Source of the DNA: Luteimonas huabeiensis HB2
Lineage (GTDB): Bacteria > Pseudomonadota > Gammaproteobacteria > Xanthomonadales > Xanthomonadaceae
Length of the DNA: 64,000 nucleotides
Reading direction: 5' to 3'
Assembly (NCBI RefSeq): GCF_000559025.1
Contig: NZ_JAAN01000030.1
Span: 1-64,000, forward strand
Part shown: piece after piece, positions 1-64,000 of the stretch
Numbering within the stretch: the first letter of the stretch is position 1
Layout: the number at the start of each line of letters is the position of its first letter
Notes under the pieces: model-generated
The model's database searches: none
Told to the model about the DNA's origin: nothing
The model's input: only the letters and a program-made list of their open reading frames with translations
Translations under genes and position numbers: made by a program

Positions 1-180
1 GCCGCGTTCTCGCAGGTCTCCGCCGAGCTGCTGGACACCCCGGCCGCGCAGGCGTGGCTGGAACGTGGCCGCGCGCAGGCGGACGCGGCCGAGCGCACCG
101 GCCTGGCGAGCGCCGTGCAGCAGGACGCGCGCGCCGCGCAGCAGGCCCGCGAAGCCGCCGAACCGGGCCTCGCGCGCTAG
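1..180 (+). CDS. 3' end of a protein of unknown function (truncated by window edge)
   Basis: The frame is open from base 1 to a TAG at 178-180, giving the last 59 residues of a protein whose start lies outside the window. The visible part is rich in Ala, Gln, Arg and Glu, looks helical, and holds no catalytic motif. A DTPAAQAW stretch followed by a Gln/Ala-rich tail resembles the carboxy-terminal XVIPCD export signal of Xanthomonadaceae type IV secretion effectors, but 59 residues cannot settle this. The gene converges on the next one: both stops are read from the same CTAG at 177-180, so the two genes overlap by four bases. Confidence 0.55.
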   Translation, partial: AAFSQVSAELLDTPAAQAWLERGRAQADAAERTGLASAVQQDARAAQQAREAAEPGLAR

Positions 181-713
181 GCGCGGAGCGCGCCCAGCAA
201 CTGCGCGAAGGCCTCGGCGCTGGTCTCCACGTGCGCGGCCAGGCGGTGGCCGTCGTCGACCAGCAGCAGCCGCGCGCGGCGCGGCAACGCCCAGTCCACC
301 ACGTGCCCCGCGGGAATCAGCTCGTCGTCCCAGCCGTGCACGATCGAGGTCGGCACGGTGGCCGCTTCCAGCGGCGGCGCCTCGCCCATGCGCACCGGCG
401 GCGCCATCAGGAACAGGCCGGCCACCGGCACCTGCAGCGAAACGCGCCCCGAGATCCACGCCCCCAGGCTGGAGCCGGCCAGCACCAGCGGGCCGCGCGC
501 GGCGGCGGTCCGCGCGAGCCCCAGCAGCCGCTCCAGGCGCGCCGGCACGTCGCCCAGCGGGCTCGCCTCGCGGCGCGCGTCGAGGTCGGTGTAGTCGGGC
601 CGCTCATGGGTCCAGCCCAGGCGCTGGGCGACCTCGGCCAACGCCGTCACCTTGGTCGCCTCCGGCCCGCTCTCGAACCCGTGGGAAAGGATGCAGTGCC
701 CGCGCGTGGTCAT
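177..713 (-). CDS. small alpha/beta-hydrolase
   Basis: A 178-aa cytosolic hydrolase of the short YqiA/UPF0227-like kind. The sequence opens with LSHGFESG, the oxyanion-side loop. It has the nucleophile elbow AGSSLGAW (GxSxG) near residue 97, an acidic residue in HGWDDELIP and a histidine in DDGHRLAAH, so a complete Ser-Asp-His triad is visible. There is no signal peptide or lid insertion, and the substrate cannot be inferred. The ATG at 711-713 overlaps the TGA of the upstream MOSC gene (ATGA), which fixes the start and indicates translational coupling. Longer upstream frames run through the MOSC gene and were discarded. Confidence 0.8.
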   Translation of the reverse strand: MTTRGHCILSHGFESGPEATKVTALAEVAQRLGWTHERPDYTDLDARREASPLGDVPARLERLLGLARTAAARGPLVLAGSSLGAWISGRVSLQVPVAGLFLMAPPVRMGEAPPLEAATVPTSIVHGWDDELIPAGHVVDWALPRRARLLLVDDGHRLAAHVETSAEAFAQLLGALRA

Positions 714-1213
714 GCCTCGATCCATTCCACCGCATCGCCGATCCGCAACGCGCCGCCCTCGATCACCCGCGCGCACAGCCCGCCCATGCCGCGCATGGCG
801 TTGTAGCCGCCGGGGCCGAGCGCGGTCTCCATGCGCGAACACGGGTCGCAGGGCGCGGTGCCTTCCAGCAGCATGCCGCCGATGCGGAAGCGCTGGCCCA
901 TCAGCGCGATCAGCGGGATGCCGGACACGACCAGGTTGCGCCGCAGCGTGGCCGGCGCCAGCGACGCCGCGCGGGCGAGCGCGGCGATCGCCGGCAGGTG
1001 CTCGGCCTGGATCAGGGTGATCCCACGGCCGCCGCTGCCGCCGGCGTAGCGATCGCCGGCCAGGCCGCCGCCGGCCTGCGCCCGCGCCTCGCCGACCTCG
1101 CGCATGGGCACGTCGCGCGCCGGCCGCAGCCCGATCCACTCGACCCGACCGGCGGCCGGGAAGCGCGTCATCAAGCGATGCAGTTCGGAACCGGGCGGCG
1201 GCAGGCGGGTCAT
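710..1213 (-). CDS. MOSC domain-containing protein
   Basis: A 167-aa stand-alone MOSC domain (molybdenum cofactor sulfurase C-terminal fold; such proteins bind or carry Moco or handle sulfur and N-hydroxylated substrates). Visible hallmarks are GLAGDRYAG, the GITLIQAEHL strand, RRNLVVSGI, and the conserved cysteine region EGTAPCDPCSRMETALG before the closing GDAV strand. It has no beta-barrel N-terminal extension of the YcbX/mARC type, so it is a minimal YiiM-like or single-domain member. It is co-directional with and overlaps the hydrolase downstream, and is divergent from the amidase gene across only 24 bases. Confidence 0.85.
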   Translation of the reverse strand: MTRLPPPGSELHRLMTRFPAAGRVEWIGLRPARDVPMREVGEARAQAGGGLAGDRYAGGSGGRGITLIQAEHLPAIAALARAASLAPATLRRNLVVSGIPLIALMGQRFRIGGMLLEGTAPCDPCSRMETALGPGGYNAMRGMGGLCARVIEGGALRIGDAVEWIEA

Positions 1214-1218
1214 TCCCC

Positions 1219-1232
1219 GGATGCTAGCATCC
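1219..1232. promoter_or_regulatory. 14-bp palindrome with -10-like core between divergent genes
   Basis: GGATGCTAGCATCC is a perfect inverted repeat filling the 24-base space between the MOSC and amidase genes. It contains TAGCAT (1225-1230) seven bases before the amidase ATG, the distance expected for a leaderless transcript. Because the core is symmetric it could serve both directions. The same GCTAGCATCC string precedes opgD. Confidence 0.45.
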
Positions 1233-1237
1233 GCGCC

Positions 1238-1819
1238 ATGCCGGACTCCCCCGCGCCGCTGCGCATCCGCGAACAACCGCTGCCCTACGTGGAACGGCTG
1301 CCCGCGCGCGCGCCCGACGCAATCGACCTGGTCGTCGTGCACTGCACCGAGCTGCCGGACATGGCGATGGCGCGCGCGTACGGCGAGCGCATCCTGTACC
1401 CGGAGCGCGGCACCGGCGCCAGCGGGCACTGGTACGTGGACCGCGACGGCTCGGCGACCGAATACGTGCCGGCGCTGCGCGTGGCCAATCACGTGCGCGG
1501 CTGGAACCCGCGCTCGGTCGGCATCGAACTGGTCAACCGGGGCCGCTACCCGCGCTGGTACGACAGCGACCACCAGGCGATGACCGAGCCCTACCCCGAC
1601 GCGCAGATCGAGGCCCTGCTCGCCCTGCTGGACCGGCTGCGTTCGACCCTGCCGGCGCTGCGCTGGATCGCCGGCCACGAGGAGCTGGACACCGAGCGCC
1701 TGCCCGCGGCCGACGACCCGCGGCGCACGATCGCGCGCAAGGTCGATCCCGGCCCGCTGTTTCCCTGGGCGACGGTGCTGGCGCGCTGCGGCCTGCAGCG
1801 CCTGCCGGCCGGCGGCTGA
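1238..1819 (+). CDS. N-acetylmuramoyl-L-alanine amidase, AmpD-like (Amidase_2)
   Basis: A 193-aa zinc amidase that would cleave the MurNAc-L-Ala bond. VVVHCTE supplies the first zinc histidine (about H35), ANHVRGWNP the second family histidine (H85), GIELVN the general-base glutamate (E97), IAGHEELD a late histidine (H147), and ARKVDPGPLF the Lys-x-Asp pair (K168/D170) typical of the AmpD active site. There is no signal peptide, which favours cytoplasmic recycling of anhydro-muropeptides over wall hydrolysis. Between H147 and D170 there are 13 more residues than in AmpD, so this is a divergent member and the symbol ampD is withheld. The ATG lies seven bases after a TAGCAT element. Confidence 0.85.
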   Translation: MPDSPAPLRIREQPLPYVERLPARAPDAIDLVVVHCTELPDMAMARAYGERILYPERGTGASGHWYVDRDGSATEYVPALRVANHVRGWNPRSVGIELVNRGRYPRWYDSDHQAMTEPYPDAQIEALLALLDRLRSTLPALRWIAGHEELDTERLPAADDPRRTIARKVDPGPLFPWATVLARCGLQRLPAGG

Positions 1820-1856
1820 GCGGCGCGGGGTTGCCGGCGATGCAGGCGCGGGCGCC

Positions 1857-1862
1857 TATAAT
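1857..1862 (+). promoter_or_regulatory. consensus -10 element (TATAAT) for tesB
   Basis: A perfect TATAAT lies 27 bases upstream of the tesB ATG in otherwise very G+C-rich DNA. The nearest -35-like TTGCCG (1831-1836) gives a 20-base spacer, which is long. Confidence 0.5.
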
Positions 1863-1889
1863 CGCGCGCTCCCCGCCGCCCCCGCCCCG

Positions 1890-2786
1890 ATGAACGCGCA
1901 CGTCGCCGAACTGCTCGAACTGCTCTCGCTGGAACGGCTGGAGGACAACCTGTTCCGCGGCCAGAGCCGCGACATCGGGACCCGCTACGTGTTCGGCGGC
2001 CAGGTGCTGGGCCAGGCGCTGTCGGCCGCCCAGGCCACGCTCGGCCAGCCGCGCGCCGCGCACTCGCTGCACGCCTACTTCCTGCGCGCCGGCGACATCG
2101 AGCACCCGATCGTCTACGAGGTGGACCGCACCCGCGAGGGCGGCAGCTTCTCGGTGCGCCGGGTGACCGCGATCCAGCACGGGCGGGTGATCTTCTTCTG
2201 CGCCGCCTCGTTCCAGCAGGCCGAGGCCGGCGCGACCCACCAGCTGTCGATGCCGGAGGTGCCGGCGCCCGAGGACATCGCGCCGGCGCCGGCGGTGCCC
2301 GAACGGGTGCTGGCGACACTGCCGACCAAGGTGCAGCGCTGGCTGAGCCGGACCGGGCCGTTCGAGTTCCGCCACGTCTATCCGCGCGACGAACTCGACC
2401 CGCCGAAGCGCCCGCCCTTCCAGCAGGTGTGGTTCCGCCTGAGCGGGCGCGTGGGCGATGCGCCGGAACTGCACCGCGCCCTGCTCGCCTACGCGTCCGA
2501 CTTCCACCTGCTCGGCACCGCGACCTTCCCGCACGGGATCAGCTACTACCAGCCCAACGTGCAGATGGCCTCGCTCGACCACGCGCTGTGGTTTCATCGC
2601 CCGTTCCGCGTCGACGACTGGCTGCTGTACGCCATCGACAGTCCCAGCGCGCAGGATGCGCGCGGCCTGGCGCGCGGGCTGATCTTCGACCGCGAGGGCC
2701 GTCTCGTGGCCAGCACCGCGCAGGAGGGCCTGATCCGGGTCGTGCGCGATGCCGAGGCCGCGGCGCAGGTCCCCTCGAACGACTAG
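1890..2786 (+). CDS. tesB: acyl-CoA thioesterase II
   Basis: A 298-aa protein matching TesB over its whole length; it hydrolyses medium- and long-chain acyl-CoA to free acid and CoA in the cytoplasm. It has the signature FRGQSRDIGTRYVFGGQVLG near residue 25, an N-terminal hot-dog domain, and a second hot-dog with SLDHALWFHRPF, IDSPSAQDARG and AQEGLIRV. These supply the Asp, Ser/Thr and Gln of the TesB catalytic network. Length is close to the E. coli enzyme (286 aa). The ATG is preceded by a TATAAT box. The next gene starts 13 bases after the stop. Confidence 0.95.
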   Translation: MNAHVAELLELLSLERLEDNLFRGQSRDIGTRYVFGGQVLGQALSAAQATLGQPRAAHSLHAYFLRAGDIEHPIVYEVDRTREGGSFSVRRVTAIQHGRVIFFCAASFQQAEAGATHQLSMPEVPAPEDIAPAPAVPERVLATLPTKVQRWLSRTGPFEFRHVYPRDELDPPKRPPFQQVWFRLSGRVGDAPELHRALLAYASDFHLLGTATFPHGISYYQPNVQMASLDHALWFHRPFRVDDWLLYAIDSPSAQDARGLARGLIFDREGRLVASTAQEGLIRVVRDAEAAAQVPSND

Positions 2787-2799
2787 GAACGACGCGCAC

Positions 2800-3192
2800 G
2801 TGAGACAGATCTTCAGCAGCCCGCGGCTCGAGAACGTGGAAAAGGTGGCCGAACTGCTCGAGGGCGAAGGCATCGAGGTCCGCATCACCAACGGCCGCTC
2901 CTACCACGGCAAGCGCCGCCGCCACTTCAGCTACCGCGCCGGCGCCGACAGCGGCCCGCAGGCGGCGGTGTGGGTGATCCGCGCGGAGGACCAGCCGCGC
3001 GCGCGCGAGCTGATGCGCGAGGCCGGCCTCGCCGGCCCGACCACGCGCCCGATGGCGGCGCCGTCCGCCGGCGCGCCCTCGCAGGCGCCCGCCCCCGCGC
3101 CCCCGGACGCGGCGCGGACGATCGCGCGCTACCGCCGCGCGCTGCTGATCGGCATCGCCATCGTGGTGGCGCTCGTGCTCTACCGGGTCTGA
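2800..3192 (+). CDS. DUF2007-type 'pathogenicity-like' protein with C-terminal membrane anchor
   Basis: A 130-aa protein starting at GTG 2800. The N-terminal domain (QIFSSPRLENVEKVAELLEG, then GIEVRITNGRSY) has the alpha-beta pattern of DUF2007 putative signal-transducing proteins. Very similar short proteins in Xanthomonas are labelled pathogenicity-like, from annotation rather than mechanism. After an Ala/Pro-rich linker (residues 85-105) a single hydrophobic helix, LLIGIAIVVALVLYRV, ends the chain, so it is probably tail-anchored. An upstream frame-compatible ATG at 2749 lies inside tesB and is rejected because homology begins at the GTG. Confidence 0.75.
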   Translation: MRQIFSSPRLENVEKVAELLEGEGIEVRITNGRSYHGKRRRHFSYRAGADSGPQAAVWVIRAEDQPRARELMREAGLAGPTTRPMAAPSAGAPSQAPAPAPPDAARTIARYRRALLIGIAIVVALVLYRV

Positions 3193-3281
3193 CCGCCCGC
3201 GGCCGGCGCCGCGCCGGCGTTTCGGTCACACTGCGCCCTCGGCGCCGTCCTGGTCACGGTCAGCGCGCCCCCACCGAGCCC

Positions 3282-4433
3282 ATGCAAACCGCCGTCTGCG
3301 AACTGCACATCGACGACCTGATCCGCCGCGAGCTGCCGGCCGCAGCCCGCGGCGACGCGCACGCCTACGGGCGCATCGTCGCCGCCAGCCAGAACGCGGT
3401 CACCGCGGTGGCGCTGGCGATCACCCGCGACGTGCCGGCCAGCGAGGACATCGCCCAGGAGGCGTTCCTCTCTGCCTGGAAGCACCTACCGCGGCTGCAG
3501 AACGCCGCCAGCTTCATGCCCTGGCTGCGGCAGATCACCCGCAACCTGGCCCGCGACCACCTGCGCGCCTCGCGCAACCGACCGCTAGACGGCGAGGCGG
3601 CCGAGCTGGCGATCGCCCGCGCCGCCGATCCCGGCCAGTGCCCGGCCGGCCTCTTGCTCGACCAGGAGCGCGATGCGATCGCCGCCGAGCTGATCTCCGA
3701 ACTGCCTGAAGAGAGCCGCGAGGTGCTGCTGCTGTACTACCGCGAAGGCCAGAACTCGCGCCAGGTGGCCGAACTGCTGGGCCTGTCGGACGCGGCCGTG
3801 CGCAAGCGCCTGTCGCGCGCGCGGCGCTGCCTGCGCAGCGAGCTGCTGGAGCGCTTCCGCGACTTCGCCAGCGGCAGCGCGCCCGGCACCGCCTTCGCGG
3901 TGGCCGTCACCGCCGCGCTGGGCGGCATCAGCAAGCCCGCCGCCGCGGCCGGCGTCGCCACCACCGGCGGCACCCTGGCCGGCGGCGTGGCCGGCAAGCT
4001 GCTGTTCGGCGGCATCGGCGCGGTCTTCACCGGCCTCGTCAGCGGCGCGCTGACCGCCTGGGCGATGCGCTGGGTGCTCTCGCGCTATGCCGACAACGAC
4101 ACCGAGCGCCGCGCGATCCTGCGCTGCTACGACGTCTACCTGCTGACCGGGCTGGGCTGCCTCGCGCTGTGCCTGGGCTGCTATGCGCTGTTCGACGCGC
4201 GGCTGCCGTTCTACGCCGCGGTGACGGCGACCTTCATCGTGCTCAACTACCAGTTGCTGGGCCCGCTCGCACGGACGATGACGCCGCTGGTGCAGCGCGA
4301 CGCCCAGCGCAACCCGCGCACCGCCTACTGGCGCACGCTCGGCTACCGGCTCTCGTTCGGCCCGAGCGGCGTGCTCATCAGCAACATCACGGTCGTGGCG
4401 ATGCTGGTGCTGCTGCACTTCAAGACCGCCTGA
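3282..4433 (+). CDS. ECF-type RNA polymerase sigma factor fused to a multi-pass membrane domain
   Basis: 383 aa. Residues 20-90 form sigma region 2 (SEDIAQEAFLSAWKHLPRL, then PWLRQITRNLARDHLRA). Residues 140-190 form region 4 with a helix-turn-helix (LPEESREVLLLYYREGQ, SRQVAELLGLSDAAVRKRL). The remaining 190 residues are not part of a normal ECF factor and hold about five hydrophobic segments, including KLLFGGIGAVFTGLVSGAL and YLLTGLGCLALCLGCYALF. The protein would therefore be tethered to the inner membrane, with its regulatory input in cis. No separate anti-sigma gene is adjacent. The ATG at 3282 is chosen because it sits just before the first sigma helix; earlier starts would read into the previous gene. 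Confidence 0.8.
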   Translation: MQTAVCELHIDDLIRRELPAAARGDAHAYGRIVAASQNAVTAVALAITRDVPASEDIAQEAFLSAWKHLPRLQNAASFMPWLRQITRNLARDHLRASRNRPLDGEAAELAIARAADPGQCPAGLLLDQERDAIAAELISELPEESREVLLLYYREGQNSRQVAELLGLSDAAVRKRLSRARRCLRSELLERFRDFASGSAPGTAFAVAVTAALGGISKPAAAAGVATTGGTLAGGVAGKLLFGGIGAVFTGLVSGALTAWAMRWVLSRYADNDTERRAILRCYDVYLLTGLGCLALCLGCYALFDARLPFYAAVTATFIVLNYQLLGPLARTMTPLVQRDAQRNPRTAYWRTLGYRLSFGPSGVLISNITVVAMLVLLHFKTA

Positions 4434-4534
4434 GCACGCCCGCCGTGGCGCCCGCGCCCACGGCGGCATTTGGCACAATGCGCGCGCCCGCCGGGCCTTC
4501 GGATCGGCCGAAGGCCGGCGACACCGGAGGCGCC

Positions 4535-5449
4535 ATGCGGCTCGATCTCGCCGACCTGCACCTGTTCCTGTGCATCGTGGACGCGGGCAGCATCACCCAG
4601 GGCGCGGCGCGCGCGCACCTGGCGCTGGCGTCGGCGAGCGAACGGCTGCGCCGGATCGAGGCCGACGCCGGGGTGGTCCTGCTGGAGCGCCACCCGCGCG
4701 GCGTGACCACCACCGAAGCCGGCGAGGCGCTGGCCCACCACGCCCGCGCGCTGCTGCGCCAGCGCGAACGCATGCGCAGCGAATTGCGGGATTTCGCCGC
4801 TGGCGCGCGCGGCACCCTGCGCCTGTACGCCAACACCGCCGCGCTCGCCGAGTTCCTGCCGCCGCGGCTGGCGCCGTGGCTGGCGGCACGGCCGCGGCTG
4901 CGCGTCGAACTGAAGGAGCGCACCAGCGCGGAGATCGTGCGCGCGATCGCGACCGGGCTCGCCGAGGCCGGGATCGTGTCCGACGCCGTGGACGCAAGCG
5001 GCCTGCGGCTGCATCCGGTGGCCAGCGACCACCTGGTGCTGATCGTGCCGCCCGGCCACGCGCTGGCCGCCGCCCCTGCCCGCGCCTTCGCCGAGATCCT
5101 CGACCAGCCGTTCGTCGGCCTGGCGCCGGGCAGCGCGCTGCAGGCCCATATCGATGCCCATGCGCGCGAGGCCGGCGCCCGGCTCGACTTCCGCATCCGC
5201 ACGAGCACCTTCGAGGGCGTGTGCGCGATGGTCGCCCACGGCGTCGGCGTCGCGATCGTGCCGCGCCGCATCGCCGCGCGCCATCGACGCCACGGCTTCC
5301 GCACCGTCGCTCTGGCCGATCGCTGGACGCGACGCCGCCTGTGCCTGTGCTACCGCGACTGGGAAGCGCTGGGCGCTGCGATGCGTGAGCTGCTGGGCCA
5401 TCTCGCCGGCGTCGACAGCGAACCGGGACGCACCGGACCGGCGCCGTAG
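4535..5449 (+). CDS. LysR-family transcriptional regulator
   Basis: 304 aa. The N-terminal winged helix is clear: DLHLFLCIVDAGSITQGAAR, then LALASASERLRRIEADAGVV, then RGVTTTEAGEAL. Residues 90-290 form a periplasmic-binding-protein-like effector domain (LRLYANTAALAEFLPPRLAP, LVLIVPPGHAL, MVAHGVGVAIVPRR). A GGAGG lies four bases before the ATG, and a weak CACAAT box lies at 4474-4479. There is no divergently transcribed partner, so the usual LysR target inference is not available. A repeat array begins about 50 bases after the stop. Confidence 0.9.
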   Translation: MRLDLADLHLFLCIVDAGSITQGAARAHLALASASERLRRIEADAGVVLLERHPRGVTTTEAGEALAHHARALLRQRERMRSELRDFAAGARGTLRLYANTAALAEFLPPRLAPWLAARPRLRVELKERTSAEIVRAIATGLAEAGIVSDAVDASGLRLHPVASDHLVLIVPPGHALAAAPARAFAEILDQPFVGLAPGSALQAHIDAHAREAGARLDFRIRTSTFEGVCAMVAHGVGVAIVPRRIAARHRRHGFRTVALADRWTRRRLCLCYRDWEALGAAMRELLGHLAGVDSEPGRTGPAP

Positions 5450-5497
5450 GACAGGCGGTCCGGTTTCCCGGCGAGTCGCGAGCGGGGGCCCTCTGCT

Positions 5498-5822
5498 TCT
5501 CCCTTCCCCGCAAGCGGGGAGCCTCCTGGTTTTTCCTTCCCCCGCAAGCGGGGGGCATCCTGTTTTTACCTTCCCCCGCAAGCGGGGGAAGGTGCCGAAG
5601 GCGGATGGGGGTACGCCGCGGGCGTGCGAACGTGCCCTCATCCGGCGCTGCGGCTTGCGGGAGAAGGAACAAGATGCGCCCGCTTGCGGGAGAAGGGACG
5701 AGTGGCCCCGCTTGCGGGAGAAGGGACGATATGCGCCCGCTTGCGGGAGAAGGGACGAGGTGGCCCCGCTTGCGGGAGAAAGGACAGCTTCGGCTGCAGG
5801 TCGAATGTGGAGACCGGCCAGG
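5498..5822. repeat. composite hairpin-repeat element, copy 1 (fills the 5450-5985 gap)
   Basis: The gap between the convergent LysR and EF-hand genes holds no credible gene. It contains three copies of CCCCGCAAGCGGGG in one orientation, a core beginning GAAGGTGCCGAAGGCGGATG and ending near CCCTCATCCGGCGCTGC, and five copies of GCTTGCGGGAGAAGG in the other orientation. The right end carries CAGCTTCGG, then CTGCAGGTCGAATGTGG, sequences also found at the ends of copies 2 and 4 in this window. Each CCCGC-AAG(C)-GGG unit is self-complementary and could fold as RNA between the two convergent transcripts. Confidence 0.8.
5654..5785 (+). repeat. tandem array, five units of 28-29 bp
   Basis: CTTGCGGGAGAAGG begins at 5654, 5683, 5711, 5740 and 5769. 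The unit-to-unit linkers alternate between a form ending ATGCGCCCG and a form ending GTGGCCCCG, as expected from duplication of a two-unit block. Confidence 0.85.
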
Positions 5823-5985
5823 GACAAGCGAGGCCCGCCCCCTGGGCTGGGCGTCCTGACGACCAGGCGTCGCTGGCCCTGCAGCGCATCCCGACGCAAT
5901 CGCAAGCGGTACGACCCGGCAGTCGTGAGCAGCGCCGAAAAAAGGCCCGCGCACGCGGCGCGGGCCGACCCCCGAAGCGGTGCGC

Positions 5986-6714
5986 TCAGCGGCGCTGCGG
6001 CGGCCGCAGTTCCTCGCGGCTGAGGAAGCCGTCGCCGTTCTCGTCGCGCCAGGCGAAGCGCTCCGTCAGCCACGGCATCTTCTCCTGCACCTCGATCCGG
6101 CTCAGCTTGCCGTCGCCGTCGAGGTCCGCCTCGGCGAAGCGCGCGTCGAAGCGGCGCGCGGCCTCGGCCTCGCGTTGCGGGCGCTGCGCCTCGAACCAGG
6201 CGCGCAGTTCGGCGCGCCCGATGCGGCCGTCGCGATCGGCGTCGATGGCGTCGAACTGGGCCAGCAGGTCGAGCCGTTGCGGTCGCTGCGGGCCGTCGCC
6301 GCGCGGGCCGCGCTCGGCACGCTCGGGCCGTTGCGCCGCGCGGGCCTCGCGCTCGGCCCGGGCCTGCTCCAGTTCGGCGCGGCTGATGCGACCATCGCCG
6401 TCGGTGTCGAAGCGGGCGAAGGCATCCACGCCGCCGCCATGGGGACCGCCGTGGCCACGGTGGCCGCGCCGACCCTCGCGGCCGGGGCGCAGCTCGTCGG
6501 CCTGCAGGCGGCCGTCGCCGTTGCGGTCGAACCGATCGAAGCGCTGCGCCAGCCGCGGCGACCTGGCGGCCTCGGCACGGTCCACCACGCCGTCGCCGTT
6601 GGCGTCGAGCTGCGACCATCGCGCCGGGCGCGGGCCGTCGTCCTGCGACGCGGCATGCGCCGCGGCCGAAGCGAGCGCCGCCAGCAGGGCGGCGGCGAGG
6701 ATCCGGTGTGTCAT
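5986..6714 (-). CDS. exported EF-hand calcium-binding protein (six EF-hands)
   Basis: 242 aa with a signal peptide (ILAAALLAALASAAAHA). Six canonical Dx[DN]xDG loops are visible in order: DANGDGVVDRAE, DRNGDGRLQADE, DTDGDGRISRAE, DADRDGRIGRAE, DLDGDGKLSRIE and DENGDGFLSREE. They are separated by Arg/Gln/Glu-rich linkers, including a Gly/His-rich stretch after the second (RRGHRGHGGPHGGG). No enzymatic domain is present. It is expected to bind several calcium ions in the periplasm or outside the cell; its partner is unknown. It is divergent from the PAP2-like gene. Confidence 0.85.
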   Translation of the reverse strand: MTHRILAAALLAALASAAAHAASQDDGPRPARWSQLDANGDGVVDRAEAARSPRLAQRFDRFDRNGDGRLQADELRPGREGRRGHRGHGGPHGGGVDAFARFDTDGDGRISRAELEQARAEREARAAQRPERAERGPRGDGPQRPQRLDLLAQFDAIDADRDGRIGRAELRAWFEAQRPQREAEAARRFDARFAEADLDGDGKLSRIEVQEKMPWLTERFAWRDENGDGFLSREELRPPQRR

Positions 6715-6823
6715 CTGGCTGTCTCCGAAGGGCGGCGCGACGGCCGCAGGTGCCAGAGGAAACGGTCCCGGCGTCGCCCGCGTTGACAACGCGCCGGCCG
6801 CGTTCAGCGCGACGACAGTCGCG

Positions 6824-6843
6824 GGCGCCGATATGCTGGCGCC
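6824..6843 (+). promoter_or_regulatory. -10 element framed by a GGCGCC inverted repeat; leaderless start
   Basis: GGCGCC (6824-6829) and GGCGCC (6838-6843) flank TATGCT (6832-6837), and the ATG follows immediately at 6844. Transcription would start at or next to the A of ATG. A closely similar arrangement precedes bdhA at 28415-28437. Confidence 0.45.
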
Positions 6844-7419
6844 ATGCCGCCCCGCCTCGCCCGCGCCGTGTCCATCCTGGGCCACCCGCTGCTGACCCTG
6901 CCGCTGGCGCTGGTCGCGCCGCTGGCCGCGCGGCAGGCGGCCGGCACCGCGCCGGCGCTGGGCGGCATCGCCGCGGCGGCCGCGGCGGTGCTGGGCTGGT
7001 CGCGGTGGCGGGTGCGGCGCGGGGCCTGGTCCCACGTGGATGCCAGCGCGCCGGCCGAGCGCCGCGGGCTCAACCGCTTCCTGCTGCCGCTGCTGGCGAT
7101 CGGCGCGCTGCTGGCGCTGGCCTCGCCGGTGCCCGGGCTCGCGGCGAGGCTGGCGCTGGCGGCCGCGATCGTGGCCGCCGCCCTCGCCACCGCGCGCGGG
7201 TGCAAGCTCTCCCTGCACGTCGCCTTCGCCGTCTACGCCGGCCTGTTGCTGATGGCCTGGCGCCCGGGCGCCGGCGTGGCGATGCTGGGCTTCGCCGCGG
7301 CGGTGGCCGCATCGCGGCTGGCGCTGCGCCGGCACGCACCGCGCGACCTCGCGGCCGGCGCGCTGGCCGGCCTGGGGGCGGGGCTCGCGGCCTGGGCGTT
7401 GCCGGCGACGGGCGCCTGA
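6844..7419 (+). CDS. PAP2-like phosphatase-family membrane protein
   Basis: A 191-aa integral membrane protein with about five hydrophobic helices. The last third carries KLSLHVAF (around H125) and [12 protein letters not shown] (S157-R158 ... H164 ... D168). These match the second and third motifs of the PAP2 superfamily (SGH and SRxxxxxHxxxD), with Leu in place of Gly in the second. The first motif (KxxxxxxRP) is not obvious, and AERRGLNR near residue 75 may stand in for it. A lipid phosphate or isoprenyl phosphate phosphatase role is plausible; loss of motif 1 leaves activity uncertain. It is followed by bpt after 10 bases. Confidence 0.6.
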
Positions 7420-7429
7420 GGCGGGCACG

Positions 7430-8149
7430 ATGGGCGAATCCGAGCAGTTGCGCCTGTTCCACACCGGCACCCACCCGTGCGGCTACTGGGCCGACCGCGA
7501 GGCGCGCGACCTGGTGCTCGATCCGCACGATGCGCGCCTGCCGCAGTTCTACGGGCAGGCGCTGCAGTGGGGCTTCCGCCGCTCCGGCGACATCGTCTAC
7601 CGCCCGCACTGCCTGCGCTGCCGGGCCTGCGTGCCGGTGCGCATCCCGCTGGCTCGCTTCGCGCCCGATCGCGCGCAGCGCCGCTGCCTGCGCCGCAACG
7701 CCGATGTGGAGATGCGCGTGCAGCCGGCCGAGCGCAACGCCGAGCGGCTGGCGCTGTACCGGCGCTACCTGCGCGCGCGCCACGCCGGCGGCGGCATGGA
7801 TACGCACGGCGCGGCGGAGTTCGACCAGTTCCTGCTCGGGCGCTGGGCGCAGGGCCGCTTCCTGGAACTGCGCGCGCGCGGGCGCCTGCTCGCGGTCGCG
7901 GTCACCGACCTGGCGCCCGAGGCGCTGTCAGCGGTCTACACCTTCTACGATCCCGACGAGGCCGCGCGCGGCCTCGGCACGCTGGCGATCCTGCGCCAGA
8001 TCGAATGGGGCCTGCGCGATGGCCGCCGTCATCTGTATCTCGGATACTGGATCGACGGCCATCGCAAGATGGACTACAAGCGCCGCTTCCGCCCGCTCGA
8101 GCGCTTCGACGGGCGCGGCTGGCGCGAGACGACCGACGACGACCCATGA
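7430..8149 (+). CDS. bpt: aspartate/glutamate leucyltransferase
   Basis: A 239-aa Bpt, which moves leucine from Leu-tRNA to proteins with N-terminal Asp or Glu and so feeds the ClpS/ClpAP N-degron pathway. Family marks seen are [10 protein letters not shown] near the N-terminus, the Cys cluster [14 protein letters not shown] around residues 62-75, [18 protein letters not shown] and [18 protein letters not shown]. The TGA at 8147-8149 overlaps the ATG of the downstream lipoprotein gene. Confidence 0.95.
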
Positions 8150-9396
8150 CCCGAACCCTGCTCCTGCTCGCCGCCGCGCTGTGCCTGCTGGCCGGCTGCG
8201 TGCGCGTCCACGTCCACGGCGATCCCGCCGCCTACCGCCGCGCCACGACCGGGACCGATCTGCGCATCGCCACCTACAACACGTCCCTGTACGCCGAGAC
8301 CGCGGGCGGCCTGGCCGAGCGCCTGCGCGCCGGCGATCCGGCCGCGCGCAAGATCGCCGCGGTGCTGCAGCGGGTGCGCCCGGACGTGGTACTGCTCAAC
8401 GAGTTCGACTACGACGCGCGAGGCGAAGCCGCGGACCTGTTCCAGCGCGACTACCTGGAGACTGCGCAGCCCGGCGGCGGCGAGCCGCTGCGCTACCCCT
8501 ACCGCTACTTCGCACCGGTCAACACCGGCGTGGCCAGCGGGCTCGACCTGGACGGCGACGGCCGGATCGGCCGCGAGGGCCGCGCCTACGGCAACGACGC
8601 CTGGGGCTACGGCCTGCATCCCGGGCAGTACGGCATGCTGCTGCTGTCGCGCTACCCGATCGACGCCGACGCCGCGCGGACCTTCCAGCGGCTGCGCTGG
8701 AGCGCGATGCCCGGCGCGCGCCGGCCGCGCGACCCGGACACCGGAACGCCGTTCCATCCCGACGCGGTGTGGGCGCAGCTGCGGCTGTCGTCGAAATCGC
8801 ACTGGGACGTGCCGGTGCGCACGCCGCTGGGCGTGCTGCACGTGCTGGCTTCGCATCCCACGCCGCCGGTCTTCGACGGGCCGGAGGACCGCAACGGCCG
8901 CCGCAACGCCGACGAGATCCGGCTGTGGACGGAGTACCTCTCCCCCGGCGAGCGGCCCTGGCTGTGCGACGACGCCGGCCGCTGCGGCGGGCTGGCCGCC
9001 GACGCGCGCTTCGTGATCCTGGGCGATCTCAACAACGACCCGGTGGATGGCGACGGCGTCCACGAGGCGATCCTGGAATTGCTCGAACACCCGCGGGTCC
9101 TGCGCCACCCCACGCCGCGCAGCGACGGCGCGGTGGCGGCGGCGCAGGCGGCCGGCGGCGCCAACGCCGCCCACCGCGGCGCGCACGCCCACGACACCGG
9201 CGACTTCGGCCCGCGCGCCGGCAACCTGCGCCTCGACTACGCGCTGCCGTCCGTCGGCCTCCGCGTCGTCGGCAGCGGCGTGTTCTGGCCGGCGCCGGGC
9301 GAGGCCGGCGCCGACATCGTCGATGGCAGCGACCATCGCCTGGTCTGGGTCGATCTGGCGCCCGCATCGCCGAGCGCCGGGCGCAGCGGTCCCTGA
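8146..9396 (+). CDS. endonuclease/exonuclease/phosphatase-family lipoprotein
   Basis: 416 aa. A lipoprotein signal ([14 protein letters not shown], lipid on C18) is followed by an EEP fold: [25 protein letters not shown] (catalytic Glu), [35 protein letters not shown] (the GDLN motif) and [12 protein letters not shown] (terminal SDHxxV). [14 protein letters not shown] insertion looks like a calcium loop. Proteins of this type act on phosphodiesters or phosphomonoesters outside the cytoplasm. The ATGA overlap with bpt sets the start, although no functional link between the two is evident. Confidence 0.85.
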
Positions 9397-9433
9397 ACCC
9401 GCTCGAGGCGTCGCCGCGCGGCGCGAGCACGCG

Positions 9434-10228
9434 CTATCGGGCGCGGGCCTCCAGCACCGTGGCCAGCAGCCGGCGCAGCAGCGGCTGCAGGCGCGCGGCC
9501 CGGTCCTCGGACCAGGCGAAGCTGTCCTCGTCCATGTAGCAGCGCTGGCTGATCTCCAGCTGCACCGCATCGATGCCGCGCGCCGGGTCGCCGTAGTGGC
9601 GGGTGATGTAGCCGCCCTTGAACCGGCCGTTGACGACGAAGTCGTAGCCGGTCTGCGCCGCCAGTTCGGCTTCCAGCCGCGCCTGCAGGGCGCTCGCGCA
9701 GCTGGCGCCGTCGGCGGTGCCGAGATTGAGGTCGGGCAAGCGGCCCTCGAACAGGAACGGCAGGGTGCCGCGGATCGAGTGCGCCTCCCACAGCGCCGCC
9801 CGGCCGTGCAGGGCGCGCAGGCGTTCGAGCTCCTCCGCCAGCGCGCGGTGGTAGGGCCGCCAGTACGTCTCCACCCGCTCGGCCACCTCGTCCGGAGCCG
9901 GCGCCTGGCCGTCCAGGTACACGGGTTCGCCGTCGAAGCGGACCACGGGGCACAGGCCGGTGGTGTTCTGGCCGGGATAGAGCGAGGCGTCGTCCTCGGC
10001 GCGGTTGAGGTCGATCACGTAGCGCGAATAGCGCGGCACGAGGACGGATGCCCCCAGCTCGCGCGCGAACGCGTAGAGCCGGTCGAGGTGCCAATCGGTG
10101 TCGGGCACGCGGCGCGACGCGGGCGCCAGCCGCGCGGCGATGGCCTCCGGCAGCTCGGTGCCGTTGTGGGGAATGCTGACCAGCAGCGGCGCGTCGCCGC
10201 GGTGGAGCCGGAAGATCTCGGTAGGCAT
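9434..10228 (-). CDS. hutG: N-formylglutamate deformylase
   Basis: A 264-aa N-formylglutamate amidohydrolase, which removes formate from N-formylglutamate in the last step of one histidine-degradation route. The metal-binding pattern is visible: LLVSIPHNGTELP, VPDTDWHLDRLY, RYVIDLNRAEDD, LWEAHSIRG, NGRFKGGYITRHYG and AVQLEISQRCYMDE. Length and motifs fit the family. No other hut gene is next to it, so it may act on formyl-amino acids more generally; the symbol reflects homology. It runs away from the LysR gene, which ends 44 bases upstream of its start. Confidence 0.85.
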   Translation of the reverse strand: MPTEIFRLHRGDAPLLVSIPHNGTELPEAIAARLAPASRRVPDTDWHLDRLYAFARELGASVLVPRYSRYVIDLNRAEDDASLYPGQNTTGLCPVVRFDGEPVYLDGQAPAPDEVAERVETYWRPYHRALAEELERLRALHGRAALWEAHSIRGTLPFLFEGRLPDLNLGTADGASCASALQARLEAELAAQTGYDFVVNGRFKGGYITRHYGDPARGIDAVQLEISQRCYMDEDSFAWSEDRAARLQPLLRRLLATVLEARAR

Positions 10229-10272
10229 CGGGCGATTGTAGGCCAGCGCGACGGACCGCCGGGCCGGCGGCG

Positions 10273-11184
10273 CTACAGGCCCTCGCGCAGGAACGCCACG
10301 AACACCCGCAGCTTGGGCGGCAATTGCCGGCGCGAGGGGTAGTAGATGTGGAAGGCGTCGCCCTGGTGCTCGAACGCGGTCAGCACGCGCACCAGCCGGC
10401 CGTCGGCCAGCTCGGCGCGCACGCTGTCGGCGAAGCGCTGCGACAGCCCGAAGCCCGCGCAGGCCGCCTCGCGGGCGAAGGCGTCGTCGGACAGGATCAG
10501 CCGGCCCTGCACCTCGACCTCGACCGTCCGGCCGTCGAGGTCGAAACGCCAGGGCTCCAGCCGCCCGCTGCCGGGCAGGCGGAAGCGGATGCAGTCGTGG
10601 CCGGCCAGGTCCGCCGGCGTCGCCGGGGCGCCGTGGGCGCGCAGATAGGCCGGGCTGGCGACCACCACCCGCCGCTGCCCGCGGTCGATCGGCAGCGAGA
10701 CCATGTCGCCGGCGAGCTTGCAGCCCAGCCGGATGCCGGCATCGAAGCCGCCGCGCACCAGGTCGGCGAAGGTGTCGTCGGTGAACAGCTCCACCTGCAC
10801 CTCGGGATAGCGCGCGACGAAGTCGGGCAGGCGCGGCAGCACATAGGTCTCGGCGACCACCCGCGGCAGGTTGATCCGCAGCAGGCCCGACGGCCCCTGC
10901 CGGCGCGCCTGCAACTGCTGCAGCGAGGCATCGATGCGCTCCAGCGACGGGCCCACGGCCTCCAGCAGTTCCTGCCCCGCCTCGCTGAGCGCCAGTCGCC
11001 GGCTGCTGCGGTGGAACAGGCGCACGCCCAGCCGCTGCTCCAGCCCGCGGATGCCCTGCGAGACCGCCGAGGCGCTGATGCCGAGCCGGTCGGCGGCGCG
11101 GGTGAAGCTGCCGGTGCGCGCGACCAGCTCGAACAGCGGCAGCGCGGCCAGCGGCGCGGCCTTCATCCTGAAGTCTTTCTTCAT
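10273..11184 (-). CDS. LysR-family transcriptional regulator (CrgA/DmlR-like)
   Basis: 303 aa. The HTH is FELVARTGSFTRAADRLGIS, then SAVSQGIRGLEQRLGVRLF, then HRSSRRLALSEAG. The effector domain follows, with INLPRVVAETYVLPRLPDF, GFDAGIRLGCKLAGDM and AACAGFGLSQRFADSVRA. This subclass usually controls a divergent neighbour, here the serine hydrolase, whose start lies 80 bases away. The shared intergenic region is lower in G+C than its surroundings and is the expected operator site. Confidence 0.9.
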   Translation of the reverse strand: MKKDFRMKAAPLAALPLFELVARTGSFTRAADRLGISASAVSQGIRGLEQRLGVRLFHRSSRRLALSEAGQELLEAVGPSLERIDASLQQLQARRQGPSGLLRINLPRVVAETYVLPRLPDFVARYPEVQVELFTDDTFADLVRGGFDAGIRLGCKLAGDMVSLPIDRGQRRVVVASPAYLRAHGAPATPADLAGHDCIRFRLPGSGRLEPWRFDLDGRTVEVEVQGRLILSDDAFAREAACAGFGLSQRFADSVRAELADGRLVRVLTAFEHQGDAFHIYYPSRRQLPPKLRVFVAFLREGL

Positions 11185-11264
11185 GATGGATGAAGGCTAG
11201 CACCCTTTCTGCTTACCGCTTACGCGGTCATTGTAGGCGCCCCTTCCCCGCCTCCATCGCCGTC

Positions 11265-12491
11265 ATGGACCTCCTGACTCCGCTGCTCGCCGCCGCGATC
11301 GCCACCGCCCCCGTCCCGCCGCCCGTCGAAGCGCCGCACCCGCAGGACGCCGCCCTCGCCGCCCGGGTCGACCGGGTGCTCGAGCGCGCCGTGGCCGAGG
11401 GCCGCATCGTCGGCGCGGTGGTCGTGGTCGCCCGCGACGGCCGCATCGTCCACGCGCGCGCCGCCGGCCTGGCCGACCGCGAGGCGGGCCGGCCGATGAC
11501 CGTGGACACGCCGTTCCGGCTGGCCTCGATGACCAAGCCGGTGGTCTCGGTGGCGTTGATGCGCCTGGTCGAGCAGGGCCGCCTGCGCCTGGACGATCCG
11601 GTGACCCGCTGGCTGCCCGGGTTCCGGCCGCGGCTGGCCGACGGGAGCGAGCCCGTCGTCGCCCTGCACCACCTGCTCACCCACACCAGCGGGCTCGGCT
11701 ACGGCTTCCAGGAACCGGAGGACGGGCCCTATCACCGCCTGGGCGTGTCGGACGGTCTGGACCACGCCGGCATCGACCTCGACGAGAACCTGCAGCGGCT
11801 CGCCCGCGCGCCGCTGCACTTCGCGCCGGGCACGGCCTGGCGCTACTCGCTGGGCATCGACGTGCTGGGCGCGGTCATCGAGCGCGCGAGCGGGCGCTCG
11901 TTGCCCGAAGCGGTGGCGCAACTGGTCACCGGCCCGCTGGGCATGCTCGACACCGGCTTCGTCGCCGTCGATCCCGGCGCGCTGGCGGTGCCCTACGCCG
12001 ACGGCGCCCCGGCGCCGGTGCGGATGCCGGCGGAGATCGCGGTGCCGCTGCCGGCGGAGATCGGCCACGCGGTCCGCTTCGCCCCGGACCGCGCCGCCGA
12101 CCGCAGCGCGTTCCCCTCCGGCGGCGGCGGCATGGTCGGGACCGCCGGCGATTTCGTTCGCCTGCTGGAGGCCGTGCGCAGCGGCGGCGGCGCGCTGCTG
12201 CGGCCGGAGACCGTGGCCCAGATGCGCCGCGACCAGGTCGGCGCGCAGGCGCAGACGCAGGGACCGGGCTGGGGCTTCGGCTACGGCTGGGCCGTGCTGG
12301 AGGACCCGGCCGCGGCCGGCACGCCACAGCATCGCGGCACCCTGCAATGGGGTGGCGCCTACGGCCACAGCTGGTTCGTCGATCCGGTGGCGGGGCTGAG
12401 CGTGGTGGCGCTGACCAACACCGCCTTCGAGGGCATGTCGGGCGCATTCCCGGCCGAGGTGCGCGACGCCGTGTACGGCATGGCGCCCTAG
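11265..12491 (+). CDS. exported serine hydrolase, beta-lactamase/EstB family
   Basis: 408 aa with a short signal peptide (LLTPLLAAAIATAPVP). The serine-hydrolase set of class C beta-lactamases and EstB-type esterases is complete: S88-x-x-K91 in ASMTKPVVS, the Tyr motif in TAWRYSLGIDV near residue 193, and LTHTSGLGYG as the adjacent family motif. The end of the domain has GGAYGHSWFVDP and ALTNTAFEG, replacing KTG with H-S-W as in EstB-like esterases. Esterase or peptidase activity is more likely than beta-lactam resistance. A start at 11190 would add 25 residues before the signal peptide and is less likely. The TAG stop directly abuts repeat copy 2. Confidence 0.85.
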   Translation: MDLLTPLLAAAIATAPVPPPVEAPHPQDAALAARVDRVLERAVAEGRIVGAVVVVARDGRIVHARAAGLADREAGRPMTVDTPFRLASMTKPVVSVALMRLVEQGRLRLDDPVTRWLPGFRPRLADGSEPVVALHHLLTHTSGLGYGFQEPEDGPYHRLGVSDGLDHAGIDLDENLQRLARAPLHFAPGTAWRYSLGIDVLGAVIERASGRSLPEAVAQLVTGPLGMLDTGFVAVDPGALAVPYADGAPAPVRMPAEIAVPLPAEIGHAVRFAPDRAADRSAFPSGGGGMVGTAGDFVRLLEAVRSGGGALLRPETVAQMRRDQVGAQAQTQGPGWGFGYGWAVLEDPAAAGTPQHRGTLQWGGAYGHSWFVDPVAGLSVVALTNTAFEGMSGAFPAEVRDAVYGMAP

Positions 12492-12702
12492 ACTGTATCG
12501 ATACTCGGCGAACGTGCCCTCATCCGGCGCTGCGCGCCACCTTCTCCCGCTTGCGGGAGAAGGAACAACGTGGGCCCGCTTGCGGGAGAAGGGACGGCAC
12601 CCGCTTGCGGGAGAGGGACGACGCGGTCCCGGTGGCGGAGATGACATGACCCAACGTGCGGAAGCCGGGACAGCTTCGGCGCTACGGGTCGAATGCGGAT
12701 AC
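12492..12702. repeat. composite hairpin-repeat element, copy 2
   Basis: Lies between the convergent serine hydrolase and glutathione reductase genes. It starts ACTGTATCGATACTC right after the hydrolase TAG, has the core CCCTCATCCGGCGCTGC, and three GCTTGCGGGAGA(A)GGG units (about 12548-12618). It ends with CAGCTTCGGCGCTACGGGTC, then GAATGCGGATAC. The ends are imperfect inverted repeats of each other (GTATC...CTCG against GTATC...TTCG on the other strand). Confidence 0.75.
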
Positions 12703-12712
12703 GCCTTGCGGC

Positions 12713-14089
12713 CTAAAGCAGCACCAGCTCCTCGGCGCTGGTCGGGTGCAGGGCGACGGTGTCGCGCAGGTCGGCCAGGGTCGCGCCCATCTTCAGCGCC
12801 ACCGCGAAACCCTGCAGGATCTCGTCGGCGGCCTCGCCGATCAGGTGGATGCCGACCACGCGCTGCTGCGCCGGCGCCTCGCCCTCGGCCACGCAGACCA
12901 GCTTGAACAGGCTGCACAGCGAGGTGTCCGCCAGCGCCTGCAGCATCGGCCGGAAGCGGGTGCGGTACACGCGCACCCGCTCGCCGTGCGCCTCGCGCGC
13001 CTGCGCCTCGGTCAGGCCCACGCCGCCCAGCGGCGGATGCGCGAACACCACGGTGGGGATGCCGGTGTAGTCGAGCCGCGCGTCCGGGCGGCCGCCGAAC
13101 AGCCGGTCCATCAGCCGGCGCGCGGCCGCGATCGCGACCGGGGTCAGGGTGGCCTTGCCGGTGACGTCGCCGACGGCGTGGACGCCCTCGGCGCGGGTGT
13201 CCTGGCGCGCGTCCACGGCGATGTTGCCGCGCTCGTCGAGCGCCACCCCGGCCGCCTCCAGGCCCAGATCGTCGGTATTCGCGCGCCGGCCCACGGCCAG
13301 CAGCACGGCGTCGTAGGGCTCGCTGCGGGCGCCGTCGTCGGCGCGCAGGCGTACGCGCGCGCCGTCGCGTTCCAGCGCGGCCAGGTCGTAGCCCAGATGC
13401 AGGCCGGTGCCGAGCTGACGGTAGTGTTCCTGCAACTGCTCCGCGATCTCGGCATCGGCGTTGGGCAGCAGCCGCGGCGAGCGCGCGTACACGTCCACCG
13501 CGCTGCCCAGCGCCTGCAGCACGCCGGCCAGTTCCACCGCGATGTAGCCGCCGCCCACCAGCGCCACCCGCGCCGGCGCGTCGCACCAGGCGAAGAAGTC
13601 GTCGGAGGTGCCGGCCAGTTCGGCGCCGGGCAGGTCCGGGCGCACGGGCCGCGAACCGGTGGCGATCAGGATGCGGCGCGCGCGCAGGCGCACGCCGTCG
13701 GCGGTCTCCACGGTGCGCGCGTCCAGCAGCCGCCCGCGCTGGGGCATCCACACGATCCCGGCGCGATCCAGGCGCTCGCGGTAGCTCTGATGGATGCCGG
13801 CGATGTAGCGCTGGCGGTCGGTCAGGAACACCCGCCAGCCGAAGGCCGGGCGCGGCGGCACCGCGAACCCCAGCGCCGCGGCATGGCCGACCCGGTGGGC
13901 GAGATCGGCGGCCAGCCACATCGCCTTCTTCGGCACGCAGCCGGCGTTGACGCAGGTGCCGCCCAGCTCGCCCGGTTCCAGCAACGCCACCCGGGCGCCA
14001 TGCTCGGCGGCGCGGAACGCGCCGGCCAGGCCGCCGGAGCCGCCGCCCAGGACCACCAGGTCGAAGCGCAGCGGATCGGTCGCGCTCAC
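12713..14089 (-). CDS. gor: glutathione reductase-type FAD disulfide oxidoreductase
   Basis: 458 aa; reduces glutathione disulfide with NADPH in the cytoplasm. The FAD site GGGSGGLAGAFRAAEHGA is followed by the redox-active pair in GGTCVNAGCVPKK (C46, C51). The NAD(P)-binding GGGYIAVELAGVLQALGS, the second FAD motif VHAVGDVTG, and the dimer-partner catalytic HPTSAEE near the C-terminus are all present. It starts at GTG 14089, whose GTGA overlaps the stop of the upstream oxidase gene. Confidence 0.9.
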   Translation of the reverse strand: MSATDPLRFDLVVLGGGSGGLAGAFRAAEHGARVALLEPGELGGTCVNAGCVPKKAMWLAADLAHRVGHAAALGFAVPPRPAFGWRVFLTDRQRYIAGIHQSYRERLDRAGIVWMPQRGRLLDARTVETADGVRLRARRILIATGSRPVRPDLPGAELAGTSDDFFAWCDAPARVALVGGGYIAVELAGVLQALGSAVDVYARSPRLLPNADAEIAEQLQEHYRQLGTGLHLGYDLAALERDGARVRLRADDGARSEPYDAVLLAVGRRANTDDLGLEAAGVALDERGNIAVDARQDTRAEGVHAVGDVTGKATLTPVAIAAARRLMDRLFGGRPDARLDYTGIPTVVFAHPPLGGVGLTEAQAREAHGERVRVYRTRFRPMLQALADTSLCSLFKLVCVAEGEAPAQQRVVGIHLIGEAADEILQGFAVALKMGATLADLRDTVALHPTSAEELVLL

Positions 14090-15333
14090 CCGAAGCGCGC
14101 CGGGTCGAACGGCGCCGGATCGAGGTGCGGCGCGGCGCCGCTCACCAGCTCGGCGACCAGGCGCGCGGTCGCCGCGCTCATGCTGACCCCGAGCATGCCG
14201 TGCCCGGTCGCCAGCCAGACGTGGGCATGGCCGGGCGCGCGGCCGATCAGCGGCATGTCGTCGATCGCCAGCGGCCGCCAGCCGTACCATTCCTCTTCCT
14301 TGCGCGGGCCGACCGGCTCGTGCAGGTATTCGGCGGCGCCGCGCTCCAGCGCGTCCAGGCGCCGGCGGTTGAGAGTGGTGTCGTAGCCGGAAAACTCCAT
14401 CGTGCTGCCGAGCCGGTAGCCGCTGTCCCACACGGTGACGCAGACGCTGCGCTCCTTGAGCACGATCGGCCGCTTCGGCGCCAGCGCCGGGCGGCTGTAG
14501 GTGATCGAGTAGCCCTTGCCGGGCTGCACCGGGATCCGCAGGCCGAGCGCGCGGCCGATCTTCGGCGACCACGCGCCCGCGGCGAGCACCAGATCGCGCG
14601 CAGCGAAGCGCCCGCGCACGGTGCGCGCGCGCACGCCATCGGCGGACGCCTCGATCGCCTCCACCGCGCATCCCTCCTCGATCGCGCCGCCGCGCTCGCG
14701 TACCGCCCGCGCCAGGCCGGCGACGTAGCGGTCCGGCCGCAGCCGCGCGTCGCCCGGGAAGCGGACCACGCCGGCCACGCCCTCGCGCAGGGCCGGCTCC
14801 TCGCGCAGGTACTCCGTTCCGCCGACGATCTCCACCGCGATGCCGAGCGCGCGCAGGGCCTCGGCTTCGGCGCCGAAGCGATCCAGTTCGCGGGCGTCGC
14901 GGTACACGTAGTCGACGCCGCTGGCCTCGAACTCGCAGTCCAGCCCGTAGCGCGCGATCCACTCCGGCAGCGCCTCACGCGAGGCCTGCAGGATGGCCGC
15001 GCGCGCCGCCATCGCGCGGGTCCAGTCGCGCCGGTTGCTGCGCGCGGCGAAGCCCAGCATCCAGCGCCACAGCGCCGGGTCGAAGCGCGGCTTCACGTAG
15101 AACGGCGCGTCGGGCGTCAGCATCCAGCCCAGCGCCTTGCCGATCGCGCCGGGCGCGGCCAGCGGCGCGGCGTGGCTGGGGGTGATGGTGCCGCAGTTGC
15201 CGTGCGAACTGCCGCAGCCGGCGGTGCCGGCCTCCAGCACGCGCACGCGGCGCCCGGTCTCGAGCAGCGCCAGCGCGCTGGCGAGCCCGACCACGCCGCC
15301 GCCCACGATCAGTACGTCGTCCGAAGTATCCAT
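14086..15333 (-). CDS. FAD-dependent D-amino-acid dehydrogenase (DadA-like)
   Basis: A 415-aa member of the DAO/GlpO family. It has the N-terminal dinucleotide fold VLIVGGGVVGLASALALLE, GTAGCGSSHGNCG as the FAD-adjacent loop, LVLAAGAWSPKIGRALGL, and the C-terminal WYGWRPLAIDDMPLIGRAP followed by LATGHGMLGVSMSAATA. This pattern fits DadA and the related hydroxyproline and D-amino acid dehydrogenases that pass electrons to the respiratory chain. There is no adjacent alanine racemase or proline-catabolic gene to identify the substrate. It precedes and is translationally coupled to the glutathione reductase gene. Confidence 0.8.
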   Translation of the reverse strand: MDTSDDVLIVGGGVVGLASALALLETGRRVRVLEAGTAGCGSSHGNCGTITPSHAAPLAAPGAIGKALGWMLTPDAPFYVKPRFDPALWRWMLGFAARSNRRDWTRAMAARAAILQASREALPEWIARYGLDCEFEASGVDYVYRDARELDRFGAEAEALRALGIAVEIVGGTEYLREEPALREGVAGVVRFPGDARLRPDRYVAGLARAVRERGGAIEEGCAVEAIEASADGVRARTVRGRFAARDLVLAAGAWSPKIGRALGLRIPVQPGKGYSITYSRPALAPKRPIVLKERSVCVTVWDSGYRLGSTMEFSGYDTTLNRRRLDALERGAAEYLHEPVGPRKEEEWYGWRPLAIDDMPLIGRAPGHAHVWLATGHGMLGVSMSAATARLVAELVSGAAPHLDPAPFDPARFG

Positions 15334-15337
15334 CGCA

Positions 15338-16558
15338 TCAGTCTACGCGGCCGCGCACGCGCAGCGGCGGCCGTCGCCCGTACGTCGCCCAGCGCCATAG
15401 CCACTCCGCCGGGCCGAAGCGGTAGCACGCCAGCCACCAGCGGCTGACCAGCACCTGCAGCGCGAAGGTGGCCAGCGCCAGCGCCAGCAGCGCCGCCGGC
15501 CCGAGCCGGCCCCACAGCGCGAAGCCGTAGCCGTAGAACAGGGTGGAGGCGAGCAGCGACTGCAGCAGGTAGTGGGTCAGCGCCATGCGTCCGGCCGGCG
15601 CGATCGCCGAAAGCGCGCGCGCGCCCGCCGGACGCAGCCAGAGCAGGCTCAGCGCCGACAGGATGCCCAGCGCTGCCGGCAGCGCGGCGAACTGCTGCAG
15701 GCTGGCGGCGAACAGCCAGCGCCCTTCCCCGCCGGCCTGCGCGCCGCCGGTCCCGAACGCCAGCGCGATCGCCGCGCAGCCGCCCAGGCCCACCGGCATC
15801 GCCACCCAGGCCATGCGCCGGTGGTACCGGAGATGGCGCCCGGGCTCGGCGATGCGACCGCTGCGCAGCAGCCAGCTGCCGACGAGGAACGTGCCCAGCG
15901 CCATCGGCACCAGGCCGATGTCCCCGACCATCATGCGCAGCAGGTCGCGGGCGCGCTGCGCGGTGACCTGCAGGTAGCCGCCGGTGGCGTACACGCGCTC
16001 GGAGACGGCCGCGGCGGCCGGCTCCTGCCACGGTCCGCGCCCGCCGTCGCCGATCAGCGCCAACCCGGTCATCGCCACGCTCAGCCCGGCGATGCCGAGG
16101 TACAGCGCAAGCCCCAGGTCGCGCTGCAGCCGCGGCGGCCAGTCGCGCAGACCCAGCATCAGCAACGCCGCCAGCGCGTAGCTGCGCAGCACGTCGCCGG
16201 GCCACAGCAGCACCCCGTGCGCGAGGCCGATGGCCAGCAGCGACCACGCGCGGCGCCGGTACGCGGCCGCGAAATCGCGCCCCGCCCGCTCCGCGCGCGC
16301 CTGCATCAGCGCGAAACCGATGCCGAACAGCAGCGAGAACAGCACCCAGGCCTTGCCGGCGACGAACACCTGCACCGCCCAGGCCACCGCCGCGTCGGCG
16401 CCGGCGAGATCCGGCCGCGCCCCGGTGCCGAAGGCTTCCCAGGGGCGGTTGAACCACTCCAGGTTGACGACGAAGATCCCGAGCAGCGCCGCCGCGCGCG
16501 TCGCATCCAGCAGGCCGAGGCGCTCGCGAACGTCCACCGGCGCCCACGACGGCTGCAT
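15338..16558 (-). CDS. DUF418 family multi-pass membrane protein
   Basis: 406 aa with about ten hydrophobic segments. Family marks are LGLLDATRAAALLGIFVVN at the N-terminus, WVLFSLLFGIGFALMQARAE, LLAIGLAHGVLLWPGDVL and the C-terminal block GRMALTHYLLQSLL, then RFGPAEWLWRWATYGRRPPL. The latter (FGPxEWLWR) is the DUF418 signature. The molecular function of the family is unknown; some members are proposed transporters. The stop lies 4 bases before the DadA-like gene on the same strand, and this gene is transcribed first, so the three probably form an operon. Confidence 0.8.
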   Translation of the reverse strand: MQPSWAPVDVRERLGLLDATRAAALLGIFVVNLEWFNRPWEAFGTGARPDLAGADAAVAWAVQVFVAGKAWVLFSLLFGIGFALMQARAERAGRDFAAAYRRRAWSLLAIGLAHGVLLWPGDVLRSYALAALLMLGLRDWPPRLQRDLGLALYLGIAGLSVAMTGLALIGDGGRGPWQEPAAAAVSERVYATGGYLQVTAQRARDLLRMMVGDIGLVPMALGTFLVGSWLLRSGRIAEPGRHLRYHRRMAWVAMPVGLGGCAAIALAFGTGGAQAGGEGRWLFAASLQQFAALPAALGILSALSLLWLRPAGARALSAIAPAGRMALTHYLLQSLLASTLFYGYGFALWGRLGPAALLALALATFALQVLVSRWWLACYRFGPAEWLWRWATYGRRPPLRVRGRVD

Positions 16559-16600
16559 GAGGTGCCCGGTCCCGAACGGTCGCGCGCGGCTTCCGGGGCC

Positions 16601-17080
16601 TCAGTGGTGGTGGCCGCCGTCCCCGTGCACGTGGCCGTGCTCGATCTCTTCCGGCGTCGCCTCGCGCACCTCGACCACCTCGATGTCGAAGTGCAGGTCC
16701 TTGCCGGCCATCGGGTGGTTGAGATCGACGTCGACCACGGTCATGCCGACCTTCTCGATGGTCACCGCGCGCGGGCCGAAGTTGGTCTGCAGCACGGTCT
16801 GCATGCCCGGCGCCAGCCGCTGCGCGCCGAAGTGCTTCTTCGGCACGCGCTGGGTCAGGCCCTCGCGGCGCTCGCCGTAGGCCTCGGCGGCGGGCACCTC
16901 GGCGCCGAAGCGCTCGCCGGCCTCGCGGCCTTCCAGCGCCTTCTCCAGGCCCGGGATGATGTTGCCGTGGCCGATCAGGATCGCCAGCGGCTCGCGGTCC
17001 CTGGAGCTCTCCACCGGGTCCTGGCCGGGTTCGGACACGGTGTAGTGGAAGCGGACGACGCGGTCTTTCTCGATCTTCAT
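16601..17080 (-). CDS. slyD: FKBP-type peptidyl-prolyl cis-trans isomerase SlyD
   Basis: A 159-aa cytoplasmic prolyl isomerase/chaperone. The FKBP half-domains (VVRFHYTVSEPGQDPVESS, LAILIGHGNIIPGLEKALEG) surround the insert-in-flap chaperone domain (AYGERREGLTQRVPKKHF through VVDVDLNHPMAGKDLHFDIE). The chain ends in a His-rich tail (HGHVHGDGGHHH) of the sort that binds nickel in SlyD and helps hydrogenase maturation. No hydrogenase genes are visible here. Confidence 0.95.
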   Translation of the reverse strand: MKIEKDRVVRFHYTVSEPGQDPVESSRDREPLAILIGHGNIIPGLEKALEGREAGERFGAEVPAAEAYGERREGLTQRVPKKHFGAQRLAPGMQTVLQTNFGPRAVTIEKVGMTVVDVDLNHPMAGKDLHFDIEVVEVREATPEEIEHGHVHGDGGHHH

Positions 17081-17185
17081 GGGCGATCCTGGTGGCGCGG
17101 CACGGGCGGCCGCGTGGAGAGCGGAAGTGGGGGGCTCGGGGCCGGCGCTTCAAATCGCCGCGGCGATCGGCCAACATGCGGCCCG

Positions 17186-17749
17186 ATGAGCGCCGATTAT
17201 CCCGGCTTCGGCCGCGCCACGCCAACCGCCGCGCGCCCGCATGCGCTCGCATGCGGCGCCGCCGCGCTCGCGCTGGCGCTGCTCGCCGGCTGCGGGCGCG
17301 ACGACGTGCGCCCCGCCGCCGCGCCGACCGCCGCCGCGCAACGGGCCTGGCCCGCGGTCGCGCCCGCCGACCCCGCCGCCGCCAACGCGGTGGTGATCCG
17401 CGCGATCAGCCTGGTCGGCACGCCCTATCGCTTCGGCGGCAACACGCCGGAGGGCGGTTTCGACTGCAGCGGCCTGGTCAACTACGTCTACCGCGACATG
17501 CTCGACCTGCGCCTGCCGCGCAGTTCGCGCGAACTGGCCGAGGTCCAGGGCCCGCGGATCGCGCCCGAGCGGCTGGCTTCCGGCGACCTGGTCTTCTTCG
17601 GCAGCCGCGGCAACGTGACCCACGTCGGCATCTACGTCGGCGAGGGCCGTTTCGTGCATGCGCCCAGCAGCGGCGGCACGGTGCGCCTGGACCACCTCGA
17701 CGGTCACTACTGGCGCGATCACTATTCGGGCGCGCGCCGGGTCCTGTGA
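17186..17749 (+). CDS. NlpC/P60 (C40) peptidoglycan endopeptidase, lipoprotein
   Basis: 187 aa. A long N-terminal stretch leads to a lipobox (LALALLAGC, C36), placing it on the outer or inner membrane facing the periplasm. The C40 catalytic set is intact: FGGNTPEGGFDCSGLVNYVY (catalytic Cys), VTHVGIYVGEGRF (His) and FVHAPSSGG (third polar residue). It would cut D-Glu-mDAP bonds in stem peptides, as MepS does. It is followed by a second C40 gene 124 bases downstream. Confidence 0.85.
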   Translation: MSADYPGFGRATPTAARPHALACGAAALALALLAGCGRDDVRPAAAPTAAAQRAWPAVAPADPAAANAVVIRAISLVGTPYRFGGNTPEGGFDCSGLVNYVYRDMLDLRLPRSSRELAEVQGPRIAPERLASGDLVFFGSRGNVTHVGIYVGEGRFVHAPSSGGTVRLDHLDGHYWRDHYSGARRVL

Positions 17750-17873
17750 CGCCTGGACGTTTTGACCGTTTTGCCTATTCAGGCAGGTGATCCGCCTATT
17801 CATTAACTGTTTCTTAACCCCCTTGGGGGAGGGGTCGGGCACCATCACGCCACGCCAACATTCCTGACCCCGC

Positions 17874-18557
17874 GTGACGACTGACGAACCGAACTCCGGC
17901 CGCACCGCCGCCACCGCGCCCCGTCGAATCCGGCGGACCTCCCGTTTCCTCCTCGTCGCACTGCTGGGCGCCGCCGCATTCCCGGCCGTCGCCGCACCGG
18001 GCCTGGCCGGCGACTCGGCCGATCAGCTGCCCGTCGCCTCGACCATCAGCCAGCAGCTGGCCGACCCCCTGCCCGCCGGCGGCCCGGAAGTCCTGTTCGC
18101 CTCCGACGTCAACCAGCTGATCGCCGCGGCCGATCTGATCCGCCAGGAAGCCGCCGCCCGGCCCGAGCCGGCCCGCGCCGGCGTGCAGACCCTGCTGCAG
18201 CGCGCGATGACCCTGCTGGGCACCCCGTATCGCTGGGGCGGCACCTCTCCGGAGCGCGGCTTCGACTGCAGCGGCCTGGTCAGCTACGTCTTCCGCACCG
18301 CGCTGGGCATCGAGCTGCCGCGGGTCTCCCGCGACATGGCCTCGGCCGGGCAACGCGTCGCCCGCGACCAGCTCGACGCCGGCGACCTGGTGTTCTTCAG
18401 CCGCCGCGGCAGCCGCATCGACCACGTCGGCATCTACCTGGGCGAGGGCCGCTTCCTGCACGCCCCGCGCAGCGGTCGCGACGTCACCGTGTCCGAACTC
18501 GACACCGGCTACTGGGCCGGCAAGTTCATGCAGGCCCGGCGCGTCGCCGGCGTCTGA
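17874..18557 (+). CDS. NlpC/P60 (C40) peptidoglycan endopeptidase, exported
   Basis: 227 aa, starting at GTG 17874. It has a Sec signal (FLLVALLGAAAFPAVAAPGLA) with no lipobox cysteine. After about 80 residues of linker comes the C40 domain, with WGGTSPERGFDCSGLVSYVF, IDHVGIYLGEGRF and FLHAPRSGR. The domain is clearly paralogous to the gene before it, so the pair looks like a tandem duplication that gave one lipid-anchored and one soluble enzyme. The 124-base gap between them is markedly A+T-richer than the genes (ATTCATTAACTGTTTCTTAA) and probably holds an independent promoter. A strong terminator follows. Confidence 0.85.
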   Translation: MTTDEPNSGRTAATAPRRIRRTSRFLLVALLGAAAFPAVAAPGLAGDSADQLPVASTISQQLADPLPAGGPEVLFASDVNQLIAAADLIRQEAAARPEPARAGVQTLLQRAMTLLGTPYRWGGTSPERGFDCSGLVSYVFRTALGIELPRVSRDMASAGQRVARDQLDAGDLVFFSRRGSRIDHVGIYLGEGRFLHAPRSGRDVTVSELDTGYWAGKFMQARRVAGV

Positions 18558-18577
18558 CGCCCCACCTCGTCGCTCCA

Positions 18578-18606
18578 GGGCCGCCTCCGGGTGGCCCATT
18601 TTTTTG
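18578..18606 (+). terminator. rho-independent terminator after the second C40 gene
   Basis: GGGCCGCC-TCCG-GGTGGCCC forms an 8-bp stem with one G-U pair and a tetraloop, followed by ATTTTTTT. Confidence 0.85.
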
Positions 18607-18690
18607 TCCCCGCCCCGAGGCGCGGGTGCCCATCGGGCGGCCAAGGATCGGCTGGACGCTCTGGAGAACGACGCTCCCGCTTCGGGGGCC

Positions 18691-19365
18691 TCACGGCCTG
18701 CGCGCCACCCAGCCCTTGAACGTGAAGGCGCACCAGAACAGTTCGACGTCGACGAAGCCGGCCTCGCCGAGCAGCGCGGCGTCCTGTTCGGGCGACAGGA
18801 CCGGCAGGCGTTCCCGGATCGCCGCGATGCTGCCGGCCGCCTGCGCCGGCGCGATGCCGGATGCGGAGGCGAAGGCGGCATTGCGCCGGAGCCAGCGGTC
18901 CGGGTCCGGGCCCTGGCTGGCGAAGCTGTGGTGGGCCACGACCAGGGCCGCACCCGGCTTCAGCCGCGCGTGCAGTTGCCTCAGCGTGCGCAGGCGCTCG
19001 TCCCGCGGCAGGAAATGCAGCGTCAGCAGGCACGTCGCGCCGTCGAACGGCCCTGGGCGCGCGCTGTCGATCAGGCCCTCGTGCCAGTGCGCGCGATGCG
19101 CCTGCGGGCCCAGCGCGGTGCGGGCCAGTTGCAGCATGTCGGCCGACGGGTCCACCGCCTCGAAGCGCCAGGCCGGCTGCATTCCCGCGAAGGCGGCCAG
19201 TTCCAGCCCGCCGCCGGCGCCCAGCACCAGGATGCGGGCCTCCGCAGGCGCGCGCTCGGCCAGCAGGACGCCGCTCATGCGGTGCAGGTCGCGCAGGGCG
19301 GGGACGATCCGCGCCGTCCGGTCGGCATAGCCGGACACCGCGACCGGGTCGGAAAAGGCTGTCAT
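18691..19365 (-). CDS. class I SAM-dependent methyltransferase
   Basis: 224 aa. Motif I is ILVLGAGGGLELAAFAG (residues 45-60), an acidic end of strand 2 is FEAVDPSADMLQLAR, and motif IV-like GATCLLTLHFLPRDERL follows. This gives a standard Rossmann methyltransferase; the acceptor is not evident. An AGGAG lies 8 bases before the ATG. Converges on the C40 gene and diverges from the SBF transporter. Confidence 0.8.
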   Translation of the reverse strand: MTAFSDPVAVSGYADRTARIVPALRDLHRMSGVLLAERAPAEARILVLGAGGGLELAAFAGMQPAWRFEAVDPSADMLQLARTALGPQAHRAHWHEGLIDSARPGPFDGATCLLTLHFLPRDERLRTLRQLHARLKPGAALVVAHHSFASQGPDPDRWLRRNAAFASASGIAPAQAAGSIAAIRERLPVLSPEQDAALLGEAGFVDVELFWCAFTFKGWVARRP

Positions 19366-19420
19366 CGATCGATCGCTCCTGTGCGGGCGGCCGGGCGCGC
19401 GGCGGCATGCGCGGGCCTAA

Positions 19421-19438
19421 TGTAACTTACGGTGTTAT
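19421..19438. promoter_or_regulatory. A+T-rich imperfect palindrome, candidate TetR-type operator
   Basis: TGTAAC-TTACGGT-GTTATA has near-symmetric arms (TGTAAC/GTTATA) about an ACGGT centre, in the style of TetR/AcrR operators. It lies in the divergent space between the methyltransferase and the SBF transporter, and is one of the few A+T-rich spots in the first 30 kb. No TetR gene is adjacent. Confidence 0.4.
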
Positions 19439-19584
19439 ATATCGCGACGGACGTCAACCGCGCACCCGCGATCCGCGCCTGCGCCGCCTGCCCGCGCTGC
19501 ATTGCGGCTTGCCTCGCATGGGCGCCGACGCGATGCTCGCGCGGGGATCCATGCGCCGCCGTGGCGCCGAAGGGGACGCGCCGC

Positions 19585-20460
19585 ATGCAAGCCACTCTGC
19601 TTACCGACCTGCTGCTGCCGCTGGCGCTGGGCGCGATCATGCTCGGCCTCGGCCTGGGGCTGACGCCGGGGGACTTCCGCCGCGTGGCGCGCTACCCGCG
19701 CGCGGTGCTGATCGGGCTGTTGCTGCAGACCGCGGTGCTGCCCTGGGCCGCCCTCGGGCTGGCGCTGGCGTTCCGGCTGCCGCCGGAGCTGGCGGTCGGG
19801 CTGATGCTGCTGGCGGCCTCGCCGGGCGGGGCCACGGCCAACATCTACAGCCATCTCGCCCGCGGCGACGTGGCGCTCAACATCACCCTGACCGCGGTCA
19901 ACAGCCTGCTGTGCCTGGTCACCCTGCCGCTGATCCTGGACCTGTCGCTGCGCTTCTTCCTCGGCGAGGGCCAGTACGTGCCGCCACCGGTGCGCAAGAT
20001 CGTCGAGGTCGCCACGCTCATCCTGCTGCCGGTGGCGATCGGCATGGCGGTGCGGGCGCTGGCGCCGGGGTTCGCGGCACGGATGGAGAAGCCGATCCGG
20101 CTGCTGTCGGTGCTGGTGCTGGTGCTGCTGATCGGCGGCGCGGTGGCGCAGGAATGGCCGGTGCTGGTGCGCTATGCCGGCGCGGTCGGCGCGGCCTGCC
20201 TGCTGTTCAACCTGGTCAGCCTGGGCGCCGGCTACGCCGCCCCGCTCGCGCTGCGCCTGCCGCGACGGCAGGCGGTGGCGATCGCGATGGAGATCGGCAT
20301 CCACAACGGCACCCTGGCGATCTTCATCGCCCTCAACGTACTCGGCAACCCGACGATGTCGGTGCCGGCCGCGATCTACAGCCTGTTGATGTTCTTCACC
20401 GCCGCAGCGTTCGCGTACACGGCGAGCCGGCGCACGGAGACCGCGCCGATGCCGACCTGA
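19585..20460 (+). CDS. SBF/bile-acid:sodium symporter family transporter
   Basis: A 291-aa inner-membrane transporter with about nine or ten hydrophobic helices. The family core is visible in LMLLAASPGGATANIYSHLA and NITLTAVNSLLCLVTLPLI (crossover region one), and IAMEIGIHNGTLAIFIAL (the second Glu-containing crossover). Members use Na+ to import organic anions; the substrate here is unknown. The ATG at 19585 is preferred. The frame stays open to 19432, but the extra 51 residues are Cys/Arg-rich, non-homologous in style and overlap the presumed operator. Confidence 0.85.
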   Translation: MQATLLTDLLLPLALGAIMLGLGLGLTPGDFRRVARYPRAVLIGLLLQTAVLPWAALGLALAFRLPPELAVGLMLLAASPGGATANIYSHLARGDVALNITLTAVNSLLCLVTLPLILDLSLRFFLGEGQYVPPPVRKIVEVATLILLPVAIGMAVRALAPGFAARMEKPIRLLSVLVLVLLIGGAVAQEWPVLVRYAGAVGAACLLFNLVSLGAGYAAPLALRLPRRQAVAIAMEIGIHNGTLAIFIALNVLGNPTMSVPAAIYSLLMFFTAAAFAYTASRRTETAPMPT

Positions 20461-20599
20461 CGCAGCCGGGGCAGCGCCTCCCCGCGCTGCGGTCGGCCGG
20501 AACCGCGGGAGGGCGCGAGGCGGGCGCGTCGCGTGCCCGCAGCCGATCGCAGGGCCGGTCGCGGGCGGCCTTGCCGCCCTCTGCGGCGGCTGCCCGGCT

Positions 20600-22066
20600 T
20601 CAGTCGGTGCCGAACTCGCCGTAAGCGCGCAACTGCTCCGCCACCCCCGGCTCGCCCACCACCACGATGCTCTGCGCCTTCGGGTCGAAGAACTCGCGCG
20701 CGATGGCCTGCACCTGCTCGGCGGTCACCTGCTGCGTCTTGCCGACGTAGGTGCTGAGGTAGTCGGCCGGGCGGCCGAGCAGCCAGTTGCCGGCCAGCGC
20801 GGCGGCCACCGCGCCCTGCTGCTGGTTCCGGAACAGGTAGGTGCCGGCGGTGTAGCGCTTGGCGCGCTCGAGTTCGTCGGCGGGCACCGGCACGGTCCGC
20901 AGCGCCTCGAACTCCTTCAGGAATTCGCCTATCGAAGCGCCGGTGACCTCGTTGCGCACGTCGGCCTGCGCCTGGAACGCGCCGCCGGCGCGGCTGAGCG
21001 CGAATCCGCCGCCGGCGCCGTAGGTATAGCCCTTGTCCTCGCGCAGGTTGCGCATCAGCCGGCTGTCGAAGCCGCCGCCGAGGATGGTGCCGGCCAGCGC
21101 GGCCGGCACCGCGCGCTCGTCGGCCGCGGCGAAGGCCGGGCGACCGATGCGCACCGCCGACTGCACGCTGTTCTGGCGCGGCACCAGCACGTGGCGCGGC
21201 GCGTGCGCGGCATCGGGCGCCGGCACCGGGGCGACCGGTGCGCCCTCGCCCGCCCAGTCGCCGAAGGCCGCGCGCGCCAGGCGCTCCGCCTCGTCGGCGC
21301 TCACCCGGCCGGCGATCACCAGCAGCGCTTGGTCGGGGCGGAAGCGCGCCGCGTGGGCGGCGCGCAGCGCGGCCACGTCGGTGCCCTGGATCGAGGCCTC
21401 GGTGGGCAGCAGGTTGCCGTACGGGTGGTCGCCGTAGAGCGCGCGGGCCATCGCGCGATTGGCCTGGTAGCCGGGCTGAGACTCGGCCACCTTGAGCCCC
21501 TGCAGCGCGTTGACCTTGGCCAGCTGCACCTCGTCGTCGGGGAAGGCCGGGTTGCGCACCACGTCGGCGAACAGCGCGATCAGCGGGCGCGCCGACGAGG
21601 CGAGGCCGGACGCGCTGACCACCACCCCGTCGGCGCTGGCGCTGGCGCCCAGCAATGCGCCCAGCGTCTCCAGCGCCTCGGCGATGGCGACCGAACTGCG
21701 CGAGGCGGTGCCCTCGCTGAGCAGGCCGGCCAGCAGATCGGACATGCCGGGCAGCTCGGCCGGATCGCTGGCCAGCCCGCCGCGCACCGCCAGCACGTAG
21801 TTCACCTTCGGCAGGCCGTCGGTGCGCGGCAGCACCCACAGGGTCAGGCCGTTGTCGAGACGGCGCTCGACCAGGCCCAGCTCGGGCAGCGGGCGGTCGG
21901 GGTCGTAGGGCGGCAGGCCGGCCGGCAGCGCGGTCGGCGGCGCCGGCGCGGCGCCCGGGGAGGCCGCGCCGGCGGCCGGCTGCTGGGCCGCGGCCGGGAC
22001 GGCGAGGCCGGCGAGCATGGCCAGCGCCAGCAGACGCACGCGCAGGGGAATCCGATGGAATCGCAT
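20600..22066 (-). CDS. M16-family peptidase, inactive-type subunit
   Basis: 488 aa with a signal peptide (RLLALAMLAGLAVPAAAQQ). It has the two-lobed M16 fold (LDNGLTLWVLPRTDG, LLAGLLSEGTASR, YGDHPYGNLLPTEASIQGTD, and the substrate-binding REDKGYTYGAGGGFALSRA). Where a catalytic partner carries HxxEH it reads LPGMSDLLAGLLSEG, so the zinc site is missing and it should act as the non-catalytic beta-type partner. It begins 11 bases after the stop of the HLFEH-containing subunit, matching the usual alpha/beta operon of periplasmic M16 peptidases. Confidence 0.9.
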   Translation of the reverse strand: MRFHRIPLRVRLLALAMLAGLAVPAAAQQPAAGAASPGAAPAPPTALPAGLPPYDPDRPLPELGLVERRLDNGLTLWVLPRTDGLPKVNYVLAVRGGLASDPAELPGMSDLLAGLLSEGTASRSSVAIAEALETLGALLGASASADGVVVSASGLASSARPLIALFADVVRNPAFPDDEVQLAKVNALQGLKVAESQPGYQANRAMARALYGDHPYGNLLPTEASIQGTDVAALRAAHAARFRPDQALLVIAGRVSADEAERLARAAFGDWAGEGAPVAPVPAPDAAHAPRHVLVPRQNSVQSAVRIGRPAFAAADERAVPAALAGTILGGGFDSRLMRNLREDKGYTYGAGGGFALSRAGGAFQAQADVRNEVTGASIGEFLKEFEALRTVPVPADELERAKRYTAGTYLFRNQQQGAVAAALAGNWLLGRPADYLSTYVGKTQQVTAEQVQAIAREFFDPKAQSIVVVGEPGVAEQLRAYGEFGTD

Positions 22067-22077
22067 GGTCGTCCTCC

Positions 22078-23493
22078 TCAGGGCGTGGGTTGCGCGGCCG
22101 GGGCAGCGGGCGCCGCGAGGCCACGCGCCGGCGCCAGCGCGGCAGGCACGCGATCGATCACGGTGCGGTTGGCGGTGGTGAGATAGGTGCGCGCGACCCG
22201 CTGCACGTCGGCGGCGGTGACGCCGGCGATCCACTCGGGGATGCGGTTGAGCGTCTCGGCATCGCCCCACAGCACCTGCGCCTTGGCCAGTTCGTCCGCG
22301 CGCGAGATGAAGGGTTCCAGGCCGTCCACGTAATCGGCCAGCAGTTTGGTCTTGCTGCGCGCCAGCGCCTCCTCCGGCACGCCTTCCTGGACGATCCGCG
22401 CGATCTCCTCGTCGATCGCCGCCAGCACCGCGTCCGGCGCCACGTCGGGCTTGTACAGCGCGAACAGCACCAGCTGCGTCGGCCCGGCGTAGTCCCAGGC
22501 GCCGCCCAGCGGCCAGTTGATGCCGCCATCGAGGTTGAGCAGCTGCGCGCGGCCCTTGACCAGGCCCTGGTACAGCCGCGACGCGTCGCCGCCGGCCAGC
22601 AGTTGGGTCAGCACCGCCATCGGCGCGTGGTCGGGGCTGCCCTGCTCCGGCACCTTCCAGCCCACCGCCAGCGCCGGCACCTGCGCCAGCGGATCGGCCT
22701 GCGCCTCGCGGCGCTCGCGGGTATTGAGCGGTTCCGAGACATCCGGGCGCGGCGGCGTCGGGCGCGCGGGGATGTCGCCGAAGTACTCCTCGACCAGGGC
22801 GAAGACCTCGCGCGCGGAGACGTCGCCCACCACCCCGATCACGGCGTTGTTGGGTCCGTAGTAGTCGCGGTGGAAGGCTTCCACGTCGGCCAGCGAGGCG
22901 TTCTCGAGATCCTCGAAGCTGCCGTAGCCGTCGTGCGCGTTGGCCCACTTCTGGAACGCCAGGCGGTTGAGGTCGGTCCAGAAGAACAGCCCGTAGGGCT
23001 GGTTGTGCACGTTGACGCGGATCTCCTCCTTCACCACGTCCTGCTGGTTGCGCAGGTTCTGCGGCGAGAAGTCGAGCGTCTTCATGCGGTCGGCCTCCAG
23101 CCACAGGATCGGCCGCAGGGCCGAGACCGGCGCGGTCTCGATGTAGTTGGTGAAGTCGGCGCGGGTGGACCCGTTGAGGATGCCGCCGCCGCCCTGGATG
23201 ACCCGGTCGAACACGCCCTTCGGCGCCACCGGCGTGCCCTGGAACATCAGGTGCTCGAACAGGTGGGCGAAGCCGGTGCGGTTCTCCGGCTCCAGCCGCA
23301 TGCCGACGTGGTAGACCACGCTGACGCCGACCGTCGGCGAGCTGCGGTCCTCGGACACGACCACGGTCAGGCCGTTGTCGAGGGTATGGGTCTGGATGGG
23401 GATGGTCCAGCGGTCGGCCTGCTGCGCGGCGACCGGCGCGGAGAGCCAGGCGAGCAGCGCGAGCGCGCTGCCGATGACGGCCTTGCGGTGCAT
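22078..23493 (-). CDS. M16-family zinc metallopeptidase, catalytic subunit
   Basis: 471 aa with a signal peptide (ALALLAWLSAPVAAQQ). The inverted zinc motif H77-LF-E80-H81 is present in TGFAHLFEHLMFQG, with the third ligand glutamate about 75 residues later in DVVKEEIRVNVHNQPYG. The pattern of pitrilysin/MPP-like periplasmic enzymes is followed to the C-terminal lobe, and the chain ends in an Ala/Pro tail. It is transcribed before and with the inactive partner, so the two should form one heterodimeric clamshell protease degrading short peptides in the periplasm. Confidence 0.9.
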   Translation of the reverse strand: MHRKAVIGSALALLAWLSAPVAAQQADRWTIPIQTHTLDNGLTVVVSEDRSSPTVGVSVVYHVGMRLEPENRTGFAHLFEHLMFQGTPVAPKGVFDRVIQGGGGILNGSTRADFTNYIETAPVSALRPILWLEADRMKTLDFSPQNLRNQQDVVKEEIRVNVHNQPYGLFFWTDLNRLAFQKWANAHDGYGSFEDLENASLADVEAFHRDYYGPNNAVIGVVGDVSAREVFALVEEYFGDIPARPTPPRPDVSEPLNTRERREAQADPLAQVPALAVGWKVPEQGSPDHAPMAVLTQLLAGGDASRLYQGLVKGRAQLLNLDGGINWPLGGAWDYAGPTQLVLFALYKPDVAPDAVLAAIDEEIARIVQEGVPEEALARSKTKLLADYVDGLEPFISRADELAKAQVLWGDAETLNRIPEWIAGVTAADVQRVARTYLTTANRTVIDRVPAALAPARGLAAPAAPAAQPTP

Positions 23494-23608
23494 GGGGAAG
23501 TCCTCCCGGCCCGGTCCGCGGGCCGTCGCCCGACTATAAGCCAGCCGCCGGCCGGGCGCAGCGCGCCGGCGCGCAGGTCCCGTGAGGGAAGGCTTCAGCG
23601 AACTTGGC

Positions 23609-23614
23609 TAGCAT
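23609..23614 (+). promoter_or_regulatory. -10-like element upstream of opgD
   Basis: TAGCAT inside GGCTAGCATCC, 31 bases before the opgD ATG. The same GCTAGCATCC occurs in front of the amidase gene at 1219-1232. Confidence 0.4.
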
Positions 23615-23644
23615 CCACGCCGTCCTCACTCACCACGCCCGCCG

Positions 23645-25228
23645 ATGCGCCGACGCGACTTCCTGAGCCACAGCCTGATGTCCCTGATCGCCGCCGCCCT
23701 GCCGGCTTCCGCGCACGCCGCCGTGCTGCGGCTCGGCACCGCGCAGCCGTTCGACTTCGCCGCCCTCAAGGGCCGCGCGCGGGCGCTGGCCGCCGCGCCG
23801 CACGTCGCCCGGCCGGCCGCCCTGCCCGCGCCGGTGGCGGCGCTGGACTGGGACGCCTATCAGGCGATCCGCTACCGCCGCGACCACGCGCTGTGGGGCG
23901 ACGAGGCGACCCGCTACATCGCGCAGTTCTTCCACCTGGGCCTGTACTTCAAGTCGCCGGTGCGCATGCACGCCCTGGCCGACGGCCAGGCGCGCGAGAT
24001 CGCCTACGACCCGGCGATGTTCGACTACGGCGCCAGCGGCCTGGACGGCGGCGCCCTGCCCGGCGACCTCGGCTTCGCCGGCTTCCGCCTCCACCGCCGC
24101 AGCGACCCGCAACGCGATTTCGCCGCGTTCCTGGGCGCCAGCTACTTCCGCGCGGTCGGCGCCAGCGGCCAGTACGGCCTGTCGGCGCGCGGGCTGGCGG
24201 TGGATACCGGGCTGCCGCGGCCGGAGGAGTTCCCGGACTTCACCGACTTCTGGTTGGAGCGGCCCGATCCCGCATCGGACACGGTGATCGTCTACGCCCT
24301 GCTCGACTCGCCCTCGGTCGCCGGCGCCTACCGCTTCGCGATCACCCCGGGCGAGCCGCTGGTCATGGACGTGGACTGCGCGCTGTACCCGCGCGCGCCG
24401 ATCGAGCGGCTCGGCATCGCCCCGGGCACCAGCATGTACCAGGTCGGCGAGAACGACTGCCGGATGGGCTGGGACTGGCGCCCGGAGATCCACGACAGCG
24501 ACGGCCTGGCCCTGCACACCGGCCAGGGCGAATGGATCTGGCGCCCGCTCGGCAACCCGCGCCAGTTGCGCTTCAACGCCTTCGCCGACGACGACCCGCG
24601 CGGCTTCGGCCTGCTGCAGCGCGACCGCAACTTCGACCACTACCAGGACGACGGCGTCTTCTACGAACGCCGGCCCTCGCTGTGGGTGGAGCCCAAGCAG
24701 GGCTGGGGGCGCGGGGAAGTGCAGCTGATCGAGATCCCCACGGTGGACGAGACCTTCGACAACATCGTCGCGTTCTGGCATCCGGCGCAACCGATCGAAC
24801 CCGGCCAGGAACTGCTGTTCGGCTACCGCCTGTACTGGGGCGAGGCGATGCCGGCGACCCCGCCGCTGGCCACCTGCGTGGCCACGCGCACCGGCCTGGG
24901 CGGTCGCATCGGGTTCAAGCGCACCGAGTGGTCGCAGCGCTTCGCGGTCGATTTCGCCGGCGGCGACCTGGCCGCCCTGGCCGCGCGCAATGCCGAGGTG
25001 GAGCCGGTCCTGGAAACCTCCGCCGGCCGCCTGGAGACGGTGTCGGCGCGCCCGCTGCACGCGGTCGAGGGCTACCGGGTGATGTTCGACGCGGTGCCGC
25101 CGGGCCCGGGCACCGGGCAGATCGACACCCGCCTGTTCCTGCGCGACCCGGCCACCGGCCGCGCGCTCAGCGAAACCTGGCTGTACCAGTGGAACCCGCC
25201 GCCGCCGGACGAACGCACGCTGTACTGA
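23645..25228 (+). CDS. opgD: periplasmic glucan biosynthesis protein D
   Basis: 527 aa, close to the usual length of OpgD/MdoD, which shapes the backbone of osmoregulated periplasmic glucans. The N-terminus MRRRDFLSHSLM with a following hydrophobic stretch is a twin-arginine signal (RRxFL), as known for OpgD but not OpgG, and this is the main reason for choosing D. The mature part carries family blocks such as YQAIRYRRDHALWGDE, FLGASYFRAVGASGQYGLSA and GENDCRMGWDWRPEIHDSDG. It stands alone; no opgH or opgG is adjacent. Confidence 0.92.
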   Translation: MRRRDFLSHSLMSLIAAALPASAHAAVLRLGTAQPFDFAALKGRARALAAAPHVARPAALPAPVAALDWDAYQAIRYRRDHALWGDEATRYIAQFFHLGLYFKSPVRMHALADGQAREIAYDPAMFDYGASGLDGGALPGDLGFAGFRLHRRSDPQRDFAAFLGASYFRAVGASGQYGLSARGLAVDTGLPRPEEFPDFTDFWLERPDPASDTVIVYALLDSPSVAGAYRFAITPGEPLVMDVDCALYPRAPIERLGIAPGTSMYQVGENDCRMGWDWRPEIHDSDGLALHTGQGEWIWRPLGNPRQLRFNAFADDDPRGFGLLQRDRNFDHYQDDGVFYERRPSLWVEPKQGWGRGEVQLIEIPTVDETFDNIVAFWHPAQPIEPGQELLFGYRLYWGEAMPATPPLATCVATRTGLGGRIGFKRTEWSQRFAVDFAGGDLAALAARNAEVEPVLETSAGRLETVSARPLHAVEGYRVMFDAVPPGPGTGQIDTRLFLRDPATGRALSETWLYQWNPPPPDERTLY

Positions 25229-25241
25229 TCGCGCCGCGCGC

Positions 25242-26528
25242 TCAGCCGCGCGGCGGCGCCCCGGTCGGCGCGTCGTCCGCCAGGCCAGGATCGTCGGCCG
25301 CGCGCTCGTAGGCGGCGCGATCCAGCAGGCCGGTCTCGCGCGCGACCAGCACCGGCACCAGCATCTGCCCGGTGACGTTGGTCATCGTGCGCATCATGTC
25401 GAGCACGCGGTCGATCGCCAGCAGGATGCCCAGCACCTCCAGCGGCAGCCCGGCGGCGCTCAGCACCACCGTGGCCATCACCACCGCCGTGCCGGGCACC
25501 CCGGCGGTGCCGAAGCTGCCCAGCACCGAGGCCAGCAGGATCGCCGCGTACTGCGCGAAGCTCAGCTCGATGCCGGCGTACTGCGCGGCGAAGATCGCCG
25601 CGAGCGTGGGATAGATCGCCCCGCAGCCGTCCATCTTGATGCTCGCGCCCAGCGGCACCGCGAAGGCGGCGTAGTTGCGGTCGACGCCGAGGCCGTGGGT
25701 GACCGCGCGGATCGCGGCGGGCATCGAGGCGAAGCTGGACGAGCTGACGAAGGCCACCTGCATCGCCGGCGCCGCGCCGCGGAAGAACTTCAGCGGGTTG
25801 AGCCCGTGCGCGAGCAACAGGCCGCCGTAGACCACGACGATGTGGAAGGCGCAGGCCGCGTACAGCGCCACCACGAAATTGCCCAGCGGCAGCAGGCGCT
25901 CGAAGCCGTAGGCGCCGACCAGCCCGGCGATCAGGCCGAAGGTGCCGATCGGGGTCAGCTCCAGCACGAAGCGGGTGACCTGGATCATCGCCTCGCTGGC
26001 CTGGCCGACCAGCTGGCGCAGGGCCTCGGTCCGCGCGCCCAGCTTGACCAGGGCGAAGCCGAGCAGGCCGGCGAAGAAGATCACCTGCAGGATGCGCCCC
26101 TCGGCCAGCGCGGCGAAGGGATTGGTGGGCACGATGTCCAGCAGCACCTGCACCGGCGTGGGCACCTCGCGCGGCTGGTAGTCGGCCGGCGGCGCGAGCT
26201 GCACGCCCACGCCCGGCGCGAACACGAACGCCGCGGCCAGCCCCACCGCCACCGCCAGCGCGGCGGTGACCGCGAACCAGCCGAACGTGCGCCCGCCCAG
26301 CGCCGCCACCGACTGCTGCCCGTGCAGCGCCGAGACCGCGTTGACCACCGCGAAGAACACCAGCGGCACCGCGATCATGCGGATCAGGTTCACGTACAGG
26401 GTGCCCAGCGGCTGCAGCCAGGTCTCGGCCGCGGGCCCGAGCAGCCAGCCGGCCAGCGCGCCGAGCACGAACGCGCCGGCCACGCGCTGCCAGAACGGCA
26501 CCCGGAACCACCAGGAAAACAGGCTCAT
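25242..26528 (-). CDS. dicarboxylate/amino acid:cation symporter (DAACS family)
   Basis: 428 aa with the GltPh-type topology. The serine-rich hairpin is VAFVSSSSFASMPAAI, followed by the TM7 region PLGASIKMDGCGAIYPTLAA (MDG in place of the usual NMDGT) and the HP2 loop SVLGSFGTAGVPGTAVVMA. TM8 carries the expected LAIDRVLDMMRTMTNVTGQM with Asp and Asn for substrate and cation. It probably imports glutamate, aspartate or C4-dicarboxylates with Na+ or H+. It converges on opgD with 13 bases between stops. The start is the Met preceding FSWWFRVPFWQR. Confidence 0.9.
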   Translation of the reverse strand: MSLFSWWFRVPFWQRVAGAFVLGALAGWLLGPAAETWLQPLGTLYVNLIRMIAVPLVFFAVVNAVSALHGQQSVAALGGRTFGWFAVTAALAVAVGLAAAFVFAPGVGVQLAPPADYQPREVPTPVQVLLDIVPTNPFAALAEGRILQVIFFAGLLGFALVKLGARTEALRQLVGQASEAMIQVTRFVLELTPIGTFGLIAGLVGAYGFERLLPLGNFVVALYAACAFHIVVVYGGLLLAHGLNPLKFFRGAAPAMQVAFVSSSSFASMPAAIRAVTHGLGVDRNYAAFAVPLGASIKMDGCGAIYPTLAAIFAAQYAGIELSFAQYAAILLASVLGSFGTAGVPGTAVVMATVVLSAAGLPLEVLGILLAIDRVLDMMRTMTNVTGQMLVPVLVARETGLLDRAAYERAADDPGLADDAPTGAPPRG

Positions 26529-26655
26529 CGCATCGACGCAGGCGGGAACATGGCCGCCGACGATACGCCCTCGCCCGTCTCCGGGCGAGGCCATCGCCGG
26601 GACGCCGTGACCATGCCATCGCAACGCTGCCGCGAAGCCGAAACACGCCGCGGGG

Positions 26656-26661
26656 CATAAT
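26656..26661 (+). promoter_or_regulatory. -10-like element upstream of the alkaline phosphatase
   Basis: CATAAT within GGGGCATAATGG, 34 bases before the ATG. No clear -35 is seen. No obvious Pho box was found, so phosphate control is not supported by sequence. Confidence 0.35.
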
Positions 26662-26695
26662 GGCGCGTTCCCGTTCCCCGCCGGATATCCGTTCG

Positions 26696-28366
26696 ATGCG
26701 TCTTTCGCTGGCAGGCCCGGCCTGCGCCCTCACCCTGCTCTGCGCCGCCTGCGCTTCCGTTCCCGCACCGTCGCCCGTCCCCGTCGTGGAGGTGCCGCCG
26801 GCCGCCGGCCGCGCCGGCGAGACGCCCGAGTGGTGGTACCGCAGCGGCGCCGCGCGTGCGGCCGGCAACGGCGCCATGCAGGGCCGGGCGAAGAACGTCA
26901 TCCTGTTCCTCGGCGATGGCATGAGCCTGACCACCGTGGCCGCCGCGCGCATCCTGGAAGGCCAGCGCAACGGCGGCAGCGGCGAGGAACACCAGCTCAG
27001 CTGGGAGCGCTTCCCCGCCACCGCGCTCAGCAAGACCTACAACACCAACTCGCAGACGCCCGATTCCGCCGGCACCATGACCGCGATCGCGACCGGGGTG
27101 AAGACCCACATGGGCGCGATCGGCGTATCCGCCGGCGAGCGCGACGACTGCGCCGGCAGCCTGCAGCGGCCGCTGCAATCCTGGCTGCAGCTGGCCAGCG
27201 AGGCCGGCCTGGCCACCGGCGTCGTCACCACCGCGCGGCTCACCCACGCCACCCCCGCCGCTACCTACGCCCACGTCCCGGAGCGCAACTGGGAAAGCGA
27301 CGACCAGATGCCCGCCTCCGCGCGCGCCGCCGGCTGCACCGACATCGCCAGCCAGCTCATCGACGCGGTCCGCGCCGGCCGCGGCCCGCTGGTGGCGCTG
27401 GGCGGCGGGGCGCAGCACTTCCTGCCCGACCAGGAGGTCATGCCCGGCGTGCGCGGCCAGCGCCGCGACGGCCGCAATCTCGTCGAAGAATGGCAGGCCG
27501 CGCAGCCGGACGGCGCCTTCGTCTGGACCGCCCGCCAGCTCGAGGCGGCGCGCAACGCGCCCGCCGTCTTCGGCCTGTTCGCCCTCAGCCACATGGCCTA
27601 CGACCACGACCGCGACACCGGCCCCGACGGGCAGCCCGACCTGGAGACCATGACCCGCTTCGCGATCGAGCGGCTGCAGCGCGAGGGCACCAGCTACGTG
27701 CTGCTGGTGGAAGGCGGGCGCATCGACCACGCCAACCACGAGGGCAACGCCTTCCGCGCCCTGGACGAGACCGTGGCGCTCTCGCGCGCGGTGCAGGCCG
27801 CGGTGGACGCCACCTCCGAGGACGACACCCTGATCCTGGTCACCGCCGACCATTCGCACACCCTCAACTTCGTCGGCTACCCGACCCGCGGCAACCCGAT
27901 CCTGGGCAAGGTGCGCGGCGGCTCGGGCGAGGACGGCGACCCCAGCGCGTACGCCCGCGACGCCCTCGGCCTGCCCTTCACCACCCTGGTCTACGCCAAC
28001 GGACCCGGCTACGCCGGCGCCAGCGACCAGCAGCCGGCGGGCCCGAAGACCCATTTCCACAAGGCCCGCCGCTTCCAGGCCGCGACCGGCCGCCCCGACC
28101 TCACCCACGTGGACACCGAGCACCCGGACTTCATGCAGGAAGCCCTGGTGCCGCTGGCCAGCGAGTCCCACGGCGGCGACGACGTCGGCATCTGGGCGCG
28201 CGGCCCCGGCAGCGAGGCCGTGCGCGGCACCATCGAGCAGAACGTCATCTACCACCTGCTGGTCCAGGCCACCCCGGCATTGCGCGCGCACCTGTGCGCG
28301 CAGGGCCTCTGCAACGCCGACGGCGTACCGGTGCAACTGCCGCGCCCGCAGGCCGTCGCCCGCTGA
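26696..28366 (+). CDS. alkaline phosphatase (PhoA superfamily), exported
   Basis: 556 aa. An N-terminal hydrophobic segment ends in CAACAS, which could be either a lipoprotein or an ordinary signal (the -3 residue is Cys, not the usual Leu). The catalytic core is complete: VILFLGDGMSLTT (first metal Asp), TPDSAGTMTA with nucleophile S124, VEGGRIDHANHEGN, VTADHSHTLNF and SESHGGDDVGIWARGPGSE. A Glu/Ala insertion before the last His block is typical of the larger (about 55-60 kDa) bacterial forms. It hydrolyses phosphomonoesters in the periplasm. A start at 26660 would add 12 hydrophilic residues before the signal and is rejected. Confidence 0.9.
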   Translation: MRLSLAGPACALTLLCAACASVPAPSPVPVVEVPPAAGRAGETPEWWYRSGAARAAGNGAMQGRAKNVILFLGDGMSLTTVAAARILEGQRNGGSGEEHQLSWERFPATALSKTYNTNSQTPDSAGTMTAIATGVKTHMGAIGVSAGERDDCAGSLQRPLQSWLQLASEAGLATGVVTTARLTHATPAATYAHVPERNWESDDQMPASARAAGCTDIASQLIDAVRAGRGPLVALGGGAQHFLPDQEVMPGVRGQRRDGRNLVEEWQAAQPDGAFVWTARQLEAARNAPAVFGLFALSHMAYDHDRDTGPDGQPDLETMTRFAIERLQREGTSYVLLVEGGRIDHANHEGNAFRALDETVALSRAVQAAVDATSEDDTLILVTADHSHTLNFVGYPTRGNPILGKVRGGSGEDGDPSAYARDALGLPFTTLVYANGPGYAGASDQQPAGPKTHFHKARRFQAATGRPDLTHVDTEHPDFMQEALVPLASESHGGDDVGIWARGPGSEAVRGTIEQNVIYHLLVQATPALRAHLCAQGLCNADGVPVQLPRPQAVAR

Positions 28367-28414
28367 GCGCGCGGCGGCCGCCGGCTCGGCCATAGGTACG
28401 ACGCGCGGGCCACG

Positions 28415-28437
28415 CGGCGCCGGCTATGCTGGCGCCG
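28415..28437 (+). promoter_or_regulatory. -10 element framed by a CGGCGCC inverted repeat, upstream of bdhA
   Basis: CGGCGCC (28415-28421) and GGCGCCG (28431-28437) flank TATGCT (28425-28430), 32 bases before the bdhA ATG. The layout resembles 6824-6843. Confidence 0.45.
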
Positions 28438-28462
28438 TTCCCATTCGCGAGGAGTTACCGCC

Positions 28463-29248
28463 ATGAGTCGACTCGACGGCAAGGTCTGCGTGGTCACCGG
28501 CGCGGCCAGCGGCATCGGCCTGCGCATCGCCGAGGTCTACGCGGCCGCCGGCGGCCGGGTCGCCATCGCCGACCTCGCCCTGGAGGCCGCCGAACGCGCC
28601 GCCGCCTCGATCCGCGCATCCGGCGGCGAGGCCCTGGCGGTGGCGATGGACGTCACCGACGAGGCCCAGGTGGTCGCGGGCATGGCCAAGGTGGTGGACG
28701 CCTGGGGCCGCATCGACGTGCTGGTCTCCAACGCCGGCATCCAGATCGTCAACAAGCTCACCGACTTCAGCCTGGACGACTGGCGCAGGATGCTGGCCAT
28801 CCACCTCGACGGCGCCTTCCTCACCACCCGCGAGGCCCTGCGCGACATGGAGAAGCGACGCGAGGGCGGCGCGATCATCTACATGGGCTCGGTGCATTCC
28901 CACCTCGCCTCCAAGCTCAAGGCGCCCTACGTCACCGCCAAGCACGGCCTGCTGGGCCTGGCCCGCACGGTGGCCAAGGAAGCGGCCGAATACGGCGTGC
29001 GCGCCAACGTGATCTGCCCGGGCTTCGTGCGTACGCCGCTGGTGGAGAAGCAGATCCCCGAGCAGGCCCGCGAGCTGGGCATCAGCGAGGAGGCCGTGGT
29101 CAAGGACGTCATGCTCAAGGACACCGTGGACGGCGAGTTCACCACCGTCGACGACGTGGCCAACGTCGCGCTCATGCTGGCCGCCTTCGAGACCAACGCG
29201 CTCACCGGGCAGAGCCTGGTCGTCAGCCACGGGTGGTTCATGCAGTGA
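28463..29248 (+). CDS. bdhA: 3-hydroxybutyrate dehydrogenase
   Basis: A 261-aa short-chain dehydrogenase; interconverts (R)-3-hydroxybutyrate and acetoacetate with NAD, the step after PHB hydrolysis. It has the cofactor loop [22 protein letters not shown], the catalytic YVTAKHG and the specific run [15 protein letters not shown], with Q in place, which is diagnostic of PHB dehydrogenases within the SDR family. A GAGGAG lies 8 bases before the ATG. The stop overlaps the GTG of the patatin gene. Its natural partner phaZ is 10.5 kb downstream. Confidence 0.93.
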
Positions 29249-30477
29249 ACGCGACGCGCGCCGAGGTCCGCGCGCGGATCGCGCGCTACCCCACGGTCGC
29301 CCTGGTCCTGCAGGGCGGCGGCGCGCTGGGCGGCTACCAGTGCGGCGTGTACGAGGCACTGCACGAGGCCGGCATCCGCCCCGGCTGGATCGCCGGCATC
29401 TCGATCGGCGCCATCAACGCCGCGATCATCGCCGGCAACCCCGTCGAGCGGCGCGTGGAGCGGCTGCGCGCGTTCTGGGATCTGATCTCCGAGCCCGCCG
29501 GCTCCGCGCTGTCCTGGCCGGCGCTGGCCGTGCGCACCACCGTCGCCGCCCTGCCGCCGACCCCCGAACTGCTGGCCTGGGCCAACGCGCTGTCGGCCCT
29601 GGGCGCCCTGCTGCAGGGCCAGCGCGGCTTCTTTGAGGCGCGCACGCTGCCGCCGTTCCTGTTCGACGACGGCAGCGACGCCGCCACCAGCTTCTACGAC
29701 GTCGCCCCGCTGCGCCGCACCCTCGAAGCCTTCGTCGACTTCGACCGCATCAACCGCGACCGCAGCGTGCGCCTCACCGTCGGCGCGACCGCCGTGGGCA
29801 GCGGCAACTTCCGCTACTTCGACAGCGCCCACGAAACGCTGCGCGTCGAGCACATCCTCGCCTCCGGCGCCCTGCCGCCGGCGTTTCCCGCGGTGGAGAT
29901 CGACGGCGAGGCCTACTGGGACGGCGGCGTGGTCTCCAACACCCCGCTCGAATACGTACTCGACTGCCGCGCCAGCGCCGACACCCTCGCCCTGCAGGTG
30001 GACCTGTGGAGCGCCCGCGGCCCGCGGCCGCGCTCGATGATGGACGTGCTGGAACGGATGAAGGACATCCGCTTCTCCAGCCGCACCCGCCACGGCACCC
30101 GCACCGTCGAACTCGCCCAGCAACTGCGCAGCGCGCTCAAGGAACTGATCGCCCGCCTGCCCGACCGCAAGCTGCCGCCGCACCTCTCCAAAGCCCTGGC
30201 CCCCTACCTCGACGACCGCGTCTTCAACGTCGTCCACCTGATCTACCAGTCCGGCGCCCACGAGCGCCAGCACAAGGACTACGCCTTCGGCCGCATCCCC
30301 CTGCAGCACCACTGGGACGCCGGCCGCCGCGACATGGCCCTCACCCTCGACCACCCCGAGTTCTTCGACCTGCCCGACCGCGACGTGGGCGTCGCGACGC
30401 ACGATGTGCATCGGCTGGTGTCGGCTCCGGAGACGTCAGCACGGGAACCGGACGACGCGGACCCCGCGCCGCCCTGA
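29245..30477 (+). CDS. patatin-like phospholipase with DUF3734 C-terminal domain
   Basis: A 410-aa protein starting at a GTG that overlaps the bdhA stop (GTGA). The oxyanion loop [20 protein letters not shown], nucleophile elbow [14 protein letters not shown] (Ser in GxSxG) and catalytic Asp in [13 protein letters not shown] are intact. The C-terminal half ([20 protein letters not shown] to [13 protein letters not shown]) is the DUF3734 extension. In many bacteria this gene accompanies bdhA, and the translational coupling here supports a role tied to PHB or membrane-lipid turnover. It is expected to be cytoplasmic. The stop is 12 bases from the convergent stop of the Rhs island. Confidence 0.88.
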
Positions 30478-30489
30478 TCCACGGAACGC

Positions 30490-32304
30490 TTACTCGCCTG
30501 CGGTCGCCGCCGTGGCGGTCGGAGCGGGCAACGCACCGGATCGAGTCACCCGGGTGGGCCTGGCCAGCGAGTCGAAGCAGTACGTATCCGCGGAACCGCA
30601 TCCCCGATCGACAGACCAGACGAAACTCCGACCCTGCTGCTCCACCCGCTCTTCGATCAGCGGGCGGACATAGGTGCTGAATACCGCGTCGGATCGCCCA
30701 TGCGGGCTTCTTCCCAGCCTAGGACTATAAGCCTGCCCATCGGCATGGTTGTATCGACGGTATACGCTTTTCAATACATTACCTGGGCCGTAACCAACAT
30801 CATAGCGAAGCAGCTGCCCCTCGTTGTAGAGATAACTATTCCCGAATTCGTATCTCTCCCATGTCCCATCGGGCGACACCACCTCGGCAACGCGCCTGCC
30901 TACGCAATCCGAAACACAGATAGGTTCCAAGCAGTCCAGGGACTGGCAGATGGGCTTGGTCTGGCCCGGCCGGTACAGCCAGCTCCCGCCACCAGTGAAG
31001 GTGTAGGACCATTCGCCGCGACCCAGCCCAGCCCCCTCGATCACCTTCGACTTCGGCACCCAGGACCACCAGACAGCGGGAATGACCAGATAATCGTCCT
31101 GCTGATTGATCACCATTCCCGGCGGTTTCAAAGCCTCCGAATAATTTCCACAGATGATTGGAACATTGGTTCGCCCCATCTGCCCCAAACCCACCACAAA
31201 GGTGCCTTTCGCTCCCGACGGATGGGTAACGACACCCACCACGTTCTGCTCGCGAGCGATAGGCATAGAAGTGCACATCCTCATGTCATCCGAAACAGAA
31301 GGAATATCCAAACTCGCCAAACCTGAAAACTCATAGCTCCACGACGCGCCATCCGGCAACGCAACTCTCGAAAGCGAAATCGACGACCCTCTCGGATACG
31401 GCATCTCAAAGCGAGTATATGAATAGGTCCAAACCCGAGATCCATCCGACACGGAGGATATATAGCCATCCTGATTGTAAGCGAAATCCAGCCTGCGACC
31501 ATCGCTGGCGACTATCGAATCGACTTTGACAGGCCGATTGTAAGCATTCGAGTACGAGTACTGGACCCAATTTCCGAAACGATCCTCGACTCGAGTGGCA
31601 TATAGACTATTCTTTTTTCTTATCAATCTTGCATCTGGGGCCCCCACCGTCGGAATACTTAATCCGTCTTCGTAATATTGGGACAGATGATCGAACCAAT
31701 ATCTTGTGCCATCGCTCGCCACCGCCAAGAATCCTTGCCCTGCGCCATTGCGTATTGACTCGAGACAACTGAAGTAAGTGTTCCCCGGAGTTACCCATAG
31801 ATACCCCCTCCCATCCTGAGGGGATGGCCTGGGCGAATCGACCCGCAGCATAGGGCCGCCTCCATCCATATCAGAATAATTGCCACTCCAATAGTCTTCA
31901 GGATTGATCAAATTCCGAGGGATTGGAGGCGTCTCCTTCGTGCATCGATCCGGATGCCAGTCCGGACCGAACGTACCGCTGACATTTGGAATATTTATAT
32001 CCCAATCGGCGAACGCATGATCGTTAATCGCCCTGCGATCATTACTGGCAGCTGCAAACCTCCTTCCGACACCAACCGGAGGACCGGAGCCGGGAATGTG
32101 GACATCGGTTACCGAGAAGGACAGCACGCCACTATAAAAGTCGACACTATCCCCAAAAATAGAATCTCCGCTAAGCGGACTGATATGACTTCTCGATGAA
32201 GCAGAGGCAGCATAGTTCTCCCAAGGCGCCAGCCCCTCTTGAGCAAGAACTGCGTCCGCCAGAACCAACAAGAGCAGCACAGACAAACGCCTTAACAAAA
32301 CCAT
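30490..32304 (-). CDS. exported Rhs/YD-type amino-terminal module (split Rhs, piece A)
   Basis: 604 aa with a Sec signal (SVLLLLVLADAVLAQ). The mature start, SPLSGDSIFGDSVDFYSGVL, then SFSVTDVHIPGSGPPVGVGR, is the standard beginning of Xanthomonadaceae YD-repeat wall/Rhs proteins. The middle is a beta-rich region with tyrosine/aspartate repeats (DRFGNWVQYSYSNAYNRP, DGRRLDFAYNQDGY). The end, FDSLARPTRVTRS, is where such proteins normally run on into WVLGQ-type YD repeats. Here the chain stops after a short Ala/Thr tail, and the continuing sequence is found as the start of piece B, 2-6 kb upstream in transcription. G+C is well below the chromosome except in the last 80 bases. The leader GGGGAAGG before its ATG matches that of piece B. 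Confidence 0.8.
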   Translation of the reverse strand: MVLLRRLSVLLLLVLADAVLAQEGLAPWENYAASASSRSHISPLSGDSIFGDSVDFYSGVLSFSVTDVHIPGSGPPVGVGRRFAAASNDRRAINDHAFADWDINIPNVSGTFGPDWHPDRCTKETPPIPRNLINPEDYWSGNYSDMDGGGPMLRVDSPRPSPQDGRGYLWVTPGNTYFSCLESIRNGAGQGFLAVASDGTRYWFDHLSQYYEDGLSIPTVGAPDARLIRKKNSLYATRVEDRFGNWVQYSYSNAYNRPVKVDSIVASDGRRLDFAYNQDGYISSVSDGSRVWTYSYTRFEMPYPRGSSISLSRVALPDGASWSYEFSGLASLDIPSVSDDMRMCTSMPIAREQNVVGVVTHPSGAKGTFVVGLGQMGRTNVPIICGNYSEALKPPGMVINQQDDYLVIPAVWWSWVPKSKVIEGAGLGRGEWSYTFTGGGSWLYRPGQTKPICQSLDCLEPICVSDCVGRRVAEVVSPDGTWERYEFGNSYLYNEGQLLRYDVGYGPGNVLKSVYRRYNHADGQAYSPRLGRSPHGRSDAVFSTYVRPLIEERVEQQGRSFVWSVDRGCGSADTYCFDSLARPTRVTRSGALPAPTATAATAGE

Positions 32305-32397
32305 CGCCCTTCCCCATTTGATCTACGCCTTACTGCCAACAATCGGACTCACGCATCTGATTCAACAGCACCAATTCCGCACTCACCCACAGAGACA

Positions 32398-32566
32398 AAG
32401 GACCACCTGATTAGTACGATCTTTCAGCCTCCCTTCTCCCGCGTGCGGGAGAAGGTGCCCGGAGGGCGGATGAGGGGCTGCTTTGCCCTCACCCCACCCC
32501 TCTCCCGCATGCGGGAGAGGGGACGAAATCGAGTTGCTGAAGGTTCGTGCTAATCAGGAAGGACCA
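32398..32566. mobile_element. MITE-like element with 22-bp inverted ends and 8-bp target duplication (repeat copy 3)
   Basis: The element proper is 32406-32558 (153 bp). Its left end, CCTGATTAGTACGATCTTTC + AG, and right end (read on the other strand, CCTGATTAGCACGAACCTTC + AG) match at 19 of 22 positions. Direct repeats AAGGACCA at 32398-32405 and 32559-32566 flank it exactly, a perfect 8-bp target-site duplication. The interior carries two hairpins of the window's repeat family (CTCCCGCGTGCGGGAG, CTCCCGCATGCGGGAG) around GGCGGATGAGGGG. It encodes no protein. The rest of the 32305-32637 gap shows no gene. Confidence 0.8.
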
Positions 32567-32637
32567 AAGGCAATACATCCAATCCACCATTAGGGCTCAG
32601 CCGGCACGCCCGGATGAAGGATCCTCGAACATGACTG

Positions 32638-33186
32638 TCAATTGCCCTCCCCTTGAAGATCATCGACATCAACACGAATATCATCCACGCTACCCACATA
32701 CTCTCGCGGCAATGCCGCCTTTACCGTTATCGGCCAAAGCAGATCACCCAAACGGTCATTTTCTTCAATATTATAATCATTAGCTCGAAACACCCCCCCC
32801 AGCCTCACCGTCCGATTTCCGTACTTAGAAAAAATATGGACCAACTGATCCCTTGTCCCCCGCAACCTAACCGACCTTCCGTGTTGCATATAGAGGTAAT
32901 CCTGCTCGCTAGCGAAAAGAGCTACCTGCCCATCATCGACTGCCAGATACCCTAGAATCCAAAGCTCCTTTCCGTCCGCCGCGAAAGGTGATGACGCCAA
33001 GCGCACGAAATCGGTTGGGCAATACTGATCCCGCGCCAGGGACAGTCCACATACGTGACCAGCCAACTCCCTGCGAGCGGTAGAATCCTCCATGCCCGAA
33101 ATCGCGCCCCCCTCTCTTTCACCAGCGCAGCCGGTAATTACAGAAGATAGACATATGACAGTGAAAAAATATATTGAAACCTTCAT
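32638..33186 (-). CDS. lipoprotein, candidate immunity protein for the Rhs tip
   Basis: 182 aa. An N-terminal SIYFFTVICLSSVITGC is a lipoprotein signal (lipid on C20), so the protein sits in the periplasmic face of a membrane. The remainder has no recognised domain; it is mixed alpha/beta in character with an acidic C-terminus (DDIRVDVDDLQGEG). Its ATG overlaps the last base of the stop of piece C (TGATG), so the two are translated together. A small A+T-rich gene joined directly to the 3' end of an Rhs-tip gene is the classical position of an immunity gene, and a lipid anchor would suit a toxin acting in the periplasm. A GTG three bases upstream is an alternative start. Confidence 0.7.
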   Translation of the reverse strand: MKVSIYFFTVICLSSVITGCAGEREGGAISGMEDSTARRELAGHVCGLSLARDQYCPTDFVRLASSPFAADGKELWILGYLAVDDGQVALFASEQDYLYMQHGRSVRLRGTRDQLVHIFSKYGNRTVRLGGVFRANDYNIEENDRLGDLLWPITVKAALPREYVGSVDDIRVDVDDLQGEGN

Positions 33187-34190
33187 CACTTACCAAGCCT
33201 CGGCACTCTAGTTACTGGATTAACAATACCGACCCCATTAAATCTGTAGAGGCCAGTTGGATCAGACACGTAGTGCACAGGAGCGCGAGTCGACCTGAAC
33301 CAATCGATGTCGGACGCACTGAATGGACGGTAGCCGTCAGGACTACTGCTAACCACAGGATGGGTATGATGTGTTGGGGTCGCCCCACCCCCAGCGAGGA
33401 CGGTGTACCCCAACCCGGAATTTGAAAATACTCGACCAACTCGCACATCAACTATGTAATAGCCAGCACCCAGCCCACCATCAAAATTGCTCAGAATTTC
33501 AACCCCAAACCGCTCCGATATTGGCTGAAATACATGATCTGCGGTTTGGGCGGCCGAGTCATAGGTTTTATGCCTTATCTCCTTAACTTTATCCGAGACA
33601 GACCGTACAACGGAGCTTGCCGCGGCATACCTTTCCGACGCGCTCCCAGCGTTCTTGTAGTGATCAAGTGCAGATTGTGCTGTAGACGCACTTCCTCCGG
33701 CATCTGAATCCAAAGGGCTACGGACACTAGTCCTTAGAAGATTCAACGAGTTTCTTCCTGTGCATAGCGCCATTATCCTGGTCCCGGTACACGCCAGCCT
33801 ACCGTCCGGGTCCAAAAATTTATAAGGGCTGCTGCTAGCATACCGATATCGATTGAATTGTCCCACCGGGCCGCCCAGCGCAGTGACCGGATCCGCGGAA
33901 AGGAACAATCCGATACCGGGATCGTAATAGCGCTGCTGCATATATACCATGCCAGTAGCGGCGTCCTGCACATGCCCGGTATATCCCGGCCCGTCCTGCA
34001 ATCCGGGAGCAAGCTGCTGCCCATAGGGCTCATACTCCCTCCGCTCCAGGACGGTACGACTCGCGTCCGTGACAGCCACCACGCTGCCTAGCGTATCGGT
34101 GTGGATGTACTTCACTCTGGTCTGAGCGTGTGATGCAGTGCTCACGAGAAGAAGCGAGATCGCCCAGATCGATTTGCGAGCGTGCGCCAT
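33186..34190 (-). CDS. short exported Rhs core protein with JAB/DUF4329-like tip (split Rhs, piece C)
   Basis: 334 aa. A Sec signal (IWAISLLLVSTASHAQ) leads straight into the Rhs-associated core: YIHTDTLGSVVAVTD, REYEPYGQQL, GYTGHVQDAATGMVYMQQRY, GLFLSADPVTA and YKFLDPDG (ends about residue 130). The last 200 residues are the variable tip. It holds H275-T-H277-P and S291-x-x-D294 (FSASD), the HxH...SxxD pattern of JAB/JAMM metalloproteases and DUF4329 domains, with E227 or E231 as possible upstream glutamates. The ending HYVSDPTGLYRF is also DUF4329-like. G+C falls within the tip. The next gene overlaps its stop. A GTG at 34193 is an alternative start. Confidence 0.75.
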   Translation of the reverse strand: MAHARKSIWAISLLLVSTASHAQTRVKYIHTDTLGSVVAVTDASRTVLERREYEPYGQQLAPGLQDGPGYTGHVQDAATGMVYMQQRYYDPGIGLFLSADPVTALGGPVGQFNRYRYASSSPYKFLDPDGRLACTGTRIMALCTGRNSLNLLRTSVRSPLDSDAGGSASTAQSALDHYKNAGSASERYAAASSVVRSVSDKVKEIRHKTYDSAAQTADHVFQPISERFGVEILSNFDGGLGAGYYIVDVRVGRVFSNSGLGYTVLAGGGATPTHHTHPVVSSSPDGYRPFSASDIDWFRSTRAPVHYVSDPTGLYRFNGVGIVNPVTRVPRLGK

Positions 34191-34202
34191 CACTTGCCCC
34201 CG

Positions 34203-37200
34203 TCAGTTGATCGACCGTGGGATGTCCACGATCCGCTCCGGCGAGTACGCGCTGCAGCTAGCCGCGCCGCACGCCTTCACGCGGTAGCGATACCGGCCGT
34301 GAACAGACACCCGAAGTTCGACGCTGGTGCTCGGCGCGTCATGAACGGTGCCCCACGGAAAGTCGTTCCACTTCTGCTGGAGCTCGTATCGCGTCGCCCC
34401 GGCAACGCTGGTCCAGCTGACATTGAATGTGCTGTCCATGGATGCCGTAGCAGGCGCGCTCAATGTCGGCACCGGCAGCGGGAGACTCACCTGGGTGCGC
34501 ATGATCGCGGAGTACGCCGAGCAGCCACCCGCATTGCATGCGCGGGCCCGATAGTCGTAGGCCCCCGGTGTCTGGGCGTCGCGGGTATGGCTGGTCGCAG
34601 AGGAGCTTTGGATGACGCCCCAGGCGGCGGTCCCTTTTCGCTCCTCCAGTTCGTAGTGCGTCGCACTTGCCACCGCACTCCATGTCACGACATAGGTGCC
34701 GGTGGTGTTGCTGGCTGGCGTCGTCAGTTGGGGGGCGCTGGATGGAGGCCGCAGGACCTGGGTGGTCCGAAGGGCCGACCAACCGCCGCAGCCTCCTGTA
34801 TTGCAGGCCCGCGCCCGGTAGCTCCAAGCCCCCGTGGCCTTGCCGCTGACTGCCTTGCTGGTTCCCGGCCCGTCATGGATCGTGCTCCAGCTTCCGCTAT
34901 TGAACTGCTCTTGCAATTCGTACTTCGTGGCGCTGGCCACGGACGTCCAAGTCACCGTATAGCCGCCGCTGTTGTTGCTGGCCGGCGTGGTCACCGTGGG
35001 GGCGCTGGCCGGAGGGTGAACCACACTCACGCTCGCGGTCCCGGACCATGCGCCGCATCCTGCTGTATTGCAAGCCCTGACGCGATAACTCCATGTTCCG
35101 GCGCCTCTGCCGCTGACCGCTTTGCTCGTTGCGGCGCCGTTGTGAATCACGGTCCAGCTACCGTTGTTGTGCCGCTCCTCCAGCTCATAGCGGGCCGAAC
35201 CGCTGACGCCTGTCCACGACACGGTATAGCTGCCATTGTTGCTCGTGGCAGGCACGGTCAAAGCGGGCGCCCCACCTGGCGGGTGGATCACGTTGACCGA
35301 CGAGACCGCCGACCAGCCGCCGCATCCGGCGGCATTGCATGCCCGCACTTGATAGCTCCAGGTCCCAGCCGCCTTGCCGCTCAGCGCCTTGCTGGTGGCT
35401 GCCGCATCGTGGATGGTGCTCCACCCGCCCGTACCCTGCCGCTCCTGCAGTTGATAGGTGGCGGCCGCAGCCACGCCGGTCCAGGTGATGGTGTATGCGC
35501 CATTCAATCCGGTGGCAGGCACCGACAACGCTGGCGCCGCGCCAGGCGGCAGTTGCACCGTCGTCTCCGCGACCGGGCTCCAGTTGCCGCAAGCGCTCGT
35601 ACTGCAGGCGCGCACCTGATACCCCCAGGTGCCGGCCGCCTTGCCGCTAAGCGATACCTGGGTCCTGGCGGCGTTATGGATCGTCGCCCAGGCGCCGCCA
35701 TCGACCCGTTCCCGCAGCTCGTAGCGGTTCGCTAGCGCTGCGCTGGTCCAGCTCACCGTATAGGCGCCGGTCGCGCTGTAGCCCGGGACGGTCAAGGCCG
35801 GCGTAGAGAGGGCGATCGGATCCTCCAGTTGGGCGATCAGGCTGCCCTCCAAGTGGATGTACTCCGTGGTCCGGCCCGCCCGTTCGTCGCGTTGATACCT
35901 CAATACGCCATCCTGGCCATAGACCGAGTAAATCGCCCCACCGCCCTGGCGGGTCGCTTTCACGCGGCGGCCATGGCCGTCGTAGAGATAGCTTTCCTGG
36001 CCGACAACGCTGCGCAAGCGGTTGCCGTAGTCGAACTGGTAGCTGCGCCCGGCATGGGTCTTGAGATTGCCCTGGGCGTCATAGGTCAACGAGGCGACCG
36101 TCGTCCCTGCGCTGGTCACCAGATCGAGCCGGTTGCGGGTGTCGTAGACGTAGGCGTGATTGCGCTGCTTCGGGCCCGCCGTCAGCTGCACACCGGTCAG
36201 ATTGTCCAGTACGTCATAGCCGTAGGTCGCGGTGCCGAACATCGGCGAGACCGTCCGTGTCAGCCGGTCCAGGCCGTCATAAGCCATGGTGCGGTCCCCG
36301 CGGCCACCCGACAGGCCGTCGCTGATCGCCGCGACGTTGCCGTGGCTGTCGTAATCCACGCTGTCGTCGTGTACAGCCGTGCCGCCGTAGGCGTCGCGAC
36401 TACGCTCCGGCAATCCGCGCGCGTTCTGGGTGAACGTACGGACGATGCCGTTGCCGTAGGTGAACTGCTTGACCGCCCCATTGGGGAAGTAACTCACGCC
36501 GGAGGCATGAACGCCCACCCGGGTCGGCTGGCCCAGGGCGTTGGGTTCCTGGTCCACCGATTCGCCGCCCGGCAAGGTCAGCGTGGCGAGGGCGCCGTTG
36601 GCGTTGTAGCCGTAGCCGATCGCCCACTGATGGGCGCCGACGCTCAACGCCTCTCCCGTAGGCAGCCGCCGGCGGTTGTAGGTGTAAGCGGTGCTGACGA
36701 CGTCCGCGCCGCCATTGTCGGCGGCGACCGAAGCCAGCCGGCCGTCCGGGTAATAGCCGTAGACCGTGTTGCCGAGATTGTCGGGAAAGGCCAGCGACAG
36801 GACCCGGTTGCGCGCGTCGTAGCTGCGCACTGTGCGCTCGGCAACCGGAACGTCGCCGGTATTGCACGCCGCGCCCGTCTGTGTGGCACCCGACTTGCTC
36901 CAGACCAGGTTCCCCGCCTCATCGTAGGCCATGATCGTGGCGCCTGTCTCCGGCTCCACCGACTTGCACAGTTGTTGATGAGCGTCGTAGACGTAACGAC
37001 GCGTCAACGAATGGGTCCCGGTGTTGTTGCGGCGGGTAATGGAAACCGGCTTGCCGAACGCATCGCGAGCGATATCGGTATACGCGCCGTTCGGATGCCA
37101 GATCTCGACTGGCCAGTCGTAGCTCGGCTGGTCGAACGCCTGATACCAAGTCCGGGTCTGTTCGCCCTTCGGGCTGGTGACGAGCGTGTAGTAACCGTCG

Positions 37201-38069
37201 GCATTGCCCGCATAGGCCGTGGTCGTGGTCAGCAGCCCCAGCTCGCTGTCCTGGCTGACCGAGGTCGGCCGGCCCAGGGCGTCGTACTCGGTCCAGGTGC
37301 CGGTGTTGGGCGTGCCGCTGGCGCTGGGGTAGGAGGCGAAGGTCACCCGGCCTTCGTGGTCGAAGGCTTGGCGGATGAAGCGCTGGGTGCCGGCCACGTT
37401 GCCGTTGTCGTACTCGCGCACCAGCACCGGGCGCCACAGGGCGTCGAGGTAGGTGATCTTGCGCCGCTGGCCGGTACTCTCGCTGTGCTGCCAGTGTCCG
37501 GCAGGCAGGCCATAGGCGGCGGCGCCCGCACGCACGAAGCTGAAGGTGGTGTCGTGCCAGGCCACGCTGTCGCCGGTCGGATACTGGATACGGGTAATGC
37601 GCCCCATCGCATCGTGCTGGTAGTTCGTGGCATAGCCGTTCTCGTCGGTGACCCGGGTGATCCAGCCCGCGTCGTTGACCACAGCGGACTGCGTTGCGCC
37701 GGACGGGCTCTCCGGTGTCGCGGGATACCGGATCGTCTGCGGAATGCCGCGCTTCCAGTTGGACAGCGTGGTGACGTTGCCGCGGCCGTCGGCCACGGTG
37801 GCGACGGTGCCGTCGGGGTGGTAGGTCAGGGTCTGCGCGGTGCGCCCGAACTCGCGGATGGTCCTGGGCTGCGCGCGGCTGTCGTAGAGCGTCTCCGAGG
37901 CGATGATGCCGTTCACTGTCAGCTTCGACGGCTGGCCGAGCACCCACAGCGACAGGTTGTCGTGGTACTCGATCGTTTCGGTCTTGGTGTAGGTCTGTGC
38001 CTGTGCCTGTGCAGCCAGCGGCAGCAGACAGGCGCCCAGCCACAGTCGTCGTGTCCTGCTTCCGATCAT
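34203..38069 (-). CDS. exported YD-repeat (Rhs) protein with six C-terminal FN3-like repeats (split Rhs, piece B)
   Basis: 1288 aa. The signal peptide is RLWLGACLLPLAAQAQAQ. Residues 25-750 are YD repeats, beginning TIEYHDNLSLWVLGQPSKLT and including YDARNRVLSLAFPDNLGN, GYDVLDNLTGVQLTAG and the late QESYLYDGHGRRVKATR, GRTTEYIHLEGSLIAQLED. In intact homologues the last string is followed by an Rhs core; here six fibronectin-III-like repeats follow (about residues 757-1285) and the core is in piece C, which starts 12 bases downstream. GGGGAAGG lies 2 bases before the ATG. A start 57 bases upstream (38126) would put 19 hydrophilic residues before the signal. It would act at or outside the outer membrane as the shell of a toxin or an adhesive protein. 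Confidence 0.8.
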   Translation of the reverse strand: MIGSRTRRLWLGACLLPLAAQAQAQTYTKTETIEYHDNLSLWVLGQPSKLTVNGIIASETLYDSRAQPRTIREFGRTAQTLTYHPDGTVATVADGRGNVTTLSNWKRGIPQTIRYPATPESPSGATQSAVVNDAGWITRVTDENGYATNYQHDAMGRITRIQYPTGDSVAWHDTTFSFVRAGAAAYGLPAGHWQHSESTGQRRKITYLDALWRPVLVREYDNGNVAGTQRFIRQAFDHEGRVTFASYPSASGTPNTGTWTEYDALGRPTSVSQDSELGLLTTTTAYAGNADGYYTLVTSPKGEQTRTWYQAFDQPSYDWPVEIWHPNGAYTDIARDAFGKPVSITRRNNTGTHSLTRRYVYDAHQQLCKSVEPETGATIMAYDEAGNLVWSKSGATQTGAACNTGDVPVAERTVRSYDARNRVLSLAFPDNLGNTVYGYYPDGRLASVAADNGGADVVSTAYTYNRRRLPTGEALSVGAHQWAIGYGYNANGALATLTLPGGESVDQEPNALGQPTRVGVHASGVSYFPNGAVKQFTYGNGIVRTFTQNARGLPERSRDAYGGTAVHDDSVDYDSHGNVAAISDGLSGGRGDRTMAYDGLDRLTRTVSPMFGTATYGYDVLDNLTGVQLTAGPKQRNHAYVYDTRNRLDLVTSAGTTVASLTYDAQGNLKTHAGRSYQFDYGNRLRSVVGQESYLYDGHGRRVKATRQGGGAIYSVYGQDGVLRYQRDERAGRTTEYIHLEGSLIAQLEDPIALSTPALTVPGYSATGAYTVSWTSAALANRYELRERVDGGAWATIHNAARTQVSLSGKAAGTWGYQVRACSTSACGNWSPVAETTVQLPPGAAPALSVPATGLNGAYTITWTGVAAAATYQLQERQGTGGWSTIHDAAATSKALSGKAAGTWSYQVRACNAAGCGGWSAVSSVNVIHPPGGAPALTVPATSNNGSYTVSWTGVSGSARYELEERHNNGSWTVIHNGAATSKAVSGRGAGTWSYRVRACNTAGCGAWSGTASVSVVHPPASAPTVTTPASNNSGGYTVTWTSVASATKYELQEQFNSGSWSTIHDGPGTSKAVSGKATGAWSYRARACNTGGCGGWSALRTTQVLRPPSSAPQLTTPASNTTGTYVVTWSAVASATHYELEERKGTAAWGVIQSSSATSHTRDAQTPGAYDYRARACNAGGCSAYSAIMRTQVSLPLPVPTLSAPATASMDSTFNVSWTSVAGATRYELQQKWNDFPWGTVHDAPSTSVELRVSVHGRYRYRVKACGAASCSAYSPERIVDIPRSIN
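34220..35800 (-). repeat. six tandem FN3-like coding repeats, about 265 bp each
   Basis: Within piece B, units recur every 88 codons. Each has a Pro-rich opening (APALTVPAT or APQLTTPAS), [YF]xVxWTxVAxAxxYELxER, a W-x-x-IH segment, TSKAxSGKxxGTWSYxVRACN and GCGxWS. Units 2-5 are closest to each other; unit 6 is the most diverged. Two cysteines per unit (ACN..GC) could form a disulfide in the periplasm. Confidence 0.8.
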
Positions 38070-38530
38070 GTCCTTCCCCAATGCGACGATGTGCGCGAGC
38101 TCTCGCGCCGGGTTGGCATTGCGCATGCCCCGCCGGCGGACTCGCCCTGCCTCTTACCACCGATGCCCCTTTGCGCGGACGCGAACGCCCGTCACCAGGC
38201 GTCGGCCAGCGCTCACGCAGCTCGACGACCCGGCGCGGCCCGCAGGACGGATTCGGTGGATCGATCAGATCACGGCCCTATGGGCCGGAAACGTATCGCC
38301 TCATGCACTCCCCCTGAGTTCCTTGGCAATATCCCTGGCCAGCAACGTAGCAGATTATTTTGGCGTTGAGTAGCCGGGACTCGGTGCACCTCAGAATCCG
38401 ATATTTTACGCATTCGCCCCACGAAAATCGCCGTCGGTCACGGCAATGCGCACTCGACGCCGCCTAATCTGGGTTGGTCGAGGCGGCCGGAAACCGGCCG
38501 CCTCTCGCAACTGCAGCTTATCGGCCCGCT
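38070..38530. other. non-coding stretch upstream of the split-Rhs genes
   Basis: No credible gene is seen in these 460 bases. The segment 38340-38420 is A+T-rich relative to its surroundings and contains, on the minus strand, TAAAAT and AAAATAATC, possible -10 sequences for the Rhs transcript that would give a leader of about 330 bases. The only clear structure is the hairpin at 38480-38504. Confidence 0.4.
38480..38504 (-). terminator. perfect 11-bp inverted repeat downstream of hemJ
   Basis: GAGGCGGCCGG-AAA-CCGGCCGCCTC, 27 bases after the hemJ stop on the minus strand. The stem is very stable, but no T-run follows in either direction, so it may act as a transcript-end stabiliser or a rho-assisted stop instead of a classic intrinsic terminator. 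Confidence 0.45.
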
Positions 38531-38983
38531 TCAAAACGGCTTCGCCAGCACCAGCCACACCACGCCCACCAGGGCCAGCACCGGCAGTTCGTTGAACCAG
38601 CGCAGCGCGCGCGAGGACGGCACCGGGCGGCCGGCGTCGATGCCCTTGACCCAGCGGCCGGCGACGATGAAGTGCGCGAGCAGCAGCACGACCAGCGCCA
38701 GCTTGGCGTGCATCCAGCCGCTGCCGGGGCCGACCATCGTGGGGAAGTCGGGGATGAAGCGGTAGCCCAGCCACAGCACCAGGCCGAACACGAACGCCAG
38801 CCCGAACATCGCGTGGCCGAAGCGGTACAGCCGCCGCCCCATCAGCGCCAGCCGCGCGCGCACGTCGGGCGCGTCGCCGGCCTCGGCCACGTTGACCAGG
38901 ATCCTCGGCAGGTAGAACACCGCCGCCATGAAGGCGATGACGAAGACGAGGTGGAAGGTCTTGATCCAGAAATAGGCTTGCAT
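38531..38983 (-). CDS. hemJ: protoporphyrinogen IX oxidase HemJ (CopD-like membrane protein)
   Basis: 150 aa with four to five membrane helices. HemJ marks are YFWIKTFHLVFVIAFMAAVF with the conserved N-terminal His, YLPRILV, RLYRFGHAMFGLAFVFGL, and the GWMHAKLALVVLLLAHFIVA segment carrying the conserved His/Lys. The C-terminus has RALRWFNELPVLALVGVVW (the FNExP motif). HemJ oxidises protoporphyrinogen IX in bacteria lacking HemG/HemY. It is divergent from the methyltransferase gene and has no heme-pathway neighbours here. Confidence 0.88.
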   Translation of the reverse strand: MQAYFWIKTFHLVFVIAFMAAVFYLPRILVNVAEAGDAPDVRARLALMGRRLYRFGHAMFGLAFVFGLVLWLGYRFIPDFPTMVGPGSGWMHAKLALVVLLLAHFIVAGRWVKGIDAGRPVPSSRALRWFNELPVLALVGVVWLVLAKPF

Positions 38984-39034
38984 GCGCTGGCTCCTCGGGA
39001 TGCGGCGGCGGTCCCGGTGCGGGCCGCGAGGCGG

Positions 39035-39040
39035 TATCGT
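39035..39040 (+). promoter_or_regulatory. -10-like element, possible leaderless start
   Basis: TATCGT within GGTATCGTACC, six bases before the methyltransferase ATG at 39047. The spacing suggests transcription starting at or beside the start codon. Confidence 0.35.
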
Positions 39041-39046
39041 ACCGGG

Positions 39047-39637
39047 ATGCAGAAACGTTACGACCGTGCTTACTTCGATCGCTGGTACCGCCACGGCGGC
39101 ATCGGCGGTGCGCAGCGGCTGATGCGCAAGGTGGCGCTCGCGGTGGCCACCGCCGAATACCATCTCGAGCGCCCGCTGCGCAGCGTGCTGGACGTCGGCT
39201 GCGGCGAGGGCGCGTGGCGCGCGCCGCTGCTGAAGCTGCGGCCGAAGGCGCGCTACCTGGGCTTCGATGCCAGCGAGTACGCGGTAGCGCGCTTCGGCGC
39301 GCGCCGCAACCTGCGCCTGGCGCGCTTCGCCGATTTCGAGGCATTGCGGCCGTGCCCGCCGGCCGACCTGGTGGTGTGCAGCGACGTGCTGCATTACCTG
39401 CCCGCGCGCGAGATCGATCGCGGGCTGCCGGGCGTGGCGGCGCTGTGCGGCGGCGTGGCGTTCCTGGAGACCTTCGCCCGCGAGGACGAGGCGGAGGGCG
39501 ACGACGAGGGTTTCCTGCGCCGGCCCGCCGCTTTCTATCGCCGGCGTTTCGCTGCCGCGGGCTTCCGCCCGCTCGGCTCGCACTGCTGGCTGTCGCCGGC
39601 GCTTGCGGAGGTCGCCACCTCGCTCGAGGCGGGCTGA
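39047..39637 (+). CDS. class I SAM-dependent methyltransferase
   Basis: 196 aa. It begins QKRYDRAYFDRWYRHGG, and motif I is SVLDVGCGEGAWRAPLLKL. LGFDASEYAVARFGARR supplies the ribose-binding acid, and ADLVVCSDVLHYLP is motif IV. The C-terminus includes RFAAAGFRPLGSHCWL. It resembles the small methyltransferases that modify small molecules; the acceptor is unknown. There is no Shine-Dalgarno sequence, in keeping with a leaderless start. Confidence 0.8.
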   Translation: MQKRYDRAYFDRWYRHGGIGGAQRLMRKVALAVATAEYHLERPLRSVLDVGCGEGAWRAPLLKLRPKARYLGFDASEYAVARFGARRNLRLARFADFEALRPCPPADLVVCSDVLHYLPAREIDRGLPGVAALCGGVAFLETFAREDEAEGDDEGFLRRPAAFYRRRFAAAGFRPLGSHCWLSPALAEVATSLEAG

Positions 39638-39678
39638 ACGCCCGCGAGGCCCGGGCGCCGGAGAACGGCCCGATCGGG

Positions 39679-39695
39679 TATGCTGCGTCGCAGCA
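39679..39695 (+). promoter_or_regulatory. -10 element overlapping a CTGC-N3-GCAG palindrome, upstream of phaZ
   Basis: TATGCT (39679-39684) overlaps the perfect palindrome TGCTGC-GTC-GCAGCA (39681-39695). CTGC-N3/4-GCAG is the binding pattern reported for the PHB-responsive repressor PhaR in Paracoccus. A repressor here would cover the -10 and start site of phaZ. The assignment is inference from pattern and gene context. Confidence 0.45.
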
Positions 39696-39750
39696 AGCGC
39701 CCGGAATCGGCGAACGGATCGGCCGGGCCTCTCCTACACGGGACCGGATC

Positions 39751-41052
39751 ATGTTCCTCTACCAGCTTCACGAACTGGGGCGCGCCTTCATCGCGCCCTA
39801 CGCCTACTGGGCCGAGGCCAACGCCAAGGCGTTCTCCGCGCCGGGCAGCCTGCTGTCGGCGCTGCCCGGCGCCGAGCAGGTCTCGGCCTCCAACGAGCTG
39901 TTCTACCGCATCGCCAAGGACTACGAGAAGCCGGCCTTCGACATCCACTCGATCGAGCTCGACGGCGGCGTCTACCCGGTGATCGAGCAGGAGATCGCGC
40001 GCAGGCCGTTCTGCCGCCTGTTGCGCTTCAAGCGCTACAGCGACGACGCCGGCGCCATCACCGATCTCAAGGGCCAGCCGACGGTGCTGGTGGTGGCGCC
40101 GCTGTCGGGCCACCACGCCACCCTGCTGCGCGATACCGTGCGCACGCTGCTGCGCGACCACAAGGTCTACATCACCGACTGGGTGGACGCGCGCATGGTG
40201 CCGCGCGAGGAGGGCGAGTTCACGCTCGACGACTACGTGGCCTACGTGGAGGACTTCATCCGCGAGATCGGCGCCGAGGACCTGCACGTGATCAGCGTCT
40301 GCCAGCCGGTGGTGCCGGTGCTGGCGGCGGTCTCGCTGATGGCCGCGCGCGGCGAGACGACCCCGCGCTCGCTGGTGCTGATGGGCGGGCCGGTCGACCC
40401 CCGCGAATCGCCGACCTCGGTCAACGATCTGGCCACGCAGCGGCCGCTGTGGTGGTTCGAGCACAACCTGATCCACCAGGTGCCGGTGAACTATCCCGGG
40501 CGCGGGCGCCGCGTGTACCCCGGCTTCCTGCAGCACGCCGGCTTCATGGCGATGAACCCCGAGCGGCACTTCATGTCGCACTGGGATTTCTACCGCAATC
40601 TGGTCAAGGGCGACCTGGACGACGCGCAGTCGCACCGGCGCTTCTACGACGAGTACAACGCGGTGCTGGACATGCCCGCCGAGTACTACCTCGACACCGT
40701 GCGCATCGTGTTCCAGGAGCACCTGCTGCCGCGCGGCCGGTGGGACGTGGCCGGCGAGCGGGTGCGGCCGGCGGCGATCCGCGACACCGCCATCCTCACC
40801 ATCGAGGGCGAGCTCGACGACATCTCCGGCCTCGGCCAGACCCGCGCCGCGCACAAGCTGTGCAGCGGCGTTCCGGAGGAGGACCGCCAGCACATCACCG
40901 TGCAGGGCGCGGGCCACTACGGCATCTTCAGCGGCCGCCGCTGGCGGACCAAGGTCTATCCGCAGGTGCGCGACTTCATCGCCCGCCATGCCGGCGACGG
41001 CCGGCGGCGCGATGCCGCCAACGTCGCCCCGCTGCGTCCCCGCAAGTCCTGA
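39751..41052 (+). CDS. phaZ: intracellular polyhydroxyalkanoate (PHB) depolymerase
   Basis: A 433-aa native-granule PHB depolymerase. The hallmark is a cysteine nucleophile in HVISVCQPVVPVL (C184), in place of the usual serine lipase box. GELDDISGLGQT supplies the Asp and GAGHYGIFSGRRWR the His. The N-terminus FLYQLHELGRAFIAPYAYWA and the block APLSGHHATLLRDTVRTLL are typical of the PhaZ1 family. No signal peptide is present. The product 3-hydroxybutyrate would be oxidised by the BdhA encoded at 28463. Confidence 0.93.
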   Translation: MFLYQLHELGRAFIAPYAYWAEANAKAFSAPGSLLSALPGAEQVSASNELFYRIAKDYEKPAFDIHSIELDGGVYPVIEQEIARRPFCRLLRFKRYSDDAGAITDLKGQPTVLVVAPLSGHHATLLRDTVRTLLRDHKVYITDWVDARMVPREEGEFTLDDYVAYVEDFIREIGAEDLHVISVCQPVVPVLAAVSLMAARGETTPRSLVLMGGPVDPRESPTSVNDLATQRPLWWFEHNLIHQVPVNYPGRGRRVYPGFLQHAGFMAMNPERHFMSHWDFYRNLVKGDLDDAQSHRRFYDEYNAVLDMPAEYYLDTVRIVFQEHLLPRGRWDVAGERVRPAAIRDTAILTIEGELDDISGLGQTRAAHKLCSGVPEEDRQHITVQGAGHYGIFSGRRWRTKVYPQVRDFIARHAGDGRRRDAANVAPLRPRKS

Positions 41053-41058
41053 TCGGCC

Positions 41059-41964
41059 TCAGGCGCGCACCGCCTTCACCAGCAGGTGCTTCGCCAGCAG
41101 GCCGTGCAGGCGGCCCACGCCGCGGGCCAGGTGCAGGGTCGCGAACAGCAGCAGCGCGCCGATCAGGGACACGATCGGCAGCAGCCAGGGCGCGTCGTGC
41201 GGCAGGTCGAGGCCGAACAGCCACACACCGAACTCGATCCCCGGCAGCAGCGACAGCGGCGCCAGCAGCATGCCCAGCGAGGCGCTGCCCAGGCAGACGA
41301 CGACGGTGAAGTAGGCCACGCCCAGCGGCAGCATCAGCACCATGTACAGCATCGCGCTCCAGGTGCGCGGGTCGGTGAACATGTCGCCGATGCGCTGCAG
41401 GATGGTGCGCCCGCGCGCGCTGTACGGCGGGCGTCGCGGCATCCGCTCGCCGAGCATCACCTCGACGATGCGGCCCTCGACCAGCGACAGGATGCGCACC
41501 GAGCCGAAGAACAGGATCACGAAGGGGATGCCGACGATCAGCACCGCCAGCCCCAGCGACAGCGACAGCCCGGTGACGATCCAGGTGAAGTAGAAGATGC
41601 CGGTGGCCAGCGACAGGGCCATGTAGAACAGCGAGGCGTAGGCGCGCGGATCGGCCGCGACGCCGAAGAAACGGCCGAGCGGCGAACGCCGCGGCGCCGG
41701 CACCGGCGGGCGCAGCGCGGTCTGCACCTTGTCCTCGGTGTCGCGGTAGATGTCGGCCACCTCGTCCGGCGCGCCGTAGCTCGATGCGACCGTGGCGATC
41801 ACCTCGGCCTCGCTGCGATCCGGGTGCTCGGCCAGCTCCGCGCGCAGGTATTCCTCCGCGTCGTACAGCGCATCCTGGATCATCGCCGGGTCGGCGCCCT
41901 CCAGCGCGCGGCGCAGGTGCGCCAGGTATTCGGGGATCGTGGTCGGCAGGCGCTGCGTGTTCAT
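41059..41964 (-). CDS. DUF1700/sensor-domain membrane protein
   Basis: 301 aa. The first 70 residues are a helical HAAS/DUF1700-like module (TIPEYLAHLRRALEGADPAM, EVIATVASSYGAPDEVADIY). The rest is a multi-pass putative sensor domain with four main hydrophobic pairs (YASLFYMALSLATGIFYFTW, ILSLVEGRIVEVMLGERMPRR, WSAMLYMVLMLPLGVAYFTV, WLLPIVSLIGALLLFATLHL). Its ATG overlaps the stop of the PadR gene (ATGA). Such PadR-DUF1700 pairs are stress- or envelope-responsive in other bacteria. It converges on phaZ with 6 bases between stops. Confidence 0.8.
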   Translation of the reverse strand: MNTQRLPTTIPEYLAHLRRALEGADPAMIQDALYDAEEYLRAELAEHPDRSEAEVIATVASSYGAPDEVADIYRDTEDKVQTALRPPVPAPRRSPLGRFFGVAADPRAYASLFYMALSLATGIFYFTWIVTGLSLSLGLAVLIVGIPFVILFFGSVRILSLVEGRIVEVMLGERMPRRPPYSARGRTILQRIGDMFTDPRTWSAMLYMVLMLPLGVAYFTVVVCLGSASLGMLLAPLSLLPGIEFGVWLFGLDLPHDAPWLLPIVSLIGALLLFATLHLARGVGRLHGLLAKHLLVKAVRA

Positions 41965-42338
41965 GGCTTCACTCCCCTCAGGACGGTATCGACGCAATCG
42001 CGGGTGGCGGCCCAGGCGCGCATCCAGTGCGCGAGCACCTCGCGGCCGGCGACGGTGATGCGGTAGTAGCGCCGCGGCGGGCCGGCCACCGAGGGCTCGA
42101 CGTGGCTGCGCAGCAGGCCGGCCGACTCCAGGTTGCGCAGCACCGGGTACAGCGCGCTCTGCTTGCCCGCCAGCGCGCCCTCGCCCACCGCTTCCAGCTG
42201 CTTGGCGATCTGGTAGCCATACAGCGGCTCGCGCGCGGCGGCCAGCACCGCCAGCAGCGCCAGCGAGACCGTGCCGGCGCTCAGCTCCTTCTGGAACTTG
42301 CGCAGCTGCAGGTCGATGGCGGACTCGTACTCGGGCAC
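41961..42338 (-). CDS. PadR-family transcriptional regulator
   Basis: 125 aa. It has the winged helix LALLAVLAAAREPLYGYQIA, then KQSALYPVLRNLESAGLLRS, then the wing GPPRRYYRITVAGREVL. The C-terminal dimer helix is short. It is transcribed ahead of and overlapping the membrane partner gene, so autoregulation of the pair is likely. The 153-base upstream region, shared divergently with the cyclophilin gene, would hold the operator. Confidence 0.88.
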   Translation of the reverse strand: MPEYESAIDLQLRKFQKELSAGTVSLALLAVLAAAREPLYGYQIAKQLEAVGEGALAGKQSALYPVLRNLESAGLLRSHVEPSVAGPPRRYYRITVAGREVLAHWMRAWAATRDCVDTVLRGVKP

Positions 42339-42491
42339 GGCGGGCGGCGGACCGGTTCTGCTATGTCGGGGTCCATGCTATTGGCAAGTTCGCACTAGTG
42401 GATGTGCCGGAGGTCAGGGGCGGACCCGCCTCGGCTTGCCGGCTCCGCGTTTAGGCACACAATCGGGGCTTCGCCCCCGAAAGGACCGCCG

Positions 42492-43409
42492 ATGCCCCAG
42501 TTCCGCCGCCCGCTGCCCGCGCTGGCCTGCGCCCTCGCCCTGCTGTGCGCACCCGCGTTCGCGCAGGAGATGCCACCGCCGCCCTCCATGCAGGCGCTGC
42601 TGGAAGCGTCGAGCCCGGAGGACTGGCGCACCCCCGACCCGGACGACCTGCTCTACATCGAGCTCGCCGGCGGGCGCGCGATCGTCGAGCTGGCGCCGCA
42701 GTTCGCGCCCGAGCACGTCGCCAACCTCCGCGCGCTGGCGCGCGGGCGCTTCTGGGACGGGCTGACGTTCTACCGCGCGCAGGACAACTTCGTGGTGCAG
42801 TTCGGCGCCAACGTGGCCGACGGCGAGCCGGCGAAGCCGCTGGGCGAGGCCCGCGCGGCGCTGCCGGCCGAGTTCGAGCGCGCGGCCGACGGCCTGCGCT
42901 TCCACCGCCTGCCCGACGCCGACGGCTGGGCGCCCGAGGTCGGCTTCGTCGACGGCTTCGCCGCCGCCCGTGACCCGGCCGCCGGCATCGCCTGGATGGC
43001 GCACTGCTACGGCGTGCTCGGCGCCGGCCGCGACGCCGCGCCGGACTCCAGCAACGGCACCGAGCTGTACGTGGTGATCGGCCAGTCGCCGCGCCAGCTC
43101 GACCGCAACATCACCCAGGTCGGACGGGTGCTGCAGGGCATGGAACTGCTGAGCGCGCTGCCGCGCGGCAGCGGCCCGCTCGGCTTCTACGAGGACCCGG
43201 CGCAGGCCGTGCCGATCCGCTCGATCCGCCTCGCCTCGCAGTTGCCGGAGGCCGAGCGCACGCCGCTGCAGGTGCTGCGCACCGACACGCCGCTGTTCGA
43301 CGCGGTGGTCGAATCGCGCCGCAACCGCCGCGACGGCTGGTACCTGCGCCCGGCGGGCCACATCGACCTGTGCAACGTGCCGGTACCGGTGCGCACGCCG
43401 CCCGCATAG
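42492..43409 (+). CDS. exported cyclophilin-type peptidyl-prolyl isomerase
   Basis: 305 aa with a signal peptide ([16 protein letters not shown]). Residues 50-260 form a cyclophilin domain ([59 protein letters not shown]). It carries an insert between the first sheet and the catalytic barrel (residues 105-165) and a 45-residue C-terminal extension. The usual catalytic Arg-Phe context (FHRV) appears as FYRAQ. It is a periplasmic folding catalyst. A GGGGC-TTC-GCCCC hairpin lies in the leader (42464-42476). Confidence 0.82.
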
Positions 43410-43511
43410 GCGCGCGCTTCCGGTGTCGGCGCGTTCGCGCGTCCGCCGGTCACACCGGCTTTACCCTACGCCGCCTAGCCTGCTCGCCACTTCCGTTCGA
43501 ACCCTGGCGCC

Positions 43512-43808
43512 ATGACCCTGCTCCGCATCCGCATCACCGGCGAGGACGACGCCGTCCGAGGCATCATGAACCTGCTGCAGAGCCTGGACGGCATCGAGCA
43601 CGTCGAGGAGATCGCGGACCTGATGCCGCACATGGACGACGACGATTCCAGTTCGGCCGGCCTGGCGGAGGAAGACGGGCCGAAGATGCACGAGATCGAG
43701 GTGGACGCGCCCAACGCGTCCACCGCGCGCAAGGTGCGCGAGGCGGTGGACGAGCTCGCGTTCCAGCTCGGCGCGCTGGTCGAGTTCGAGGACGACGAGG
43801 AAGCCTGA
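43512..43808 (+). CDS. small acidic protein of unknown function
   Basis: 98 aa, strongly acidic. The first strand-helix ([20 protein letters not shown]) and a second half ([34 protein letters not shown]) suggest a ferredoxin-like alpha/beta fold. They are separated by the acidic linker [15 protein letters not shown], and the chain ends EDDEEA. No catalytic motif is present. It stands alone between the cyclophilin gene and the convergent DUF4349 gene. Codon use is normal for this genome, which supports its being real. Confidence 0.65.
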
Positions 43809-43844
43809 GCGCGCGCGCCGGCCGGCGTGCGCGCGCCCGGCCCG

Positions 43845-44645
43845 TCAGGCGCCTGTCCGGCGCCGCCGGCGCAAGCGCCGCACCGCCCACACCACCGCGA
43901 ACGCGACCAGTCCCAGCGGGATCAGGAAGGCCAGCGCGCGGATCGTCCACGCGGTGCCCAGGGCCAGGGTGGCGCCGAAGTCCTCGATCGCCCGGCCGAT
44001 CTCGCCGCGCCCGCGCTCGCCGCGCGGCGGCTCGAAGCGCACGGTCAGCAGCTCGGTGTCGATGCGGCGCCGGTGCTGCGCGCCCTCGCGTTCGATGGCT
44101 TCCTGCTCGGCCTCGGCGGCGGCGATGCGCTCCGTCAGCGCGATCATGTCGGCCACCGACAGGTCGCGGCGCTGCTGGAATTCGCGCAGGCGCTCCAGTT
44201 CGCGGCGCAGGCGCTCCTGGGCGACGGCGTTGTCGCGCACCGCCACCGCCAGGTCCTCGGCGCGGGTGCTGCGCGAGCCGACCGTGCCGCCGGCCGAGGC
44301 CAGGCCGATCATCGGCTCCACGCCGTCGGGCGCGATGCGCACCGTCACCGAAGCGCTGCGATGCTCCCCGCCCTGCTGCTGCGCGCCGAGCACGCTGCAG
44401 GCGCCGAAGCGCGCCTCGCGGCAGGCCTGCTGCACGGCCTCGGCGCGCGCCAGCACCTCGTCTTCGGGCAGCCGCACGCCCACGTCGTGCTCGTAGGCCA
44501 GGAACGCAGCGTCCTCGCCGGTGGCGGCCTTGGCCGATGCCGCGGCACCGCCGTAGGCGGCCTCGCCGGCCGGCTGCTCGCCGCACCCCGCCAGCGCCAG
44601 CAGCGCCGCCAGCGCCAGGCCCGCCCGGATCGATGCCGGCGCCAT
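43845..44645 (-). CDS. DUF4349-type lipoprotein
   Basis: 266 aa. A lipobox (LALAALLALAGC, C21) is followed by an extracytoplasmic domain with two cysteines (QQACREARFGACSVLG). Then come a long coiled-coil-like helix (QERLRRELERLREFQQRRDL ... ERIAAAEAEQEAIE), a strand IDTELLTVRFEP, and a C-terminal membrane segment (ALAFLIPLGLVAFAVVWAVR) with an Arg-rich end. This is the DUF4349 arrangement; function is unknown. It begins one base after the stop of the GFA gene. A start at 44663 would overlap GFA and is less likely. Confidence 0.75.
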   Translation of the reverse strand: MAPASIRAGLALAALLALAGCGEQPAGEAAYGGAAASAKAATGEDAAFLAYEHDVGVRLPEDEVLARAEAVQQACREARFGACSVLGAQQQGGEHRSASVTVRIAPDGVEPMIGLASAGGTVGSRSTRAEDLAVAVRDNAVAQERLRRELERLREFQQRRDLSVADMIALTERIAAAEAEQEAIEREGAQHRRRIDTELLTVRFEPPRGERGRGEIGRAIEDFGATLALGTAWTIRALAFLIPLGLVAFAVVWAVRRLRRRRRTGA

Positions 44646-44646
44646 G

Positions 44647-45003
44647 TCAGTATGAGGCCCCATCGACCGGCACCCGCTGCAGCGCGCCGAGATCGATCCC
44701 GTCCAGGCAGCGGACGTTGACCGCCGCCATCGCGCGGCCGCTGCGCGGGTCGGTACCCTCGCTGAAGGGCGCGATGCCGCAGACCGGGCAGAAATGGTGC
44801 GCGAGCGCCTGCTTGTGGAAACGATAGGTGGACAGCGTCCCCGGGTCGGTGGTCAGCATCAGCGCCTCGCGCGGGAAGAAGGCCAGCAGGCCGCCGCGGC
44901 GGCGGCACATCGAACAGTTGCAGTCGTAGACCTGGCCGATGGCCTCGCCGGCCTCCAGCGTGTAGGCGATACCGCCGCAATGGCAGCTTCCCGAGTAGCG
45001 CAT
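44647..45003 (-). CDS. GFA/CENP-V family protein
   Basis: 118 aa. The zinc ligands of the glutathione-dependent formaldehyde-activating fold are present: SGSCHCGGIAYTLE, VYDCNCSMCRRRGG and HHFCPVCGIAPFSEG. NVRCLDGIDLGALQ closes the fold. Most members are uncharacterised and few act on formaldehyde adducts, so no enzymatic role is assigned. It lies 31 bases after the envelope operon on the same strand and may be co-transcribed with it. Confidence 0.85.
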   Translation of the reverse strand: MRYSGSCHCGGIAYTLEAGEAIGQVYDCNCSMCRRRGGLLAFFPREALMLTTDPGTLSTYRFHKQALAHHFCPVCGIAPFSEGTDPRSGRAMAAVNVRCLDGIDLGALQRVPVDGASY

Positions 45004-45034
45004 GGCCGGTTCCTGCAGAGGGCGGGCCGCCAGT

Positions 45035-46885
45035 CTATCCCCCGGCGCCGGTGCGGCGCCCGAAGCGGCTGCGCTCGAAGGCCCACAGCGCGCCGGCCAG
45101 CGCCAGCCAGGCCAGCCACCAGGGCCAGGCCGGGCCGCGCGGCGCGGCCACGCCCGCGCTCGCGGGCGCGAGCTGGGCGCAATCCGCGCCCGTGCAGGCG
45201 AGCGCCGCGGTCGCCTCGCGCAGCGCGGCGGCGCGCACGCCCGGCAGCGCATCGGCCGGGAACACGTGAAAGAGCGCCGGCGCAGCGCCGTCGACGACGC
45301 GGTGCCAGCCGGTCCGGCGCGGCCAGAAGCCGGCGCAGCGCGCGTCGCCGCTGCGCGGATCGATCCACAACGGATCGCGATGCCCGTCCGGTGTTTCCAC
45401 TTCAGCGCCTTCGCCCAGGCCGCACAGCGCCACGCGCTCATCGACGAACGCGGGCGCGTCGATGCGCGTCGCGTCGACCGCGCGTGGGCGCGCCACCGCG
45501 GCCACGGCCTCGCGCCAGAGCTCGGCGTGCAGGTCGGCGCGGCCGGCCAGGACCAGCCGATAACTGTCCTGCGGGGTCCAGACCAGCACCCGGCCCAGCC
45601 CGTGCGGCCGCCACCAGGCCCAGGGCGCGCCGGTGGCGTCGGCGCCCAGCGGCACCGCGTCGGCACCGGCCACGCGCAGCGCGCGCCGCACCAGCGCCGG
45701 CGGCGGCGCCTGCGCCGCGTCCGCGTCGAACGGCGCGTCGGCGCTGCCCGCCCCCAGGCGCGCGCGCAGCGCGGCGAGGTCGGCGAGCCCGCCCTGGGGC
45801 CAGGCCAGCGCGACTGTGCCCGCCCCGCCCTCGGCACGAAAGCCCGGCGTCCACAGGCCCGGCAACGCGGCGGGCGGGGCGTCGGCGCGCACGATCAGGC
45901 CCATGCCCGCCTCCACCGCCGACAGCATCGCGGCGCGCCCGCCCGCGCCCAGGCCGCCCCAGGCGCGTGAGTCGAGCACCAACGCATCGGTCTGCGCCAG
46001 CGATCGCGCGTCCGGCACGGCGGCGGCGTCGCCGAGCGCCATGCCGCCGCCGAGCGCGACGCGCGCGCGCAGCGGCAGCCCGGCATCGGTGGCCCAGCGG
46101 CGCAGGAAGCGGGTCTCCGCGTTGGGCGCGCCGGCGAGCAGGTGCAGGCGCGGTGCGGGCGGCGCCTGTGCGGACACCGGCAGCGCCGCCTCCTCGAACC
46201 GCGCGCCGTCGGCGCCGAGCAGGCGCAGGCGGAACGTCGCCGGGCCGACCGCGAACACCGGCGCGTCGAGGCGGAAGCCGCCGTCGGCATCGAGCGCGGC
46301 GGCATCCACGCGCACGCCGGCGGGATCCAGCAGCTCCACCCGCCCGCCCGGCACCGCCTCGGCGCGCCCGGACACGCGCAGCGCGTCGCCGGCGACCGGC
46401 GCGGCGGGCCACGCCGACGCGGCCAGGCCGGGCGCGGCGGGCGGCGGCTCGAACCGCAGGCGGCGGCCGCCGAGCGTGTCGCGGTCGCGCGGCGGCAGGC
46501 CGTCGCCGACGACGCGGATCGTGCCTGCCTGCGGATACAGCCGCAGCGCGGTGGCCAGGTCCGGCACCCGGCGCGCGGCGGGCAGCGGCGGCGCCTCCGG
46601 CAGCGCGACCGCGATGCCCTCGGCGTCGCGCGCCTGCGCGGCGCTGCTGCCGGCGGTCAGCACCACCAGCACCTCCGGCGAGACGCTGCGCGCCGGCGGA
46701 TGCAGGGCGAAGAACAGCAGCACCGCCCAGGCCGGCTGCGCGGCGAGCAGCAGCGCCAGCCGCCACGGCCGCGCGCGCACGGCGGACGGCGCGCGGCGCT
46801 GCCACCACAGCAGGCGCGCGCAGGCCAGCAGCGCGAGCGCGCCCAGCACGGCGGCGGCGAGCGTCGGGGGCAGCGCGGCGGTCAT
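45035..46885 (-). CDS. membrane-anchored protein closing the MoxR/DUF58/BatA-type operon
   Basis: 616 aa, overlapping the previous gene by ATGA. Two N-terminal helices (LAAAVLGALALLACARLLWW, LALLLAAQPAWAVLLFFAL) and one C-terminal helix (WPWWLAWLALAGALWAFERS) frame a large periplasmic part. That part has Ig-like segments (GDALRVSGRAEAVPGGRVEL) and a glutamine-amidotransferase-like region (DALVLDSRAWGGLGAGGRAAM, GMGLIVRADAPPAALPGLW). Such a layout is found in the last gene of MoxR-DUF58 clusters. The catalytic Cys expected in true amidotransferases is not visible, so a binding role is more likely. Confidence 0.7.
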   Translation of the reverse strand: MTAALPPTLAAAVLGALALLACARLLWWQRRAPSAVRARPWRLALLLAAQPAWAVLLFFALHPPARSVSPEVLVVLTAGSSAAQARDAEGIAVALPEAPPLPAARRVPDLATALRLYPQAGTIRVVGDGLPPRDRDTLGGRRLRFEPPPAAPGLAASAWPAAPVAGDALRVSGRAEAVPGGRVELLDPAGVRVDAAALDADGGFRLDAPVFAVGPATFRLRLLGADGARFEEAALPVSAQAPPAPRLHLLAGAPNAETRFLRRWATDAGLPLRARVALGGGMALGDAAAVPDARSLAQTDALVLDSRAWGGLGAGGRAAMLSAVEAGMGLIVRADAPPAALPGLWTPGFRAEGGAGTVALAWPQGGLADLAALRARLGAGSADAPFDADAAQAPPPALVRRALRVAGADAVPLGADATGAPWAWWRPHGLGRVLVWTPQDSYRLVLAGRADLHAELWREAVAAVARPRAVDATRIDAPAFVDERVALCGLGEGAEVETPDGHRDPLWIDPRSGDARCAGFWPRRTGWHRVVDGAAPALFHVFPADALPGVRAAALREATAALACTGADCAQLAPASAGVAAPRGPAWPWWLAWLALAGALWAFERSRFGRRTGAGG

Positions 46886-49128
46886 CGCGCCTCCTGCAGG
46901 GCGCGCAGGTAGCGCGCGCCGGCGGCGTCTGCGGCCGGGCGCGGCGCCATGCCGCCCGCGGGCCGCCGCATCGCCTGCCACAGCAGCCCGCGCAGCGCCT
47001 CGCGGCAGTCCGTGCAGGCGGGGTCCTGGCGCACCGCGTCGATCGCGGCGACCACGGCCAGCGCGTCCTGCACGCGGGTGCGCTCGCGCGCCGCCCAGGC
47101 CTCGACCGCGGCCAGCACGGGCGCCGGATCGGCCTGCGCGTCGGCCAACCCCGTCCACGCCTGCTGCAGCACGGCATCCGCCGCGGCCGCGCGGAGCGGC
47201 GGCAGCGCGCGCGGGGCGAGGCCGTCGCGCTCGCCGCTCAGGCGCCGGCTCTCGTCGATCGGCGGCAACTGCGCGCCCAGCCGCGGCAGGTAGATGCGGT
47301 CGGCCTCCTGCACCTGCTTGATGAAGCCGAGCGCGCGGTTGGCGTAGGGCAGCGCGGCGGCCGGATCGCCCTGGCGCAGGTGCAGCTCCGATTGCCACAT
47401 CTCGCGCAGCGCCTTGCGTAGCGTCTCGCGGGTCTGCGGATCGAGCAGGGTCGCCGCTTCCGGCAGGTCGTGCAGGTGGCCGAACGCCGCCACCACGCCG
47501 TCCTCGCGGCCGAACACGCCGTCGGCGGGCACGGGATCGGGATGGTCGTGGCCGGCGTGATCGGCGCCCTCGTGCGCATGGTCGTCGTGCGCGTCGTCGT
47601 GATCGTGGCCGGCCTCGTGCTCGTGCGCGTCTTCGGCCGGCGCCTCCACGGCGTCGGAACCGTCGGCGAAGATGCCACCCGGCGAGACGCGCGGGCGCGG
47701 CGGCGGCGGGGCCTCGGCGTCGGCGCTCGGCGCGCGCGCGGCGCCTTCGGCTTCCTCGCCGAGGAACTGGCCGTAGCGCAGCCGCAGCAGCCGCTGGTCC
47801 ACGCCCAGCGCGTCCGAGCGCGCCAGGAAGCGCTCCGGCTGCAACCGCGGCCGCTCGGCCAGCAGCGCCTCGGCGTCGATGACGATCTGCCGCTGGCTGC
47901 GGAAATAGGCCGGCAGCACCTGCCGCGCCAGGCCGTCGAGCCCGTCGGCATCGGGCGGCGCCGGCGGCGGCCAGCGCAGGATCGCGCTCGCGCTGCGGCC
48001 GGTCTGCGGCTCGGGCTCGCGGACGTCGCGCACCTCCAGGCTGGCGACGAGATCCTCGCCCGGCTGCAGGCCGAACGCGGCGATGTCGAGCACGGTCTCG
48101 AACCGGCGCAGCCGCGCCTCGCCGCGGCCGGCCAGCGTGCGCGCGTGCTCGTGGAAGGTCTGGTTCTCGCCGCTGCCCTCGGTGCGCACGATCCGCAGCC
48201 GCGCCTGCGCGGCGACGCCGTAGTCGTCCTCGGCCTCGAAGACCAGCCGCCATTGTCGCTGGCCTTCGGCGCGCAGCTGCAGCGTCGTCTCCGGCGCGAG
48301 CAGGCGGACCTGCGGCGGCCGGTCGGCGATCGCGTCGAGCCGGTGCAGCAGCGCCGGCGCGTCGTCGCCGTCGATGCGCAGCCGGTACAGCTGCGAAGCC
48401 TGCAGGCGATGGCGGGCGACCCAGTCGTCGCCCTCGCGCGCCAGCGGCAGCCGGGTGCCGTCGAGGAATTCCAGCGCCGCGGCGGTCGGCGCCGGCGCGA
48501 TGCGCAGCCGCCAGACGAGCCGCGCGCCTTCCGGCGCCTTGGCATCGAGCGCGCGCAGCGCCTGCGCCTCCAGCCCGGTGTAGGCCGGCGGCCGCACCTG
48601 CAGGAGCGTCGAGCGCAGCCGCGGCGTTTCCGGCGCCGCGCCGGCCTCGCGCGAGGCCGCCGGCGCGCCCGGCGTGCGCGGCGCATGCGGCCAGGCCAGC
48701 GCGACGGCGGCGATCAGCGCGCCCGCGCCCCAGGCGATCGCCAGCCGGCGCCGCGACCAGGCCGGGCGCAGGTCCGGCGGCGGCCGCTGGCGCAGGCGTT
48801 CGTGCAGGCGCGCGCGCTGCAGCCGCTGCAACGGCCCGAGCGTGTCCTCGCGGGCGTACAGCAGCGCGCTGCTGTCGTCCATGTCGGCGCGCGCCGCGTC
48901 CAGGCGCGCGGCCAGCCACGCCGGGTCGCAGCGCCGCAGCGCGCGCACGACGACGACGGCCAGCAGCGCGAGTGCGACGAGCGCGCACGCCGCCGCCCAG
49001 CCGGCGCCGCCCAGCCGCCACGCCAGCGCCACGATCGCCAGCACCAGCGGCAGCCCGGCCAGCGCGCGGTCCAGCCCGACCCGCCGGCGAGCCGCGCGCA
49101 GCGCCTGCCGCAGCACCGGCAGGCTCAT
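46882..49128 (-). CDS. large DUF4175-like membrane protein with His/Asp-rich loop
   Basis: 748 aa. Two N-terminal helices (GLPLVLAIVALAWRLGGAGW, VALALLAVVVVRAL) and a third (LAIAWGAGALIAAVALAWPH) precede an extended periplasmic part. That part has beta-sandwich segments (LLQVRPPAYTGLEAQALRAL, RPPQVRLLAPETTLQLRAE) and a helical C-terminal half. Residues about 496-533 form a His/Asp/Glu-rich loop (HEHEAGHDHDDAHDDHAHE) likely to bind divalent metal. CTDCREAL near the end adds two cysteines. It is joined to its neighbours by ATGA overlaps on both sides. Confidence 0.72.
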   Translation of the reverse strand: MSLPVLRQALRAARRRVGLDRALAGLPLVLAIVALAWRLGGAGWAAACALVALALLAVVVVRALRRCDPAWLAARLDAARADMDDSSALLYAREDTLGPLQRLQRARLHERLRQRPPPDLRPAWSRRRLAIAWGAGALIAAVALAWPHAPRTPGAPAASREAGAAPETPRLRSTLLQVRPPAYTGLEAQALRALDAKAPEGARLVWRLRIAPAPTAAALEFLDGTRLPLAREGDDWVARHRLQASQLYRLRIDGDDAPALLHRLDAIADRPPQVRLLAPETTLQLRAEGQRQWRLVFEAEDDYGVAAQARLRIVRTEGSGENQTFHEHARTLAGRGEARLRRFETVLDIAAFGLQPGEDLVASLEVRDVREPEPQTGRSASAILRWPPPAPPDADGLDGLARQVLPAYFRSQRQIVIDAEALLAERPRLQPERFLARSDALGVDQRLLRLRYGQFLGEEAEGAARAPSADAEAPPPPRPRVSPGGIFADGSDAVEAPAEDAHEHEAGHDHDDAHDDHAHEGADHAGHDHPDPVPADGVFGREDGVVAAFGHLHDLPEAATLLDPQTRETLRKALREMWQSELHLRQGDPAAALPYANRALGFIKQVQEADRIYLPRLGAQLPPIDESRRLSGERDGLAPRALPPLRAAAADAVLQQAWTGLADAQADPAPVLAAVEAWAARERTRVQDALAVVAAIDAVRQDPACTDCREALRGLLWQAMRRPAGGMAPRPAADAAGARYLRALQEAR

Positions 49129-50300
49129 GGCGCCGCGCCCCGCCGCCGCGAGGTCGCCAGCCAGCGTTCGGCCGCCAGCAGCATCAGCAGCAGCCACACC
49201 AGGCCGCCGCGCAGGTCGCGCAACGCCTGCGGCCAGTGCAGATCGATGCGCTCGGGCGCGAGCGCCGTCGCCGGCGCGCGCATCGGCGGCGGCGGCGGAC
49301 CCAGCAACTGCCGGCGCAGCTCGCCGGGAAAGGCGGCATCGGCCAGCGCCGGCCAGTCGGCGGCGCGCAGCGGCCGGGTCAGTTGCAGCACGCGGCCTTC
49401 GCCGTGCCGCGCCTCGTGCGCCAGCACCGTGCCCTCGGCATCGCGCCAGGCCGGCCGCGCGGGCGTGGTGTCGGACCACGCCGCATCGGCCGCCAGCAGC
49501 GCGGTGCCGCCGGCGCCGACCCAGTCGCGGACCGCGGCGGGCACCTCGCCGGCGACCAGCCAGGCCAGCGCGCGGCCGGGCGCGGGCGGCGGCAGCGCGG
49601 CGGACGCCTCGGCGATGTCCGGCTCGGCGGCATCGGCGCCCGCATCCTCCGCCCAGGCCGCAGCGGCCGCGCGCAGGTAGCGCAACGATCCGGCGTGCGC
49701 CGCGTCGTGACGCACCAGCAGCCGCAGCGCCGCGGGCGCGGCGTCTTCGTCGCTGGCGCCGCGCATCGGCACGATCCGCCAGTCGATCTCGCGCGACAGC
49801 CGCGGCCGCTGCGCGTCGGCGCCGTCCACGCGTTCCGGCACCCAGACCTGCAAGGCGATCTCGGGACCAAGCTCCATGTCCAGCTGCCGCAGCAGGCTGG
49901 AGACCGGCACCGGCGCCGCATCGGGCGCCTCCGCCGGCGCGTCGTCCAGTTCCGGCCAGCCCGGCCGCAGCCAGCGCCTGACCTCGCCGGGCGCCGGCGG
50001 CGGCAGCGCCGCCGGGTCCGCGCCGGGCACGACCACGCTCCAGCGCGCGGCCTGCGCGCGCTCGCGCAGCGCCGGCTGCGCCAGCCATAGCGCCATCGCC
50101 GCCAGCAGCAGCAGGCGCAGCAGCAGCAGCGCCCATTCGTCGAAGCGCCAGCGCGCGCGCGGCCGCAGGCCCGGCCGCAGCCAGCGCAGGGCGGCGAACG
50201 GCGTCGGCACGGTCGGCTGGCGGCGGGCCAGATGCAGCAGCAGCGGCAGCGCCAGCGCGGCGAGCGCGAGCAACCCGGCCGGCAGCAGCAGCATCGGCAT
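49125..50300 (-). CDS. BatA-domain membrane protein
   Basis: 391 aa. The start LLLPAGLLALAALALPLLLH, then LARRQPTVPTPFAALRWLRP, then WALLLLRLLLLAAMALWLAQ is the BatA N-terminal module (two helices with a PxxxPF-RW loop). The middle replaces the usual von Willebrand domain with a region that includes LAWLVAGEVPAAVRDWVGAG (a DUF4159 or glutamine-amidotransferase-like strand pattern). A last helix, GGLVWLLLMLLAAERWL, anchors the C-terminus. It is translated from an ATGA overlap with the DUF58 gene. Confidence 0.8.
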   Translation of the reverse strand: MPMLLLPAGLLALAALALPLLLHLARRQPTVPTPFAALRWLRPGLRPRARWRFDEWALLLLRLLLLAAMALWLAQPALRERAQAARWSVVVPGADPAALPPPAPGEVRRWLRPGWPELDDAPAEAPDAAPVPVSSLLRQLDMELGPEIALQVWVPERVDGADAQRPRLSREIDWRIVPMRGASDEDAAPAALRLLVRHDAAHAGSLRYLRAAAAAWAEDAGADAAEPDIAEASAALPPPAPGRALAWLVAGEVPAAVRDWVGAGGTALLAADAAWSDTTPARPAWRDAEGTVLAHEARHGEGRVLQLTRPLRAADWPALADAAFPGELRRQLLGPPPPPMRAPATALAPERIDLHWPQALRDLRGGLVWLLLMLLAAERWLATSRRRGAAP

Positions 50301-51196
50301 CAGCGGCCGTTCCCGGAGGCGGCGAACAAGACCTGCAGCGGCGCGGCCAGCGGCTCGTCGAGCACGTGGCGCGCGTGGCGCACGCCGGCGGCGTCGAGCC
50401 CGGCGGCGAGCTGCGCCTGCGCGGCGCCGAAGCGTTCCAGGAAGCCGGCGCGCAGCGCGGCGGCGTCGCCGGGCAGCCACTGCCCGGTCTCGGGATCCTC
50501 GAAGCGGCGGCCGTCGCGATACGGGAAGTCGCGCTCGCCGACGGTCAGCACCTGGATCGCCAGCACCTCGCGGCGGGCGGCCGACAGCCGCGCGGCGAGC
50601 GCGGCGGCGCCCGGGTCGAACAGGTCGCCGACCAGCACCGCCAGGTCGCCGGGCGCGATCCGCTCCCACACCGGCGCCAGCCGCTCCGGCGCGGGCCAGC
50701 CGCCCCGCGCGCGCAGCCCGGCCAGCGCCAGCCGCAGGCGGTCGCGCTGGCGCGCGCCGGCCGCGGCGGGCACGCCGTCCACGCGGCCGCCCCCCAGGGC
50801 CAGCAGGCCGATGCGGTCGCCCTGCGCGATCGCCAGTTCCGCGATCGCCAGCGCCAACTGGCGCGCCGCGTCCAGCCGCGTCCAGTCCGGGCGGTCCTCG
50901 TCGGCCTGGCCCATCGAGGCGCTGGCGTCGAGCAGCAGCCAGACCGTCAACGGGCTCTCGCGCTCAGCCTCGCGCACGAACAACCGATCGCTGCGCGCGT
51001 AGAGCTTCCAGTCGATGGCGCGCGGCTCGTCGCCCGGCTCGTAGGCACGGTACTGGGCGAACTCCAGGCCGGCGCCGCGCTCGCGCCCGCGGTGCTGGCC
51101 GATGCCGCTGCGCGCGCCACCCCGCCGCGGCGCGATCCGCAGCCCACGCAGCGCGGCGCGCAGCCCGGCCTGCAGTTCGAGCGATCGGCCCGCCAC
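50300..51196 (-). CDS. DUF58 domain-containing protein
   Basis: A 298-aa protein starting at GTG 51196. The DUF58 signature GLEFAQYRAYEPGDEPRAID, then WKLYARSDRLFVRE is complete. It is followed by a von Willebrand-like strand with a MIDAS-type LLLDASASMG and a second half with LAVLVGDLFDPGAAALAARL. It is soluble, and is usually the partner recruited by the MoxR ATPase. It starts 8 bases after the moxR stop. Confidence 0.9.
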   Translation of the reverse strand: MAGRSLELQAGLRAALRGLRIAPRRGGARSGIGQHRGRERGAGLEFAQYRAYEPGDEPRAIDWKLYARSDRLFVREAERESPLTVWLLLDASASMGQADEDRPDWTRLDAARQLALAIAELAIAQGDRIGLLALGGGRVDGVPAAAGARQRDRLRLALAGLRARGGWPAPERLAPVWERIAPGDLAVLVGDLFDPGAAALAARLSAARREVLAIQVLTVGERDFPYRDGRRFEDPETGQWLPGDAAALRAGFLERFGAAQAQLAAGLDAAGVRHARHVLDEPLAAPLQVLFAASGNGR

Positions 51197-51204
51197 CTCG
51201 GCGC

Positions 51205-52206
<1,002 letters not shown>

Positions 52207-52261
52207 CGGCGGGGGTCCTTCGGAAAACGCGGCGGCACGTTCGCGCGCCGGCGGATCGGGA

Positions 52262-52963
52262 TCATGCGGTCAGCGCGTAGACGACGATGTTGACCGCGAA
52301 CTTGGTGTTGTCCTCGGCCAGGAAGCGCTTGTTGCGCCAGTCGTAGTCCCATTCGCAACCGTAGTCCTTGTTGCTGTAGAGCACGCCGAGGCGGCCGTCG
52401 ATCTCGATGCCCTTGAGGTAGTCGTGGACCAGGTCGTCGCCCCAGCCGTTGAGCTCGAAGCTGGTGGCCGGCGGGCCGTCGGGAAAACGGAAGAAGCTGC
52501 CGTACAGGGCATGGTCGTTAGGCAGGCGCTTCAGCGCGCGCGGGCCGAAGATGTCGGCCATCTGCCGCTCGAACGAACGCGCGAACAGGCCGTCGATGTC
52601 GTGGTTGCAGTCGTCGGCGAAGACGAAGCCGCCGTTGCGCACGTAGCGCTCGAAGTTGCGCCGCTCGGCGGGATTGAACTCCACCAGCTTGTGCCCGGCC
52701 AGGTAGCAGAACGGCGCCTCCAGCATCTTCGGATCGGCCAGCGCCACCACGTGTTCCTGCGGGTCCACGCGCAGATCGGTGTAGTCGATCAGCGCGGTGA
52801 TGACGTTGGACGGCATGCGCGCGTCCACGTCCCAGTCGCCGGAGTCGTACTTGAGGCGGGTGAAGCGGAAGTCGTAGCCGGCCGGCTGCGCGCGCAGCGC
52901 CGGCGGCAAGGCCAGCGCCGCGGCGCCGCCGGCCAGCAAGCGCAGGAACTGCGAGCGCCTCAT
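52262..52963 (-). CDS. DUF4159 domain protein, Tat-exported
   Basis: 233 aa. [20 protein letters not shown] is a twin-arginine-like signal (RRSQFL). The domain runs [44 protein letters not shown]-like [20 protein letters not shown], and [20 protein letters not shown] with DIDGLF, the DUF4159 core (a glutamine-amidotransferase-like fold). It is the first gene of the six-gene envelope cluster. The Tat signal suggests folding with a bound ligand before export. Confidence 0.82.
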
Positions 52964-53109
52964 GGCCGGGCGATCCCGCCGCCGAAATCCCGGACTGTCC
53001 GGCCGTTCGCGTTGCGGTCCATCCGCCGATTGGGTAGAAACGGATTCACGAGTCGCGCCAGCCTTCCGGCTTCGCCCCGGCCCGACGATGGACCCGACTG
53101 GAGGCAGGC

Positions 53110-53796
53110 ATGGACGTTCGAGCCAAGACCCCGCTTCGAGGCCTCCTGGCGCTCGTCGTCCTCGTCGCCGCCTGCCCTGCGCACGCGGATCCCGATGGTG
53201 CGGCCATCGCCGGCATGGTCTCCCACGAGCTGGCCCGGGGGCTCGCCTGCCCCTCCACCCGCAACGCATACGAATGCGTCATGGCGCACGAAGCCCGCGA
53301 GGCGGAAGCGCACGGCGTGCGCCTGAGCGGATCGGACGACCGCACCTGCTTCTCCGTCGGCTCCCGCGACTTCTGCTTCCCTCGCGTCGCCGGCTTGCGC
53401 TACGTGTTCCTGGGCCGCGCTCATGGGCACCTGGAGGTCCTGGAGATCGCCGACGAAGGCTTCCAGGCGCTGCTGGTCGACGAGACCACCGGCACGACGT
53501 CGCGGATCGACAACCGGCCGGTCTACTCGCCCGACGGCAGCACCTTCGCGACGGTGTCGTTCGACATCGATGCGGGGCTCCTCCCGAACCGGGTGGTCGT
53601 GCTGGAGAGCGCATCGAAGCGGATCGTGCATCGGGTCGACGGATTTCCGAGGGCGGTGGGACCGGTGGCGATACGCTGGACCGACGAAGGGCGCCTGGCG
53701 GTCCTCTCGATCCGGGACGATGGCGACAAGCCGGTTCGAAAGTACGGATCGATCTGGAGGGACCGGGACGGTTCGTGGCGGGACGACATGAACTGA
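53110..53796 (+). CDS. exported protein of unknown function
   Basis: 228 aa with a signal peptide (LLALVVLVAACPAHADP). The first part has paired cysteines (GLACPSTRNAYECVMAHEAR, and DRTCFSVGSRDFCFPRVAG) that could form disulfides in the periplasm. The second part has beta-propeller-like strands (SPDGSTFATVSFDIDAG, RWTDEGRLAVLSIRDDGD). No family is recognised. A GGAGG lies 6 bases before the ATG. Local G+C is a little lower than that of its neighbours. It diverges from the DUF4159 gene. Confidence 0.7.
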   Translation: MDVRAKTPLRGLLALVVLVAACPAHADPDGAAIAGMVSHELARGLACPSTRNAYECVMAHEAREAEAHGVRLSGSDDRTCFSVGSRDFCFPRVAGLRYVFLGRAHGHLEVLEIADEGFQALLVDETTGTTSRIDNRPVYSPDGSTFATVSFDIDAGLLPNRVVVLESASKRIVHRVDGFPRAVGPVAIRWTDEGRLAVLSIRDDGDKPVRKYGSIWRDRDGSWRDDMN

Positions 53797-53927
53797 AGGG
53801 CCGAATCCGCCGCGATTCCGACGCCGGCCCCCGGCGCCACCCGGACCCTCCGGCCCAGGCGGCGTTGCTGCCCGAGACGCCCGCGCGAGGCCCGCGGCCC
53901 GCTCGCGGCGACGCGGGCCGCCCGTCC

Positions 53928-55262
53928 TCACACCGCGTCCGACAGCGAGGTGAAGGTGAAGTCGCGCAGGCGCATCGGCGGCAGCATCATCACGAAGCTC
54001 GATTCGTCGCCGGCCACGCGCACCGGCCGCCCCAGCTCGTCGATGTTGTTGAGCATGATCACGGGCGATTCGTTGAAGCGGAAGTTCTTGACCGGGTGCG
54101 CGATGCGGCCGTTCTCGATGTAGAAGGTGCCGTCGCGGGTCAGGCCGGTCAGCAGCACGGTCTGCGGATCGACCATGCGGATGTACCAGGTGCGGGTGAC
54201 CAGGATGCCGCGCTCGGTGCCGGCGACCAGTTCGGCGGTGGACTTGTCGCCGCCGGCCATGATCAGGTTGCCGGGCCGGCCGACCGCGCGCTGGCCCTGC
54301 TGCTCGGCCCAGTAGCGCGAATAGTTCAGCGCGGCGATCTTGCCGTCCTCGATCAGCGCCATGCGCTCGCGCGGCAGGCCGTCCTGGTCCCAGGGCAGCA
54401 CCGGCGCCTCCGGGTGCCAGGGGTCGGCGTGGATGTTGACCCGCGGGTCGTAGACCTGCTCGCCGAGCTTGTTGCCGCCGCCGCGCTTGGACAGGAAGCT
54501 GCGGCCTTCGTCGGCACTGCGCGCGTCGAAGTAGCGCATCATGAACGACACCAGCCCCGCCACCGCCGCCGGCTCCAGGATCACGGTGTACTTGCCCGGC
54601 TCCAGCGCCTTGGCCTCGACCGACTCGCTGGCCTTGCGCATGGCGACCTGGATGTCGCGGCCGGCGTCGAAATCGCTGGCGTCCTTGAGGCTGCGCCCGA
54701 CCCAGCCGGAGCCGCGGCCGTCGGCGGTGCGCACGGTGCAGGTGTAGTTGAAGTTGGTGCCGCGCTGGTAGCCGAAGTTGCCGTTGGAGTTGGCGAACGC
54801 GGTGAAGCTCTGGCCGTCGAGCAGGAAGCCGGCGGCCACCAGGTTCTCGCGGCGGCACGGCAGGATCGAGTCGGCGGCCACCTTGGCGCGGAACTCGGGA
54901 TCGATGGCGGCGGTGGATTCGCTGAAGGTGGCGCTCGGCCGGTAGGTCTGCTTGCCGATGGCCGGCATGAACTCCGGATTCTCCGGCGCCAGCCGGGCGA
55001 GGTCCTCGGCCCGGCGCACTACCCGCTCCAGCGAGGCGTCGTCGAATTCGTTGATCGAGGCGGTGCCCACGCGGCGGCCGAAGGCGACCTGCACGTCGAG
55101 CGAGACGTCGTCGACCACGCCGCTGGTGGAGACGTTGTTGAGCGCGAAGCGGATGTTGCCGTCCACCGAGCCGTTCAGGGTGGCGGTGCACTCGTCGGCG
55201 GTGGACAGCGCGACGACCTTCTCCAGGAGGGTGCGCGCCTGCTCTTCGGTCAAAATGGTCAT
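53928..55262 (-). CDS. TldE/PmbA-type subunit of the TldD-TldE protease
   Basis: 444 aa. It follows the Tld fold without the zinc motif: NVSTSGVVDDVSLDVQVAFG, RVGTASINEFDDASLERVVR, then LEPGKYTVILEPAAVAGLVS where TldD has the HExxxH helix, and FNESPVIMLNNIDELGRPVR near the end. It should pair with one of the TldD proteins encoded just upstream to degrade unfolded or modified peptides. It has no signal peptide (starts TILTEEQARTLLEKVV), and the 18-base gap to the previous stop leaves no room for one. This contrasts with its Tat-bearing partners. Confidence 0.88.
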   Translation of the reverse strand: MTILTEEQARTLLEKVVALSTADECTATLNGSVDGNIRFALNNVSTSGVVDDVSLDVQVAFGRRVGTASINEFDDASLERVVRRAEDLARLAPENPEFMPAIGKQTYRPSATFSESTAAIDPEFRAKVAADSILPCRRENLVAAGFLLDGQSFTAFANSNGNFGYQRGTNFNYTCTVRTADGRGSGWVGRSLKDASDFDAGRDIQVAMRKASESVEAKALEPGKYTVILEPAAVAGLVSFMMRYFDARSADEGRSFLSKRGGGNKLGEQVYDPRVNIHADPWHPEAPVLPWDQDGLPRERMALIEDGKIAALNYSRYWAEQQGQRAVGRPGNLIMAGGDKSTAELVAGTERGILVTRTWYIRMVDPQTVLLTGLTRDGTFYIENGRIAHPVKNFRFNESPVIMLNNIDELGRPVRVAGDESSFVMMLPPMRLRDFTFTSLSDAV

Positions 55263-55280
55263 GTCCTGCGGATCTCCTGG

Positions 55281-56915
55281 TCAGCCGAGCGAGCGGGCGG
55301 TGTTGATGACGTTGATGCCGTCGAAGCGGGCGGTGGCCGAGCCGTGCGAGACCGCCGAGACCTGGCTGGGCTGGCCCTTGCCGTCGAAGAACGAACCGCC
55401 CAGGCGGTAGTCGCTTTCGTCGCAGATCGCGCTGCACGCGTTCCAGAATTCCGGCGTGCGGATCTGGTAGGCGACGTCCTCGATCATGCGGGTGATCTCG
55501 CCGTTCTTGATCTCGTAGAACAGCTGCCCGCCGAACTGCGCGTTGTAGCGCTGCTGGTCGATCGAGAACGAGCCGTCGCCGACGATGTAGATGCCGTTCT
55601 CGACGTCGCGGATCATCTGCGCCACCGACAACGGCGTGCGGCCGGCCGCCAGCGAGACGTTGGGCATGCGCTGGAACTGCACGCTCGACCAGGAGTCGGC
55701 GTAGCAGCAGCCGTCGGATTCGCTCTTGCCCAGGATGTGGGCCTGGTCGCGGATGGTCTGGTAGTCCACCAGGCGGCCGTTGCTGATCAGGTCCCAGCGC
55801 TTGGTGGCCACGCCCTCGTCGTCGTAGCCCACCGCGCCCAGGCTGCCGGGCTGGGTCTTGTCGGCGAAGATGTTGACCAGCTCGCTGCCGTACTGGAAGC
55901 GCTCTTCGCGCTTGTCCAGCGTGGCGAAGCTGGTGCCGGCGTAGTTGGCCTCGTAACCCAGCACGCGGTCCAGTTCCAGCGGGTGGCCGACCGATTCGTG
56001 GATGGTCAGCCAGGTGTGCGAGGGATCGAGCACGAGGTCGTAGCGGCCGGGCTCGACCGAGGGCGCGGCGAGCTTCTCGCGCGCCTGCCGGGCCGCGGCC
56101 ACCGCGTCCTCGCGCATGTCGTAGGACAGGCCGTAGTTGACCACCCCGTTGGGCGAGACGAACTTCTGCGCCGGGTCGCCGTCGAGGTACTCGTAGCCCA
56201 TGCCCATCGGCGCCGACAGGCCCTCGCGGGTGCGGAACTTGCCGCTGGCCTTGTCGATGGCGGTGACCGTCATCGGCGCCCAGATGCGGTGCACGTCCTG
56301 GTCGATGTAGGAGCCGTCGGTGCTGGCGAAGTACTTCTGCTCGTTGACCAGGAACAGCGTGGAATTGACGAAGTCGGCGCCGGCCTGCAGCGCCGCGGCG
56401 TTGACGCCCAGCAGCAGATCGACCTTGTCCTTGAGCGGGACTTCCATGGCGTTCTTGCGGATCGGCGTGCGCCAGGAGACTTCGCCCACGCCGCGCACCG
56501 GCGCCAGCCGCACCGGCTCGGTCTGGATCTTCGCGTTCGCCTTGGCGATGGCCGCGGCCTGCCGCGCGGCCTGCGCCACGCCGTCCTCGGTCAGGGTGTT
56601 GGTGGCGGCGAAGCCCCAGGCGCCGTCGGCGATCACCCGCACGCCCACGCCGGTGGATTCGGCGTTGACCACGTTCTGCACCTTGTCCTCGCGCGTCATC
56701 ACGAACTGCCGCAGGTAGCGGCCGATGCGCACGTCGCAGTAGCTGGCGCCGGCGCCGGTGGCGGCGCCGAGCGCGGCATCGGCCAGCCGCTTCTTCACCG
56801 CGACGTCGAGGGTGGTGAGCAGTTCTTCGGCGGCGATCGCCCGCCCGAACAGGGACGGCACCATCAGGCCGCCCAGACCGAGGCCGCCGAGGGCCAGGAA
56901 GTCGCGTCGTTGCAA
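55281..56915 (-). CDS. tldD: Tat-exported TldD-type metalloprotease, copy 1
   Basis: 544 aa starting at TTG 56915. The N-terminus (M)QRRDFLALGGLGLGGLMVPS is a twin-arginine signal. The zinc motif is intact in LTIHESVGHPLELDRVLGYE (HExxxH). In E. coli TldD a Cys in a C-terminal CGK-GQ motif is the third ligand; the matching region here reads GGSFFDGKGQPSQVSAVSHG with no Cys, although ACSAIC lies about 15 residues before. It is about three-quarters identical to copy 2 by eye. It is followed after 18 bases by the TldE gene. Confidence 0.88.
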   Translation of the reverse strand: MQRRDFLALGGLGLGGLMVPSLFGRAIAAEELLTTLDVAVKKRLADAALGAATGAGASYCDVRIGRYLRQFVMTREDKVQNVVNAESTGVGVRVIADGAWGFAATNTLTEDGVAQAARQAAAIAKANAKIQTEPVRLAPVRGVGEVSWRTPIRKNAMEVPLKDKVDLLLGVNAAALQAGADFVNSTLFLVNEQKYFASTDGSYIDQDVHRIWAPMTVTAIDKASGKFRTREGLSAPMGMGYEYLDGDPAQKFVSPNGVVNYGLSYDMREDAVAAARQAREKLAAPSVEPGRYDLVLDPSHTWLTIHESVGHPLELDRVLGYEANYAGTSFATLDKREERFQYGSELVNIFADKTQPGSLGAVGYDDEGVATKRWDLISNGRLVDYQTIRDQAHILGKSESDGCCYADSWSSVQFQRMPNVSLAAGRTPLSVAQMIRDVENGIYIVGDGSFSIDQQRYNAQFGGQLFYEIKNGEITRMIEDVAYQIRTPEFWNACSAICDESDYRLGGSFFDGKGQPSQVSAVSHGSATARFDGINVINTARSLG

Positions 56916-57060
56916 GGCAATCTCTCCCCGTGAATGCGACCGCGGCGGCTGCCGCGGCGGGCTGGAACAGCGCTGGTGTCTCGTTCCGGCGTCCCTGCCT
57001 GCGACCGTCCCGATTCTTGCCGCCGCGCGAACGGCGGGTCAAATGACTTTTGGCATAGAC

Positions 57061-57152
57061 AGGGGTCGGGGGGCGGAGGCCAGGGGTCGGGGAAAAGCGC
57101 TTTCGCTGTGGCTTATCCCTGGTCCCTGACCTCTGGCCCCTGGCCCCCGCCT
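57061..57152. repeat. long imperfect inverted repeat between the two tldD copies
   Basis: Left arm 57061-57093 (AGGGGTCGGGGGGCGGAGGC, then CAGGGGTCGGGGA) and right arm 57115-57152 (ATCCCTGGTCCCTGACCTCT, then GGCCCCTGGCCCCCGCCT) are largely complementary. They are joined by a loop with AAAGCGCTTT. The sequence starts right at the tldD copy 2 stop and may serve as its transcript end. The CCCTGGCCCC motif is unlike the other repeat family in this window. Confidence 0.6.
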
Positions 57153-58780
57153 CAAAGGCTGCGCGCGGTGTTGATGATGTTGATGCCGTCGAAGCGGGCG
57201 GTCGCCGAGCCGTGCGAGACCGCGGAGACCTGGCTGGGCTGGCCCTTGCCGTCGAAGAACGAGCCGCCCAGGCGGAAGTCGCGCGCGTCGCAGATCGCGC
57301 TGCAGGCGTTCCAGAACTCCGGCGTGCGGATCTGGTAGGCGGCGTTCTCGACCTGGCCGACGATCTCGCCGTTCTTGATCTCGTAGAACAGCTGCCCGCC
57401 GAACTGGGCGTTGTAGCGCTGCTGGTCGATCGAGTAGGAACCGCGCCCGTGCACGTACAGGCCGCGATCGACGCCGGCGATCAGCTCCGCCACCGTCAGC
57501 GGCGCGCGCCCCGGCGCGAGCGAAACGTTGGGCATGCGCTGGAACTGCACGCTGGACCAGGAGTCGGCGTAGCTGCAGCCGTCGGACTCGTGCTTGCCGA
57601 GGATGTGCGCCTGGTCGCGGGTGGCCTGGTAGTCGACCAGGATGCCGTCGCGCACCAGGTCCCAGCGCTTGGCCGGCACGCCCTCGTCGTCGTAGCCCAC
57701 CGCGCCCAGGCTGCCGGGCTGGATGCGGTCGGCGAAGAAGTGGACGCGATCGCTGCCCCAGCGGAACTCCCCGCGCTTGTCCAGGGTGGCGAAGCTGGTG
57801 CCGGCGTAATTGGCTTCGAAGCCCAGCACGCGGTCGAGTTCCAGCGGATGGCCGACGTTCTCGTGGATGGTCAGGAACAGGTTGGAGGGATCGGTCACCA
57901 GGTCGTAGCGGCCCGGCTTCACCGATGGCGCGCTCAGCTTCTCGCGCGCCTGCCGGGCCGCGGCCACCGCGTCCTCGCGCATGTCGTAGCGATTGCCGTA
58001 GGCCACCACCCCACCCGGCAGCGCGAAGCGCTGGGCGGCATCGGGTTCGAGGTATTCGTAGCCCAGGCCCATCGGCGCGGAGAGCCCGTCGCGGGTACGG
58101 AACCGGCCGCTGGCCTTGTCCACCGCGGTCACGGTGAACGGCGCCCAGATGCGGTGGATGTCCTGGTCGACGTAGGCGCCGTCGGTGCTGGCGAAGTACT
58201 TCTGCTCGTTGACCACGAACAGGCGCGAATCGACGAAGTCGGCGCCCGCCGCCATCGCCGCGGCGTTGACATCCAGCAGCAGCGCGACCTTCTCCTCCAC
58301 CGGCACTTCCATGCCGTTGCGGCGGATCGGCGTGCGCCAGGCGACCTCGCCCAGCGCGGGCGCCGGCGCCAGCCGCACCGGGGCCTCCTGCAGGCGGGCG
58401 TTGGCGCGCGCGATGGCCGCGGCCTGCCGCGCGGCGCCGGCCACGCCGTCGGTGGTGAGCGTATTGGTGGCGGCGAAGCCCCACGCCCCGTCCACGATCA
58501 CCCGCACGCCGGCGCCGGCCGATTCGCCGTTGACCACGTTCTCGATCTTGTCCTCGCGGGTCATCACGTACTGGCGCAGGTAGCGGCCGATACGCACGTC
58601 GCAATAGCTCGCCCCGGCCGCGCGCGCGGCCTCCAGCGCGGCGTCGGCGAGCGGCTTCTTCAGCGCGGCATCGAGCGGCAGGGCCAGCACCTCGGCCGCG
58701 ACCGCGCGGCCGAACCAGGCGGGCAGCAGCAGGCCGCCGGCGCCGAGGCCACCGAGGGCGAGCACGTCGCGTCGTTTCAA
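57152..58780 (-). CDS. Tat-exported TldD-type metalloprotease, copy 2
   Basis: 542 aa. The start is taken as TTG 58780. It lies 6 bases after GGAGGA and gives (M)KRRDVLALGGLGAGGLLLPA, which aligns residue for residue with copy 1, itself a TTG start. A GTG at 58801 would overlap that ribosome site. The zinc motif IHENVGHPLELDRVLGFE is intact, and the C-terminal GGSFFDGKGQPSQVSAVSHG again lacks the CGK cysteine. Differences from copy 1 cluster in the first 130 residues and in the segment after KRGEFRWGSDRVHFF. It is transcribed first in the cluster, with 236 bases to copy 1. Confidence 0.87.
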   Translation of the reverse strand: MKRRDVLALGGLGAGGLLLPAWFGRAVAAEVLALPLDAALKKPLADAALEAARAAGASYCDVRIGRYLRQYVMTREDKIENVVNGESAGAGVRVIVDGAWGFAATNTLTTDGVAGAARQAAAIARANARLQEAPVRLAPAPALGEVAWRTPIRRNGMEVPVEEKVALLLDVNAAAMAAGADFVDSRLFVVNEQKYFASTDGAYVDQDIHRIWAPFTVTAVDKASGRFRTRDGLSAPMGLGYEYLEPDAAQRFALPGGVVAYGNRYDMREDAVAAARQAREKLSAPSVKPGRYDLVTDPSNLFLTIHENVGHPLELDRVLGFEANYAGTSFATLDKRGEFRWGSDRVHFFADRIQPGSLGAVGYDDEGVPAKRWDLVRDGILVDYQATRDQAHILGKHESDGCSYADSWSSVQFQRMPNVSLAPGRAPLTVAELIAGVDRGLYVHGRGSYSIDQQRYNAQFGGQLFYEIKNGEIVGQVENAAYQIRTPEFWNACSAICDARDFRLGGSFFDGKGQPSQVSAVSHGSATARFDGINIINTARSL

Positions 58781-58950
58781 GAGCGTTCCTCCGGCAGGCA
58801 CCGCGCAGGCGGTGCGGTCGAATCGCCGGCAGCACCGGCCCCGCCCGATTCTCTGCGGCCCCGGGCGGAGCGGTCAAAGGCCGATGGTCATGGGCGCTCG
58901 CAAGGTGGCGCGGCGGCGCCGAACGGCATCCGGCCGCTGCGCCGGCGCGC

Positions 58951-58956
58951 TATGCT
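58951..58956 (+). promoter_or_regulatory. -10-like element upstream of the DUF885 gene
   Basis: TATGCT, 30 bases before the ATG at 58987; the same hexamer precedes the PAP2-like, bdhA and phaZ genes. Confidence 0.4.
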
Positions 58957-58986
58957 CGCGGGCTGTCTTCCGCAACGAGAGTGCCC

Positions 58987-60801
58987 ATGCGCCGCAGCCT
59001 GATCGCCCTGTCCCTGCTCGCCGTCCTCGCCGGCTGCCAGCCGCAATCGCCCGGCGCCGCGTCCGCCGACGGCGGATCGTCCCCCGCCACGGCCGAAGCG
59101 CGCAGCGAGGCCGATGCCGCGTTCGCCGCGCTGGCCGAGCGCGCGCTGGCGACCTGGTTCGAGCAGTCGCCGGTCTCGGCCACGCGCACCGGCGAGCATG
59201 CCCACGACCACGCCCTCGACGATCTCAGCGCCGACGGGCGCCGCCGCGCGGTCGAGGCCAACCGCGCGCTGCTGGCCGAGCTGGACGCGATCGACGCCGC
59301 GCAGCTCTCGCGCGAGAACCAGGTGGACGCGCTGCTGCTGCGCAACCGCCTGGAGGCCAACGTCTGGAACGTCGAGACGCTGCAGTCCTGGGCCTGGGAC
59401 CCGCTGCTCTACAACGGCCTGGCCGGCGGCGCGATCTACGGCCTGATGGCGCGCGAGTTCGCGCCGCTGCCCGAGCGGCTGGCCGCGGCGACCGCGCGCA
59501 TGGAAAAGATCCCCACGCTGTTCGCGCAGATGCGCGAGAACCTGGACCCGGCGCGGGTGCCCAAGGTGCACGCCGAGACGGTGTCGCGGCAGAACCCGGG
59601 CCTGCTGTCGCTGGTGGACGAGTTCATCCAACCGCACGCCGACGCCCTCGACGGCGAGGCGCGCGCGCGCCTGGACGCCGCGGTGCGCGGGCTGCGCGAG
59701 GCGGTGGCCGAGCACCAGGCCTGGATCGACGGCACCCTGGTCCCGGCCGCCGCCGGCGATTTCCGCCTCGGCGCCGAGCTGTACGACCAGAAGCTGCGCT
59801 ACTCGCTCAACGCCTCGCTGAGCCGGGAGGACATCCGCCAGCGCGCCGAGGCCGAGATCGCCCGCGTGCGCGACGACATGTACGCCATCGCGCAGACCGT
59901 GCTGGCCGATCGCGACGACGCGCCGCAGCTGCCGGCCGAGCCCGACGACGACCAGCGCCAGGCCGCCATCGAGGCCGCGCTGGAACTGGCCTATGCCGAG
60001 CGCCCGGCGCGCGACGAGGTGTTCGACTTCGCCCGCCACACGCTCGACGTCGCCACCGCCTTCACCCGCGAGCACGACCTGGTCACCATGCCCGACGCGC
60101 CGGTGCGCATCATCGAGATGCCGGAATTCCAGCGCGGCGTGGCCGTGGCCTACTGCGACTCGCCCGGCCCGCTCGACAAGGGCCTGGAGACCTACTACGC
60201 GATCTCGCCGATCCCCGAGGACTGGAGCGACGAGCAGGCCACCTCGTTCCTGCGCGAGTACAACGACCGCATGATCCACCTGCTGTCGATCCACGAGGGC
60301 GTGCCAGGCCACTACCTGGAAGGCGCCCACTCGGTGGACCACCCCTCCACCCTGCGCGCGGTGCTGCGCTCGGGCCCGTTCGCGGAAGGCTGGGCGGTGT
60401 ACACCGAGAACATGATGGCCGAGGCCGGCTACCTCGACCACGACCCGCTGTTCCGCCTGGTGCAGCTGAAGTTCTACCTGCGCGCGGTGGCCAACGCGAT
60501 CCTCGACATCGGCGTGCACGTCGACGGCTGGGACCGCGAACAGGCGATGGAGCTGATGGTGCGCACCACCTTCCAGCAGGAGCGCGAGGCGGCCGGCAAG
60601 TGGGTACGCGCGCAGGTCAGCTCGGCGCAGTTGCCGACCTACTTCGTCGGCGCGCAGGAGCACTTCGACATGCGCCGAGCGGTGGAAGCCGCGCGCGGCG
60701 ACGCCTTCGACCTCAAGGCCTACCACGACGAGGTGCTGTCGAAGGGCGCGCCGCCGGTGCGCTTCGTGCGCCAGCTGATCCTGGACGAGCCGATCGGCTG
60801 A
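58987..60801 (+). CDS. DUF885 family lipoprotein (putative zinc carboxypeptidase-like)
   Basis: 604 aa. The lipobox is LIALSLLAVLAGC (C17). The DUF885 catalytic region is present: MIHLLSIHEGVPGHYLEGAH (HEGxPGH motif), then FAEGWAVYTENMMAEAGYLD with the downstream Glu, and RAVANAILDIGVHVDGWDRE. The N-terminal half is helical, with Ala/Glu-rich packing and EFAPLPERLAAATARMEKIP. Proteins of this group are presumed metallopeptidases facing the periplasm. A GTG two codons upstream (58981) is an alternative start. It ends 24 bases from the convergent neighbour. Confidence 0.87.
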   Translation: MRRSLIALSLLAVLAGCQPQSPGAASADGGSSPATAEARSEADAAFAALAERALATWFEQSPVSATRTGEHAHDHALDDLSADGRRRAVEANRALLAELDAIDAAQLSRENQVDALLLRNRLEANVWNVETLQSWAWDPLLYNGLAGGAIYGLMAREFAPLPERLAAATARMEKIPTLFAQMRENLDPARVPKVHAETVSRQNPGLLSLVDEFIQPHADALDGEARARLDAAVRGLREAVAEHQAWIDGTLVPAAAGDFRLGAELYDQKLRYSLNASLSREDIRQRAEAEIARVRDDMYAIAQTVLADRDDAPQLPAEPDDDQRQAAIEAALELAYAERPARDEVFDFARHTLDVATAFTREHDLVTMPDAPVRIIEMPEFQRGVAVAYCDSPGPLDKGLETYYAISPIPEDWSDEQATSFLREYNDRMIHLLSIHEGVPGHYLEGAHSVDHPSTLRAVLRSGPFAEGWAVYTENMMAEAGYLDHDPLFRLVQLKFYLRAVANAILDIGVHVDGWDREQAMELMVRTTFQQEREAAGKWVRAQVSSAQLPTYFVGAQEHFDMRRAVEAARGDAFDLKAYHDEVLSKGAPPVRFVRQLILDEPIG

Positions 60802-60825
60802 GCGCGCCCCCGGCGCCCCCGGCCG

Positions 60826-61650
60826 TCAGGTCGGCGGCGCCGCGCTCGCGGTCTGGCTCCCGGGCAGCGGATAGACCCGGCGGATCTCGCAGCCGCGCGT
60901 CGTGAGGCGGGAGCGGAACATCGTCGGGACGTCGATTTCCACGTGCGCCGGACGGTCGCGGACCAGTTCCACACGATCGCCGGCATGTCCGCAGATCGCG
61001 GTCAGCCCGATGCCGGACACCAGCCGCAGTTGATCGGCGGCATCGGCCTGCGGACAGGCGTTCGCGGTCTCGATCCGGTAGTAGCGGTTGCCCGCGTGGC
61101 GTCTCGGCGACACCTCGACCACCAGACCATCGCGATCAGTATGCCAGCCGCGCAGGTAGCGGCTGTCCAGGCAGTACTCGGTGGTGCCGGCGAAGCCGCG
61201 CGCGCGGCCTGCGCGCCCGCGCACCTCGACCGGATCCAGCGTCGGCACCCCGGTCGCGGCGTCGGCCGCGCGCAGCGCATCGGCCAGCGCGGCCGCATCG
61301 AGCGGCTCCAGCGACGCCACCGCGCACACGCGCTCGCCGGACCGGAGCCACGCCTGCCCGCCCGGGCATAGCCAGCCTTCGGGCGCTAGCGAGCCGAGCG
61401 ATTCGCCGGCGGGGGGCGCCGGGCAGTCCTCGCTCAGCCGGAGGCGCGCGTGGGCGCCGACCTCGGTACGCAGCAGCGCCTCGCGCGGCGCGGCCAGCCA
61501 GGCGCCGTCGACGGTCCTGAGATCGAGGCAGCCCGAGGCCGGCGGCTCTCGCCCGGTCGCTTCGCCTGCGGCCAGCGCCGCGAGCATGCCGACGCCTGCG
61601 ACGAGTCGCGCGATGCGCCGCGCATCGATGATCGGCTTGTCCCATTCCAT
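60826..61650 (-). CDS. exported protein with two DUF6491-like segments
   Basis: 274 aa with a weak signal (RLVAGVGMLAALAAGEATG). Two segments look related to each other and to small DUF6491 lipoproteins. Both start with Cys-Leu-Asp (GCLDLRTVDGAWLAAP; YCLDSRYLRGWHTD), pass through a Val/Leu strand to a second Cys (LRLSEDCPAP; IETANACPQA), then reach LCPGG or ICGHAGDRVELVRD. Only the second ends with the CEIRRVYPL strand. The function is unknown. Repeat copy 4 begins about 80 bases upstream of its start. Confidence 0.65.
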   Translation of the reverse strand: MEWDKPIIDARRIARLVAGVGMLAALAAGEATGREPPASGCLDLRTVDGAWLAAPREALLRTEVGAHARLRLSEDCPAPPAGESLGSLAPEGWLCPGGQAWLRSGERVCAVASLEPLDAAALADALRAADAATGVPTLDPVEVRGRAGRARGFAGTTEYCLDSRYLRGWHTDRDGLVVEVSPRRHAGNRYYRIETANACPQADAADQLRLVSGIGLTAICGHAGDRVELVRDRPAHVEIDVPTMFRSRLTTRGCEIRRVYPLPGSQTASAAPPT

Positions 61651-61732
61651 CCCAGCACTCCCTGGCTCGACAATGCCACATCATGCGCGCGGCACGGCGC
61701 AGTTCCCAGCGGCGCCGTCGGCCAGGTTGATC

Positions 61733-62098
61733 GACATTCGACCTGCAGCCTCGAAACCGCCGCCTCTTCCGCGAGCGGGGTGCATGCCCTCCCTTCTCCC
61801 GCAAGCGGGCCCACATCGTCCCTTCTCCCGCAAGCGGGCTCATCTTGCTCCTTCTCCCGCAAGCGGGGCCACGTTGTTCCTTCTCCCGCAAGGCAGCGCC
61901 GGATGAGGGCGGCTTTGCACGCCTGCGGCGTGCCCCCCCATCCGCCTTCGGCACCTTCCCCCGCTTGCGGGGGAAGGGAAAAACAAGATGCTCCCCGCTA
62001 GCAGGGGAAGGGAAACAGGGTGCTCCCCGCTTGCGGGAGCAGGCCAAAGACAGCGTGCCTCCAAGAGAGGGCCTTTCGCGCGCTGAATGTCGATACAG
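61733..62098. repeat. composite hairpin-repeat element, copy 4 (fills the 61651-62099 gap)
   Basis: No gene is seen. The left end GATCGACATTCGACCTGCAG matches, inverted, the right end of copy 1. Four CTTCTCCCGCAAG(CGGG) units follow (61795-61892), then a core with GCAGCGCCGGATGAGGG and CATCCGCCTTCGGCACCTTC, then three units in the opposite sense (61960-62042). The right end is GCTGAATGTCGATACAGC, just before the CTAG that contains the next gene's stop. The whole is copy 1 turned round. Confidence 0.8.
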
Positions 62099-62099
62099 C

Positions 62100-63185
62100 C
62101 TAGAAGCCCGGGCGCCGGAACGCGGCGAAGGCCTCGGGCAGCGACTGCACCACCCCGCAATAGCCCGGGTCGTAGCCGGGCAGCCGGCCCAGTTCGTTGC
62201 GGAACCCGGGGCTGCGCAGGAGCGCGACCAGGCCGTCGAGCCGGTCGCTCTCCAGGGCGGCAGCGCGGCAGACGAAGAAGTAGTGCTCGGTCGCCAGCGG
62301 CACGAACTCCAGGCCATAGCGGCGCGCCGGCGGCTCCAGCGCGAAACCGGCGTCGGCGAGCCCGCTGGCCACGTAGGCGGCCACCGCCGCGTGGGTCAGT
62401 TCCTCGACCTCGCAGGCGCCGATCGCATCGAAATCCACCCCATCGCGCGCCAGCAGGCGCTCGAACAGCAACCGCGAGCCGGAGCCGGGCTGGCGGTGGA
62501 TGAAGCGCAGCCCCGGGCGCGCGAGGTCGGCCAGGCGCTGCAGGCCGAGCGGATTGCCCGGCGCCAGCACCAGGCCCTGGCGGCGCATGGCCAGGTGCAC
62601 GATGCGGTCGCCCTCGATGTCGAGCCGGTCGGCGTAGTGCGCCGCCACCTCGCGCTCCAGGTCGCCGATCGGCAGGTGCATGCCGGCCAGTTCGCAACTG
62701 CCGCTGCGCAGCGCCGAGAGCGCGTCGTCCGGGCTGCGGTACTTGAGATCGAGCGGCAGTCCGGCCTCGGACAGCGCGCGCCGCAGCGCCTCGACGCCGA
62801 AGCCGTGCGAGGCGTGCATGCGCAGCGGCGCGGCACCGTGGCTGACCACCCGTTCCAGTTCGGCCTCCACCTCGGTCGCCAGGCTGTCGAGCGTGGGCGA
62901 CAGCCGCGCGCGGATGCGGCTGTCGGCCCAGACCAGGCGCTCGCCGAGCGCGGTCAGCTGCGCGCCGCGTCCGCGCGTTCCGCGCAGCAGCGGCTGGCCG
63001 AAGACCTCGCGCCCCTGCTCCAGCAGGCCCCAGGCGTAGCGGTAGGACAACCCGACCCGGCGCGCGCCGGCGGCCAGCGAGCCGTGCGCGCGCACCGCGA
63101 CCAGCAGGTCCACCAGGTGCGGCGACAGGCGCGCGCCGTCGGCGTTCTCGAGCTCCCAGCGCGGCTGGATGCGCACCTTGTACAT
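62100..63185 (-). CDS. ModE-like HTH regulator with periplasmic-binding-protein effector domain
   Basis: 361 aa. The N-terminal winged helix (LVDLLVAVRAHGSLAAGARR, VGLSYRYAWGLLEQGREVFG, then LLRGTRGRGAQLTALGERLV) is of the ModE/LysR-like type. Residues 115-350 are a PBP-like domain (PLRMHASHGFGVEALRRAL, LAGMHLPIGD, FIHRQPGSGSRLLFERLL, AAYVASGLADAGFALEPPA) of the kind that binds molybdate or a small anion. The ATG at 63185, after GAGAGGGA, is preferred over one 12 codons upstream. It is divergent from the transporter and probably controls it. Confidence 0.82.
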   Translation of the reverse strand: MYKVRIQPRWELENADGARLSPHLVDLLVAVRAHGSLAAGARRVGLSYRYAWGLLEQGREVFGQPLLRGTRGRGAQLTALGERLVWADSRIRARLSPTLDSLATEVEAELERVVSHGAAPLRMHASHGFGVEALRRALSEAGLPLDLKYRSPDDALSALRSGSCELAGMHLPIGDLEREVAAHYADRLDIEGDRIVHLAMRRQGLVLAPGNPLGLQRLADLARPGLRFIHRQPGSGSRLLFERLLARDGVDFDAIGACEVEELTHAAVAAYVASGLADAGFALEPPARRYGLEFVPLATEHYFFVCRAAALESDRLDGLVALLRSPGFRNELGRLPGYDPGYCGVVQSLPEAFAAFRRPGF

Positions 63186-63228
63186 CGCTTCCCTCTCGAC
63201 ATCGACGCTGCGGCGCAACATGCGCCAG

Positions 63229-63245
63229 AGCCGATTTAATCGGCT
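63229..63245. promoter_or_regulatory. palindromic operator candidate AGCCGATT-T-AATCGGCT
   Basis: A perfect 8-bp inverted repeat about one base, 44 bases upstream of the regulator start. A further half-site AGCCGAAT lies at 63252-63259. Its position suits autorepression. Confidence 0.55.
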
Positions 63246-63326
63246 TGTTTTAGCCGAATGTTAGACCATCGCAGGCGGGGACGTGTGGACGATTTGTTCT
63301 AGAATTGCGGCACTTTGTCCCACTCA

Positions 63327-63346
63327 ATATGTTCTTCAGAACATAT
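63327..63346. promoter_or_regulatory. palindromic operator candidate upstream of the OFA transporter
   Basis: ATATGTTCT-TC-AGAACATAT is a perfect 9-bp inverted repeat, 40 bases before the transporter ATG. A related TGTTCTAGAATT sits at 63296-63307, so two sites about 32 bases apart may bind the same protein. Confidence 0.6.
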
Positions 63347-63386
63347 CGGGTGTCGTCCTCGCAACCGAGAACCACGGGGAGGCCTC

Positions 63387-64000
63387 ATGGCCAACAGCAA
63401 TGCCGGTGCGCTGCCCGCCACCGCGATCCACGACAACGGACTGCTCTCCAAGGCAAGGATCGTCGCCAAACCCGGCTTCAACCGCTGGCTGGTCCCGCCG
63501 GCGGCCCTGGCCATCCACCTGTGCATCGGCATGGCCTACGGCTTCAGCGTGTTCTGGCTGCCGCTGTCGATGGCGGTGGGCATCACCGAGCCGGTCGCCT
63601 GCGCCGCCGACATGGGCTTCTTCCAGCGCATCGTCTCGTCCAGCTGCGACTGGCGGGTCTCCGAGCTGGGCTGGATGTACACCTTGTTCTTCGTGCTGCT
63701 GGGCTGCTCGGCGGCGATCTGGGGCGGCTGGCTGGAACGCGCCGGGCCGCGCAAGGCGGGCGTCGTCTCGGCGCTGTGCTGGTGCGGCGGCCTGCTGATC
63801 TCGGCGCTCGGCGTGCACCTGCACCAGATCTGGATGCTCTGGCTGGGCTCGGGCGTGATCGGCGGCATCGGCCTGGGGCTGGGCTACATCTCGCCGGTCT
63901 CCACGCTGATCAAGTGGTTCCCCGACCGCCGCGGCATGGCCACCGGCATGGCGATCATGGGCTTCGGCGGCGGCGCGCTGATCGGCAGCCCGCTGGCGGA
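63387..64000 (+). CDS. OFA-family major facilitator transporter (5' part, runs off the window)
   Basis: The first 204 residues of an MFS carrier of the oxalate/formate antiporter family. Five to six helices are visible (LAIHLCIGMAYGFSVFWLPL, LGWMYTLFFVLLGCSAAIWG, AGVVSALCWCGGLLISALGV, IWMLWLGSGVIGGIGLGLGY). The family loops are GGWLERAGPRKAG after helix 2 and TLIKWFPDRRGMATGMAIMG after helix 4. An insert with three cysteines (VACAADMGFFQRIVSSSCDW) lies between helices 1 and 2. GGGGAGG lies 5 bases before the ATG. Transport of formate, oxalate or pyruvate is the family expectation; a formate-related gene may follow outside the window. Confidence 0.85.
   Translation, partial: MANSNAGALPATAIHDNGLLSKARIVAKPGFNRWLVPPAALAIHLCIGMAYGFSVFWLPLSMAVGITEPVACAADMGFFQRIVSSSCDWRVSELGWMYTLFFVLLGCSAAIWGGWLERAGPRKAGVVSALCWCGGLLISALGVHLHQIWMLWLGSGVIGGIGLGLGYISPVSTLIKWFPDRRGMATGMAIMGFGGGALIGSPLA

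What the first reader, a model, noticed from the sequence alone, without database searches (positions are those of the whole stretch)
30490..38069. Rhs/YD-repeat system split into three separately exported polypeptides
Seen: three minus-strand genes each begin with their own Sec signal peptide and together carry what is usually one chain. These are an N-terminal module ending FDSLARPTRVTRS, a YD-repeat body beginning EYHDNLSLWVLGQ and ending EYIHLEGSLIAQLED, and an Rhs core beginning KYIHTDTLGSVVAVTD. Known: in many bacteria these regions are continuous and form a closed cocoon around a toxin. Inference: the breaks fall exactly at module borders and each piece has gained an export signal, so this looks like a working multi-subunit shell assembled outside the cytoplasm, not decay.
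Basis: partly seen in the sequence, partly recalled or inferred. Interest (0 to 1): 0.75.

Follow-up and report, generated by a model that had tools for sequence, protein, structure and literature searches.

The report
Toxin capsule exported in separate pieces
Some bacteria related to Xanthomonas encode the hollow protein capsule that normally carries a toxin as one chain (an Rhs protein) in two or three separately exported pieces, with the toxin riding on a small interchangeable end piece; this suggests a capsule put together after export and loaded from a set of toxin cartridges.

Summary
Three minus-strand genes, each with its own Sec-type signal peptide, carry the N-terminal third (A), the YD-repeat body (B) and the Rhs core plus toxin tail (C) of an Rhs cocoon. 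Relatives in five genera split at one or both of the same borders. No B-FN3 chain runs on into C (0 of 40 frames; 46 frames run B-C). All 35 complete shells are followed by a C gene, 29 within 149 nt (19 of the 35 were found through C; a 36th has none). Of 31 frames holding A alone, 25 stop 3-15 residues past the border; six are broken earlier. Seven loci have all pieces separate; three, in three genera, share the window's permuted order. Split pieces show purifying selection, and both borders fall in turns of a predicted cocoon. Most likely the pieces fold and join in the periplasm, C acting as lid plus warhead. Assembly is inferred, not shown, and this window's A need not serve this B. Seven literature searches found no description. 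New variant of a known kind.

The parts
34203..38069 (-). Gene B: Sec-type signal peptide (from ATG 38069), YD-repeat shell body, six FN3-like repeats
   Evidence: signal peptide rule
35832..37985 (-). B module: middle of the Rhs cocoon (PF05593 repeats)
34206..35831 (-). six FN3-like repeats (about 88 aa each) closing chain B where a fused homologue would run on into the Rhs core
   Evidence: ChitinaseA_N-type Pfam hits, FN3 chain 1wf5 E 0.0024
33186..34190 (-). Gene C: Sec-type signal peptide, Rhs-associated core, toxin tail; ATG 12 nt after B's stop
33795..34115 (-). C core: last part of the cocoon, with the Arg and two Asp expected of the Rhs autoprotease
33186..33794 (-). C toxin tail; HxHP...PFSxxD motif shared with two relatives, JAB/JAMM-like by motif only (recalled)
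   Evidence: no Pfam match in the tail at its cut-off
32638..33189 (-). 183-aa lipoprotein, overlaps the stop of C; probable periplasmic immunity protein
   Evidence: no relative in the other 100 genomes
32434..32519 (.). dispersed inverted-repeat element between lipoprotein and A
30490..32304 (-). Gene A: Sec-type signal peptide and about the N-terminal third of the Rhs cocoon, stopping 16 aa after the A/B border

Best explanation
A split Rhs toxin of the Lysobacteraceae. Chain A (N-terminal third of the cocoon) and chain B (YD body plus an FN3-repeat tail), or in many relatives a single A-B-FN3 chain, form an open capsule. Chain C, usually started at or near the capsule's stop codon, supplies the last turns of the cocoon, the autoprotease residues and a variable toxin: a lid with the warhead attached. 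Each chain is sent through Sec with its own signal peptide, so it would fold and join the others in the periplasm by strand-to-strand complementation at the turns where the chain is cut; in this locus a lipoprotein made from the gene next to C would guard the envelope while toxin is outside the capsule. The cut lets one capsule be loaded from several C cassettes and lets the capsule carry an FN3 stalk, probably for anchoring or target binding. Shown: anatomy, recurrence, repeated breakpoints, gene coupling, selection on pieces, predicted fold. Inferred: assembly, its site, the role of FN3, toxin activity, immunity.
For: Same borders in many relatives. Of B frames that reach the end of the module, 40 end in FN3 (37 different B modules), 46 run on into C, 0 have both, 3 short fragments have neither. 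35 of 35 complete B-FN3 shells are followed on the same strand by a C gene; 16 of these came from the search with B and 19 from the scan with C, where a C is there by construction. In 29 the C module begins 59-149 nt after the stop, and in 20 (hand count) a start codon overlaps the stop by 4 bases. 25 of 31 A-only frames stop 3-15 aa past the border. On the B tree the A-B break needs at least 13 changes (10 without four B frames lacking a signal peptide) and the B-C break 5 (3 forced by starred branches). dN/dS is 0.11-0.34 in the 8 of 21 pairs with dS below 1, e.g. 0.11 at dS 0.27 for a split A in two species. Autoprotease residues R65, D78, D105 are invariant in 25 of 25 split cores (R-13-D as in BiTLP R2103/D2116, PMC13018210 Results part 1 read). 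A model: pLDDT 87, aligns with RhsP 149-475 (Z 17.5); fused homologue: pLDDT 84.5, both borders in turns between strands. 71 C tails fall in 36 clusters (3 of the tails are under 50 aa). One S. maltophilia shell has no C behind it but five C cassettes in front, two interrupted.
Against: No complex was modelled; the pieces could work apart. B and neighbouring C distances correlate less in split loci (r 0.46, 35 pairs) than in fused ones (0.77, 29), both above all 2000 shuffles, and shared species history is not removed. 44% of model residues are outside strands and helices, so a border in a turn is weak evidence. Exported immunity is not the rule: 32 of 72 genes behind stand-alone C and 21 of 45 behind fused C have a signal peptide or lipobox by a crude rule. 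In this window A and B differ in ancestry and base composition, and two other A|B loci of the same genome have A in front of B. Broken copies exist: 6 A-only and 9 B frames stop inside their module, 4 of 28 stand-alone B and 9 of 81 C frames fail the signal-peptide rule or are too short for it, two C in L245 have a stop in the core.
Confidence: 0.6

Rival explanations
1. The pieces no longer join. C is a small exported toxin that keeps the Rhs core only as a recombination handle or self-cleaving pro-domain, and A-B-FN3 is an exported surface adhesin.
For: C genes occur away from a shell in the stretches seen, some in arrays (L104, L105, L135-L137, L204, L205); weaker B-C correlation in split loci.
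Against: 35 of 35 complete shells lead into a C gene, most with coupled starts, though 19 were found through C and a 36th (L245) has none. By hand count over, all 14 of the 101 genomes in which I fetched a signal-peptide C also have a shell without C (13 complete, G041 cut by a contig end); weaker C hits were not fetched. Core identity 79% with the catalytic residues kept.
Confidence: 0.2
2. The two-piece system AB plus C works in relatives, but this window's A is a leftover: the A that belonged in front of B was lost and the downstream A is the head of a deleted neighbouring unit, so this locus is partial. (Not exclusive of the best explanation, which is about the family.)
For: A lies behind C and a dispersed repeat, ends against the tail of a plus-strand patatin-like gene, and differs from B in ancestry and GC3.
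Against: Same order B, C, A in Pseudoxanthomonas wuyuanensis (L162) and Xanthomonas melonis (L229), with open frames; the X. melonis genome gave one A, one B and one C match each. Window A is an intact 604-aa frame ending where other split A end.
Confidence: 0.3
3. Ordinary decay or assembly error of one Rhs gene.
For: Broken Rhs copies do occur in the sample, and contigs of this genome break inside other Rhs copies (L116-L118, L138).
Against: Repeated breakpoints, new signal peptides, coupled starts, selection, and the layout in a complete chromosome.
Confidence: 0.03

Closest known systems
Fused Sec-exported Rhs proteins of the same family (A-B-C in one chain, e.g. L173, L178, L190)
   Same: same three modules, same core, toxin end
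   Different: one chain, no FN3 repeats between B and C
TcB/TcC shell of ABC (Tc) toxins, e.g. YenB with YenC1-C3 (PMC11067744: Introduction and Discussion read)
   Same: cocoon from two chains; one B partner loaded with alternative C proteins, one from an orphan locus; self-cleavage; A here aligns with YenB residues 25-963 (Z 14.6)
   Different: cut at other places: YenC2 spans model residues 618-1180, the cuts here fall at 340-346 and 1079-1083; C here holds only about the last 110 residues of the shell; each piece has a signal peptide; no Pfam beta-propeller in A; TcA not searched
T6SS Rhs effectors (RhsP, RhsA, Tse5, Tse15)
   Same: cocoon fold (predicted here), DPxG motif
   Different: single chain, no Sec signal peptide (recalled); no PAAR domain found here
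Bacterial teneurin-like proteins (PMC13018210: abstract, Results part 1 and passages seen)
   Same: exported YD shell with toxin end and two-Asp-one-Arg cleavage site
   Different: single chain with FN-plug and NHL domains; window B matches the teneurin shell model only at E 0.079
Orphan Rhs/CDI toxin cassettes (PMC3482391, passages seen)
   Same: spare C-terminal cassettes
   Different: known orphans lack export signals and await recombination (recalled); these C have their own signal peptide and could act without recombination

Membership tests
Rhs/YD-repeat polymorphic toxins | YD/RHS repeats | tested here: met
   PF05593 5e-26, TIGR01643 3e-11 in B
Rhs/YD-repeat polymorphic toxins | Rhs-associated core with R/D/D self-cleavage residues | tested here: met
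   TIGR03696 9e-20; invariant R, D, D in 25 of 25 split cores; cleavage itself not tested
Rhs/YD-repeat polymorphic toxins | cocoon fold | tested here: met
   by prediction only: window A Z up to 18.9, a fused A-B-C homologue Z up to 30.0 to Rhs, Tc and teneurin shells; window B and C not modelled
Rhs/YD-repeat polymorphic toxins | variable C-terminal toxin | tested here: met
   71 tails in 36 clusters; toxicity not tested
Rhs/YD-repeat polymorphic toxins | cognate immunity gene next to the toxin | tested here: inconclusive
   an open frame of 55 aa or more starts within 150 nt behind 71 of 72 stand-alone C frames; function untested
Rhs/YD-repeat polymorphic toxins | shell in one chain (usual, not required: Tc toxins split it) | tested here: not met
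ABC (Tc) toxin BC subunits | chain break at the TcB/TcC position | tested here: not met
ABC (Tc) toxin BC subunits | SpvB-like N-terminus | tested here: inconclusive
   A model aligns with SpvB 6p0x (Z 11.3); no Pfam match
ABC (Tc) toxin BC subunits | partner TcA translocator | not tested
   no search for TcA was made
T6SS Rhs effectors | PAAR or VgrG N-terminal part, no Sec signal | tested here: not met
   no PAAR or VgrG match in A, B or C; signal peptides present by rule
Teneurin-like proteins | FN-plug, NHL and teneurin YD shell in one chain | tested here: not met
   only TEN_YD-shell at E 0.079, below its cut-off

The most novel reading that the evidence does not exclude
A toxin capsule built in trans in the bacterial envelope: shell chains cross the inner membrane unfolded and separately, snap together through edge strands, and are closed by a third chain that is lid, protease and warhead at once; one shell is loaded from a bank of interchangeable, ready-to-export toxin lids, so a cell makes a mixed arsenal without recombination, and the freed end of the shell grows an FN3 stalk for targeting.
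Probability: 0.4. Interest if true: 0.82.

Novelty: new variant of a known kind. Interest (0 to 1): 0.63.

Why it matters
Rhs cocoons are thought to close around their toxin as one chain folds; a naturally cut version gives a handle on how the shell closes and loads, since C can be added late or left out. It would also show that orphan Rhs tips can be live ammunition and not only spare parts for recombination, as shown for YenC3 in a Tc toxin, and could explain short 'RHS core' genes in Xanthomonas relatives.

Tried and rejected
Decay or assembly error: rejected for the family (see rivals), although broken copies exist: 6 of 31 A-only frames and 9 B frames stop inside their module. FN3 repeats as an insert inside an intact chain: no B-FN3-C chain among the frames examined. 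Exported immunity as a mark of split loci: no difference, 32 of 72 against 21 of 45. Toxin type: no match at cut-off in Pfam or NCBIfam; two relatives of the tail, L223 and L206; the one further genome of 397 that matched holds the L206 gene again. JAB/JAMM-like is by motif, recalled. Immunity candidate: no relative in 100 other genomes. A: no PDB sequence match. Promoters and terminators: no more than in shuffles. Print: seven searches, of which I saw listings, found no split, separately exported Rhs shell; the library lacks most subscription papers. PMC13340143 (passages) describes a PAAR-Rhs of Stenotrophomonas rhizophila, a different kind.
Full report
What is there. On the minus strand the window holds, in the direction of transcription, gene B (34203..38126, likely from ATG 38069), gene C (33186..34193, likely from ATG 34190), a lipoprotein gene overlapping the end of C (32638..33189), a dispersed inverted repeat (32434-32519; its longer form occurs five times in the genome) and gene A (30490..32304), which ends against a plus-strand patatin-like gene (name recalled). 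A, B and C each begin with a Sec-type signal peptide, and A+B+C in that order make up one Rhs chain. B closes with six FN3-like repeats; C ends in a 202-aa tail without known family.

Relatives. With profiles for A, B, C and the FN3 unit I mapped 61 sources (the window and 60 stretches, four of them from its own genome) and then 78 named loci found by a scan of 84,980 species with 25 split cores, which kept the best 80 of 527 matches. Layouts seen: A-B-C in one chain without FN3; A-B-FN3 followed by C; A, then B-FN3, then C; A, then B-C; A-FN3, then B-C (L230, Lysobacter arseniciresistens); lone C genes, sometimes in arrays; and broken copies. Splits at one or both borders occur in Luteimonas, Lysobacter, Stenotrophomonas, Pseudoxanthomonas, Xanthomonas and Thermomonas. 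Seven loci have all three pieces separate: in chain order L126 (Luteimonas endophytica), L128, L131 (L. granuli, complete chromosome) and L183 (Pseudoxanthomonas beigongshangi, whose C runs over two frames); in permuted order B, C, A the window, L162 (P. wuyuanensis) and L229 (Xanthomonas melonis). In X. melonis the downstream A is the only A found, beside one B and one C match, and all three frames are open.

The breaks. Of 31 frames holding A alone, 25 stop 3-15 residues after the border, often ...RPTxVTxSSAPxP-stop; the other six are cut earlier, inside the module; two more A frames run into FN3. Of B frames reaching the module's end, 40 end in FN3 (37 different), 46 run on into C, none has both, and three short fragments have neither. 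35 of 35 complete B-FN3 shells lead into a C gene on the same strand. Sixteen of these were found with B, so the C is not there by choice; 19 come from the scan with C, where it is. In 29 the C module starts 59-149 nt after the stop, and in 20 (hand count) a start codon overlaps the stop by 4 bases; the other six (582-3237 nt) are one clade with a single short FN3 unit. A 36th shell, read later in Stenotrophomonas maltophilia SJTL3, has no C behind it; five C cassettes, two interrupted by a stop, precede it, so any C it uses must come from elsewhere in the genome. My signal-peptide rule is met by 72 of 81 stand-alone C, 24 of 28 stand-alone B and 66 of 67 leading A, against 0 of 54 and 5 of 47 internal junctions. 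In the 8 of 21 pairs with dS below 1, dN/dS is 0.11-0.34; for the window's own A the synonymous changes are saturated, so only its open frame and conserved residues speak. On the B tree the A-B break needs 13 changes, 10 if four B frames without a signal peptide are left out, and the B-C break 5, of which 3 are forced by well supported branches.

Fold. Window A, predicted from 46 rows (pLDDT 87.2, pTM 0.87), matches about the first third of T6SS Rhs cocoons (Salmonella bongori Rhs 360-679, Z 18.9; RhsP 149-475, Z 17.5) and also TcB (YenB 25-963, Z 14.6). A fused homologue from L. endophytica, 1195 residues from mid-A to the core (pLDDT 84.5), matches Rhs, Tc and teneurin shells (Z up to 30.0); the A/B border lies in the turn 340-346 and the B/C border in the turn 1079-1083, while the TcB/TcC break maps near 618. 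C equals the last part of the solved shells up to the cleavage site and holds all three catalytic residues with the spacing R-13-D described for a bacterial teneurin.

Cargo and immunity. 71 C tails fall in 36 clusters, three tails being under 50 aa. The window's tail has two relatives here (L223 and L206; the one genome hit is the L206 gene); they share HxHP-x(n)-PFSxxD, like JAB/JAMM metallopeptidases (recalled). Zhang et al. 2012 list a lipobox-bearing immunity family, Imm65, for a JAB toxin (passage), which fits the lipoprotein here without proving it. Across the sample fewer than half of the genes behind C look exported, in split and fused loci alike.

Reading. I take this as a split, Sec-exported Rhs toxin in which C is lid plus warhead, probably assembled in the periplasm. 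The precedent is YenB, which pairs with three different C proteins, one from an orphan locus (PMC11067744). What is new is the pair of breakpoints, the export signal on every piece, the FN3 tail tied to the break, the permuted order and the spread over a family. Assembly, loading and the role of FN3 are inferred. For this window the weakest link is A, which may have another history than B.

Noticed in passing
window 32434-32519 and 12542-12615: Dispersed palindromic repeats CTCTCCCGCNNGCGGGAGA at 4 places in the window (7 matches over both strands, 0.2 expected); a longer form occurs 5 times in the genome, one copy between the lipoprotein and A.
   Followed up: partly
L116, L117, L118, L138 (own genome contigs C11, C14, C6, C40): Two more A|B loci of the same genome run into contig ends inside B, and two contigs end inside a C core: the stretch between seems not to be assembled, so their full layout is unknown.
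   Followed up: partly
L101, L102, L162, L183, L203, L229: A clade of shells with one short FN3 unit; in L162 and L229 frames of about 110-170 aa with signal-like starts lie between B and C.
   Followed up: no
L230 1675-5658 and L123 698-3637: A followed by FN3 repeats, with B (in L230 B-C) as a separate chain: FN3 arrays can also close A.
   Followed up: partly
L245 (G445:C1 1251549-1261099): Five C cassettes with similar signal peptides before one shell in Stenotrophomonas maltophilia SJTL3; two are interrupted by a stop at the same place in the core.
   Followed up: partly
window 53928-58801: Two neighbouring minus-strand frames of 544 and 549 aa look alike by eye, next to a 444-aa frame; they resemble a TldD/PmbA-type protease set (recalled).
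   Followed up: no
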